Virus record (IMG/VR): IMGVR_UViG_3300048591_000484 | Location: 1-32,922 of that record | Strand: one strand, 5' to 3' | DNA length: 32,922 nt | DNA from: a virus | Part shown: positions 1 to 32,922 of the stretch, piece by piece | Position numbering within the stretch: position 1 is the stretch's first letter | Layout of the letters: each line of letters opens with the position of its first letter | Program-made: the position numbers and the translations under genes | Notes under the pieces: generated by a model | Told to the model about the DNA's origin: nothing | Seen by the model: the letters and a program-made list of their open reading frames with translations, nothing else | Databases searched by the model: none

Positions 1-108
1 GCCAGAGCCAGAGCCAGAGCCATCGCCAGAGCCAGAGCCAGAGCCAGAGCCATCGCCATAGCCATAGCCATAGCCAGAGCCAGAGCCAGAGCCATAGCCA
101 GAGCCATC
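1..108. repeat. Hexanucleotide array 1, left part (18 units)
   Basis: Eighteen perfect-length 6-bp units, gccaga, gccata or gccatc on the plus strand, run without interruption. In the circle they are the same units as the right-hand end of the array at 32670-32903. All units differ from each other only in their last three bases. The array lies between the DUF6948-like gene and the gene at 32340-32642 and is read through by a minus-strand Gly-rich ORF (see 1-132 and 32664-32922). Confidence 0.95.
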
Positions 109-127
109 GTTTATTTTATTTAAGATT
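1..127. repeat. Left copy of 127-bp direct terminal repeat (assembly overlap)
   Basis: These 127 bases are identical to the last 127 bases of the window (32796-32922), compared base by base. Exact equal-length ends are what a k-mer assembler leaves on a circular contig, so one copy should be removed and the genome read as a circle of 32,795 bp. A true short terminal repeat on a linear virion genome is possible but less likely, because most of the repeat is itself a low-complexity hexamer array. Confidence 0.9.
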
Positions 128-132
128 TCCAT
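1..132 (-). CDS. Gly-Ser/Tyr/Asp repeat protein, N-terminal part (crosses contig junction)
   Basis: An ATG at 132-130 opens a frame that begins MEILNKIN and then reads X-Gly dipeptides through the whole hexamer array, where X is Ser (TCT), Tyr (TAT) or Asp (GAT). The start lies inside the last codons of the preceding gene (stop at 120-122), the usual arrangement in this operon. A weak SD (GGTG, 5 nt upstream) is present. The frame runs off the left edge and continues in the right-hand copy to a TAA at 32664-32666. In the circle the product is 87 residues: 8 leader residues, 39 X-Gly pairs and a final Asp. A competing frame from ATG 107 reads Ala-Leu/Met but has no SD. No known family is recognised, and expression is inferred. 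Confidence 0.5.
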   Translation of the reverse strand, partial: MEILNKINDGSGYGSGSGSGYGYGYGDGSGSGSGSGDGSGSGSG

Positions 133-482
133 ACTGGCACCGAGTCTAAGGACTTCAACGCTTTGTCTGTCAGGTGGAGTATTTCTATTGCCTCCGTCAG
201 CTCCACCTTATCGACCTTTTCTGGAAATTTACATTTTGAAATGTCTGGCGTTCCGGACTGTGCGCACTCTGACAGGCTTGCACCAAACCATTGCCACATT
301 CTTCTTGCTTTCAATAGAACAGCGTGTTTCCCATTTAAACATTTCAAGTAACCGTAAAAAACTCCGGCTGAATATGTTCTTACAATTACAGCAGGACATC
401 CGTCAAAGCTCTTTGCCTGTTTTCCTGCCGAGTCTGCTCGGATATATTCAATATCATCTATTTTGATTGTTTCTGGTTTCAT
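120..482 (-). CDS. DUF6948-like small phage protein
   Basis: A 120-residue protein with the pattern I associate with the phage DUF6948 family: an N-terminal PETIKIDDIEYIR strand, a central VRTYSAGVFYGYL segment, an ARRMWQWFGA motif and a C-terminal TEAIEI...VPVWK end. The function of this family is unknown. The start is ATG 482 with the SD AAGGAG, and it overlaps the TGA of the upstream HTH gene as ATGA, which suggests translational coupling. It sits in the early minus-strand operon, and its end contains the start of the Gly-rich repeat ORF. Its last codons are also present in the right-hand terminal repeat. Confidence 0.75.
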   Translation of the reverse strand: MKPETIKIDDIEYIRADSAGKQAKSFDGCPAVIVRTYSAGVFYGYLKCLNGKHAVLLKARRMWQWFGASLSECAQSGTPDISKCKFPEKVDKVELTEAIEILHLTDKALKSLDSVPVWKS

Positions 483-661
483 TGTTTTCTCCTTTGTTTA
501 ATTATCTCTAAAACTTGTTTCTGCTTTTCTAACTTAGGCTCCGATGCGTAATCGTGCCACATCCTAACAGTGCTTTGATGCATACCAAATTTTTTTGCAA
601 AATCTTGGGGAGTTAAGCCTAGTTCTTTAAGTCCTTTTCTTAGCTCTGCTCTAAATTTCAC
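479..661 (-). CDS. Small XRE/Cro-like helix-turn-helix protein
   Basis: A 60-residue basic protein. Residues 15-40 (LTPQDFAKKFGMHQSTVRMW) form a typical helix-turn-helix of the XRE/Cro type, with almost nothing outside the DNA-binding fold. The start is GTG 661 with SD AAGGGGGA 4 nt upstream. It overlaps the next gene by ATGA. It could be a Cro-like regulator of the early operon. It is not placed next to the divergent control region, so its operator is unclear. Confidence 0.7.
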   Translation of the reverse strand: MKFRAELRKGLKELGLTPQDFAKKFGMHQSTVRMWHDYASEPKLEKQKQVLEIIKQRRKQ

Positions 662-680
662 TTATTCCCCCTTGTTTTCT

Positions 681-755
681 TCATCTCATCCCACCATCAG
701 TAGCGATTAAAAACACAGTGCTTGCAATTACTAATGCCATGTATATTAAGAGCAT
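681..755 (-). CDS. Possible 24-residue membrane peptide
   Basis: A very short frame between the pentapeptide gene and the HTH gene. It starts at ATG 755, overlapping the end of the upstream gene by 10 nt, and stops with TGA at 681. The product is almost one transmembrane helix (LLIYMALVIASTVFLIAT) with a short polar tail. It fills the only gap in this part of the operon. No clear SD is present, so it could be chance. Confidence 0.3.
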   Translation of the reverse strand: MLLIYMALVIASTVFLIATDGGMR

Positions 756-1195
756 CTGTAATACCTTATGCACTCTGTTATGATCTTTTTGTTCAGTTTA
801 AACTCTTTCTCACACCACTTATCTGCACAGTCTTTTAACTGGAATTTATTAAGTTCTTCAAATGTTAATTTTCTACAACCCCAAATTACATAATCAAACA
901 TTATCGTCACATTGAATTTTAAATTGGTTAATTGAATTGCTTTGTAATCTTTACCACAATTTGAAGTTAAATATGTCGAGCTTAAATTTGCCCAGCGTAA
1001 ATTTGCCGAGCTTAAATTTGCCGAACGTAAATTTGCCGAGCTTAAATCTGCCGAACGTAAATTTGCCGAACGTAAATTTGCCGAGCTTAAATCTGCCGAA
1101 CGTAAATTTGCCCTTTCTCCCCCCTCTTTGCCCCTCAACCACTTACCATGATTGCCTAAAATTACCTTTAGCTCTTCTTCTGATATTTTTCTCAT
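746..1195 (-). CDS. Pentapeptide repeat protein
   Basis: A 149-residue protein. Residues 29-78 are ten consecutive pentapeptides of the A(N/D)L(R/S)(S/W) type, which fold as a right-handed quadrilateral beta-helix. Residues 79-149 form a non-repeat domain with DYVIWGCRKLTFEEL and four cysteines. Pentapeptide proteins such as MfpA and Qnr mimic B-DNA and bind gyrase, so a DNA-mimic role against a host enzyme is an inference here. Ten turns is shorter than Qnr. It overlaps the upstream GV-repeat gene as ATGA at 1192-1195, and the two repeat proteins are probably made together. Confidence 0.85.
   Translation of the reverse strand: MRKISEEELKVILGNHGKWLRGKEGGERANLRSADLSSANLRSANLRSADLSSANLRSANLSSANLRWANLSSTYLTSNCGKDYKAIQLTNLKFNVTIMFDYVIWGCRKLTFEELNKFQLKDCADKWCEKEFKLNKKIITECIRYYRCS
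962..1111 (-). repeat. 15-nt tandem repeats inside the pentapeptide gene
   Basis: Ten consecutive 15-nt units encode the pentapeptides. At DNA level the units are nearly identical (aaatttgccgagctt or aaatttgccgaacgt on the plus strand), which implies recent duplication by slippage or recombination rather than old protein repeats. Copy number can change without a frameshift. Confidence 0.9.
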
Positions 1196-1659
1196 ATCAA
1201 ACCCAGCTCTCTTGCTTTATCCACATCAATTTTGATTGTGATTTTCTTTTTGTTGACGCGAATGCCAGTTATCTCAAAAAAGATTTCGGCATCAAACTCT
1301 GGGAGTGACTTGATATACTCCAAAAGCTCTTTAGGCATACCGTACCATGCCTCATCTTTGCTTAACTCTTTAGTTTGATCCATTGGCACCAACATCCAAT
1401 CGTTACTATGGGCATGATAAAGTGACTTGATGTTGTTAAAAGTTGGACTCCAGCCATTTGATAAATACTTAATTTTACCCCACACTTCATAAAATCTCTT
1501 TTCACTAACATCCTTTCCAAAAATTGTTGCTTGTCTTTTTTTGTTAGAAATAAAAATAGCCCGATCAACTCCTTTCGAGTTCAAAACACCATAAGACTCG
1601 CTCACGCCATTAGACTCTCTCACGCCATTAGACTCGCTCACTCCATTATCGGCACTCAT
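1192..1659 (-). CDS. Phage protein with N-terminal GV hexapeptide repeats
   Basis: A 155-residue protein. Residues 4-31 are hexapeptides of the pattern (N/Y/K)GV(S/R/L)(E/N)S, followed by a globular part with ISNKKRQATIFGKDVSEKRF, WMLVPMDQ and a C-terminal PEFDAEIFFEITGI segment. I have seen this architecture (a variable number of S-x-GV turns fused to an FGK..SE.RF domain) in phage and prophage genomes, but no function is known to me. The short repeats could be a small beta-solenoid. The start is ATG 1659 with SD GGGGAG. The gene overlaps the pentapeptide gene by ATGA. Confidence 0.7.
   Translation of the reverse strand: MSADNGVSESNGVRESNGVSESYGVLNSKGVDRAIFISNKKRQATIFGKDVSEKRFYEVWGKIKYLSNGWSPTFNNIKSLYHAHSNDWMLVPMDQTKELSKDEAWYGMPKELLEYIKSLPEFDAEIFFEITGIRVNKKKITIKIDVDKARELGLI
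1595..1648 (-). repeat. 18-nt tandem repeat, three units
   Basis: Three adjacent 18-nt units (1595-1612, 1613-1630, 1631-1648) differ at only one or two positions and encode the six-residue GV repeats at the N-terminus of the gene at 1192-1659. The period is a multiple of three, so length changes stay in frame. Confidence 0.9.
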
Positions 1660-1660
1660 G

Positions 1661-1951
1661 TTAGAACTCCCCTCGTTTTACAATTTCCATTAGATTCTTT
1701 TTCGCTTCTTGGTAAGAAGTTATCGCGTCTAGTAAGGCATCGACGCTGCTTGTGTTTTCTCTCTTGGTGCGTGGTGTATATGTTCTCCCCTGCACTCCCT
1801 TTCTATACCTACAAACTTGTGCTCCAACTGCCGCAACAGTCCACTGTCTCCCTCTGTTCGTTGTGTAACCTTCGGAATTTAGTTGCTCAGCAAGGACATC
1901 GTACCTAGTTTGTCTTGCTCTTTGTAATAGTTGTGTTTTACTGATTCTCAT
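1661..1951 (-). CDS. Small DNA-binding protein with recombinase-type helix-turn-helix
   Basis: A basic protein of 96 residues. Its central part (LAEQLNSEGYTTNRGRQWT followed by VAAVGAQVCRYRKG) resembles the helix-turn-helix with the G-W-T motif found in the recombinase domain of large serine recombinases and in small phage regulators. It has no catalytic domain. Two ATGs (1957 and 1951) follow SD AAAGGAG. The second is at normal distance (7 nt) and is preferred. If 1957 is used, the start overlaps the TGA of the charged-repeat frame upstream (1954-1956). A regulator role is inferred. Confidence 0.6.
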   Translation of the reverse strand: MRISKTQLLQRARQTRYDVLAEQLNSEGYTTNRGRQWTVAAVGAQVCRYRKGVQGRTYTPRTKRENTSSVDALLDAITSYQEAKKNLMEIVKRGEF

Positions 1952-1982
1952 TTTCATTCTCCTTTTGTTTTATCGTTAAGAA

Positions 1983-2099
1983 TTATAAACTCCTGCTCCC
2001 GCTCCTGCTCCCGCTCCCGCTCCTGCTCCCGCTCCTGCTCCCGCTCCAGCTCCCGCTCCTGCTCCCGCTCCAGCTCTCTCGTAAAATACAAGCGTTCAT
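1983..2099 (-). CDS. Ser-Gly/Arg/Trp repeat peptide, 38 residues
   Basis: The frame begins MNACILRES at ATG 2099, 7 nt after the stop of the gene at 2106-2432, with SD AGAGG 9 nt upstream, and ends with TAA at 1983. Residues 10-37 are Ser alternating with Gly, Arg or Trp, encoded by hexanucleotide array 2 (1991-2074). The product would be a short, basic, disordered peptide. The alternative frame (TTG 2091 to TGA 1954) gives a 45-residue Glu-Arg/Gln/Leu helix that overlaps the next start. The sequence does not settle which frame, if any, is translated. The SD favours this one. Confidence 0.45.
   Translation of the reverse strand: MNACILRESWSGSRSGSWSGSRSGSRSGSGSRSGSRSL
1991..2074. repeat. Hexanucleotide array 2 (14 units)
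   Basis: Fourteen consecutive 6-bp units of the form tccNgc on the plus strand: seven with c, five with t, two with a at the variable base. The unit has no stop codon in any of the six frames. Minus-strand frames read Ser-Arg/Gly/Trp, Glu-Gln/Arg/Leu or Gly-Ala. In the Gly-Ala frame all changes would be synonymous, but that frame has no start codon upstream. It is unrelated in sequence to array 1 but has the same period and the same type of position, between two genes of one operon. Confidence 0.95.
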
Positions 2100-2105
2100 A
2101 ATCTA

Positions 2106-2432
2106 CTACCTCTGCTTGGTTATCAAAGACGGAATCTCTGTTATATCTAGCATGGCACCTCTGTTTAACACCACTGGCTTAGTGTATGGCTCGGCTTCTT
2201 TATGTGCTCCAGTTGAAACAAAGTCAGCCCACCTTTCTGTCTCGGGAATCCACGCTGCGTCTTCAATTAAAATCTCTTGTTGGTTAATTCCCTTAAGCCT
2301 TCCTGTGTATATCATCGTCACAGACCTAAATGCATAAATCTTTCCTATTTGTAGGAATGACTCTGATTTGTTTTCAAAGTTCTTTTCCTCGTCAGAAGAA
2401 AGTAGTGCTTTGATTAAAGTTAGTTTATCCAT
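2106..2432 (-). CDS. Hypothetical phage protein (DUF-like, recombination operon)
   Basis: A 108-residue acidic protein beginning MDKLTLIKALLSSDEE. The centre (IGKIYAFRSVTMIYTGRLKGI, then ILIEDAAWIPETERW) looks like a small beta-rich domain. Similar proteins occur beside single-strand annealing genes in phages, but no function is known to me. The start is ATG 2432 with SD AAAGGAG 8 nt upstream. An in-frame extension to 2561 would overlap the annealing gene and is not supported by an SD. It lies directly after the ERF gene. Confidence 0.6.
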   Translation of the reverse strand: MDKLTLIKALLSSDEEKNFENKSESFLQIGKIYAFRSVTMIYTGRLKGINQQEILIEDAAWIPETERWADFVSTGAHKEAEPYTKPVVLNRGAMLDITEIPSLITKQR

Positions 2433-2460
2433 TTTTGTTTCTCCTTTTGTTTTGAATATA

Positions 2461-2985
2461 TTACTGTCTTGCTCCGTTAAATTGAGTTCTCTGAACTGGC
2501 CTTTGCTGCTGTGGTCTCTGTTGAGTGTTTGGCCTTGTAGCCTCGTTTGCATCGTCATCAACTTGTGGGATTCTTAGTAAAGACGCAAGCGTGTATCTCC
2601 TAAAATAAGTAACGCTAGAGCCGAAGGCTTGAGGGTTGTTTTTTTCTTTAATAACAATCTCAACTGGCTCTGCTATTAGTACTTGGCCTGATTTATGGGC
2701 TAGTATTGTTTGCACATACCACTGAGTCCCTTGGTCTGAGTTTTTTGACGAAAGCGGCTGAAGTACAGAAAACCCATATTTTCCAAAAATCTCTCTAAAT
2801 GATTCTATTACTGATTCCATGTCGGCGTACTTAGATTTAAAGAAAGGGTTTTGCGAATCCTTTACAGCTCCTTGCATCTCTGCTTGTGCCTTTGCTAGGT
2901 CTGCACAGAACTCAGGACCTAGGTTTGTCTGCATTTTATTTATTGCTATTTTATAATTATCTACTGTTTCTTGTATTTCTTGCAT
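2461..2985 (-). CDS. erf: ERF-family single-strand DNA annealing protein
   Basis: A protein of about 174 residues. The conserved ERF core is visible: AKAQAEM, then DSQNPFFKSKYADMESV, a glycine-rich VQTILAHKSGQ strand, QAFGSSVTYFRRYTLASLL and the acidic VDDDANE. The C-terminal tail is rich in Gln, Arg and Pro, as in other ERF proteins. ERF proteins form rings that anneal complementary single strands (P22 Erf group). The adjacent upstream RecE-like exonuclease would supply the single strands. SD AGGAG is 8 nt from ATG 2985; ATG 2991 is only 2 nt away and less likely. Confidence 0.9.
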   Translation of the reverse strand: MQEIQETVDNYKIAINKMQTNLGPEFCADLAKAQAEMQGAVKDSQNPFFKSKYADMESVIESFREIFGKYGFSVLQPLSSKNSDQGTQWYVQTILAHKSGQVLIAEPVEIVIKEKNNPQAFGSSVTYFRRYTLASLLRIPQVDDDANEATRPNTQQRPQQQRPVQRTQFNGARQ

Positions 2986-2996
2986 TTTCATTTCTC

Positions 2997-3815
2997 CTAT
3001 TCAAATTGACTAAGCTCCCACAATGGAAGCACTAACTCTTGTGTTTCTTTTTTATACCCAGCGGTCCAGTCAGTTTCAATAGCTAAGGAGTATTTTTCTA
3101 AAGCTTGTGAAACTCTTTCCCACCCTCTTTGAAGCGTCTCATCTGTTGCTTTATATACCGCCCAGTCGTAAGGCTTTTTCGTCTCTTGAGCAAGCCATAT
3201 ATATTCTATGTTTTCCATAGGACACCCTGTGTTTTGATTAAGTCCCCAGACATACCATGCTGCGCTTAAGTGGTATTTAAGGTTAGCAGCTTGTTTTGTG
3301 AACTCACTCTTTGATGCGTCTTGTGTTGTTTTGTACTCTACTATCCTAAATCCATTTTCTGTTGTTTCTAATAGATCAATTTTTGCCTTACACTTTGTCT
3401 CTGGTAAGCTGTGAAGCTCTCTTAATTCTTCTGGAAGGTCCCAAAATATAGCTATCTCAGACTTGCCGTTTCTTACCCTAGAATCCCAGTCAAGACTAAG
3501 CATCTGGCGCATCTGAGATAGCTGTTCGTTTTCTTCTTCTGTTAAAACTAAATAGTTCTCTTTTAAAGAGTCCTCGAATTGCTTTGCTTCTTCTTTTCCT
3601 TTTATTGTTCTTTTGTCAAACTTCGGTTGAATAACTTTATTTTTATTAAAAAGATCAGGCTCTAAAAACATCGTGTGAGCGAGTGTTCCGAATCTCATTG
3701 CTGGGCTTGGTTCTCGCTCTACTTTAGAGTGTAGTGGCGACCTAAGTATTTCTTTTAATTTAGATCCGCTTAAATAATCTAACGAGTGATACTCTTTATC
3801 TGACATTTTTTGCAT
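2997..3815 (-). CDS. RecE-like PD-(D/E)XK exonuclease (DUF3799 type)
   Basis: A 272-residue protein. It has the features of the exodeoxyribonuclease VIII PDDEXK-like domain: an N-terminal YLSGSKLKEILRSP helix, RFGTLAHTMFLEP (His47), a KIDLLE motif (Asp147) and IVEYKTT (Glu160, Lys162), then the downstream SAAWYVWGL helix. These residues bind the catalytic metals and cleave DNA. It would resect double-strand ends and pair with the ERF protein encoded 12 nt downstream. It is shorter than E. coli RecE, which is normal for phage versions. The start is ATG 3815 with SD AAAGG, and it overlaps the upstream HTH gene by 20 nt. Confidence 0.88.
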   Translation of the reverse strand: MQKMSDKEYHSLDYLSGSKLKEILRSPLHSKVEREPSPAMRFGTLAHTMFLEPDLFNKNKVIQPKFDKRTIKGKEEAKQFEDSLKENYLVLTEEENEQLSQMRQMLSLDWDSRVRNGKSEIAIFWDLPEELRELHSLPETKCKAKIDLLETTENGFRIVEYKTTQDASKSEFTKQAANLKYHLSAAWYVWGLNQNTGCPMENIEYIWLAQETKKPYDWAVYKATDETLQRGWERVSQALEKYSLAIETDWTAGYKKETQELVLPLWELSQFE

Positions 3816-3990
3816 GAATTAACCTTTCTTTAAATCTCACGTTTTGGATCTTATTTACTTCTTTTCTAAATTCTGGGTTCTTAATTAAGAGATTAGATGC
3901 TATCCTTTGAGATACATCACAACGCTTGCAAGCAAGATAATAGCTCCAGCCTTGATTCATTTCTTTAAGAATTTGATTAAGGATAGACAT
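3796..3990 (-). CDS. Small HTH protein, paralogue of the protein at 4966-5217
   Basis: A 64-residue basic protein. The order of features, LKEMNQGWSYYLACKR, a DVSQRIASNLL recognition-like helix, then NPEFRKEVNKIQNVRFKERL, matches the protein at 4966-5217 (LKLVKEGYSYHYAAGQ, then NPDFHKEIKKILINRNIKRL). This indicates a duplicated DNA-binding fold. The start is ATG 3990 with a strong SD AGGAGAAGGG. It is the first gene after the structured region and precedes the exonuclease with a 20-nt overlap. It could autoregulate from the promoter at 4019-4047. Confidence 0.65.
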   Translation of the reverse strand: MSILNQILKEMNQGWSYYLACKRCDVSQRIASNLLIKNPEFRKEVNKIQNVRFKERLIHAKNVR

Positions 3991-4018
3991 TTACCCTTCT
4001 CCTATTTTTGTGTGTATT

Positions 4019-4047
4019 GTTATTCTATATGTTTTTAAAAAAGTAAA
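4019..4047 (-). promoter_or_regulatory. Putative early promoter (TTTACT, 17 nt, AATAAC)
   Basis: On the minus strand TTTACT (4047-4042) is followed after 17 nt by AATAAC (4024-4019), with a T-run and A-run in the spacer. The same TTTACT plus T-run element with 17-nt spacing precedes the HNH gene (4904) and the plus-strand operon (6088). It would start transcription of the HTH, exonuclease and ERF genes. The -10 matches the consensus at only four of six bases. Confidence 0.45.
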
Positions 4048-4124
4048 ATAAATTTTTAATAAAGCTGTAAGCCCACTGGGTTTTTCGTGTCTTATTTGTA
4101 TTTAATACCAAGGGGGTCTTTTTT

Positions 4125-4363
4125 GGCCTCGGCTGCTGTACTCAGCAGCGAGGAAACCAGCGGTAGCGAGGCCCATAGAAATAGACTACTAGGAGCTTTG
4201 CCCTAGTTTTTTTCTATTTCCGGCCAGCTTATTTTTGATTCACTGGCAGCTATGTATCCCCAAGTTGGCGGCCTTGCGCTCGGACCTTATTCCCTCGGTT
4301 CCGAGTCATGGGCTGCTATTTCAGCAGTCTATCGGGGCCATGCTAGTCGGGATTCAACCCACT
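4125..4363. ncRNA. Structured GC-rich intergenic element, candidate non-coding RNA
   Basis: A 398-nt gap (3991-4388) in a tightly packed genome contains this run of stem-loops. They are: 4127-4131/4149-4153 with 4133-4138/4143-4148 (11 bp, 4-nt loop); 4178-4184/4214-4220 with inner 4188-4193/4202-4207; 4223-4227/4243-4247; 4279-4286/4297-4305; 4307-4311/4338-4342 with inner 4313-4317/4323-4327; and 4345-4351/4358-4363. The region is much richer in G and C than its neighbours and has no convincing ORF on either strand. It follows the HNH gene in the direction of transcription. The active strand is not clear: on plus, the inner stem at 4188-4207 is followed by a run of T. I do not recognise a known RNA family. 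Confidence 0.55.
4188..4213 (+). terminator. Rho-independent terminator-like hairpin, plus strand
   Basis: Stem ACTAGG/CCTAGT with an 8-nt loop is followed directly by seven T on the plus strand. No plus-strand gene lies upstream, so it would end a short non-coding plus transcript or block antisense transcription. It may instead only be part of the larger fold of the structured element. Confidence 0.45.
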
Positions 4364-4388
4364 ATTTCACGCTCCGGCATCTTGGTTA

Positions 4389-4805
4389 TTAAACAGAATC
4401 CAATTTTCCAAAATTGCAATCTCTACACAAAATTTGAAGGTTAGATTCTTCAAATGCTAAATCTGGGCGCAAAACTCTCGGTATTTTGTGATCTACTTGG
4501 AGATTTGCTGATGAACCACAACAAACACATTCTTTTTTGTTTTTATTTAAAAAATGATATCTAAGTGACAGCCATTTGCGAGACTTATAAAAGTTTTTTC
4601 CTAACAACAAATTTACAGGTTGATCTGTTTTTGGAATTTCTTTGCTACCTGTAAGCCTGTTTTTTAAAACCCTATTTTGCTTTTCAAGTTCGCAAACCCG
4701 TTTTTTTAAAATTAGTATTTTTCTATCTTTGTCTTTTATAGTATCAACTTTTAATATAAAAATTGATTGCCATCTGTCGATTTTTGAAATAAATTCTTTT
4801 TTCAT
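4389..4805 (-). CDS. HNH endonuclease with N-terminal coiled coil
   Basis: A 138-residue protein. Residues 20-55 form a Lys/Glu/Leu-rich coiled coil. Residues 72-138 are an HNH domain: CVCC (93-96), DH (105-106, the catalytic His), Asn122, then CRDCN (127-131), giving four zinc-binding cysteines. Such proteins make nicks or double-strand breaks and are often homing endonucleases or packaging nucleases. Here it is flanked by structured DNA on both sides and by two paralogous HTH genes, not by terminase genes, which fits a mobile or homing role. Two tandem TAA stops end it. The start is ATG 4805 with a weak AGGA SD. Confidence 0.85.
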   Translation of the reverse strand: MKKEFISKIDRWQSIFILKVDTIKDKDRKILILKKRVCELEKQNRVLKNRLTGSKEIPKTDQPVNLLLGKNFYKSRKWLSLRYHFLNKNKKECVCCGSSANLQVDHKIPRVLRPDLAFEESNLQILCRDCNFGKLDSV

Positions 4806-4875
4806 GGGTCCTACTTGTACTAGGTACTCAAGACTGGCAGTCCACAGCGGCTGCCTTTCTTTTTTCTTGCTATTG

Positions 4876-4904
4876 AATAAATTACAATTTTTTTAAAAAG
4901 TAAA
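4876..4904 (-). promoter_or_regulatory. Putative early promoter for HNH gene
   Basis: On the minus strand TTTACT (4904-4899) plus a T-run and A-run is followed 17 nt later by TTTATT (4881-4876). The element is the same as at 4019-4047 and 6088-6116. The leader between it and ATG 4805 contains inverted repeats (GGCAG/CTGCC and GTAC/GTAC), so the HNH mRNA has a folded 5' end. The 160-nt gap 4806-4965 holds only this promoter and leader. Confidence 0.45.
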
Positions 4905-4965
4905 CAAAATCTGGACTTCTTTTGCGCAGTTTAAATGCTACTATGAGTTATTCCTTCTCTAAATT

Positions 4966-5217
4966 CTAAGATGGATCTTGGGGCTTTTCGGCCCCTTCTT
5001 TTTTGTAAATAGCTAAATCACTTAGCCTTTTAATATTTCTATTTATTAAGATTTTCTTAATCTCTTTGTGAAAATCAGGATTTTCTTTTCTAAAATTAAC
5101 GCTTTTTCGATAACTCATTCCTAATTGCCCAGCAGCGTAATGATAAGAATAGCCTTCTTTTACAAGTTTTAAGATTTTGTAAGATATTTCTTTAGAGTTC
5201 ATAAAGGAAAGGCCCAT
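4966..5217 (-). CDS. Small HTH protein, paralogue of the protein at 3796-3990
   Basis: A protein of 83 residues from ATG 5217 (78 from ATG 5202, which fits the paralogue's length better). The core ILKLVKEGYSYHYAAGQLG is followed by a basic helix and NPDFHKEIKKILINRNIKRL, shared with the protein at 3796-3990. A DNA-binding role is inferred. The tail contains a GGGGC/GCCCC hairpin at the DNA level (4995-5010). Start choice is uncertain because ATG 5217 lies in the loop of a hairpin (5208-5233) and ATG 5202 just after it, so translation may be controlled by this hairpin. Confidence 0.6.
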   Translation of the reverse strand: MGLSFMNSKEISYKILKLVKEGYSYHYAAGQLGMSYRKSVNFRKENPDFHKEIKKILINRNIKRLSDLAIYKKEGAEKPQDPS

Positions 5218-5233
5218 CTTTCGACAGGCCTTT
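5208..5233. promoter_or_regulatory. Hairpin over the start of the HTH gene
   Basis: AAAGGCC (5208-5214) and GGCCTTT (5227-5233) form a perfect 7-bp stem with a 12-nt loop. On the minus strand it sequesters the only SD-like sequence (AAAGG) upstream of ATG 5217. On the plus strand it is followed by TTT, so it may also act as a weak terminator. Confidence 0.45.
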
Positions 5234-5251
5234 TGTACATCTTGCACAGAA

Positions 5252-5280
5252 TAAAATAGGAGAAATTACTAAACAGTAAA
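5252..5280 (-). promoter_or_regulatory. Putative promoter with inverted repeat
   Basis: On the minus strand TTTACT (5280-5275) is followed after about 16 nt by TATTTT (5258-5253). A perfect inverted repeat TTACT/AGTAA with a 4-nt spacer (5266-5279) overlaps the -35 box and could be an operator for one of the small HTH proteins. It is the weakest of the TTTACT-type promoters because the T-run is missing. Confidence 0.35.
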
Positions 5281-5320
5281 GTCTTAAAAAACACTATCAA
5301 ATATGCTTCTTTAAGTAAAC

Positions 5321-5977
5321 CTATTTTCTGCACTTGATCGGCCCGTAGGGTAAATTTTGGTTGATCGGGTACTCTAGCTCTATAATACTTTCATTGTTAG
5401 TTCCTAAATACCAATGAGTCTCAGGGCTCATGCCCATAATGTAACGAGAAGACGCTGGACCAATCTCATGCCCCACAGACACAACTACAGACCTATTCCC
5501 ATAATGCACTAAAAGCCTTGTGTTAGGCGCAAAGTTCTTTTTCATGTTCAGAGTAGCTCCCCAAGTCTCCTGCTCAATAGATGGCCGATAAAAGCCACGA
5601 GAACCCTGGCCCCACCAACCACCGCCCTCGGGAGGTGTCCATTTTCTCTTATACTCAGCATTATAAACATCAGAGCAATCTTTTTTCCCTAAGATGTTGC
5701 AGCTCATTTTTAAGTGCTCATCAATTCTATGCTCTTCGTGTACAGGGTAAGCTCCCCTTACAAAAAGATCCGCAGTAGAAACCCAGTGGCTTTCAATTAC
5801 AGACCTGCCAATAATAGGAAGCTCGATAGATCGCCCATCTCTTAGCTCAATCTTAACTCTTTTGCTTGAACAAATATCGTCCTCTGCTTTACAAGAAGAG
5901 ATTGAGAGAAAAAGAATAATGATAATTGATAAAGTCCACGCCATAACTGCCAGGTCAATCTTTGTTTGTTTGTTCAA
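5321..5977 (-). CDS. Lipoprotein with possible double-psi beta-barrel domain
   Basis: A 218-residue protein. Residues 1-29 are a lipoprotein signal peptide: a basic n-region, a long hydrophobic core and the lipobox ISSC with Cys29. The mature part has about six cysteines and a Gly/Trp-rich stretch (PPEGGGWWGQGSRG, about 117-130). The C-terminal third (NTRLLVHYGNRSVVVSVGHE then IGPASSRYIMG and WYLGT) resembles the RlpA-like double-psi beta-barrel pattern with its GP and LG positions, but the match is loose. It is the first gene from the divergent control region, so it is made early. An envelope role such as superinfection exclusion is possible but not shown. The start is TTG 5977 with SD GAGGGA. 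Confidence 0.6.
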   Translation of the reverse strand: MNKQTKIDLAVMAWTLSIIIILFLSISSCKAEDDICSSKRVKIELRDGRSIELPIIGRSVIESHWVSTADLFVRGAYPVHEEHRIDEHLKMSCNILGKKDCSDVYNAEYKRKWTPPEGGGWWGQGSRGFYRPSIEQETWGATLNMKKNFAPNTRLLVHYGNRSVVVSVGHEIGPASSRYIMGMSPETHWYLGTNNESIIELEYPINQNLPYGPIKCRK

Positions 5978-6011
5978 CTTAAATCCCTCTTTGTTTTAAA
6001 AAACTACAAAA

Positions 6012-6039
6012 ATAGTACCATATTGAAATCTTTACTCAA
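6012..6039 (-). promoter_or_regulatory. Putative promoter for the lipoprotein gene
   Basis: On the minus strand TTGAGT (6039-6034) and TACTAT (6017-6012) are separated by 16 nt and lie 35 nt upstream of the TTG start. They face away from the plus-strand promoter at 6088, so 5978-6150 is a divergent control region. Confidence 0.45.
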
Positions 6040-6087
6040 TCTGTATCATTTTAAGGCGTATCAACATGATATAAATGCCTAGAATTA

Positions 6088-6116
6088 TTTACTTTTTTAT
6101 AGATTATTGATAAATT
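6088..6116 (+). promoter_or_regulatory. Putative promoter of the plus-strand operon
   Basis: TTTACT (6088-6093) with a T-run is followed after 17 nt by TAAATT (6111-6116). This is the same -35 element as at 4042-4047 and 4899-4904 on the other strand. The predicted start point near 6123 leaves a leader of about 28 nt before ATG 6151. Confidence 0.5.
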
Positions 6117-6129
6117 GATTGCATCAATT
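6113..6129. promoter_or_regulatory. Operator-like inverted repeat
   Basis: AATTGATTGCATCAATT is a perfect 7-bp inverted repeat with a 3-nt centre. It overlaps the -10 box and predicted start point of the plus-strand promoter. Outer flanks TTATTG (6104-6109) and CAATAA (6132-6137) extend the symmetry. This is a typical place and size for a repressor dimer site. Candidate proteins are the small HTH proteins of the early block. Confidence 0.55.
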
Positions 6130-6150
6130 AGCAATAAGATAGGAGGAATT

Positions 6151-6426
6151 ATGAGCGTTAAGAACTCAGATTTAGCTAGAGCCCTAGAACTCCAGGAGCA
6201 AATAAAGGCAATGGAGTCAGAGCTTAGTGTCTTAAAAGATAAGTGTAAAAAAATAGGCACCTTCTCGACAAAAGACTTCATTGTAGTAATTAAAAAAGTA
6301 GAGCGTGAGCAATCCCCAGGCGTTGGTGTTTTAAAAAAATGCCTAGGATCAGCATTTAAAAAAATAGAAAAAGAAGTCAGAAAAGTAGAGTTTGACACAG
6401 TGTCAATTAAAAGAAAGGCGGCCTAA
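6151..6426 (+). CDS. Small coiled-coil phage protein
   Basis: A 91-residue basic protein. Residues 5-35 (LARALELQEQIKAMESELSV) form a coiled coil. The rest has alternating strands ending in VEFDTVSIKRK. I do not recognise the family. The start is ATG 6151 with a perfect SD AGGAGG 4 nt upstream; an upstream in-frame ATG at 6115 lies inside the operator and is rejected. It is the first gene of the only plus-strand operon and is set to be repressed by whatever binds 6113-6129. Confidence 0.7.
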   Translation: MSVKNSDLARALELQEQIKAMESELSVLKDKCKKIGTFSTKDFIVVIKKVEREQSPGVGVLKKCLGSAFKKIEKEVRKVEFDTVSIKRKAA

Positions 6427-6427
6427 A

Positions 6428-6691
6428 ATGTGGGTTAGTGAAGAACTAGACGATGAAGTCTATTTTGAAGGCAGGTACATTAGGGCTATTATTTTTTTTA
6501 AATACGACACAGATTTTGGCTTCAATGAGAGCGAGTATATATGCGACTGGGATGTTCAAAAAGTTCTCATAGAAGACAAGGTTTTTAAGTTTGATGACCT
6601 TGATGAAGACACCAAGGGATCTGTTAATGCAGCAATAAGGTTTTGGGCAGAAGACTGGGAGCCCTGCCGATGGAGCTTTGACTATGAATGA
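6428..6691 (+). CDS. Small acidic phage protein
   Basis: An 87-residue, strongly acidic protein (many Asp and Glu, with WVSEELDDEVYFEGRY at the start and FWAEDWEPCRWSFDYE at the end). It begins 1 nt after the stop of the preceding gene. Small acidic phage proteins sometimes mimic DNA or bind host polymerase or nucleases, but nothing in the sequence proves this. No family is recognised. Confidence 0.65.
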   Translation: MWVSEELDDEVYFEGRYIRAIIFFKYDTDFGFNESEYICDWDVQKVLIEDKVFKFDDLDEDTKGSVNAAIRFWAEDWEPCRWSFDYE

Positions 6692-6773
6692 AGTCATAAA
6701 AAAAGTAATTATTTTTTGGATCTATTTTACATTAACAATGCTGATTATTATTCAAGCCGTGAGGTATTTATGA
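6684..6773 (+). CDS. 29-residue single-span membrane peptide
   Basis: The frame from ATG 6684 (MNEVIKKV then a helix IIFWIYFTLTMLIIIQAV) ends with TGA at 6771-6773. SD GGAG lies 8 nt upstream. It overlaps the preceding gene by 8 nt and the next gene by ATGA. The product has a short charged N-terminus and one transmembrane helix. Precise overlaps on both sides make it more credible than chance. Function is unknown. Confidence 0.5.
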   Translation: MNEVIKKVIIFWIYFTLTMLIIIQAVRYL

Positions 6774-7021
6774 TCGAGTTTAAAACAGAGATTTTAATAG
6801 AAGAAATAAACCTACCAATGACTGTTACCATAGGATTCGAGATTAAAGAAGACGAATGGAAATTTCTTTTCATGAAAGGCGATAGGGCAATAATAACAGA
6901 GTTCACAGCATTGCCAGAATATGCTCAAAAGCAAGTGACAGATAAAGTTGTCGAGCACGTTTTAAAGCTCTCAACAAGATTTCAAAAAAAGAAGCGTCAG
7001 CGAAAATCAAAGCTCTCATAA
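6770..7021 (+). CDS. Hypothetical small phage protein
   Basis: An 83-residue protein beginning MIEFKTEILIEEINLPMTV, with beta-strand-rich N-terminal two thirds and a very basic C-terminus (RFQKKKRQRKSK). The start is ATG 6770 with SD GAGG, overlapping the stop of the membrane peptide. An upstream TTG at 6716 is rejected. Its 3' end overlaps the convergent metallopeptidase gene by 25 nt. Function is not recognised. Confidence 0.6.
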   Translation: MIEFKTEILIEEINLPMTVTIGFEIKEDEWKFLFMKGDRAIITEFTALPEYAQKQVTDKVVEHVLKLSTRFQKKKRQRKSKLS

Positions 7022-7296
7022 ATAAAATTAGAAAGGCTCTCTGCCATTATCTCATGGTAGGGAGCTAAAGACCTTTCTTGAAAAAATCCCATCCTGTGCT
7101 GCCACACATGAACCATCTCATGTATTAAAGTCCTAGCAAGCTCAGTCTTATTTTTGTATTCATAGTCATAAACTACTATCTCAACATTTTCTGGATCAAA
7201 GTAAGCAGCTTTGTCCTCGAAACCTTCAGGCATTTTCTTAACCCACCTGACACCCACCTCGAGACCCATGATTGTTACTTTTTTAAACTTTCTCAT
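6997..7296 (-). CDS. Small zinc metallopeptidase (HExxH)
   Basis: A 99-residue protein. HEMVH (59-63) is the zinc-binding and catalytic HExxH motif, followed by WQHRMG. Glu86 in EIMAES is a suitable third ligand (gluzincin-like spacing). Upstream, VVYDYEYKN and TELARTLI resemble the minimal SprT- or phage-type metallopeptidase fold. The substrate is unknown. It is the last late gene and starts at ATG 7296, overlapping the TGA of the phosphoesterase gene. It could process a host or virion protein. Confidence 0.75.
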   Translation of the reverse strand: MRKFKKVTIMGLEVGVRWVKKMPEGFEDKAAYFDPENVEIVVYDYEYKNKTELARTLIHEMVHVWQHRMGFFQERSLAPYHEIMAESLSNFIYESFDFR

Positions 7297-8072
7297 GCTT
7301 TGAAAATCTCCCCATTAACAACACAGGTATAGTTATATAAAACCTGCACTGTGTTAGGATAAAATAGCCTTGTCTTTTGATCTACCCAAACTAATCCAAA
7401 ACCAAGCTGCCACTGGTGATGCTGTTTAACATACCCGAAAACTTTATCTTTTTTCTTGTCTCCGAGCCAACCAACAGAAAAGCAAACGTGGTCGGTTCCA
7501 TCTAATCCCACTAAGTGACTGCGCTCTATTCTGTGAATATGTCCATAAACTAAAGAGCATAAGGCCTTTGATGCAGTGGCCTTTGCGCTTGACGCCAGGG
7601 GCTCGTGTCTTGCTGTCAGATAAGACCCCAAAACCTTGTGAGACTGATTCGGACCATACGGTATAAACTTCCAGTTTGGTCTTTTTGAAAACCCCAAAAG
7701 CTCCCTTGTCTCTGTGACGCCAAACAATGCTGGAGCATTATTTATCAAATACCTCTCAAGCCTGTACTCGTGATTGCCCTCTAGGAATACCTTTTTCACT
7801 GAAAGAAAGTGCTCATCAAACCAATCGAGCATTGAGTTCACAGTCTCGACTTCTTCTATTAAAACACCAAGCACAGAAGGATGCCTCCCGTGAGAATTTA
7901 CAGCATAGAAGTCAGCAAAGTCCCCCAAAAATACTATCTCATCAATTTCTTTTTTGTGCTTTAAACAAACCTTCTGAAGTATTTTCCACGCCCGCTTGTC
8001 GTGGTAAGGAGCATGCGTGTCTGGTATAATTACGGCAAGACCCAAGCCCTGCCTGTTCTTTAGGCTAGACAT
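7293..8072 (-). CDS. Calcineurin-like metallophosphoesterase
   Basis: A 259-residue protein with all metal-binding motifs of the family: PDTH (17-20), FLGDFAD (48-54), EGNHE (98-102), His156 in TARHEP and GHIHR (177-181). These bind two metals and hydrolyse phosphate esters. Members include nucleases, cyclic-nucleotide phosphodiesterases and protein phosphatases. The length fits a single-domain enzyme without a membrane segment. It follows the tail genes, and the start at ATG 8072 has no clear SD. The physiological substrate is unknown. Confidence 0.88.
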   Translation of the reverse strand: MSSLKNRQGLGLAVIIPDTHAPYHDKRAWKILQKVCLKHKKEIDEIVFLGDFADFYAVNSHGRHPSVLGVLIEEVETVNSMLDWFDEHFLSVKKVFLEGNHEYRLERYLINNAPALFGVTETRELLGFSKRPNWKFIPYGPNQSHKVLGSYLTARHEPLASSAKATASKALCSLVYGHIHRIERSHLVGLDGTDHVCFSVGWLGDKKKDKVFGYVKQHHQWQLGFGLVWVDQKTRLFYPNTVQVLYNYTCVVNGEIFKA

Positions 8073-8114
8073 TGAATAAAGTTTTACAGATTATTTAAGA
8101 TTTACAAGTCTAGT

Positions 8115-8552
8115 TTAAGATCCGAACAGCCAAACCCTATAATCATAGGCAACAGATATTGAACCGCCTCCAGAGGATAGATTTACCAGTCCTCGGGCTA
8201 TTTCTCCGGCATTAAAGAAAGACTGAAGTCTCGGAGAATTTGTCCCATTTATTTCAAAAAACAACCCTGTGTTTGATTTTGAACCAACTGTAACACATGG
8301 CCTGTAATCTAAAACAGCCACCGCTCTGGGCCTTGTTGTTGCCGCAAAAACTGAAATTGTAGATGTCGTGGTTAAAGCTACGTCCAAAGTGTATCCGTCA
8401 GTAAATCCCTCTGAGTGCCTAATTCTGAAAATTTCAACTAATGCCGCCCTATTTGCTGGAACGCTGTATAGAACATTATTTAAAGATCCAGCACTTCCTG
8501 AAATTGTTCCAGAAGCAACAAGCTCTGGAGCTGAACGAAAATAAGTAGACAT
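8115..8552 (-). CDS. Small virion/tail protein, beta-rich
   Basis: A 145-residue protein rich in Ser, Thr, Ala and Val with predicted beta strands and no charged clusters. It ends SISVAYDYRVWLFGS, a tail-fibre-like strand. It lies directly after the 180-residue protein in the distal tail region, so it is likely a receptor-binding or fibre-associated part. Start ATG 8552. No family is recognised. Confidence 0.6.
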   Translation of the reverse strand: MSTYFRSAPELVASGTISGSAGSLNNVLYSVPANRAALVEIFRIRHSEGFTDGYTLDVALTTTSTISVFAATTRPRAVAVLDYRPCVTVGSKSNTGLFFEINGTNSPRLQSFFNAGEIARGLVNLSSGGGSISVAYDYRVWLFGS

Positions 8553-8561
8553 AACCCACCC

Positions 8562-9104
8562 CTACAAAGTCTGAATAATTAACTCTAGCCCTGCGTTTTC
8601 GCCGCCGACTTGCTTCTGATCCATAACAATGCCAACCATGTCCCCAGCATCAAGCTCTGTAATTAAAAACTCCGGAGCTGTGCAACCAACTGGCAGCTTA
8701 ATATCTACATTGTCTATAACATCTTTTATTATAAAAGCATTGTTGCCTACAGACTGAGGAATGACTGGCTTCACACTTAAAAGAGTCTCAACTGGGCCGC
8801 CAGCAGAAGGAAAGCGCACAATATCGAAGCGGCTACTGCCAGAACTCCCAGCATTGAGATTATAAACAGAACAATAAGCGACACGACAAGACTTAGGAAT
8901 AGCTCGCAAGCCATCGACATAATTATCTGGAACACCCTTAAGATCATACTGACCATTCAACACCCACTGTAAACGGATCTCCTCGTATCTAATCCTGTGA
9001 TTAAGATTTGCCCCAATCTTATCGCCAATAGCCTCAGAAACAGCAGCGCCAGTCTGCGTCTCTTCCTCAAATACCTCGACCTTTGCCGGAATAATTAAAG
9101 CCAT
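8562..9104 (-). CDS. Probable tail/baseplate-associated protein
   Basis: A 180-residue protein beginning MALIIPAKVEVFEEETQTG. The middle part includes RYEEIRLQWVLNGQYDLKG and a run of beta strands. It sits between the large baseplate protein and a small fibre-like protein and shares their composition. A structural role at the tail tip is inferred from position. The family is not recognised. Confidence 0.6.
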   Translation of the reverse strand: MALIIPAKVEVFEEETQTGAAVSEAIGDKIGANLNHRIRYEEIRLQWVLNGQYDLKGVPDNYVDGLRAIPKSCRVAYCSVYNLNAGSSGSSRFDIVRFPSAGGPVETLLSVKPVIPQSVGNNAFIIKDVIDNVDIKLPVGCTAPEFLITELDAGDMVGIVMDQKQVGGENAGLELIIQTL

Positions 9105-9113
9105 ACAAAACCC

Positions 9114-11840
9114 CTACAACCAAGCATAAGGCGCACCGTCGTCAGATGCAAACCCTATAAGCTGAACTTCATCACCAACACCAGGAGTAAAACCAAGAGA
9201 CTCACTCACAACTATAGTCGAGCCGCTTACAGATAAAACCCTGACATTCAAAGACCTATTCGTAAAATCAGAATTGTGCACATAAATAACAGACCCCTCA
9301 AAGAATAGTGAGGGATCATCAATGTCAAAAGTAGTATCGGAAGTGCCAACCGTCACCTCTGCCACTGGATCAAAAAAGCCGAAAATCTCTTTCCATAGCT
9401 TATCAGTAGAATCAACCTCATTATAACTAGGAAGCTCCATAATCCAATTCTCTAGCGGAGCCCCAGCAATAGGCTCTATAGCTAACGCGCTAGGATCGCC
9501 AGCAACCAGGCCAACAATCTCTGTTAAATAAACAGTGGAAAAATCAGGGGATCTAATCTTAACCTTATATCCAAAGAAATTAGACCACTTCCTAGGTTCC
9601 TCGAACTGATAGCCAAAAGACTGCTTTAGCTTTAAAACAGAAGTAGTAGAGCCAGAATCAATCTTGCTAGCTGGAGACCAGACAAAATACCTCACTGGCA
9701 CATTGTAATTTGTGTCAACTAAAGTAAGACGAATCATGCCAGTTTTCCAGTTCATCTCTTTATTCTGAACCTCGAAAATCCTAGGAGTAAAATCCCTCCC
9801 ACCCTCTACAGAGTCTGGCAACTGAAACCTTGAGTCACCGAAAAGAACAGTGTCAGCAACCTCTATAGTCCAGCCAACTCGAAAAGGGACCTGAATAGAA
9901 ATAGACTCAGCAGCAAACTTGTATCGATCTAAAAACCTCTGCGCATTTCTCTGAACTAAGAGCTCAGTCAAAGGATCTGGCCTAAGCCCACCAGCCTCTA
10001 TAGTAAGAACCTTGTTTGGTGCCTTAATCCTTGATGCAGAGTCTGCACTAAAGTAAACCCTCCCAGATAAAAGCCTATCTTCTACAGAGTCCTCGTTAAA
10101 CTTATACACAACCGTGTTGTAGAAATTCTTTGAGATGCTTCTCTCTATAGCTAAATTCGAAGGAGATATAACAGCATCAAGATCAAGAATAATATTGTTT
10201 GGATCATATAAAGGCGGCGCAGTTATTGCCACCGAGACTCTTCCCTTTCTTGGAACCGAGTACATCGCAGAGGGAAGGAATATCTTTTCGTTTATCAAAG
10301 CCTTAGAGTTCTGCGTGTCTTTTAAGTAAAGATCATAAGCACCTATCTGAGCAGAGTATGTATTCTTAATCGACACAAACTGAGCAACATCAACCTCTTG
10401 GGGTGTTAAACCAATCCCGTCTGGCAGTATATTATATCTAGATTTAAAGCTAGCAGTCGCAGAAGTAGTGGCCTCAAAAACAATCGGGCTATCTACTACG
10501 ACATAAGAACCAGTTAGAGTCCTAACGACATCTAAAATCTCAGCCTCGACAACATTATTTCCAGGATTTGCAGAATCAACAACAGTAATAAAATCACCTA
10601 TAGTTACTCCGTACCTTGTGGATATATCTACATCATTAAAAAAAATAGAATTTGCCACATTTACAGATGGCTCTGTAAGAACAAAAGAAAATACAGGCAC
10701 CTCGGTTTTCCAATACTCTGGAGCTCCACTAAGCAATGTCTTTAAAGATAAATCAATAGCGTTAGAAGTTTCAAAAGAGCCGTCCCCAAGCCTATAGAAT
10801 GAAGAAACATCGTCCCCAATGTCGTGATTTCCTCCAATAGAATCTAAAGAAGCTCTAACGCATCCGGTGAGTTTTTTATTTACAGAGTCAATGCCAGAAT
10901 ACTCAATAATCTCGTCGTTAATCCTTGCGTATGTTCTAAACTCTGGAAGCTTTGGCAAAAGCCAACCCTCCACAGTGTCTAAAACAATCTCTGTGTCTGT
11001 AGATAGAGTCACCGGGGCTTGTGCAACTTGTGCAGCGTCCCCATCGCCACTAATAGAGCAAATAGCAAGACCAGCAGAGTCCGGATCTGTGTTAAAAAAT
11101 CTTTTTATGTTTTTTGCCAAAGTCACACCAGAATCAATCTCGACAACTATGTCATTCCCTGAAACAGTAATCCTAGGTTCTTGACCTGGAGATGTGCCAG
11201 TAAACTGTCTAAACTCTACAGATACAGAGCCAGAAACATCTCCCTGTTGTTGAAAAGTAAGGTCCTGAATTGTTGCTCTCTTAAAGTTTAAATCTGCATC
11301 TAGCTTGCTTGTTGCTTGAATAAATACTTCAGACTTTTTTAATTCCTCTGGATGCGAAACAGTAATAGCTATAGACCCTGGCTTTCCAGAGACTTGGGTA
11401 ACCTTACCAACAAAAATAGTTATATAATCATCTGGAAACCTTCCGGCCTTTGGACCAAGATAAATCAAGGCTTCCCTGTATAACAGCTCCTTGTCCTCTG
11501 CTGGGTAGAAAAGATCAGACAAAAGTCCATTGTAATCAATAAGGTTCATAACCATCTGCTGAGTAGAAGAAGCCCCACCTTTGTCAGGCTCTAGCTGTGC
11601 AGAAATAGTCTGAGTAGTCCCAGAAAGAGAGATCCAATCAATTCCATCGTCCTCGAAAGAAGCTACACCAAAGAAAAAGTCAGGATCTCCAAACTTCTTA
11701 CCGCCACCAAATCGGCGAATAACTTTTAAAACATTGGCCCCGAAAAGATCATCAAACCCCTCTATCTCAAGAACAACATTCGGCTCTATGTTTGGCTGAG
11801 AAAATAAATTCCTTGCAGAGTCGGTAACCTGATAACTCAC
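9114..11840 (-). CDS. Large tail-tip/baseplate protein
   Basis: A 908-residue protein, the largest in the genome, rich in beta strands, Asp, Ser and Val, without enzyme motifs that I can recognise. Size and place (after tape measure, fibre genes and lysis cassette, before small fibre-like genes) suit a baseplate hub or central tail-tip protein. The start was chosen as GTG 11840: it overlaps the endolysin TGA as GTGA and has SD AAGGA 6 nt upstream. An ATG at 11900 would force a 64-nt overlap with the conserved end of the endolysin and has no SD. The protein then begins (M)SYQVTDSARN. Confidence 0.7.
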   Translation of the reverse strand: MSYQVTDSARNLFSQPNIEPNVVLEIEGFDDLFGANVLKVIRRFGGGKKFGDPDFFFGVASFEDDGIDWISLSGTTQTISAQLEPDKGGASSTQQMVMNLIDYNGLLSDLFYPAEDKELLYREALIYLGPKAGRFPDDYITIFVGKVTQVSGKPGSIAITVSHPEELKKSEVFIQATSKLDADLNFKRATIQDLTFQQQGDVSGSVSVEFRQFTGTSPGQEPRITVSGNDIVVEIDSGVTLAKNIKRFFNTDPDSAGLAICSISGDGDAAQVAQAPVTLSTDTEIVLDTVEGWLLPKLPEFRTYARINDEIIEYSGIDSVNKKLTGCVRASLDSIGGNHDIGDDVSSFYRLGDGSFETSNAIDLSLKTLLSGAPEYWKTEVPVFSFVLTEPSVNVANSIFFNDVDISTRYGVTIGDFITVVDSANPGNNVVEAEILDVVRTLTGSYVVVDSPIVFEATTSATASFKSRYNILPDGIGLTPQEVDVAQFVSIKNTYSAQIGAYDLYLKDTQNSKALINEKIFLPSAMYSVPRKGRVSVAITAPPLYDPNNIILDLDAVISPSNLAIERSISKNFYNTVVYKFNEDSVEDRLLSGRVYFSADSASRIKAPNKVLTIEAGGLRPDPLTELLVQRNAQRFLDRYKFAAESISIQVPFRVGWTIEVADTVLFGDSRFQLPDSVEGGRDFTPRIFEVQNKEMNWKTGMIRLTLVDTNYNVPVRYFVWSPASKIDSGSTTSVLKLKQSFGYQFEEPRKWSNFFGYKVKIRSPDFSTVYLTEIVGLVAGDPSALAIEPIAGAPLENWIMELPSYNEVDSTDKLWKEIFGFFDPVAEVTVGTSDTTFDIDDPSLFFEGSVIYVHNSDFTNRSLNVRVLSVSGSTIVVSESLGFTPGVGDEVQLIGFASDDGAPYAWL

Positions 11841-12436
11841 GCCTTGTCCTTCGGCCACCGATACCCAAGAAAATCCTTCTTGAGATACCACTTGTAGCAT
11901 ACCTTGTTAGACTGATTGCCTCCCAAGACTTTTATGGCTAAAAAATTCTCGTCAACAGCAAAACCAACATGGCCCTGCCAAGATTTAGAACCTCGCTTAA
12001 AAATAACTATAGCCCCCTTTGTGAACTTATCGACCGGATAGCCCCATTGCAAAAAAGACCTGGCAGAGGCTAGACCCGATCCTTTAATGCCAGCCTCTTT
12101 AAGGCACCAATTCACAAACGAAGCACACCAAGGAACCTCGTCCTCGACTGCAGCTAAAGTTGTAGTCTTGTGGTATTCAACAATTCTAGGATTGTGTTTG
12201 CTTCCAGATACCTCAGAGACTCCCAATTCTCTCTCGGCAATCTCTAACCAAGGCCATCTTATTTTCGGCAGCGACCCTGATAGTTCTTTCTCAGCTTCTC
12301 GTAACTCTCTAGATCCGTCAGACGCCACTTGTGAGTCTGAATTATTGGCACTTCCATCTCTTCTTTTGTTAGTAAATTTACGCAGAAAGCGTATGAATCC
12401 TGCAACGGCTCTTTGATAATGCTTACGCAGTCCCAT
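11837..12436 (-). CDS. Endolysin, CHAP/TIGR02594-type peptidase
   Basis: A 199-residue protein. Residues 60-199 match the TIGR02594 / NlpC-P60-CHAP pattern: AERELGV, then PWCASFVNWCLKEAG (catalytic Cys), ARSFLQWG, GAIVIFKRG, GHVGFA (catalytic His), VLGGNQSNKV and a terminal YRWP. Such enzymes cut peptide bonds in peptidoglycan. Residues 1-59 are a basic extension (HYQRAVAGFIRFLRKFTNKR) encoded in the region that overlaps the lipoprotein gene in another frame. ATG 12436 has a strong SD (GGGAGG, 7 nt), so the extension is probably real. A cationic helix could help membrane or envelope contact. Confidence 0.85.
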   Translation of the reverse strand: MGLRKHYQRAVAGFIRFLRKFTNKRRDGSANNSDSQVASDGSRELREAEKELSGSLPKIRWPWLEIAERELGVSEVSGSKHNPRIVEYHKTTTLAAVEDEVPWCASFVNWCLKEAGIKGSGLASARSFLQWGYPVDKFTKGAIVIFKRGSKSWQGHVGFAVDENFLAIKVLGGNQSNKVCYKWYLKKDFLGYRWPKDKA

Positions 12437-12513
12437 GCGTCAACCTCCCAAGATTTACAACCCATTAAACTAAGGGTTGCGAGCAATGTCACGCATAGCC
12501 TCTTTAATCTCAT
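12259..12513 (-). CDS. Small lipoprotein, spanin-like position
   Basis: An 84-residue protein. Residues 1-19 are a lipoprotein signal (MRLKRL, hydrophobic core, LMGC with Cys19). The mature part is 65 residues with three more cysteines. ATG 12513 has SD GGAG at 7 nt; ATG 12528 has its AGG too close. The gene overlaps the 12470 gene by 44 nt and the endolysin by 178 nt. Position beside the endolysin suggests an outer-membrane spanin (Rz1-like) or lysis regulator, although the mature part is not Pro-rich as Rz1 often is. Confidence 0.65.
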   Translation of the reverse strand: MRLKRLCVTLLATLSLMGCKSWEVDAWDCVSIIKEPLQDSYAFCVNLLTKEEMEVPIIQTHKWRLTDLESYEKLRKNYQGRCRK

Positions 12514-12673
12514 CCTCAGTCTCCGCATCCTTTAGTTTTTTAACAGACTTGTCGTGATTTTTTTCGTGCCTGTCTAAATTAGAATTATGAACGGCTGTCT
12601 TGATCTCTTTTAAGATTGACCACAGCTTAGGAATAGCCACAACAAACTGAACTAAACCAGACAGCCATCCCAT
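12470..12673 (-). CDS. Small lysis-region protein, amphipathic N-terminus
   Basis: A 67-residue protein. Residues 1-25 (WLSGLVQFVVAIPKLWSILK) form a hydrophobic or amphipathic helix that could insert in a membrane. Residues 26-67 are highly charged and helical. This layout fits a small holin-like or inner-membrane spanin-like protein. The family is not recognised. Start ATG 12673 follows the preceding stop by 3 nt. Confidence 0.55.
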   Translation of the reverse strand: MGWLSGLVQFVVAIPKLWSILKEIKTAVHNSNLDRHEKNHDKSVKKLKDAETEDEIKEAMRDIARNP

Positions 12674-12676
12674 CTA

Positions 12677-12961
12677 TTATGCCTTTTTAAGTGCTTCGAT
12701 AACCTTAACAACTTCTGGAATAACAACTGGCAGAAGCTCTAAAACCTCAGCCAACTGTAAATCAGAAACCTCTGAAGGAACCTTATCAACGTCTTGATAA
12801 GCAGCCTCTAAAGCAGCCTTAACGTCTGGCTCTTGAAGTTTCGCCATGATAACGCCAAAATCTGCAACCTGAACACCATCTTTAAAAGATGCACCCAAGA
12901 TCGCTGTTAATTTTAAAAGCCCCACCAAAGCCTCTTTAAGCTCTTTTGTTCCCTCTGCCAT
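12677..12961 (-). CDS. Helical protein of the lysis region
   Basis: A 94-residue, mostly helical acidic protein (MAEGTKELKEALVGLLKL, later a VLELLPVVIPEVVKVIEAL stretch). The hydrophobic parts are broken by charges, so stable membrane insertion is doubtful. It sits between two membrane proteins of the lysis cassette. Function is not recognised. Confidence 0.5.
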   Translation of the reverse strand: MAEGTKELKEALVGLLKLTAILGASFKDGVQVADFGVIMAKLQEPDVKAALEAAYQDVDKVPSEVSDLQLAEVLELLPVVIPEVVKVIEALKKA

Positions 12962-12964
12962 AAA

Positions 12965-13195
12965 TCACACTCCTTGTTTTTCTAAACGATCTAACCTATT
13001 TTTCATTATGTCAATTTCTTGACTCTGATGCACTTGGTTATTTGTTACTACAGCAAGAGTTATGTTCATTTCAGAAATGGATTCTTTCATCTCTCTTAGC
13101 TCTACAACTACAGCCCTGCAAAACCACCCAGCCAAAGCAAAGGTCCCAATTAAGAACCCAACAAAGGCTTGATTTACAAAATCATTAAAGGTCAT
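12965..13195 (-). CDS. Single-span membrane protein with coiled coil
   Basis: A 76-residue protein. Residues 8-30 (AFVGFLIGTFALAGWFCRAV) are one transmembrane helix. Residues 31-76 form a coiled coil ending in MKNRLDRLEKQ. This resembles phage hemolysin-XhlA-type or inner-membrane spanin proteins, so it is a candidate holin or spanin partner. SD GAGG lies 7 nt before ATG 13195. It is the first gene of the lysis cassette, after a strong hairpin. Confidence 0.6.
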   Translation of the reverse strand: MTFNDFVNQAFVGFLIGTFALAGWFCRAVVVELREMKESISEMNITLAVVTNNQVHQSQEIDIMKNRLDRLEKQGV

Positions 13196-13214
13196 CCGTG
13201 AACCTCGAAGATTC

Positions 13215-13232
13215 TAGGGGCCGAAGCCCCTA
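13215..13232. terminator. Strong UUCG stem-loop between tail and lysis genes
   Basis: TAGGGGC/GCCCCTA, a 7-bp perfect stem, closes a TTCG tetraloop on the minus strand. No T-run follows, so it is not a complete intrinsic terminator. It may be an mRNA stability or processing element that separates expression of the fibre gene from that of the lysis genes. Confidence 0.6.
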
Positions 13233-13238
13233 ATAAAA

Positions 13239-14195
13239 TTACTCGATATTTTCTACTTTGTAATAGATGTCCACAGACCCAGCAGTAAGCGTGTCTAAGT
13301 TAACATCTGACTCGACCTCCATGGTCAAGTTTAGCCCGTTAAAGTTTACTCTATCTGAGCTTGTAACTTGAAGAGTCGTAGCGCCTGGAGCTTGGAAAAT
13401 GTCAAAGTTAGAAGTGATGTCCCCGTCATTATCTGCAAGCCTAATTGTGACAGCAGCAGCACCTCCACCTGTAAAAGCAGTGTTGTGCTTAATGATAGCC
13501 TTAGTCACTATCTGGTTGGAAGACAAACTCACAAGAGCAACGCTGTTTGTTAGTGCAGCAACAGAAAAGTCAGTGTAAGACTTGGTAACCTTAACCCACT
13601 GAGCCCCACCGCCAAGAGCTGTGTCTACATAGTTTTTTGTGGCTGCGTCCTGAGCATTTGTAGGATCTGCTACGTTTACAATAGGTTTATTGGTAGCGTC
13701 TAATTGAGTGTCAGACCATGTAAATGCGTTATTTCCCGCTGAGTCTTTCAATTCTCTGTTGTTCCAGTTAACAGACTGAACAGCAGAGTCATCAATCAAT
13801 GCCCCATTAGAAAGGTCAACCTCTTCGTTCCCATCAACGCCAGGATCAATATGTCTAAATTTAAACCCACGAACCTCAGCAGCCCACACATACGCCCATG
13901 CAGAGGTCTGTGTTCCAAGCTCGTGAAGGTTTGCAGTATCAGGAACCAATGATGTATTGATAGCCGTAGAAGCATCTAAATTTGAAAGGTCTTTTAACGC
14001 CTTGTTTGATCCATCAAAAACAGTAACAACGCCATTTTCATCTTTATAAGAAAGAAGACCAGTGCTCTGGTCAAAAAATAGCGTGACTATACCAGTCGCT
14101 GCCGGAGGGTTTGGCACGTCATTCGGATCAACAGGCCCTTTTAATATCTGCTCGATAACCCCTATTTTTCTTACTTTTATTTCATTTAAACCCAT
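13239..14195 (-). CDS. Tail fibre / receptor-binding protein with C-terminal domain shared with 14256-15524
   Basis: A 318-residue protein. It contains the typical fibre motif NVADPTNAQDAATKNYVDT (about 177-195). A C-terminal beta domain of about 115 residues begins KSYTDFSVAALTNSVALVSL and ends NLDTLTAGSVDIYYKVE. The same domain ends the neighbouring 422-residue protein. ATG 14195 has SD GGAG 9 nt upstream. It probably contacts the host surface. Confidence 0.75.
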   Translation of the reverse strand: MGLNEIKVRKIGVIEQILKGPVDPNDVPNPPAATGIVTLFFDQSTGLLSYKDENGVVTVFDGSNKALKDLSNLDASTAINTSLVPDTANLHELGTQTSAWAYVWAAEVRGFKFRHIDPGVDGNEEVDLSNGALIDDSAVQSVNWNNRELKDSAGNNAFTWSDTQLDATNKPIVNVADPTNAQDAATKNYVDTALGGGAQWVKVTKSYTDFSVAALTNSVALVSLSSNQIVTKAIIKHNTAFTGGGAAAVTIRLADNDGDITSNFDIFQAPGATTLQVTSSDRVNFNGLNLTMEVESDVNLDTLTAGSVDIYYKVENIE

Positions 14196-14255
14196 ATAAA
14201 TTAACTCCTTTTAATTTTTAAAGAATAGCACCCACACAATGAGCGCAACAAAATC

Positions 14256-15524
14256 TTAACTAACAGACGACCAAATGTAAACTTGCAACACTCCTGCAGA
14301 TAAAAGGTCTAGGTTAGAGTCTCCCTCTAAATGCAAAACTAGGTTGGCACTATTGTCTAAATCCTCAAACCCAAAACCTATAGAGTGTTGAAAATGATCA
14401 TTATTTACAGATCCCAAAACATTATACTTTGACGCATATTTCTCTTTATCTAAAGAGCTTCCAACAGAGGCAAATAACTCGGACAAGCCTAAAAACTCGA
14501 CCGAAGGCTTAATCATTATCCTGTGAACCTTCTCGCCAGCAGCCAGCAGTTTTATGTTTACCATAGCTGTCTGGGCCATAACTGCAAAGTCTAAATAACT
14601 CACGACAACCCTTGTCTCTCTAACCCTTTCCTCAAGAGATTGAGACAAATTTTCCCCACCAACAACAACCCCGTCCTGAAATGTCTTAACGCCAGCGAAA
14701 GTCTGAGCGCTAGTGTTAACAACACCTCTTTGTGTTGCGCTTGCGTCAACTACATCAGCAGTAACGTCAAGAGTAAAGAAGTCTGGAGTATTAGGAACAG
14801 TAGGCCTAGTCGCAAGATTAAATACCTCTAAATAAAAGAATTGAACATCCACAGGAGATGAAAACTCGTATGGAGTTTCAACCCCAGCTTTATTTGTAAA
14901 ATAAGTAATAACCCAGTCTACTGTATCAAAAGTAACTCGACCAAAAACCCTAGTCCCATCAACGTCCTCGAAATTTGTCCCAGTAACAGGATCAAATAAA
15001 AGAACCTTATTGTATGGAGGTAAAGTAATAACGCCTAATTGAGTTCCACCAAGACCGTCATTTTTTGCAGCGAAAAGTGCATTTATGTTTGAAGAAAAAC
15101 CAGAGGCCCCAACAACAGTGTCAGCCTGCCAAGTAGCCTCTAATTGATTGATGTCTAATAAAGATGCTGCACTGATCTGAGGAGTATTTACACCGTCATG
15201 CGTGTGCAAAGGGTACTCGTCTGCAACAGACCCGATAGAACCAACCTCAGCGTCTAAAGCCTCGATAGCCTCTTTTCTATTCATTCCATTGGATACAACA
15301 TTTGTAGAAGAATAGTTCTTTGCGTTGGGATCTCCCAAGCCAGCTATTCCAGAAACATCAAAAGCTTCGTTAATTGCCCTTTGCGGATTAGATATTGCTG
15401 GACCCGACTCTGGCTCTGGGTTTTGCAGAGCTAGCTTTCCTACAGTGGAAGTGTCTTGCGTTCTGCTTATAAAAGCCGCATTTACTACTGCGGCATCTAC
15501 TGGCTGCCCGTCTGAAACTGACAT
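14256..15524 (-). CDS. Tail fibre-like protein
   Basis: A 422-residue protein. The N-terminal part (MSVSDGQPVDAAVVNAAFIS) is the attachment-type start seen in many siphophage fibre proteins, followed by a helix-rich linker with HTHDG (a common fibre motif), then beta domains. The last 115 residues (VSYLDFAVMAQTAMVNIKLL to NLDLLSAGVLQVYIW) are homologous to the end of the next gene. SD GGGAG precedes ATG 15524. Confidence 0.75.
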   Translation of the reverse strand: MSVSDGQPVDAAVVNAAFISRTQDTSTVGKLALQNPEPESGPAISNPQRAINEAFDVSGIAGLGDPNAKNYSSTNVVSNGMNRKEAIEALDAEVGSIGSVADEYPLHTHDGVNTPQISAASLLDINQLEATWQADTVVGASGFSSNINALFAAKNDGLGGTQLGVITLPPYNKVLLFDPVTGTNFEDVDGTRVFGRVTFDTVDWVITYFTNKAGVETPYEFSSPVDVQFFYLEVFNLATRPTVPNTPDFFTLDVTADVVDASATQRGVVNTSAQTFAGVKTFQDGVVVGGENLSQSLEERVRETRVVVSYLDFAVMAQTAMVNIKLLAAGEKVHRIMIKPSVEFLGLSELFASVGSSLDKEKYASKYNVLGSVNNDHFQHSIGFGFEDLDNSANLVLHLEGDSNLDLLSAGVLQVYIWSSVS

Positions 15525-15533
15525 AAAACTCCC

Positions 15534-16295
15534 TTACAGTTTTCTAAACTTTAGTCTGCCTGTAGAGTAGAACCCGACTAAATTCCTGTCCACCATTTCT
15601 TTTAACCTAAACGAAGTTCCTTGAGAGTCTTCTTCTGTAGACTCTAGAATAATGTTCATAAACTCCTCGGGCTTGTCACGATCAGGCATGAACTCAATTT
15701 CGCCCTTTTTTGTGATCTCCTCTAAAAAGAAAACCACATTCTCAACGCCACTCTTGTCTGTTTCAATCCAAGAAGAGGGAGGCATCTGATTGTTTGTCTG
15801 ATACTCTATTGTAAACTCCAAGAAGTTTGACACGCCGAATCTGACCACCTCAACTTTTCCAGATCCTGACAAGTTTACAGTCTTATCCACAGAAGTTCTC
15901 CAGTGCTCTGGTGGGACGTAATCTAATAAAAGAAATTGAGGGACAAACTCATATCCTGCAGCGCTTGGACCTGTATAAGAATTTAATCCCAACAGATCAG
16001 CAGAAGCAAAACCCAGAAGACCAGCTAATAAAGGAGATTGAGAAAATAATAGATCAAAGTTGCCATCGGCGGCTATTGTAATCTGCCTAGTTGCCCGATT
16101 AACAGGAACACCAAAGTCTAATAATCCCAAGTCATTTAAAGAAGCCTCTATCTCTCTTGCTATCTTTTCAAGCGTGTAATATCCGACAGGAATCCGAACC
16201 AAATAATCATCGCCCAAGATATTAACAATTAAAATCTGATTGTCCGAAGTGATCTCAAATCCGAAATAAAACTTTGCCCTTGTGCTTAAAGCCAT
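15534..16295 (-). CDS. Distal tail region protein
   Basis: A 253-residue beta-rich protein directly after the tape measure gene, the usual place of a distal tail or tail-tip adaptor. Notable segments are FYFGFEITSDNQILIVNILG and YVPPEHWRTSVDKTVNLSG. No clear family motif is seen. It starts at ATG 16295, sharing a base with the tape measure stop (TAATG). Confidence 0.6.
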   Translation of the reverse strand: MALSTRAKFYFGFEITSDNQILIVNILGDDYLVRIPVGYYTLEKIAREIEASLNDLGLLDFGVPVNRATRQITIAADGNFDLLFSQSPLLAGLLGFASADLLGLNSYTGPSAAGYEFVPQFLLLDYVPPEHWRTSVDKTVNLSGSGKVEVVRFGVSNFLEFTIEYQTNNQMPPSSWIETDKSGVENVVFFLEEITKKGEIEFMPDRDKPEEFMNIILESTEEDSQGTSFRLKEMVDRNLVGFYSTGRLKFRKL

Positions 16296-18106
16296 TACGC
16301 TAGACCCCTTCTAAGGCTAACGCCCTTTTTATCAAAAGCTGTATTGAGAATGTCTACAATTCGCATACCTGACTCGTCTGAGTCCAGAACGTCCCCTTGG
16401 ATGTTAACAACTACTTCAGTGTTAGGTGCTTGTCTCTCGACTTCCTGACCTATGGCTTCAATACCTCCAGCAGTATCGGTTATTGGAGCAGCGACTTGAG
16501 TTGGCGCTGTCGTCCCAGTAGCAGCATTAGCCAATGAACCAGCACTAAGAGACTTTAGTGCGCCACCAAGCGCAATCAATGCCAAACCTCCAGCTATACC
16601 GAAACCACCGAACAAAGATGTCAAAGTAGCACTAAATGCTTGGATTGCCTTAGAGCTTAGTAAAATTGTCGTTCCTAAATTGATTGCCAAATCACCCAAT
16701 ATGTTCAGAACCTGACCTAAGAAACCGTTAAAAGCAGAGCCCCCCTCGTTAAGTGCAGCCCCAATTCTTTGGACCCCTGCGCTTATTACAGAGACGACGC
16801 CAGACTGAAACGTCTTTGCTAATCCCTCCACATTGGCGGCAGCTTCTTTGGCCGCCTCATTCGTTTGATTCTTTAGCTGATCTGTAACTGGCTTTGCTTG
16901 GGCAACAGCATCTTGAAGTGACGCTATCCCACTTTGCAAGCCGTCGCTAAGAGGAGTGCTGAAAGCGTCGGCTAGCTCTGACCCAAAGCCAGAAAAGACC
17001 GCATTAGCTGCCGCCCTTGTCTCCTCGCTTGGAGTCAATGATCCAATAAGATTGTTTGTCTGCTCTCTGATCTTATCAGCAGCTGTCGTTGAAAATACGC
17101 TAACTACATCTGCAATCACATTACCAATAACAGACGCCACCGCCTGAGAGACATTTGACGCAAACACAGTTAGCGCCGCTCCAGTGTTTTGTAGATTAAC
17201 GGCAAGCTGAACTATCCTGTTTATTGCAAAATCAACTAGCCTTATTAAAACTTCAAGTCCAGGCAATACAAAAGTTGCTATGCTTTGAGCAAACAATAAA
17301 AGACCATCTATTGGTCCACGAAATAAGTCTTTATTTGTTTGTATTGATTCTGAAAGATCAAAAAACAACTCTGCTATTTTATTAACAAAAGCTACAACAG
17401 AAGGAGACTTAGTAATTGCCTCACCGATAGATTGAACAAAATTTCCAAAGCCAACTTCAAGCCTTGCTATCGCGCCTGAAAATGTATTTGTCGCAGCAGC
17501 AGCAGCACCGCTAAATCTCGTTTCTATTAACCTTAAAACTTCTGCAAATTTTTCTGATTTTGGTATGTTTTTATCTATGAAAATGCCATACCTTCCAAGA
17601 GACTCAGTAGCTCCAGCAGAAGCCTTTCCTAATAAAAGAAAAGATGATTCAGCAGAGATTCCTAAAGCAGCAGCAAGATCAAGCGATGCTCTAGTTGCCC
17701 TCTTTAACTCCGTACCAGATAATCTACCTAGTTGCGTTAGAAGTGTTGCATTCTTTACTATTAAATCATCGTCAACGCCTGATATTTTCGCCAAAGACAA
17801 AGCATATTGATTAAATTCCCTTGCCGCCTCTTGAGTGAACTTTCCAGTATTAGCAAGGGCAAGATTAAAAGACTTCTGTATTCTCTCAGCGTCAATAGCT
17901 TCGTTGATTGCTTTTCTAAGAAAAGCTCCACCAGCAACGGCAGCTCCAACTGCGGCAATAGCTTTAGTAAAGCCAGAAGAGAAGTTTCTGCCGAGACCTT
18001 CGCCTGTCTTCTTTCCCTCTTGCTTTATTTTGGCAAAGCCCTTTTGTACAGAACCATCGTCTAAGACAATCTGTAACTCTATCTGTCCTTCTGGTGTTTC
18101 TGCCAC
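16295..18106 (-). CDS. Tape measure protein
   Basis: A 603-residue protein following the tail-assembly chaperone, with Gly/Ala-rich hydrophobic stretches (GFTKAIAAVGAAVAGGAF near the start, ALIALGGALKSLSAGSLA near 505-525) and long helices between. The C-terminus (EVVVNIQGDVLDSDESGM, then a basic RRGLA end) is typical of tape measures. Tail length scales with its size, so 603 residues implies a short siphovirus tail of roughly 90 nm. The start is GTG 18106 with SD GGAAGG. Confidence 0.88.
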   Translation of the reverse strand: MAETPEGQIELQIVLDDGSVQKGFAKIKQEGKKTGEGLGRNFSSGFTKAIAAVGAAVAGGAFLRKAINEAIDAERIQKSFNLALANTGKFTQEAAREFNQYALSLAKISGVDDDLIVKNATLLTQLGRLSGTELKRATRASLDLAAALGISAESSFLLLGKASAGATESLGRYGIFIDKNIPKSEKFAEVLRLIETRFSGAAAAATNTFSGAIARLEVGFGNFVQSIGEAITKSPSVVAFVNKIAELFFDLSESIQTNKDLFRGPIDGLLLFAQSIATFVLPGLEVLIRLVDFAINRIVQLAVNLQNTGAALTVFASNVSQAVASVIGNVIADVVSVFSTTAADKIREQTNNLIGSLTPSEETRAAANAVFSGFGSELADAFSTPLSDGLQSGIASLQDAVAQAKPVTDQLKNQTNEAAKEAAANVEGLAKTFQSGVVSVISAGVQRIGAALNEGGSAFNGFLGQVLNILGDLAINLGTTILLSSKAIQAFSATLTSLFGGFGIAGGLALIALGGALKSLSAGSLANAATGTTAPTQVAAPITDTAGGIEAIGQEVERQAPNTEVVVNIQGDVLDSDESGMRIVDILNTAFDKKGVSLRRGLA

Positions 18107-18109
18107 TCT

Positions 18110-18403
18110 CTACCTTCCTGAAAGGATCCTAGCAAGCTCTTCATTAGTTATTGTATTCTTACCAGAATTTGATTCAAGTTTGTTTACTAACTTTCTTAGG
18201 CTGGACCAAAGTTTTGATCTTGCCTCCTTTTTCATGTGTGGAAAGTCTGCTACAGCGAGAAGGTCCATCTTTTCGCTCGCTAATAAAGGATCTATGGACT
18301 GATAATAAGAATAAAGCTCATCAACGTATAGCTCCCTTATTTGAATATGGGACCATCCATAAAACCTAGCGAGCCTTGCCTTGATAAGATCAAATGAGTT
18401 TAC
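18110..18403 (-). CDS. gpT-like extension of tail-assembly chaperone (by -1 frameshift)
   Basis: From the slippery site the -1 frame is open for 97 codons (GTA at 18403 to TAG at 18110) and encodes a plausible helical domain starting VNSFDLIKARLARFYGWSHI. It has no good start codon of its own near its 5' end. Together with the 83 residues of the upstream frame it gives a 180-residue fusion. The position between tail tube and tape measure genes is exactly that of lambda gpT and its relatives. Confidence 0.82.
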   Translation of the reverse strand, partial: VNSFDLIKARLARFYGWSHIQIRELYVDELYSYYQSIDPLLASEKMDLLAVADFPHMKKEARSKLWSSLRKLVNKLESNSGKNTITNEELARILSGR

Positions 18404-18651
18404 TTTTTTTTTGGGGACATTAAAAATTCAACAAAATCTTGAAAATCAATCATGTCAAACTTCTTATAAGCAGCGACTGGGAGTCCAATGTCTGCGAAAA
18501 AATCCTTGTAAATAGAGAGAGACTTTTCTTCTCCCTCAGCCTGGATTCTTTCTTGAAGCGACTCAATGTCTCCGATATTTGGACAGCGAACCTCGAAAGA
18601 TTCGCCGTCAATAGTAACCTTCATTGTTCTTTTCTTGGCTACAAACTCCAC
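18400..18651 (-). CDS. Tail-assembly chaperone (gpG-like)
   Basis: An 83-residue protein beginning with GTG 18651, SD AAAGGA 6 nt upstream. It has a small beta N-terminus (KRTMKVTIDGESFEVRCP) and a helical C-terminus ending MSPKKK. It lies between the tail tube and tape measure genes, the conserved place of gpG. It ends at TAA directly after a run of nine A that carries the frameshift heptamer, so a fraction of ribosomes would make the gpGT-like fusion. These chaperones coat the tape measure during tail assembly. Confidence 0.85.
   Translation of the reverse strand: MEFVAKKRTMKVTIDGESFEVRCPNIGDIESLQERIQAEGEEKSLSIYKDFFADIGLPVAAYKKFDMIDFQDFVEFLMSPKKK
18403..18409 (-). promoter_or_regulatory. 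Slippery heptamer A AAA AAG for -1 frameshift
   Basis: On the minus strand AAAAAAG is in the X XXY YYZ register relative to the chaperone frame, one codon before its TAA stop. It is the same heptamer as in E. coli dnaX. Slipping back one base joins the 83-residue frame to the 97-residue frame. The A-run is nine long, so transcriptional slippage could contribute too. Confidence 0.85.
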
Positions 18652-18661
18652 ACCACATCCT

Positions 18662-19588
18662 TTATGCTAATAGAAACTTACTATCATCACCGTATGAGAA
18701 GAAGTTTCCAAGACCTGACTTAGTATTGTCAAGGAACGCCGTAACCTCAACACCGATAGTCGCAAGCTCACCAGTATTTGTTGGAAGCTCAGTTAATCTA
18801 ATTCTAGCCTTAGCAAAAGCAAGGTCCTCGTCTGCAACAGCACTCTCCACGTTCTTAATAGGCCTTAATAAGAACTTAGCAGCAACATCCAAACCAGAAG
18901 AAAATAAATTCCCAGACCCGTAACCCACTACAGTTTTAGACTCTGCGTCATCTGATACGATAACAGTTCCAGAGTATCCAAGAACTTGTTGAAGTTTTGC
19001 TGCGGAAGTATCTCTTAAATTAAAAGAGAAAGTAGCTGCAAGGCCGCTTCTTAACTGGTCAATAACATAAGATCCAGTCTGAGGAGTTGTTACATCAATA
19101 AAAGACTCTTCAAGACCGACAGTAACTTCCTCTGTGGGACCAAGATCGGCTTGCTGGGACCCGTACTGAGAAACCTCAAACTTAAACCCAGTCTTATCTG
19201 CTGTCTTAATTGCGTCCCTTGCAGAATAAGCATAGCCCTCAGAGGCCATCTCACATGAAATATTTACTCCAGAAACAGAAGCAGAGATCCATAAAAGAGC
19301 GTCAACAACTGCCTGAGTAGCAGCAGCAACAGTAGCAGCGTCGTCATTTGCAGAAATTGCAATAGCATGACCAGTAGCATTTGGTACTGCTGGATCAACC
19401 CCACCTGCGTCAACGTCAAACCAGAAATAATGCTTTGCTTGAGTAGATGGCTCGTGGATAACAAAAAACTTGTTATTTAAAGATCCTGCCACATCGGCCT
19501 TAGCAGTAATACAGAACTTTTGCACTCTATCTTCTCCGAAGTAGACTGCAACATTCCTAATGTTGAATGTTTTAGTTTCACAAGACAT
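18662..19588 (-). CDS. Major tail tube protein
   Basis: A 308-residue protein. Position (before the chaperone pair, after the tail terminator) and composition (many Ala, Val, Thr, beta-rich) fit the tail tube subunit. The segment KHYFWFDVDAGGVDPAVPNA with the following IAISANDDAATVAAA resembles an inserted domain seen in long tail tube proteins. The C-terminal part (LTELPTNTGELATIGVEVTA) completes the beta-barrel. ATG 19588. Confidence 0.75.
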   Translation of the reverse strand: MSCETKTFNIRNVAVYFGEDRVQKFCITAKADVAGSLNNKFFVIHEPSTQAKHYFWFDVDAGGVDPAVPNATGHAIAISANDDAATVAAATQAVVDALLWISASVSGVNISCEMASEGYAYSARDAIKTADKTGFKFEVSQYGSQQADLGPTEEVTVGLEESFIDVTTPQTGSYVIDQLRSGLAATFSFNLRDTSAAKLQQVLGYSGTVIVSDDAESKTVVGYGSGNLFSSGLDVAAKFLLRPIKNVESAVADEDLAFAKARIRLTELPTNTGELATIGVEVTAFLDNTKSGLGNFFSYGDDSKFLLA

Positions 19589-19607
19589 AATTAAAACCTC
19601 CCTGTTT

Positions 19608-20036
19608 TTAGCATAAACAAATTGTTAAAGTGACATCAAAGCTCAAGTTAAGCTGAATCACATTGTCGTTTTCTTCATCACTTAGTGGCACGACAGATCC
19701 GCTAGTAAATGCCACCTGTTTTAAGTCCTCAGAAGTATCAAACTCACAAGGACTAACGCACTTCTTGATGATAGCTTCTGCCCTTTCTAAGGCCTCGTCA
19801 ATCTTAGAGTCTGGATCTCTAAAGGCCTCTAGCTTTATCGAAAGCTCGTAGCTCATAGAGACCTCTACATCCCTAGAGTTAGGTCCAGCAGAGTTAAAAG
19901 CAACGCCTACGTTTACAAAGGACTGATCCAACTGAGTCCTTGGAGTATTTAAGTCCGAGAAAGAGTCAACCCACTGGGTATAGCCCAATGATTCTAGCTT
20001 CTCTTTAAAATAAGGCCTTACTTTCTCAAAACTCAT
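19608..20036 (-). CDS. Tail terminator-like protein
   Basis: A 142-residue protein with an N-terminal helix (VRPYFKEKLESLGYTQWVD) and later beta strands, a pattern of tail terminator / minor tail proteins. It sits just upstream of the tail tube gene, the standard position. It overlaps the preceding gene as ATGA. The assignment is mostly positional. Confidence 0.6.
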   Translation of the reverse strand: MSFEKVRPYFKEKLESLGYTQWVDSFSDLNTPRTQLDQSFVNVGVAFNSAGPNSRDVEVSMSYELSIKLEAFRDPDSKIDEALERAEAIIKKCVSPCEFDTSEDLKQVAFTSGSVVPLSDEENDNVIQLNLSFDVTLTICLC

Positions 20037-20734
20037 CGTCTAATTAACCTTGTGGTTCTAAGGTCCTTTTTCTCTACCTGCTCGACTTCGCCGTCTCCGT
20101 TCTCGTCAATAGCAAGCCAGTTCGTGTTTTGTTTACTAACCCTCATCTCACGATATTGAATCATTTTCTGATTAAAGATGTCATCGGTTCTATTAGAAAG
20201 CTGCCCGAAAATAGTTTCTAAGGTCCAGTATTTTGATAGCTGTCTTAGGTCTTCTGTTTCAGGCAAGTCTGACTTAGTGAGCTTTGTTCCGTCGTTTTTC
20301 CAAACCCTAATGGAATTTAACCAGTCAAGAATATACTCTTGAGCCTTCCTGTGAATGTGATTCCAGCTAGATTTCCCAGAAGGAAGCCACTTTATAATAT
20401 CATACTCATTAGCTACAAGGTCCTGATCGTTAGACCAAAGTCCGTCTTGTGATAAGGTTCTAACCTCAATATCTTTAGACTGAGTAACAGTGTCAACGCC
20501 ATCAAAGATTCTTAGCGTTACTGTCTTGCTGCCAGCCGTCTGATAGGCCCAGTCTAAATACCAGTCACTAGATTTTGTGCCTGTAATATCTAAAAAACCC
20601 GAACCAGATTCTGGCTCAATCTCCACTGTCTGAATTGCAGCAGACCCCTTGGAAACAAAAGACTGAGTAGCATCTATCCTGGTCTTGTCGTTTATCTGCA
20701 AAATTGACTCTGTTTTAAGTGTTGCGAATATCAT
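20033..20734 (-). CDS. Head-tail connector region protein with Ig-like domain and EF-hand loop
   Basis: A 233-residue protein. Residues 20-95 look like a PKD/Ig-type beta sandwich (DWAYQTAGSKTVTLRIFDG, then DIEV). The C-terminal part is helical (SWNHIHRKAQEYILDWLNSI) like connector proteins. Near residues 210-221 DENGDGEVEQVE matches the EF-hand calcium loop at positions 1, 3, 5, 6, 8 and 12. Position among the connector genes suggests a neck role. The combination is unusual. Confidence 0.6.
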   Translation of the reverse strand: MIFATLKTESILQINDKTRIDATQSFVSKGSAAIQTVEIEPESGSGFLDITGTKSSDWYLDWAYQTAGSKTVTLRIFDGVDTVTQSKDIEVRTLSQDGLWSNDQDLVANEYDIIKWLPSGKSSWNHIHRKAQEYILDWLNSIRVWKNDGTKLTKSDLPETEDLRQLSKYWTLETIFGQLSNRTDDIFNQKMIQYREMRVSKQNTNWLAIDENGDGEVEQVEKKDLRTTRLIRR

Positions 20735-20964
20735 TCCTCACCCACAGCTTTCTTCATTTGCTTATTTGACTTCATGCGCCAAAACAAGTGCCCCATTACA
20801 AATCCCATCATAAAAGTTAAGGAAGGATATTCATACGAAAGCTCTATGAGTACCTGCGAAACAGAGCTTTCCTTTCCAGCATCCAATATTACATAAACAT
20901 CAAACACAGCGATAACAACTACAACTACAGCAATAAACCAGTATGTTAGTTTTCTTTTACCCAT
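20731..20964 (-). CDS. Two-span membrane protein in the connector region
   Basis: A 77-residue protein with two hydrophobic segments: YWFIAVVVVVIAVFDVYVIL (8-27) and a second around LTFMMGFVMGHLFW, with a basic start and end. Size and topology match a class II holin, but the gene is away from the endolysin. ATG 20964 shares a base with the stop of the previous gene (TAATG), SD GAGG. A holin role is a guess. Confidence 0.6.
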   Translation of the reverse strand: MGKRKLTYWFIAVVVVVIAVFDVYVILDAGKESSVSQVLIELSYEYPSLTFMMGFVMGHLFWRMKSNKQMKKAVGEE

Positions 20965-21557
20965 TAAAGCACCTCGTGACACATAAAGTTTACACCCAAA
21001 GCAATACCAGCTTGAGGCAAGTCATAAAATAAAATCTCGCAACTCATACCCTGGTACAAATTTGCATCATACTCAGAGTAATCATTATAGAAGTCCTTTG
21101 ATAGGACAACTTTTTCAGCGAACTGGTCTAAAACCAAATTAGGAACACCAGAAAAAACACCTTCTGGAGAGTCCTTTACTAAAAAGTCTGCTGTAATTAA
21201 ATCAACTGCTCCGATTACCTCTACAGAATTTATCTTTAGCCAAGGCACAGGAACAGTCCACAGAATAGAATTATCACTTGGTGTTACTAGCTTCTTAACT
21301 CCATAAAGTCTTTTATGTAGCTCTTTATTTCCAACCCTATTAGAGGTGAATGTAGGAGTAGATCCAAAGAGAGGAGTTTCTTTTGCTAAATAGTTCAAAT
21401 TATAGTCTTCTATATCGCTTCCAGATATATAACACTCTGCTTTAAAATGACCATCTAAAACCACGAGCACAGTTTTAGAGTGAAAGCTAAAAGATTTGTA
21501 AATACATCCATTAGACACTAAGCCCTTGAATTGTTGATATGTTATTTCATAACTCAC
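20964..21557 (-). CDS. Head-tail connector region protein
   Basis: A 197-residue protein beginning (M)SYEITYQQFKGLVSNG. No family recognised; probably a virion neck or head-decoration component by position. The start was chosen as GTG 21557, which overlaps the previous TGA as GTGA with SD GGAGG 5 nt upstream. This is the same design as at 11840. Confidence 0.6.
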   Translation of the reverse strand: MSYEITYQQFKGLVSNGCIYKSFSFHSKTVLVVLDGHFKAECYISGSDIEDYNLNYLAKETPLFGSTPTFTSNRVGNKELHKRLYGVKKLVTPSDNSILWTVPVPWLKINSVEVIGAVDLITADFLVKDSPEGVFSGVPNLVLDQFAEKVVLSKDFYNDYSEYDANLYQGMSCEILFYDLPQAGIALGVNFMCHEVL

Positions 21558-22126
21558 ACATACCTCCAAACATGAAACCCAACTCTAAAGTATGTGATAC
21601 CAGACAAGTCATCTCTAACAGTGGCACGAATAGAGTCGCCAGGGTTTAATTTTAATGGCTGCTCTGTTTTAAAAATACCAGTTAATAAAAACCTTGCACC
21701 ACCGAGTCCAGCACCAGAGTATTGGGATATTTGGTGTGAATCCCCAAAAAAATTAGAAAGGCCGCCATTATTTCTTAGTGTTGCAATTTCTCTAGCAACT
21801 CCTCCAATATTAGACTCAAACAGAACTCCATTTATAAGAGCAGCAAGGCCCCCAAAGTTATTCAATTGAATAGCCCCTGTTGACTCAAAAGCTAAAGATA
21901 AAGTAACAAGGTGATCCTCTTGTGTTGCTACATAGTCAAATATAACTGGAGTCACAGATCCATTTACATTCATTAAATTAGATCCAGAGTTTCTCAAAGA
22001 GTCGTGATAATGATTTACAGACCTGTAAACTATGTCGTTAATCTTTACTCTTTTTACAGCCCTTCCATCATAGCCCTCATCAAAAGCATCGTACTCTCTG
22101 TCATATATATTATGGGGAATCGCCAT
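21554..22126 (-). CDS. Virion beta-sandwich protein
   Basis: A 190-residue protein that begins MAIPHNIYDREYDAFDEGYD. The C-terminal half has KLNPGDSIRATVRDDLSGI and a repeated beta pattern with GGLAALINGVLFES, a fold common in phage head or neck decoration proteins. It is encoded between capsid and connector genes and overlaps the previous gene by 17 nt. Role inferred from position. Confidence 0.6.
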   Translation of the reverse strand: MAIPHNIYDREYDAFDEGYDGRAVKRVKINDIVYRSVNHYHDSLRNSGSNLMNVNGSVTPVIFDYVATQEDHLVTLSLAFESTGAIQLNNFGGLAALINGVLFESNIGGVAREIATLRNNGGLSNFFGDSHQISQYSGAGLGGARFLLTGIFKTEQPLKLNPGDSIRATVRDDLSGITYFRVGFHVWRYV

Positions 22127-22340
22127 CGTCTGCCCCCATCATTGATTTCGGATTGCTTTGGATGTCTTCGTAGTACCAAGCTATCCAATAGGATTTATTT
22201 CTCTCAGTGACTTGTTGAATAGAAAAATACTGAACCATAGCGCCAAGTCTTGCGTTATTAGAAAGCATTACACGCCTCAACCCTTGTGGGGAGGAGGCGC
22301 GTAAAAAGTTTGGAATTAAGGTCGCCCTTATTTCGCTCAT
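22110..22340 (-). CDS. Small protein after the capsid gene
   Basis: A 76-residue basic protein (IRATLIPNFLRASSPQGLRR at the start, WIAWYYEDIQSNPKSM later). It follows the major capsid gene by 5 nt. It may be a head-completion or decoration protein. The family is not recognised. Confidence 0.55.
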   Translation of the reverse strand: MSEIRATLIPNFLRASSPQGLRRVMLSNNARLGAMVQYFSIQQVTERNKSYWIAWYYEDIQSNPKSMMGADDGDSP

Positions 22341-22345
22341 CTAGA

Positions 22346-23194
22346 TTATGGAGTCACCATTTTAACAACAAGTGGAGACTGAGTAGCAAGAAGCGACTTC
22401 TCGCCGAGCTGCATTCCCTTGATGCCGTAAAGTTGATCCATTGCAGAAAGGACTGCATTCGTTCCATACTCGATTGCCTTCTGCTCATCGTATGCTGGTG
22501 CTCTTTGGAAACCAATAGCACAACCAGTTTTCTCATACATAAGAGCAGTGCCATCTGCTAACCCGTTATGAATAACGACAGGCATTCCATAAACACGACC
22601 GATCATTCCAGAAGCAATAGGAGCACCAGCACCATAAACCTCTGCCCTTGTAAATTCGTCGATCTTTAGCATTGCCTTTTCTTGCGTTGGAGCAACAACA
22701 AGAACTGAGTTATTTAGGTCTGCGTCGTTTTTACGCAAAAACTCTCTCGCATCCAAAATCTTATCTCTCGTGATTGGCCCAGGACCAACATCAAGACCTG
22801 CTACAGCTAAAAGCTCTGCAATCAAGTCAAGGTCAACCTGGCGACCATGAGCAGCAGCGGCCCTAGAAGCACACTCTAGCTGATAATCAATTCTAGACTG
22901 AATAAGATCAGAAGAATCAATTAACCAAGAGATGTATGCGTTTTCGTCTAGGTCTAGCTTGTCTGCACTTGAAGTTAGAACTTGTGGAGTTCCAGCTACT
23001 CCAGACGCTCTCTTCTCTACTGTGAAGGAAGTTAGCTTTGGAAAGCTAATAGACTTCATTCCAGGTAGAGCGAACTGAGACACATCTGTAACTGTGCTTA
23101 ATAGTTTTGCGCTAAATTTAAGTTCTTTTTGTACTACTGCTGCAATTAAATCTTGTTTTGTTGCAGCAACTTCCGTGTTGCCAGTAATGGACAT
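22346..23194 (-). CDS. Major capsid protein
   Basis: A 282-residue protein directly after the scaffold gene. The N-terminal helix, the central AYISWLIDSSDLIQSRIDYQ segment, the LAEFLRKNDADLNNSVLVVA-like alpha-beta core (VVAPTQEKAMLKIDEF) and the IASGMIGRVYGMPVVIHNGL strand-loop are typical of HK97-fold capsid proteins of the P22/N4-gp56-like group. SD GGTG and AGGA precede ATG 23194. The fold is inferred, and the role is well supported by position. Confidence 0.82.
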   Translation of the reverse strand: MSITGNTEVAATKQDLIAAVVQKELKFSAKLLSTVTDVSQFALPGMKSISFPKLTSFTVEKRASGVAGTPQVLTSSADKLDLDENAYISWLIDSSDLIQSRIDYQLECASRAAAAHGRQVDLDLIAELLAVAGLDVGPGPITRDKILDAREFLRKNDADLNNSVLVVAPTQEKAMLKIDEFTRAEVYGAGAPIASGMIGRVYGMPVVIHNGLADGTALMYEKTGCAIGFQRAPAYDEQKAIEYGTNAVLSAMDQLYGIKGMQLGEKSLLATQSPLVVKMVTP

Positions 23195-23223
23195 AATTCA
23201 CCTCATCCTTTGAGTTTATGTTT

Positions 23224-23808
23224 TTATTTTATGTTTTGAGCCATTGCGAACTTTATAAGCTCGTCCTTGCTCATCTTAGACAAGTCCACAGAACTAGTCG
23301 AAGAACCTCCACCTTGAGGGTTTACATCCTTTGGAGCTGGTTTGCTCTCGACGAACAGATAAGGCTTTTCTTTTCTCATCCCTGAGAGAATCTCTTTTAG
23401 CTTTTCAGAATCAACAGTAAAATCCTCGTTAACCTGAAACTCTTTAAAGGGCCCGATCTTTACTAAGTCGTCGAGTGCCTCTGGCCTAACACCAAAAGAT
23501 GAAGCCACTGACTTCACTTCTTTTTCGAGTAGGACTTTGCCGAATTGTTTAGCTGAGTTCTTAAATTTGAGCTGCAATTCTGCATTCTCTTTCTTTAATC
23601 GCTCGGCCAACTCTTTGACTTGCCCAGTCTCTTCAAGTTTTGCCTTTTCAAGCTCCTCTAGTTTTGCCTTGAGCTCTTCTCGCTCTGCCTTGGCTCTTTT
23701 GGCCTCTTCAAGGGTTTTGCGATAAGTCTCATAGGCGACTTTATCTCCTGTTGAAGTGCCACTGGCATTCTGGTCAGGCTGACCACTGGTCTCTTTTTCT
23801 TCTGACAT
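23224..23808 (-). CDS. Scaffolding protein
   Basis: A 194-residue charged protein. Residues 25-95 form a long coiled coil rich in Lys, Glu and Ala. The C-terminus (DLSKMSKDELIKFAMAQNIK) is the helix-type end that binds capsid in many scaffolds. It is placed just before the capsid gene. It should be absent from mature virions. Confidence 0.82.
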   Translation of the reverse strand: MSEEKETSGQPDQNASGTSTGDKVAYETYRKTLEEAKRAKAEREELKAKLEELEKAKLEETGQVKELAERLKKENAELQLKFKNSAKQFGKVLLEKEVKSVASSFGVRPEALDDLVKIGPFKEFQVNEDFTVDSEKLKEILSGMRKEKPYLFVESKPAPKDVNPQGGGSSTSSVDLSKMSKDELIKFAMAQNIK

Positions 23809-23840
23809 TGTGTTTCCCTCCTTGGGTTTTTGTCAATAAT

Positions 23841-24380
23841 TTAAGGTTTTGTAATTTTTAAAATAGTTTGTCTAGACCTTCGTAGATATGCAACTACTAT
23901 TCTTTTTAGCCTTGGAATGATTTTATCTCTAACCCCTATGAACTCTGAGCGTTTATTCATCCACACTGCAAGCTCTTGATTGCTGACAGGCTTTCCTAGT
24001 GGCTTTCCTTTTGCGCCTTTGTATGGATTGTGAATCCCAAAAAACCTAAACCTTATAGTTCCAGGCCCAGAAACTAAATGCTTAAAAGAATTAACCAACT
24101 GCCCAGTAAATGTATAGGCCTTATTTCTTCTATATGCTTTATCGACAGGGTTAAACTGTTTTAGCCGCTCTCTTCTTTCTCTCCAGTCTTGTTTTGGAGG
24201 CAATATCTTGTCCCCATCTGGATCCTGGCCACGCTTTACTGTTAGTTGAAAATCCTTAACCACAGTAATACCAAGCTCGTTTAACATATTCTTATTGTTT
24301 AATACCTTCTGAATAACTTGCTGTGTTAGTTTCTGAGCGTCATCGACTGATTTTGTGTTTAGTTTTACTTTAAAGCTCAC
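23841..24380 (-). CDS. Virion morphogenesis (gpG-like / tail completion) protein
   Basis: A 179-residue very basic protein. The motif DWRERRERLKQFNP and FTGQLVNSF resemble the Mu gpG-like virion morphogenesis family (W..R..R and LTG.L..S positions). It starts at ATG 24380, overlapping the upstream stop as ATGA. It pairs with the next protein upstream, which has a related LTGDML motif. A neck or tail-joining role is likely. Confidence 0.6.
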   Translation of the reverse strand: MSFKVKLNTKSVDDAQKLTQQVIQKVLNNKNMLNELGITVVKDFQLTVKRGQDPDGDKILPPKQDWRERRERLKQFNPVDKAYRRNKAYTFTGQLVNSFKHLVSGPGTIRFRFFGIHNPYKGAKGKPLGKPVSNQELAVWMNKRSEFIGVRDKIIPRLKRIVVAYLRRSRQTILKITKP

Positions 24381-24949
24381 TCAAAATCCTCTAATAGATC
24401 ATCAAACACATTTGAGTTGTTTATTATTCTGGTAGCAGCTCTAAGTATTGCTCCGCCAAATAGCTCATCGTCAGGAACTTCTTTCTTTATCTCTTCAATA
24501 TCAGACTCGAAGTTAGTTAACACATTATCAACAAACTCCTCTTTAGTAACTCCGAACCACTCCCTTTTAGGAACAGTGTCTCCAGTTTGATGATTGTAAG
24601 CCTTTGGTATTTCGTCCTCGTCTGAAATGCCGTATTTAAAAACAGACCCACTGGACTCTACAACATCTAAAGATCCAAGCATATCACCAGTTAGTTGCAT
24701 ATTAACCTGGCTCTTTGACTTTCCTGCAGCTTGAAACGCTAAAGACTTAGCATAAGCGTCAGAGTAAGGGGATTTTAGCTTTTTCCCACCAATACCAAAT
24801 CCGGAATCAGCTCTCTCTTTTACATAGTCTATTGTCGCCTGTGCTATTTGGTTAAGCAAAAGCGGGTGGTTTGATAGGTCAACCCCAGTAATATCTTCTA
24901 GGTCTATCTCTTGATAGAATTTTGAAAGACTAACCTTGGGCTTTTCCAT
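24377..24949 (-). CDS. Head morphogenesis / phage neck protein
   Basis: A 190-residue acidic protein that contains QLTGDMLGSLDVV, AYNHQTGDTVPKREWFGVT (an A-x-x-H-x-x-G..VP-x-R-x-F/W-G pattern of virion morphogenesis proteins) and an acidic end. It follows the portal gene. The start is ATG 24949 with SD GAGGAG; a TTG at 24964 is rejected. It overlaps the portal gene by 20 nt. Confidence 0.6.
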   Translation of the reverse strand: MEKPKVSLSKFYQEIDLEDITGVDLSNHPLLLNQIAQATIDYVKERADSGFGIGGKKLKSPYSDAYAKSLAFQAAGKSKSQVNMQLTGDMLGSLDVVESSGSVFKYGISDEDEIPKAYNHQTGDTVPKREWFGVTKEEFVDNVLTNFESDIEEIKKEVPDDELFGGAILRAATRIINNSNVFDDLLEDFE

Positions 24950-26402
24950 CCATCTCCTCTGCAATTATTTTTGCCGATTCAATGTCAATTCCCCTTGCTT
25001 CTGATATTGCCTCGACTTTAGAAATGATACCCATATCTAGCTTGCTCTGTAAAAGGTCTAGCTTTTCACGCTCTGACATAATCATCTGTGGCTCTGGGAA
25101 ACTAACATCTAGATAAACGTCTTCTGGAATCGCTCCAATATCTATTTTGTTTAGCAGCTCGCTTCCTCCATAGGTGTTCACATATGCTTTTATAACTTCA
25201 AAAGCGTCATGCTCTGCCTCTTGAAATACATCAAAGTCAGACTTAGCTGGCTCAAACATTTCGATCATCGCCAATAGTCGGTCTAGCCCTGAATTAAACG
25301 ACTTAAACTCGCCCTTAGTGTTCACAGTGTTTGGATCAAGTCCTCGAGACGAAAGAAAAGCAGACAAGAGGGACTCAAGAACTCGAATAGACCCCTCTAG
25401 ATCAGCGCCTGAGTTCTTAAACTCAAAGTCTGTTTGAACCTGCCTGTCTGGGTTAACTGGTAGCTTGATAATAAAATTTGGGCCCAACTGCACATTCTCG
25501 GGAATCATGTCTGGATCGCCCTTAATGATGGCCTGACCAAATCCCTGCATACGCATGATATTCATCACATCGCTTAGTGACGCATTGAATTGAATAGTAA
25601 AATCTGAAAGAGCTGCCCCGTCTCTGATATAATACTCGTAGTCTTTAGGGCTGCTGATCTCAATGAATGGTAGCTTCCCAATCGTGTTTTCTATTTCTAG
25701 GCCTGAGCTAATAGCGCCACGCTCGTCAGTGATAAAGTTAAAATCTTGAGTCCACCAAGCAACTGATTTTGTCTTTGCCTTGTAGTCCTCTTTGTCTGCA
25801 ATGCTTTGATTCGTATAATCAGACCTAGATGCTAGATCGCCCAAAGTATCATTGTTTCCTTGTTTCGTCGTGTCATAGAGCGAGCTCATATATCGAGAGC
25901 GGTCAAATCCCTTAATAAGGTATGCGTCTGCGGTCTCTGGATCGTCTTCTTTGGGAACAACATCAATTTGATGCTTCATTAAAACTCTGGGTTTTAACAT
26001 TCCATTCTTTAAAATAATTTGCATCCAAGTCTGGCCCTGATACTTAAACCACTGATTTGCCTTTAAAAAATAAGTGTTCATTTTCATCTGCTCGTAGAGC
26101 CATTCTAGTTTTTGCTGAAGCTCTGGCGATGCATTTACAAATGTTCTCTTTGGCGGTCGGATATATATTGCTGCTTCTTTCGTCACAATGCGCCTAGCTA
26201 AGTTTACAGATGCTATGAGCGGCATTTCGTTTACTGTTTCAGCACTTAAGAAGCCCTTAAGGTACGACTTCACATAGGGAAGGATCATGTCTTGGAAAAT
26301 ATCATACTGCGCAGCACTTACTTTTTTTCTGTCAATATTCTCTTGTGAATTAGTTTCTTGAAGTATTCTTGATCTAACGAAAGGATCTAGATAGTTTGGC
26401 AC
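24930..26402 (-). CDS. Portal protein
   Basis: A 490-residue protein right after the large terminase gene. Composition (many Asp, Ile, Gln), the N-terminal LARRIVTKEAAIYIRPPKR clip, the GQAIIKGDPDMIPENVQL segment and the C-terminal LLQSKLDMGIISKVEAISEA helix are typical of portal subunits. Twelve copies would form the DNA channel. The start is GTG 26402 with SD GAGG, 3 nt after the terminase stop. Confidence 0.85.
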   Translation of the reverse strand: MPNYLDPFVRSRILQETNSQENIDRKKVSAAQYDIFQDMILPYVKSYLKGFLSAETVNEMPLIASVNLARRIVTKEAAIYIRPPKRTFVNASPELQQKLEWLYEQMKMNTYFLKANQWFKYQGQTWMQIILKNGMLKPRVLMKHQIDVVPKEDDPETADAYLIKGFDRSRYMSSLYDTTKQGNNDTLGDLASRSDYTNQSIADKEDYKAKTKSVAWWTQDFNFITDERGAISSGLEIENTIGKLPFIEISSPKDYEYYIRDGAALSDFTIQFNASLSDVMNIMRMQGFGQAIIKGDPDMIPENVQLGPNFIIKLPVNPDRQVQTDFEFKNSGADLEGSIRVLESLLSAFLSSRGLDPNTVNTKGEFKSFNSGLDRLLAMIEMFEPAKSDFDVFQEAEHDAFEVIKAYVNTYGGSELLNKIDIGAIPEDVYLDVSFPEPQMIMSEREKLDLLQSKLDMGIISKVEAISEARGIDIESAKIIAEEMDGKAQG

Positions 26403-26405
26403 TTG

Positions 26406-27791
26406 TTACCTCGCTCTTTGTGAAGTGGCCTGAACCTTGGTTCTATTTGTCTCGTAAACTATAGCATAACCGATAGCTGTAGTAATGTGCTGATAGCGTT
26501 TCGAGTCATCCTCTACAATATCACTGCCTTTTTTAAGCGAGGTCAATCTGAAACCCTCGTCTGCTGTGGGGGCACCTTTGTAAACATAAAGCCTTGTCTG
26601 TCCTAGAGAATTAAAGCAGTAAGCATTGACTCGATTGTGTCTTGTCCTGATCGGTGGGTTAACACTTGGAACCTCCATTCTGTACTTAAGCCCAGCAATA
26701 GAGCTTAAGAATTTCTTAATTATCTCGTAGTCAGAAAGTGTAGACCTTGTGTCTTTGTGTGATGCTGTGGCATCACCTCTTATTAGTAACTCTTGCCCAC
26801 TCTTTACGCACCAATCAAAAATCCCCTTTTCTTGCCACTCTTCTAGGGAGTCTAGTGTTCTAAACCCGTCCACTACAACCTGATCCGCAACATGGAAAGT
26901 ATCATTAATGTACTGCATTGAAGCCGACGACATAGGCTTCCCTTCCCCGATGTTAAAGTCAAATGAAAGGATAATTGGTCTCGTATTGTCGTACTGGTAA
27001 AACTCGTTTCTAAAGTTCCGTTCTGTTTTGTACTCGTAATAGATCCGCTCCTCGTCAAGCTCGATCCACTCCCCGTCAAGCATCCGTCTTGCAGTCTTTG
27101 GATCGTAGTCTCTTCTTAGTTGCTCAATGTACACTGGATCAAGAAAAGGGTTCTGCTCGGTTCTTGAGTAAAACACATATCGAGTCGTATGCTTTTCAAT
27201 AAGGTTCGGCTCAATGAAATACCGATAGGCCCAGTGCCTTGGGGAGTCTGGGTTAGTTGCACAAATAAGGACATTCTCTGGAACGTGAGGAAGTCGCCTA
27301 AGCCTTGCTTTTAGTGTGTCGAAGGCTTCCTTGTCCTCTTCGTTGTTTTCGGTCAACTCTTCAATGGCCACCATTGAGAGCTTCAATGATCGGGCTTTTT
27401 TGTACCGCTTATCGGCCCAGCTTACAGAAATGATCTCTGAGCCGTTTCTGAATATAACCTTCCCTGTTGACGTGTTTAGCCAGTAGTCTTTTCCTTCTTC
27501 CAAATCCTCTTCAATGTGCTCAATTATTTCCTTGTAAAGAGTATTCTTTAAGTCCGGAAGTGCCCTTCTCCCTATTGCCACTCTTGCTCTTGAGTAAGTA
27601 AGGCAATGCGTAACGATCAAGTGGGCCATCAGAATAGACTTCGCCGAGCCCACAGACCCAGTTAGAAGAATCTCAGCATTGCCTAGACTGTAGTCGTGAG
27701 TCTTTCTAACAGTCCGAATCACATCAAACTGCCAAGGTATCACTCTCGGGTTGAACCCTGACAGAATTGGTCTACTCGGAATCTCCGTCAT
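26406..27791 (-). CDS. Terminase large subunit
   Basis: A 461-residue protein. ATPase: a Walker A variant GSVGSAKS (about 45-52), Walker B MVAIEE (about 141-145), and a coupling-type CATNPDSP motif. Nuclease: SFDFNIGEG (Asp about 278) and RGDATA (Asp about 340), the RNase H-like metal ligands. It translocates and cuts concatemeric DNA. The start is ATG 27791 (MTEIPSRPILSG), overlapping the small terminase gene by 20 nt, with a GAAGAG SD. A start further upstream (27869) is rejected. Confidence 0.93.
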   Translation of the reverse strand: MTEIPSRPILSGFNPRVIPWQFDVIRTVRKTHDYSLGNAEILLTGSVGSAKSILMAHLIVTHCLTYSRARVAIGRRALPDLKNTLYKEIIEHIEEDLEEGKDYWLNTSTGKVIFRNGSEIISVSWADKRYKKARSLKLSMVAIEELTENNEEDKEAFDTLKARLRRLPHVPENVLICATNPDSPRHWAYRYFIEPNLIEKHTTRYVFYSRTEQNPFLDPVYIEQLRRDYDPKTARRMLDGEWIELDEERIYYEYKTERNFRNEFYQYDNTRPIILSFDFNIGEGKPMSSASMQYINDTFHVADQVVVDGFRTLDSLEEWQEKGIFDWCVKSGQELLIRGDATASHKDTRSTLSDYEIIKKFLSSIAGLKYRMEVPSVNPPIRTRHNRVNAYCFNSLGQTRLYVYKGAPTADEGFRLTSLKKGSDIVEDDSKRYQHITTAIGYAIVYETNRTKVQATSQRAR

Positions 27792-28146
27792 TAAACTCTT
27801 CGTCCAATCTATAGCTGAGTTTGATCGGCTCCTCGCCGCCTGTGACTGTGTTCTTATCAGACTGACCACACATATTTTTGCCCAGCCATATTAGCATCGA
27901 TACATTCCCAGACATTGCCACTTGATATTGCTTCTTAATGATATTGATTCTCAATGTCTCTTGTCTTTTGTGTTTGTACTCCGGAAAACTCATGTCATAC
28001 TTTTCTCTTATGCGTTGCGCTAGAGTGTCGGCAGAGATCCCCAGTTTCTCTGCGCAGTATTCTTGAGAGGCCCAGATAATATCGGAGTCTAGTTGGTCCC
28101 ATCCGTTAAATTCGATGTCCTCTAGTTCTTTACGAGGTCTAGCCAT
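27772..28146 (-). CDS. Terminase small subunit
   Basis: A 124-residue protein with an N-terminal ARPRKELEDI start, a helix-turn-helix (YCAEKLGISADTLAQRIREK), a central helical part and the LIWLGKNMCGQSD motif seen in many small terminases. It recognises the packaging site. The start is ATG 28146 with SD GAAGG; a start at 28188 would sit inside the Mom-like gene and is rejected. Confidence 0.88.
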   Translation of the reverse strand: MARPRKELEDIEFNGWDQLDSDIIWASQEYCAEKLGISADTLAQRIREKYDMSFPEYKHKRQETLRINIIKKQYQVAMSGNVSMLIWLGKNMCGQSDKNTVTGGEEPIKLSYRLDEEFNDGDSE

Positions 28147-28864
28147 TTTGACCTTCTTTTGATTGGAGCGCATCGGTCGGACTTTCACCGCCCCTTACTT
28201 CTTGGAAAGAAGTCGTGCCAGATTCAACACTAGATGCGCGCTTTGGATATGGTTTACTTAGTTTAAGTACTTTTTGTCTTGTTTCAACATCTAAAGGCAT
28301 TAAATATCTATGTTTGCCTTCTTGGATTATTTTTTTACACTCTGATGGCTTTGCTGTTTTTCTAACCATTCCCTGTTGTATGTTGTACCCTTTCTCAGAT
28401 ACTTGTCTTGAATGCCACTCTCTATTTGATTTATCTATGTACTTAAAAGATTTTTCTGTCTTTCCCGTGTATATCCAGTTAGTTGCTTGATAAATTCCTC
28501 CGTGATGGCCCTCATTTGGGTCTGCAAAAGAAACTATAAGTTTTAATTTTGGATTAGATTTTTTTAAGAATTTAAAAGCTAATGACATTATTCTAGAAAC
28601 TGGTGTTTCATGTTTACTTAGAGCAACTCTTGTAAGCTCGCAACCTTCTGTTTGATCTAATCCATAAGGTTTTAATAAATTGCTGCTTGCTCCTCTTGAA
28701 AATATAATTATTCCAATAAACTTTCCACTTTCCCAAGCTCCTATTTTAATCAGAGGTGGAACTGGTAGTGACTTGCTGTAATGCCAGTTTTCACAAGCAT
28801 ATTTTGCTGCTTCATGTGATGCCCAATCTACTTTTAAATCATGCTTGATTTTTTGAATGGTCAA
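28139..28864 (-). CDS. Mom-like DNA modification protein (GNAT-type)
   Basis: A 241-residue protein similar in pattern to the Mom family of phage Mu: ENWHYSKSLPVPPLIKIGAW, FIGIIIFSRGASSNLL, CELTRVALSKHETPVSR, then LIVSFADPNEGHHGGIYQAT and NWIYTG. Mom makes N6-methylcarbamoyl-adenine (by family annotation), which protects DNA from restriction. The last 60 residues are polar and of low complexity. The start is TTG 28864 with SD GGAG, inside the end of the ParB-domain gene (26-nt overlap). It lies next to the terminase genes, so it is expressed late and could modify DNA before packaging. Confidence 0.85.
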   Translation of the reverse strand: MTIQKIKHDLKVDWASHEAAKYACENWHYSKSLPVPPLIKIGAWESGKFIGIIIFSRGASSNLLKPYGLDQTEGCELTRVALSKHETPVSRIMSLAFKFLKKSNPKLKLIVSFADPNEGHHGGIYQATNWIYTGKTEKSFKYIDKSNREWHSRQVSEKGYNIQQGMVRKTAKPSECKKIIQEGKHRYLMPLDVETRQKVLKLSKPYPKRASSVESGTTSFQEVRGGESPTDALQSKEGQNG

Positions 28865-29342
28865 AAATTTCTCCGCATTGTGGACATTTAGTTTGTTTTT
28901 TTTCGTCTAATTTACCTTGTTCTTCAATACTAGCTGGGTCAAAATTTGGGATTTCTGGGATCTTTTCTAAGCCCAGCAAATCAATATCACCAAGGTCTAG
29001 GTCCTTTAGGTCCTCCATCAACTTTTCTTCATCCAATTCTGCCCACCTTGCTATTTCATTGTCTGAAACTAAAAAAGCGTACTCTGTGGCCTCGGTCTCA
29101 AACTCTTGATAGTCAACCGGAGCTTGAGTCCAGCCTAAGTGCTTTGCTGCGAGAAGTCGCCCATGCCCTGCGACTACGAAACCGGATCTCTTGCTAACGA
29201 TGATCGGATGCCGCCAGCCTTGAAAGTCTAGGATCTTGGCAAGTCTCTCGATTTGTTCTTTTGAGTGCTTGTTGGCGTTTTTTGGGTTTTCGATTAGTTT
29301 GTGTAAATCGACGAGTTCTGTGTATTCACAGTTAATTTTCAT
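28839..29342 (-). CDS. ParB/Srx-domain protein with C-terminal zinc finger
   Basis: A 167-residue protein. Residues 1-95 match the ParB N-terminal/sulfiredoxin fold: LVDLHKLIENPKNANKHSKE, then AKILDFQGWRHPIIVS and VVAGHGRLLAAKHLGW (the GxxR-type CTP/nuclease motif). The tail (about 148-167) has CPQCGEIFDHSK, half a zinc ribbon. There is no central HTH domain, so it is not a classical parS-binding ParB. Such proteins often sit with DNA modification and terminase genes in phages, as here. The start is ATG 29342 with SD GGAGGGAG. Confidence 0.82.
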   Translation of the reverse strand: MKINCEYTELVDLHKLIENPKNANKHSKEQIERLAKILDFQGWRHPIIVSKRSGFVVAGHGRLLAAKHLGWTQAPVDYQEFETEATEYAFLVSDNEIARWAELDEEKLMEDLKDLDLGDIDLLGLEKIPEIPNFDPASIEEQGKLDEKKQTKCPQCGEIFDHSKNQA

Positions 29343-29385
29343 TATACTCCCTCCACTGGAGCCGCACTGCGGTGAGTTCATTCAT
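29332..29385 (-). CDS. Possible 17-residue leader peptide
   Basis: ATG 29385 opens a frame of 17 codons (MNELTAVRLQWREYNEN) that ends at TAA 29332 just inside the ParB-domain gene. Overlap with the start codon region would allow coupling. The frame lies in the hairpin-rich leader. It has no clear SD and may be chance. Confidence 0.3.
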   Translation of the reverse strand: MNELTAVRLQWREYNEN

Positions 29386-29391
29386 TTGAAC
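29351..29391 (-). promoter_or_regulatory. Three small hairpins in the ParB-domain leader
   Basis: On the minus strand three inverted repeats follow in series: GTTCA/TGAAC (29391-29376), CCGC/GCGG and CTCC/GGAG. The last one sequesters the GGAGGGAG SD of ATG 29342. A folded leader could control translation of the ParB-domain protein and, through coupling, the Mom-like protein. Confidence 0.45.
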
Positions 29392-29408
29392 ACTTTATTT
29401 TAATATAC

Positions 29409-29651
29409 TCAACTAGCCTCTGACTTTTGTCCAGAGTTAAGATCAATGGCTAAAAAGAAAAGGCTTGGCACCCAGGAGCAGTCACATTCCACACAAATTG
29501 ATCTTTTTGTTTTAGAGAACTGACCTTCGTCTTGGTGGAACATCTTTGCCGCTATTTGATCCCTTCCGACAACTATAGGCACTCTTGTTGTTGCCATGTG
29601 TTTATTGCAAGACGTGCAGTAAACCTTTGTTTCTGCTGGTATAGCTAACAT
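29409..29651 (-). CDS. Small zinc-finger protein
   Basis: An 80-residue protein. Cys pairs CTSC (12-15) and CVECDC (about 52-57) suggest one zinc ribbon. The rest is hydrophobic (VPSLFFLAIDL). The start is ATG 29651 with SD GGGGG. It is the first gene behind the promoter at 29673-29702 and could be a late regulator. The family is not recognised. Confidence 0.6.
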   Translation of the reverse strand: MLAIPAETKVYCTSCNKHMATTRVPIVVGRDQIAAKMFHQDEGQFSKTKRSICVECDCSWVPSLFFLAIDLNSGQKSEAS

Positions 29652-29672
29652 TAACACCCCCAGTCAGATTTT

Positions 29673-29702
29673 ATTTCAGGACATTTGTCTATGTAGTGTC
29701 AA
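29673..29702 (-). promoter_or_regulatory. Putative late-block promoter
   Basis: A perfect -35 box TTGACA on the minus strand (29702-29697) is followed after 18 nt by TGAAAT (29678-29673), 22 nt before ATG 29651. It lies 1 nt from the parS-like palindrome. This gap (29652-29721) is the only promoter-like gap between the early and structural genes, so it likely drives the late operon. Confidence 0.5.
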
Positions 29703-29703
29703 G

Positions 29704-29719
29704 TGTTCCATGTGGAACA
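29704..29719. promoter_or_regulatory. parS-like 16-bp palindrome
   Basis: TGTTCCATGTGGAACA has perfect arms TGTTCCA/TGGAACA around a TG centre. It differs at only one base (position 8, T for C) from the known bacterial parS consensus TGTTNCACGTGNAACA. It abuts the -35 box of the putative late promoter. It could be bound by host ParB, by a phage factor, or act as an operator. The phage ParB-domain protein has no HTH domain and so is not the obvious ligand. Confidence 0.65.
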
Positions 29720-29721
29720 TT

Positions 29722-30006
29722 TTATTCATTAGCTACCTCTGGCATCCTTGGTTCTACAGCTAGTGCTTTTTGTAACTTTGCTTCTTTCGTGAGCCTCATC
29801 TGGTGCCATGAGATAGGATCATAAACTAGCTTCATTTGCTCGATCATAAGTTCGCAGTCTACCAATTCTTCGAGTAGCTTATTGTGATTTTGTCTGCCCT
29901 TAGCTCTGTGCAACGCCTCTACTGCTAGCTCTGAACACTCTTCGGCTAGTTGTTTTAGTTGAGCGTTTTCGCCCCATTTTGCAAGTGCAGCTTCAAAGAT
30001 GTTCAT
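29722..30006 (-). CDS. MazG-like nucleotide pyrophosphohydrolase
   Basis: A 94-residue helical protein. The all-alpha NTP pyrophosphohydrolase motif is present: AEECSEL (Glu22, Glu23, Glu26) and LLEELVD (Glu46, Glu47, Asp50) with helices between. Such enzymes hydrolyse nucleoside triphosphates, which may alter nucleotide pools or (p)ppGpp signalling during infection. The length is typical of phage MazG-like proteins. Start ATG 30006. Confidence 0.8.
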   Translation of the reverse strand: MNIFEAALAKWGENAQLKQLAEECSELAVEALHRAKGRQNHNKLLEELVDCELMIEQMKLVYDPISWHQMRLTKEAKLQKALAVEPRMPEVANE

Positions 30007-30010
30007 TCAT

Positions 30011-30109
30011 TCACCCATCAGTTGTTTTAATACATCTCTGCTCAGGATGTAATAGAGGCCAATCATTGTCGGCTGCCTTCTTAATTCTCTCTCTAAGTTG
30101 TTGGTTCAT
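30011..30109 (-). CDS. Possible 32-residue small protein
   Basis: ATG 30109 overlaps the stop of the upstream gene, and the frame ends at TGA 30011, just before ATG 30006. The product (MNQQLRERIKKAADNDWPLL then HPEQRCIK) is helical and charged. It fills the 86-nt gap exactly and is more likely coding than not. Confidence 0.45.
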   Translation of the reverse strand: MNQQLRERIKKAADNDWPLLHPEQRCIKTTDG

Positions 30110-30440
30110 GTTTTAGCCTCACAACTTCACCAAATAACTCATTGGCATTTCTAGTTATTCTATTAGCAGATGATTTTATAGACGCATTTAAAAGAGTTTC
30201 ATTTGTTGGCTTAACCAAGTTTACATAATCACCAAGAAAAGAAATAATCCTCAAGGCATCAGTCCGATTAATTGTATTGCATGAGTGAAATTCTCTATCC
30301 CAGCCTTCGGTCAAAGCAACTATCCATCGTCCTTTATGCTTTACAACGGCTAAGGTTTGGTATGCGTTTAACTGCATCCTGCGCTTAGGATTTTTTGCTC
30401 TGAATAGATTTTTACCGATCTTTATGCTTTCATTTTTCAT
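30093..30440 (-). CDS. Hypothetical basic phage protein
   Basis: A 115-residue protein, basic, with a beta N-terminal part (AYQTLAVVKHKGRWIVALTE) and a helical C-terminal part (IKSSANRITRNANELFGEVV). No known motif. It is one of the short genes in the early block and overlaps no gene at its start. ATG 30440. Confidence 0.55.
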   Translation of the reverse strand: MKNESIKIGKNLFRAKNPKRRMQLNAYQTLAVVKHKGRWIVALTEGWDREFHSCNTINRTDALRIISFLGDYVNLVKPTNETLLNASIKSSANRITRNANELFGEVVRLKHEPTT

Positions 30441-30590
30441 TTATCTTTTCCATATAAGGGTTAAACAATGAGGACACCAATGCGCTGAGTTGGTGTGGTA
30501 ATTTTTAATCCAATGCCTTAAATTACACTTCGGACATTTATATCCAAAAAGTAATGTTTTTAACCAATGTTCTTTAATTTCAAAAATCAT
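30441..30590 (-). CDS. 49-residue zinc-ribbon protein
   Basis: A short gene with two Cys pairs: CPKC (19-22) and CPHC (39-42), a compact zinc ribbon with His and Trp residues between. ATG 30590 overlaps the upstream TGA as ATGA, and its TAA touches the next ATG. The precise packing supports it. Small zinc ribbons like this often bind nucleic acid or host polymerase. No family is assigned. Confidence 0.7.
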   Translation of the reverse strand: MIFEIKEHWLKTLLFGYKCPKCNLRHWIKNYHTNSAHWCPHCLTLIWKR

Positions 30591-30829
30591 CTACCACTCT
30601 CTGCTTCTAACTCTTCAGCCAAAGCCCTAGCCAACATAATTGCCGACTTTGCATGATATTTTACAGTCAGGCCGTCCATGTTTTGAGGAATAGAATGGTC
30701 GTTTGCATTTACGCTTGCTGACATAAGATGCAAAGCAAAATACTCTAACTTCGTTAGACCTGATTCAATCCATTGATACTGAGTTACATCTCCTAGTTTT
30801 TGCGGAAAAGCCTTATCTGTTAATTTCAT
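30587..30829 (-). CDS. Hypothetical phage protein
   Basis: An 80-residue protein beginning MKLTDKAFPQKLGDVTQYQW with the ESGLTKLEYFALHLMSA motif seen in many small phage proteins of unknown function. ATG 30829 with SD AAAGGGG follows the HNH gene by one base. Confidence 0.6.
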   Translation of the reverse strand: MKLTDKAFPQKLGDVTQYQWIESGLTKLEYFALHLMSASVNANDHSIPQNMDGLTVKYHAKSAIMLARALAEELEAESGR

Positions 30830-31072
30830 TTATTCCCCTTTAACCAACCTTTTCCTACCAAATACCTCGACGATTGTCCAATCTCTTGCCTGTAAGTAAG
30901 CTCGAACTTGTAAATACTTCTCGACGAAAGTAATTATTCCAATCTTGTGCTGCTCTATATGATGAAGCCTGCAAAGTGGCATTATGTTTTCTTGTTCATC
31001 CCCACCGCCAGAACCTCTTGTCTTTATGTGGGCTTTATCTGGATTTTCTTTGTTGCACACCAAGCACTTCAC
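30830..31072 (-). CDS. Small HNH-type endonuclease-like protein
   Basis: An 80-residue protein. CLVCNKE (Cys3, Cys6), AHIKTRGSGGGDEQENIMPL and CRLHH are the zinc and HNH motifs of the NinG/DUF968-type nuclease fold, with an Ala-His pair as the catalytic strand. The start is GTG 31072, which overlaps the upstream TGA as GTGA. It may be a recombination nuclease, and it lies with RusA in the same block. Confidence 0.72.
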   Translation of the reverse strand: MKCLVCNKENPDKAHIKTRGSGGGDEQENIMPLCRLHHIEQHKIGIITFVEKYLQVRAYLQARDWTIVEVFGRKRLVKGE

Positions 31073-31248
31073 ATAAACTTTCTTGTGTCTTGCACCATTA
31101 TTCTAAACCTTTGCTCTCCGAACTCCACCATAAGTATTTCGTCTCCAAGCTGTGTCACATGAATTGGATTTCCTGTTTGAGTGTTGTCGATGCTTTCCAT
31201 TATATCTCTGATTAGCTTTACCAGCTCTTGAGTTGTCACCTCGTCCAT
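31069..31248 (-). CDS. 59-residue hypothetical protein
   Basis: The frame from ATG 31248 (SD GGAGGG 5 nt upstream, very good) to TGA 31069 encodes MDEVTTQELVKLIRDIMESI and a beta C-terminal part (VTQLGDEILMVEFGEQRFRI). It overlaps the CsrA-like frame by 146 nt and the HNH gene by 4 nt. Its codon use and protein composition are better than those of the overlapping frame, so it is more likely the main product here. Confidence 0.65.
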   Translation of the reverse strand: MDEVTTQELVKLIRDIMESIDNTQTGNPIHVTQLGDEILMVEFGEQRFRIMVQDTRKFM

Positions 31249-31450
31249 GAGATCCCTCCAGTTTTATTATGGTCTCACGGCTTGCTTCAATGAACAACTG
31301 GGCAGAGTTTCCAAACCTTTTCTTATAAGTTATAGACGCATCACCTATTTTTAGGGTTTGTCCTGGCTTAAGTTTAGTAATAAATCTTGTCTTGTGCTGT
31401 GTTTTTTTAGAACTATTAATGTCTGCTCTTTTTCTAATGATAACGTCCAT
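31103..31450 (-). CDS. CsrA-like small protein
   Basis: From ATG 31450 (SD GGAG). The central part (LKPGQTLKIGDASITYKKRF, then FIEASRETIIKLEG) resembles CsrA/RsmA: a G-x-T-L-x-I-G-D start and I-x-A-x-x-x-x-x-I positions. The match is loose and short. The frame overlaps RusA by 100 nt and the 59-residue protein by 146 nt; the non-overlapped part is only 102 nt. The last 50 residues look like random translation. It may be a true short RNA-binding protein with a smaller real extent. Confidence 0.4.
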   Translation of the reverse strand: MDVIIRKRADINSSKKTQHKTRFITKLKPGQTLKIGDASITYKKRFGNSAQLFIEASRETIIKLEGSHGRGDNSRAGKANQRYNGKHRQHSNRKSNSCDTAWRRNTYGGVRRAKV

Positions 31451-31812
31451 AGCTTCTCTCTCCACCCTGCAAAAAAATACTTGTCATCTATTTTCAGCAT
31501 ATTAGACAGCTGATCTAAACAGGGCTTTAGTCTATTATCAACGTCTAGTTTCTTTGGCTCATTTTTTTTTGAAAAGATCCTTTCTTTTTTAAATATAAAA
31601 TAAACATCAACCCTAACAGTCGATCCATTCTCTACCCAAGACCGAGCCAGAGCCGCCATGCCTTCTATTTCTTTTGAATGTGTTAGTGCAAAAAGCTGAC
31701 AGCGCTTCTCGTAGTCTCTCCCAATACTCGTTTTGATTAGTCGTCCCCTCACTGGTGCTAGCATCTGATTTACTGATGGCGGGATCGGAAGTCCTTTTAA
31801 AACTATTTTCAT
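31351..31812 (-). CDS. rusA: RusA-family Holliday junction resolvase
   Basis: A 153-residue protein. The RusA signature is clear: LPIPPSVNQMLAPVRGRLIK at the N-terminus, then FKKERIFSKKNEPKKLDVDN with Asp90, Asp92 and Lys96, then CLDQLSNML (Asp100) and KIDDKYFFAGW (Asp109, Asp110). RusA dimers cut four-way junctions. With the RecE-like and ERF proteins it completes a recombination set. Start ATG 31812. It overlaps the upstream frame by 200 nt. Confidence 0.9.
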   Translation of the reverse strand: MKIVLKGLPIPPSVNQMLAPVRGRLIKTSIGRDYEKRCQLFALTHSKEIEGMAALARSWVENGSTVRVDVYFIFKKERIFSKKNEPKKLDVDNRLKPCLDQLSNMLKIDDKYFFAGWREKLWTLSLEKEQTLIVLKKHSTRQDLLLNLSQDKP

Positions 31813-32155
31813 AAACTAACCATAGCCTTATAAGGCCCTCTAAAACAAACTCATTATTAGAAAGAAGAAATGGAATTGTGCGAGACATTATATCTCTTTC
31901 AATGCTTGTCAGGTTAGATTCGCAAACCTGCGACAGAGCTTGTGATAGGTTATTGCCTTGGTCCATCTTTTTTAAGAGCTTTCTTGCTATTGGCAGATTA
32001 ATAACTTTTAGAATATAGAGAGAGAAAACAACAAACTCAGAGCAGTTTCTTGCTATTCTTTCTGTCGTGCTATTCCAAACAACAAGCCTAGAGCGCATCC
32101 TTCTAACTTCATAGTTGTCTACAAAGTTTAGAAGGATTTTAAAAACTCCACTCAT
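31613..32155 (-). CDS. Hypothetical helical protein, long overlap with rusA
   Basis: The frame starts at ATG 32155 (2 nt after the upstream stop) and is open to 31613, 200 nt into rusA. The N-terminal 115 residues are helical (VRRMRSRLVVWNSTTERIAR, FSLYILKVINLPIARKLLKK). The C-terminal 65 residues, read in the overlap, are Ser/Asp/Arg rich and probably accidental. Coupling with the upstream membrane protein is likely. Function is unknown. Confidence 0.5.
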   Translation of the reverse strand: MSGVFKILLNFVDNYEVRRMRSRLVVWNSTTERIARNCSEFVVFSLYILKVINLPIARKLLKKMDQGNNLSQALSQVCESNLTSIERDIMSRTIPFLLSNNEFVLEGLIRLWLVYENSFKRTSDPAISKSDASTSEGTTNQNEYWERLREALSAFCTNTFKRNRRHGGSGSVLGREWIDC

Positions 32156-32157
32156 GT

Positions 32158-32343
32158 TTATTTTAATGTCGGAAGTCTCTCCTGTTCCCCACATCTGTAT
32201 AAGAACTCCCCAACCATTATCGGCTGATTTGATTTAATTTTTGTTTTTAGGCTATCAGAACCCAAAGAGAATCCCAACACAATAGCCCCACACGCAATAA
32301 CTAAAATTGCAAGAACGTCAAAATACAATAGTTTTTTCTTCAT
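32158..32343 (-). CDS. Small membrane protein
   Basis: A 61-residue protein with an N-terminal transmembrane helix (YFDVLAILVIACGAIVLGFS) after three Lys, then a short extracytoplasmic or cytoplasmic tail with one Cys. It overlaps the preceding gene as ATGA. It could be a signal-anchored inner membrane protein. Function is unknown. Confidence 0.6.
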   Translation of the reverse strand: MKKKLLYFDVLAILVIACGAIVLGFSLGSDSLKTKIKSNQPIMVGEFLYRCGEQERLPTLK

Positions 32344-32642
32344 TTTTTTACCTCTCTTTGTTTCCCATATTTCTTTTCTATATACTTATTATAATTGATA
32401 ACTGCGTCTTTAAGTTTGAAATCATAGCCAACCCTGCATTTCAGTGTTACTTCTCTTGGCTTGTATTTCCACAGCTTTTCAGCTGTTTTTTCTAAGTATG
32501 TTAAAAACTCATCTGATTTTTCTCCACCACTCGGATCTAACAATATCTCGGCCAGTATTTTTAGAGTTTCTCTAATGTTTGCAATGCTTGTTTGAGACTT
32601 CTTTCCCTCTCGCTTCGCAATTTCTTTGATTAGTTTTTTCAT
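32340..32642 (-). CDS. Hypothetical helical protein after the Gly-rich array
   Basis: A 100-residue highly charged helical protein (KKLIKEIAKREGKKSQTSIA, later YLEKTAEKLWKYKPREVTL). ATG 32642 is coupled as ATGA to a frame that reads Ala-Leu/Met through the hexamer array, and lies 22 nt after the stop of the Gly-rich frame. The SD AAGGA is far (13 nt), so translation may depend on ribosomes arriving from the repeat. Function not recognised. Confidence 0.55.
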   Translation of the reverse strand: MKKLIKEIAKREGKKSQTSIANIRETLKILAEILLDPSGGEKSDEFLTYLEKTAEKLWKYKPREVTLKCRVGYDFKLKDAVINYNKYIEKKYGKQREVKK

Positions 32643-32663
32643 CTTTTATTCTTAATCCTTTCC

Positions 32664-32922
32664 TTAGTCGCCATAGCCAGAGCCAGAGCCATCGCCAGAG
32701 CCATAGCCAGAGCCAGAGCCAGAGCCATCGCCAGAGCCAGAGCCAGAGCCAGAGCCATCGCCATAGCCATCGCCATAGCCAGAGCCAGAGCCATAGCCAG
32801 AGCCAGAGCCAGAGCCATCGCCAGAGCCAGAGCCAGAGCCAGAGCCATCGCCATAGCCATAGCCATAGCCAGAGCCAGAGCCAGAGCCATAGCCAGAGCC
32901 ATCGTTTATTTTATTTAAGATT
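32664..32922 (-). CDS. Gly-Ser/Tyr/Asp repeat protein, body and C-terminus (5' end at contig edge)
   Basis: This is the main part of the protein whose start is at 130-132 (circle). From the right edge the frame reads 39 X-Gly pairs: 23 Ser, 9 Tyr and 7 Asp, then Gly-Asp and TAA (32664-32666). With its eight-residue leader MEILNKIN the full product is 87 residues, disordered, with no hydrophobic core. It is open in five of six frames, so protein-level evidence is weak; the start overlaps the preceding gene end as other genes in this operon do. Short stickers (Tyr) separated by Gly-Ser resemble low-complexity domains that can condense. This is only a hypothesis. Confidence 0.5.
   Translation of the reverse strand, partial: ILNKINDGSGYGSGSGSGYGYGYGDGSGSGSGSGDGSGSGSGYGSGSGYGDGYGDGSGSGSGSGDGSGSGSGYGSGDGSGSGYGD
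32670..32903. repeat. Hexanucleotide array 1 (39 units in the circle)
   Basis: Thirty-nine consecutive 6-bp units, each gccaga, gccata or gccatc on the plus strand. An 11-unit (66-bp) block at 32700-32765 recurs at 32790-32855, so the array has a higher-order repeat from a recent duplication. The last 18 units are also present at 1-108 because of the assembly overlap. Copy number is uncertain because short reads cannot span the array. Confidence 0.95.
32796..32922. repeat. Right copy of 127-bp direct terminal repeat
   Basis: Identical to 1-127. The overlap includes 18 hexamer units and the 19 bases after them, up to the taagatt found at both ends. The assembler probably broke the circle here because of the low-complexity array. 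Confidence 0.9.

Follow-up and report, generated by a model that had tools for sequence, protein, structure and literature searches.

Both six-base tandem arrays of the window (the whole stretch of 32,922 nucleotides from IMG/VR record IMGVR_UViG_3300048591_000484) are coding, in the frames that an earlier note on this DNA had picked, and both lie beside genes for predicted Sm/LSm-like proteins. The coding frame, the residue alphabet, a ribosome-binding site in one of the two types (type A) and a tight linkage to the Sm-like gene were all observed in many phages, and the products appear from their sequences to be short, disordered-looking dipeptide repeats. On these grounds we propose, with confidence and doubt in about equal measure, a two-gene phage module in which an Sm-like protein and a separately made low-complexity "tail" peptide work together.

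The window begins and ends with the same 127 bases; the record therefore represents a circular phage contig of 32,795 bp, and its junction falls inside the first array (Table 1). The 6-bp arrays were located by TRF at 1-106/32670-32901 and 1990-2076. Since the contig is broken within the first array, the true length of the latter is uncertain; in two relatives (G005 and G012) both contig ends also lie inside the array. Gene A with its Gly-X array is here called module A, and gene B with its Ser-X array module B. The start and stop positions previously given for both frames (ATG 132 to TAA 32664; ATG 2099 to 1983) were confirmed. The first ORF, of 87 codons, encodes MEILNKIND followed by 39 Gly-X units in which X is Ser in 23, Tyr in 9 and Asp in 7, type A being defined as (Gly-X)n with X = Ser/Tyr/Asp, while the second reads MNACILRESWSGSRSGSWSGSRSGSRSGSGSRSGSRSL. 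The design that the earlier note saw as common to both is borne out, a small residue alternating in each with small, aromatic or charged ones.

Table 1. Features of the two modules and their surroundings in the window.
Feature	Position	Strand	Basis
Sm-like gene A, DUF6948 (Pfam PF22253)	120..482	-	Pfam, AlphaFold, Foldseek, VIA-align
Array A ORF, first part; ATG 132, overlaps end of gene A, crosses junction	1..132	-	Frame conserved in relatives
Array A ORF, second part; TAA at 32664	32664..32795	-	TRF array 32670-32901
Terminal 127-base repeat of 1-127, mostly within array A	32796..32922	.	End identity
Array B ORF, 38 codons; (Ser-[Gly/Arg/Trp])n after the leader MNACILRESW	1983..2099	-	Relatives keep leader and frame while using other Ser codons
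Hexamer array B, GGAGCN on coding strand, 14.5 copies	1990..2076	-	TRF
Sm-like gene B, no Pfam family	2106..2432	-	AlphaFold, VIA-align, conserved INRGALLD in family consensus
ssDNA-annealing protein of the ERF family, immediately upstream of module B (context only)	2461..2991	-	Pfam ERF E 3.1e-27; PHROG 2324
Exonuclease VIII-like protein, neighbour (context only)	2997..3815	-	PHROG 412 E 1.7e-59

Between phages the DNA of the arrays differs and the dipeptide pattern is retained. The dominant Gly codon of type A is GGC, GGT, GGG or GGA depending on the phage, and the Ser codon of type B is TCG, TCT, TCA, AGC or AGT; the Gly-X and Ser-X patterns, and with them the Tyr/Asp and Arg/Trp chemistries to which the earlier note drew attention, are kept in relatives, and the other frames yield many different dipeptides. 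An Ala-Gly frame was at first favoured for array B, since all variation within the array is silent there, and it is excluded by the relatives: where Ser is encoded by TCN, the equivalent frame reads Gly-Arg, Gly-Leu or Gly-Gln/His, and Ser-[Gly/Arg/Trp] persists. Alternative frames had also been pointed out and do exist, namely an Ala-Leu/Met ORF (32639-32902) that ends as ATGA on the next gene and a Glu-rich one that ends, at 1954, on the ATG of the gene at 1661-1957. These are not the frames conserved among relatives, and since stops are absent from the hexamers whichever frame is taken, each array can be read through in all three, and such ATGA endings carry little weight.

In the loci read, the arrays begin at their own start codon, past or overlapping the stop of the Sm-like gene, and not as repeats fused to it. 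The frame of 66 linked arrays relative to the Sm ORF was -1 in 48, +1 in 15 and 0 in 3 (these three were not individually read), and a programmed frameshift from the Sm gene is excluded because this relation is not fixed. In the window and in relatives L018 and L024, array B is in frame with gene B but separated from it by a stop. Shine-Dalgarno energies at type A array starts averaged -6.3, versus -3.2 for ATGs within Sm ORFs (P 9e-12, n=68).

Linkage was evaluated from the gene and from the array. Homology to gene A identified 21 contigs. Two of them stop short of the array or barely enter it; 18 of the remaining 19 have a long (Gly-X)n and one has a short run. For gene B, a Ser-alternating array was present at 21 of the 24 loci found, one being cut by the contig end and two having none. 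A blind scan for DNA patterns placed an Sm-like gene within 1.5 kb of mixed G-[YSDN] arrays in 62/80 loci, versus 2/46 for other Gly arrays, and 13 of the 18 mixed loci without such a gene lie within about 130 bases of a locus end. For type B, the corresponding array-to-gene linkage was 15/18 for mixed arrays away from the locus start, 2/14 for uniform Ser-X and 1/77 for other arrays. Many metagenomic virus contigs carry the gene pair, as do phage records from spring water and human feces and named phages of Iodobacter, Vibrio, Pectobacterium and Chlorobiaceae. In the neighbourhoods, Pfam was matched by few of the ORFs scanned, 148 near and 148 far ones (out of 175 and 179 chosen with a simple ORF caller). 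The near genes leaned only mildly towards recombination, and those further away did not clearly differ from them.

Gene A belongs to DUF6948 (92.4 bits against a cut-off of 27, E 2e-26); gene B of the window has no Pfam match at E 0.1, and none of 21 gene B family members matches DUF6948 at E 1. AlphaFold models were obtained for gene A (mean pLDDT 86) and gene B (mean pLDDT 85). The best 50 Foldseek rows for gene A are Sm/LSm complexes together with three NatC rows (probability 0.98-1.00, best E 3.7e-3), and VIA-align gives Z values of 6.0-6.9, under the level that the tool calls safe. Among the gene A matches is PDB 3BY7, from an uncultured source and described as Sm/LSm RNA-binding-like (Z 6.4, rmsd 2.9, 69 residues), albeit at 17% identity. 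For gene B, all 50 VIA-align rows are Sm/LSm proteins (Z 9.1-10.0, rmsd 1.3-4.1, 60-75 residues aligned), in agreement with an Sm fold. When the consensus sequences were compared by eye with the Arg-Gly of the Sm2-type motif of Sm/LSm proteins, that of gene B showed INRGALLD, with its Arg invariant, and that of gene A no such RG. Since BLASTP of gene A against gene B gave no match and hhalign a weak one (probability 4, P 0.011), relatedness of the two genes can be argued on fold only. As modelled, both have what looks like the same fold, Sm/LSm-like.

Regarding the peptides, Tyr (755), Ser (753) and Asp (547) dominate the 2,212 X residues of type A arrays, with 73 Asn; His (20) and Cys (4) are rare, though both lie one transition from Tyr codons. 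Their order is random (760 same-neighbour pairs versus 766 +/- 21 after shuffling), so composition, not order, appears to matter. Type A arrays thus show aromatic and charged stickers set on small spacers, in a retained composition but a random order, as is expected of condensate-forming low-complexity proteins. In gut phages the G-X run is embedded in a longer protein with an extra C-terminal domain, and a free peptide is therefore not universal. For this domain, the first two members of the gut-version alignment (A7) gave neither a Pfam match above cut-off nor a PHROG match, and the PDB matches of the alignment fall mainly on the Gly-rich part.

In the proposed module, each array makes up the main part of a short gene behind an Sm/LSm-like one, whose end it often overlaps, and would be translated from its own start. 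A ring of the Sm-like protein would bind RNA or ssDNA, and the separate disordered peptide could provide many weak contacts, through Tyr, Asp and Ser on a Gly spacer in type A and through Arg, Trp and Gly on a Ser spacer in type B; such contacts might cluster, recruit or release nucleic acid in early infection. We infer that protein and peptide act jointly, like an Sm protein whose low-complexity tail has been split off, and that the resulting multivalent assembly probably has RNA or ssDNA as its target. The two types seem to be variants of a single module rather than partners, the window happening to hold both. A broader proposal, tentative and leaning towards doubtful, is that phages widely encode a two-part ribonucleoprotein, in which an Sm-like ring is joined in trans by a translationally coupled sticker-and-spacer peptide, Gly-[Tyr/Asp/Ser] or Ser-[Arg/Trp/Gly], and this peptide drives a phage-specific nucleic-acid condensate.

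The earlier note had suggested instead that Tyr-Arg and Asp-Arg contacts could join the two window peptides, as in a two-component condensate, and their net charges (A -8, B +5) are indeed complementary. Modules A and B nonetheless co-occur in 0/43 relatives' contigs: the gene B profile matched in 0/20 A-carrying contigs and the gene A profile in 0/23 B-carrying ones (many contigs of both sets may be fragments), while the same profile searches recovered their own family in 24/24 and 21/21 records. With both modules present only in the window, neither peptide needs the other, and their mutual binding, unsupported by the relatives, is scarcely credible. Nor do the peptides clearly complement their own Sm proteins in charge; the match is weak for type A (mean net charge 0.0 for the Sm protein and -6.9 for the peptide, compared with -1.8 and +9.7 in type B), and hence is not claimed. 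The mostly acidic type A peptides, made beside the Sm-like protein, might rather regulate it as a nucleic-acid-mimicking competitor or release factor than build an assembly, the acidic C-terminal tail of Hfq offering an analogue. We consider such regulation unlikely, if worth keeping in mind; type B peptides are strongly basic, and a single mechanism of this kind would not suit both types.

A composition reminiscent of silk-like Gly-X repeats, together with the extra domain of the gut versions, would agree with structural or surface low-complexity proteins, such as virion glue or fibre parts, whose genes merely accompany the Sm-like one within an early operon. This is improbable, since membership of one operon would not call for nearly so tight a linkage (median gap of 19 nt from Sm stop to array) and the identified neighbours include early genes (RecT, NinG, SSB) and few structural ones. 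The arrays could also be DNA or RNA elements (an attachment site, a recombination hotspot or a coupled-translation spacer) with incidental coding. Their length does shift between steady flanks, as in the nearly identical L010 and L011, where array B has 15.5 versus 34.2 copies, with a frame change in L010, and the upstream flanks are identical at 5329/5330 bases. Moreover, PMC3391216 proposes, as a speculation, that the (KMGCCG)35 repeat of Iodobacter phage phiPLPE is an attachment site; this array is of the same kind as array A and lies behind a DUF6948-like gene, phiPLPE_84, but what is read there as a DNA site has here a conserved G-X frame. Given that frames are conserved through varied codons, that strong Shine-Dalgarno sites precede the type A array ORFs and that one array precedes its Sm gene (L104), the passive spacing for ATGA coupling that the earlier note had offered as its alternative finds no support, and we deem an element of any of these kinds very unlikely.

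Eukaryotic Sm/LSm proteins have low-complexity tails, for instance the (GR)n tail of SmD1. The combination of an Sm fold with a dipeptide-like tail is alike in kind, although the tail belongs there to the same chain and the phage peptide is separate. Gly-Tyr alternation is shared too by bacterial (GY)n tails, which we take to be those of Wzc-like tyrosine kinases; these make up the majority of a scan of bacterial genome contigs, in which an Sm-like gene was linked to only 1/120 hits, and they differ in being nearly pure GY and mostly near the end of long ORFs. Borg Sm ribonucleoproteins, according to PMC9879509, likewise combine an Sm-fold protein of an extrachromosomal element with disordered tandem repeats, 5/19 carrying a fast-evolving region of this type. 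Their repeats are fused N-terminally and have units of 4-17 residues, whereas the phage arrays form a separate gene with its own start, two-residue units and a fixed alphabet.

A description of the pair of Sm-like gene and repeat peptide was not found in a literature search of open-licence PMC papers, and existing annotations give no more for it than hypothetical proteins or a DNA repeat. Hexamer arrays of this kind are genes that break assemblies and are easily overlooked by annotation and low-complexity filters. If the two genes work together, they would provide a very compact natural test case for how the behaviour of an Sm-like nucleic-acid binder depends on low-complexity composition, with two opposite peptide chemistries on apparently one fold. 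Should the two-part ribonucleoprotein also prove true, it would represent a natural minimal condensate system whose length is tuned by hexamer slippage.

Among relatives of the gene upstream of array A, collected by an alignment scan (21 contigs), the array DNA differs at the same place and the type of product is the same, Gly-X being written GGA TAC/AAC/GAC in locus L001, GGC TAT/GAT/TCT in L003, GGT TAC/TCC in L040 and GGG TAC in L053. Gly always alternates, mainly with Tyr, Asp, Ser, Asn or Thr (460 X positions: S 153, Y 153, D 104, N 18, T 14, F 9, C 5, A 3, V 1), and long Gly-X arrays occur in 18 of the 19 assessable contigs, with a short run in L005; the two contigs set aside end in the gene (L056) or a few codons into the array (L008). 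Relatives of gene B likewise vary in DNA and keep the dipeptide pattern, with AGC, TCG, TCA or TCT for Ser and mainly Gly, Arg or Trp at X throughout (n = 460: R 175, G 138, W 113, L 19, few others), and most retain a leader near MN-x-[AV]-[IM]-[LM]-R-E-x-W. The Ser-alternating array is present in 21 of 24 type B loci, being degenerate in L021 and frame-shifted in L014 (= L010); of the others, L018 runs off the end of its contig, and no array is present in L031 or in L037, the latter also being a weak gene match. Thus, the coding frames assigned to both arrays in the earlier note are held in relatives through different codons, and ORF reading of the window confirms its array coordinates. The alternative frames ending in ATGA that it had also singled out do exist, but they count for little, since the hexamers hold no stop in any frame and open frames are expected across them.

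Coordinates of the array ORFs and of other repeat-related features
Feature	Position	Strand	Content
Window, array A ORF	ATG 132 across junction to TAA 32664	minus	87 codons: MEILNKIND, then 39 Gly-X units (X: S 23, Y 9, D 7)
Window, array B ORF	ATG 2099	minus	38 codons: MNACILRESW, then Ser-[Gly/Arg/Trp]
Window, pentapeptide-repeat protein	746-1195	minus	15-bp tandem array; like DNA in Listeria phages
Window, 18-bp tandem repeat	1589-1648		at start of gene 1192-1659; codes SNGV(S/R)E-like units
L046, DUF6948 gene	2995-3760		Gly-X array also present
L163, five Gly-X ORFs	1659-2968		successive
L073 (contig G018), second tandem array	9425-9638		9/18-bp units, <1 kb from its Gly-X array

Bases 1-127 of the virus record are identical to its last 127, which makes the window a circular phage contig, 32,795 bp long and linearized within array A. 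Many other contigs also end inside arrays (ends of G005 and G012, loci L013, L018, L044, L045, L058, others), which means that assemblies fragment at these repeats and leave array length uncertain; counting genes on short-read contigs will overlook the array peptides. L010 and L011 have almost identical flanks near 5350 and array B of 15.5 and 34.2 copies, respectively, the conserved leader of L010 entering a Glu-rich frame. Just after 3252 in L034, the type B leader MNAAILRSGW stands twice in succession, apparently a peptide-gene duplication.

Viral contigs were also scanned for the Gly-X DNA pattern with neighbours ignored, giving at least 120 stretches. Taking as mixed those arrays with Tyr plus Ser, Asp or Asn, and as linkage a gene A profile match within 1.5 kb on the same strand, 62 of 80 mixed loci were linked versus 2 of 46 with other Gly arrays; iterating the profile on the scanned loci raised its matches only from 64 to 65. 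The array lies within about 130 bases of the locus end in 13 of the 18 unlinked mixed loci, and away from it in L112, L178, L180, L190 and L202. Linked type A arrays are 3' of the Sm gene in 65 of 66 cases, and the median gap from Sm stop to array is 19 nt. With the gene B profile, likewise iterated, links were found for 15 of 18 mixed Ser-X arrays away from the locus start, compared with 2/14 uniform Ser-X and 1/77 non-Ser-X matches.

At type A array starts (n = 68), pairing with the 16S tail averages -6.3 kcal/mol, with 71% of the starts at -5 or stronger, versus -3.2 and 23% for ATGs inside Sm ORFs (n = 475, P 9e-12) and -3.1 and 22% for random ATGs (n = 1348, P 2e-13). This signal could stem in part from conservation at the end of the Sm protein.

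The 2,212 X positions of linked Gly-X arrays comprise Y 755, S 753, D 547, N 73, F 32, H 20, E 10, T 6, C 4 and A 4. Although transitions generally outnumber other changes, His and Cys, each one transition from Tyr, are scarce at X. Tyr and Asp are both present in all 69 distinct arrays in widely varying proportions (Y 0.10-0.60, D 0.06-0.48), and X order is no different from shuffled (760 same-neighbour pairs versus 766 +/- 21). Hence the arrays retain their composition but not their order, the behaviour expected of a disordered sticker-and-spacer chain. The scan pattern is itself biased towards S, Y, D and A, and the definition of mixed arrays excludes those without Tyr, so the homology-set counts are less biased; both sets agree, and the Tyr/Asp chemistry noticed for array A is retained in relatives. 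The suggested pairing of A with B fared otherwise: the gene B profile matched 0 of 20 contigs carrying A and the gene A profile 0 of 23 carrying B, in agreement with local searches of the fetched contigs, the same profiles recovering 24/24 and 21/21 records of their own families, window included in both. This shows that neither module needs the other; since contigs may be fragments and rare genes seldom meet under independence, mutual exclusion is not implied.

Gene A belongs to DUF6948 (Pfam), and gene B of the window matched no Pfam family, nor did its family members match DUF6948. AlphaFold models built from 17 (A) and 21 (B) sequences reached mean pLDDT of 86 and 85 with similar strand order. 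By Foldseek and VIA-align, the gene B model groups clearly with Sm/LSm proteins (Z 9.1-10.0) and that of gene A at moderate strength (Z 6.0-6.9); the former also matches DUF6948 models among viral predictions. Family sequence comparison is weak, and the predicted structures suggest a similar fold and probably paralogous genes. The DUF6948 gene of L046 reads through only with TGA as Gly (NCBI table 25), its four TGA codons sitting where relatives mostly have Gly, and its phage host may be Gracilibacteria-like.

Nine of 17 annotated-phage matches were opened and all nine bear the array, namely Iodobacter phage PhiPLPE, Vibrio phage IKEMa6-1, Chlorobiaceae phage CV-1-33, Pectobacterium phage Taid, three Manatee Spring genomes and two human fecal records. 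In MW202478 (L104) the order is reversed, with the array gene ahead of the Sm gene, and in gut records the G-X run follows a short leader and is itself followed by a conserved C-terminal domain bearing a WHHxLTGSC-like motif. Bacterial genomes with the related pattern have mostly GY tails, 1 of 120 being a linked copy (L441). In L163, all five ORFs share their strand with a single Sm-like gene immediately 5' of them, and they have the same leader and C-terminal tail but different arrays.

PMC3391216 gives the phiPLPE array as (KMGCCG)35 at 46,046-46,255 with the speculation that it serves as an attachment site, and PMC9879509 describes tandem-repeat disordered regions fused to Sm proteins in Borg elements; open-licence PMC papers yielded nothing on DUF6948 or on a Sm-like gene and repeat-peptide pair. 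The best-supported reading is that the module would be a split Sm protein, its low-complexity tail coming from a second gene coupled to the first. Condensation by the array peptides might follow, as far as their composition suggests. Module B of the window adjoins ERF and exonuclease VIII genes, RecE lies near the phiPLPE array locus, and exonuclease and erf flank the MW202478 module, one on each side; a wider gene-neighbour scan was not decisive. These recombination-gene neighbours make an early role of the module on RNA or ssDNA plausible.

Follow-up and report, generated by a model that had tools for sequence, protein, structure and literature searches.

A phage HNH endonuclease gene beside an orphan structured block, and folded RNA leaders among its relatives

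Gene neighbourhood of the HNH gene

The window analyzed here, the whole stretch of 32,922 bases, is a complete IMG/VR virus record and represents a phage. The genes at the locus follow each other on the minus strand in the order HTH2, HNH, a non-coding block, HTH1, exonuclease, and ERF. The features discussed below are:

2461-2991, minus strand: ERF-type single-strand annealing protein (PF04404, E 3.1e-27)
2997-3815, minus strand: PD-(D/E)XK exonuclease, DUF3799 (PF12684, E 1.4e-23)
3796-3990, minus strand: HTH1, 64 aa, paralogue of HTH2
4015-4052, minus strand: T/A-rich stretch 5' of HTH1 that looks like a promoter, TTTATT..TATAGAAT / TTTACT, read from the sequence
4101-4390, plus strand favoured, strand not settled: structured non-coding block, multibranched in its predicted fold
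4389-4805, minus strand: HNH endonuclease, 138 aa, with a coiled-coil-like N-terminus and a C-terminal CxxC..DH..N..CxxCN HNH motif
4836-4865, plus strand: intrinsic-terminator-like hairpin with a T run, GGCAG..CTGCC TTTCTTTTTT; on the minus strand it lies inside the HNH leader
4966-5202, minus strand: HTH2, 78 aa, helix-turn-helix-like, weak match to HTH_23 (Pfam)
4980-5003, plus strand: terminator-like hairpin from a terminator scan
5208-5233, minus strand: hairpin AAAGGCC..GGCCTTT immediately preceding the HTH2 start codon; the type-A leader model described below matches it weakly

The two small HTH proteins had been described as paralogous in the initial annotation, and they indeed align at 40% over 43 amino acids (E 1e-10); a search for further relatives of HTH1 and HTH2 found none. 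Between HTH1 and the exonuclease start there is a 20-nt overlap, which makes HTH1 a probable member of the exo-ERF operon and not of an HNH cassette. The arrangement HTH-HNH-RNA-HTH, initially proposed as one module, is therefore doubtful as a single unit. Similarly, the proposal of a TTTACT-type promoter for each unit was not upheld, since this hexamer occurs 20 times on the plus strand and 21 times on the minus strand of the window and is too frequent to serve as a promoter signature. A longer T/A-rich string is common to the TTTACT sites before HTH1 (4047) and HNH (4904). The segment 5195-5245, which contains the hairpin before HTH2, has z -3.3 on the minus strand relative to dinucleotide shuffles. 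At the end of the record (32639-32902), an ORF of nearly pure Ala-Leu-Met repeats represents simple-repeat DNA and not a normal gene.

HNH endonuclease and its family

The HNH gene is intact. Its product scores 31.6 bits with PF01844 (cut-off 21.4) and matches PHROG 144 with E 1.9e-15 (family PHROG 144 / 589 / 5956), and examination of a seven-member alignment revealed that all family-invariant catalytic and zinc residues are present. The PHROG models cover the protein only and are silent on RNA. The family is found in 226 phage records and at least 319 viral stretches, and the seven-member alignment was used to retrieve 80 viral loci. In Vibrio phage 1.161.O, an unannotated HNH relative (L007, 2369-2824) has an in-frame stop codon and is a degenerate copy. 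Decay by in-frame stop is expected of homing genes.

Neither a RuvC nor a PLMP nor any other RNA-binding domain was recognized in the window protein, and the IscB model scored 24 bits (cut-off 175) in a match confined to the HNH segment. The earlier remark that a RuvC domain, intron core, or exon could not be seen agrees with the Rfam, Pfam, and IscB-model searches, and the flanking ORFs are complete.

Relatives of this phage were picked among viral contigs by terminase or major capsid protein, at about 45-65% identity over the best segment. A search of 25 such records did not reveal the HNH gene; this is suggestive only, since the majority of them are fragmentary and a positive-control signal was not obtained. 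Four of the 25 carry the exonuclease gene, each with ERF alongside and with HNH not found. Given these observations, the HNH cassette looks inserted. The initial annotation offered a homing element or a new RNA-associated nuclease system as explanations, and the first of these is the better half: the family is phage-wide, and HNH was not found in the 25 relatives, including the four with exo-ERF.

Folded non-coding block

The GC-rich cluster of hairpins noticed initially is real, and its extent is best given as about 290 nt (4101-4390). The block has a G+C content of about 50%, compared with 28-33% in its flanks. When all 200-nt windows were ranked by fold energy for their G+C, the block was the top outlier on the plus strand and the second on the minus strand, behind the simple repeats that end the record. 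Compared with dinucleotide shuffles, the z-score of 4101-4390 is -6.0 on the plus strand and -3.4 on the minus strand, and none of 150 shuffles was as stable on either strand. The predicted plus-strand fold is closed by a helix between 4102-4112 and 4381-4391, and thus ends at, or a few nucleotides from, the HNH stop codon.

A comparison with 4227 Rfam models at gathering and lax thresholds (3700-5500 up to E 5) gave no credible match to the block, and a tRNA and tmRNA search of the window found none. A tRNA-arm-like string near 4350 was rejected, as it does not pair as a tRNA arm. Homologues of the block were sought by DNA similarity in phages and plasmids, by exact pattern in viral contigs, and by nhmmer and blastn against the fetched HNH loci; each search returned just short A/T-rich chance matches. 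Weak DNA matches in one relative of this phage (G023) fall in or beside ordinary genes and were discarded. The HNH relatives on contigs L092 and L004 are without an adjoining structured block of the window's kind. The block is thus an orphan at present, one known sequence without a second copy for covariation. In a distant relative (L003, 5801-6000), a GC-rich folded stretch lies directly 5' of the exonuclease start; it bears no visible likeness to the window block.

In HNH leaders of other phages, where the gene fixes the strand, the sense strand folds better in 27 of 33 cases. Since the z-score of the block is also lower on the plus strand, this strand is favoured by analogy for what is a single example; all neighbouring genes lie on the opposite one. 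A plus-strand transcript would enter the HNH gene at its 3' end and then meet the hairpins at 4836-4865 and 4980-5003, and therefore would be antisense to HNH. The region 4806-4870 has z -2.9 on the plus strand. Terminator-like sites on this strand show a mild excess (14 observed vs 8.8 +/- 3.1 by chance), and inspection by eye revealed no convincing plus-strand promoter for a block transcript.

The block could alternatively act at the DNA level, as a replication origin, a recombination or packaging site, or a mobile cluster of GC-rich palindromes, with the RNA fold being incidental. The exonuclease and ERF genes adjoin it, several short palindromes lie inside it, and both strands fold significantly, all of which is consistent with such an element. 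However, the fold shows a strong strand asymmetry (z -6.0 vs -3.4), no GC-skew switch was seen at the block, and the closing helix is long-range, so that we regard a DNA-level element as unlikely, if the best of the alternatives.

Structured leaders upstream of HNH genes

Folding energies corrected for base composition demonstrated that, in the 80 viral loci, structure is concentrated upstream of the HNH start. The mean z is -1.1 over the 150 nt adjoining the gene on its upstream side; for windows that begin 250-350 nt upstream it is about -0.5, and it is near zero within the HNH ORF and downstream of it. A window below z -3 occurs upstream (within about 550 nt) in 30 of 71 loci, downstream in five, and far upstream in one (paired Wilcoxon p 2e-7 and 2e-10 in the bin comparison); these 71 are the non-redundant loci with full flanks and the window itself left out, they are not independent of each other, and their gene starts are mechanical. 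The folded element of the relatives sits directly 5' of the HNH start codon. Part of this excess could be due to terminators before a gene. The direct repeats and the compensatory pairing described below go beyond such terminators. The leader of one phage HNH gene (L073, 2125-2254) matches RF02932, the Betaproteobacteria-1 RNA of unknown function; this model has no match in the window.

In 11 loci (L014, L015, L017, L024, L026, L027, L031, L036, L038, L047, and L054), the leader is a pseudoknotted RNA of about 95 nt, here called type-A, which ends 0-4 nt before the called HNH start. It consists of a small stem-loop and a long second hairpin, and the loop of the former pairs with a segment within the latter. 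In the alignment, 95.8% of cells pair, and changes on both sides are observed in 20 of the 35 pairs (7.9 +/- 1.9 in shuffles). In particular, the pseudoknot alone has both-side changes in four of its seven pairs, with 98.7% pairing. The second hairpin has a U run at its end in ten of the 11 members. The type-A RNAs look like terminated leaders, and some members are preceded by a promoter-like TTGaac-N17-TAcAAT. The members scanned against Rfam gave no match. L014, L015, and L038 share no common flanking genes with the other eight loci; the type-A RNA thus appears to go with the HNH gene, as the pair occurs in two unrelated gene contexts.

The type-A model R1 gave weak matches (E 0.005-0.012) to the 5' hairpin of two leaders of another kind, L056 and L078. 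In these type-B leaders, a long hairpin that carries a U run is followed by about 270 nt to HNH, as in Vibrio phage 2.095.A (L005) and Xanthomonas phage Kintu (L009). Several of them contain a direct repeat of 6-13 nt that is specific to each locus (L005, L009, L018, L035, L045, L050, L052, L056, L059, L060, L063, and L073), the first copy being located 65-125 nt and the second 7-30 nt before the HNH start codon, near the HNH ribosome-binding site. The first copy often follows GGCUCC, and the second often follows CACC. Direct repeats of at least 10 nt occur in 7 of 79 loci, compared with 0.15 expected from cross-locus pairing. Pairing with an anti-repeat segment was rejected as the cause of the repeat, as no consistent complement was found.

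The window resembles neither kind. R1 did not match the block, which accordingly does not group with the type-A RNAs; the best R1 match in the window (13.2 bits, E 0.03 in 1.7 kb) is the plain hairpin before HTH2, not before HNH, and covers neither P3/P4 nor the pseudoknot, whereas members score 68-109 bits. No type-B-like direct repeat was found before the window HNH or HTH1 gene, which sets both apart from the type-B leaders. The conserved pairing in HNH relatives, proposed as a check in the initial annotation, thus exists in the type-A leaders upstream of the gene, whereas the window block has no homologue in which pairing could be conserved. Likewise, a new RNA-associated nuclease system gains ground at the level of the family, with its 30 of 71 folded leaders and type-A pairing, but not in the window, where the block is neither type-A nor upstream. 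A survey of the literature at the level of titles and abstracts brought up no publication that links structured RNAs with this HNH family.

Discussion

The explanation that we prefer, and to which we give about an even chance of being correct, is a free-standing homing-type cassette, consisting of HNH and probably HTH2, that lies beside the HTH1-exo-ERF operon and is accompanied by a genuine regulatory structured RNA. Its homing part is suggested by the intact HNH gene of a phage-wide family and by the degenerate copy in Vibrio phage 1.161.O. In such a cassette, the HNH protein would nick the DNA of a co-infecting relative, recombination would then copy the cassette in, and the structured element would control expression. 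If transcribed from the plus strand, the block would form the 5' domain of a transcript directed against HNH and running towards 4836-4865, and could curb a costly nuclease as a cis-antisense brake. If transcribed from the minus strand, it would be an intercistronic element, an insulator or the leader of the downstream recombination operon. Of this, the genes, the fold, and the four exo-ERF relatives in which HNH was not found are observed; insertion, mobility, transcription, and the regulatory role are deduced.

The regulatory RNA part is suggested by a fold far beyond chance, by the folds of relatives that abut the HNH start, and by the precedent of T4-like phages, in which RNA structures at the ribosome-binding site, together with embedded promoters, keep the expression of homing endonuclease genes down (PMC2988022). 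I-TevI, in addition, acts as a repressor of its own promoter, where it uses a site similar to its target (PMC2988022). For the leaders of the HNH family, expression control of this T4-like type appears to fit best. The window RNA is unlike the T4-like hairpins in being about 290 nt long, in lying 3' of the gene, and in leaving the HNH ribosome-binding site uncovered. Because the block is 3' of HNH and better folded on the opposite strand, its putative tie to this gene is one of adjacency. We also count against the preferred explanation that the block is present in a single copy, that a plus-strand promoter was not found, that the excess of plus-strand terminators is mild, and that homing is predicted only.

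The cassette itself resembles the free-standing HNH homing endonucleases of phages: a small HNH gene with intact catalytic residues is situated between phage genes and was not found in relatives of this phage (25 records, mostly fragments). Mobile genes of this type include mobA-E of T4 and mobE of Aeh1.

It seems quite improbable that the locus is a chance neighbourhood, in which an ordinary HNH gene happens to adjoin an unrelated structured RNA, be it the leader of the exo-ERF operon or nothing in particular. In keeping with chance, the arrangement was not found in any relative, and few members of the HNH family (5 of 71) have structure downstream of the gene. Nevertheless, the fold of the block ends only a few nucleotides from the HNH stop codon, and four exo-ERF relatives without a detected HNH gene were found.

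Still more doubtful is a ribonucleoprotein, in which HNH would work with a dedicated RNA as guide, scaffold, or cofactor, and the window would contain a rearranged or divergent form of the RNAs of its relatives. The structured leaders (30 of 71 upstream vs 5 downstream), the compensatory changes in type-A pairs including the pseudoknot, the two unrelated contexts of the type-A RNA with HNH, and the excess of long type-B repeats would all be consistent with this. Opposed to it are the lack of a recognizable RuvC, PLMP, or RNA-binding domain, the U-run ends of type-A RNAs and their likeness to terminated leaders, and the block itself, which is non-homologous to the leader RNAs and 3' of HNH. The closest known systems of this kind are HEARO / IscB (OMEGA), which likewise combine an HNH gene with an adjacent structured RNA and an HNH segment resembling that of the window protein. 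This protein, however, has 138 aa with no RuvC or PLMP found, and its RNA is downstream of the ORF. We rejected membership in HEARO / IscB, having found neither a RuvC split by HNH, nor a match to RF02033, nor an omegaRNA directly upstream. IshB proteins are HNH-only relatives of IscB that lack RuvC and keep the PLMP domain and a HEARO-like RNA. The window protein is similar to them in having HNH without RuvC, and differs in that no HEARO-like RNA was found; it may also be without PLMP, as no PLMP-like match was seen among the Pfam models, which may not include this domain.

That HNH is the ORF of a group I or group II intron, or of what remains of one, is very improbable: phage group I introns frequently contain HNH ORFs, and a folded block adjoins the one seen here, but no Rfam intron model matched the window at gathering or 3700-5500 up to E 5, and the two flanking ORFs are complete, with no split exon or intron core seen.

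Apart from the homing cassette with a regulatory RNA preferred for this locus, a broader generalization would be that small HNH nucleases throughout phages move with dedicated structured RNAs and work, or are controlled, through them, the window being a variant with its RNA downstream of the gene and on the opposite strand; we consider this decidedly unlikely. Among the mobile genes of phages, free-standing HNH genes are some of the most frequent, and their annotation usually mentions no RNA. If many of them carry a conserved RNA, then either their control would be more elaborate than the hairpins of T4, or the family may include RNA-dependent nucleases. If true, this would bear on the origin of the HNH-RNA partnership of IscB and Cas9.
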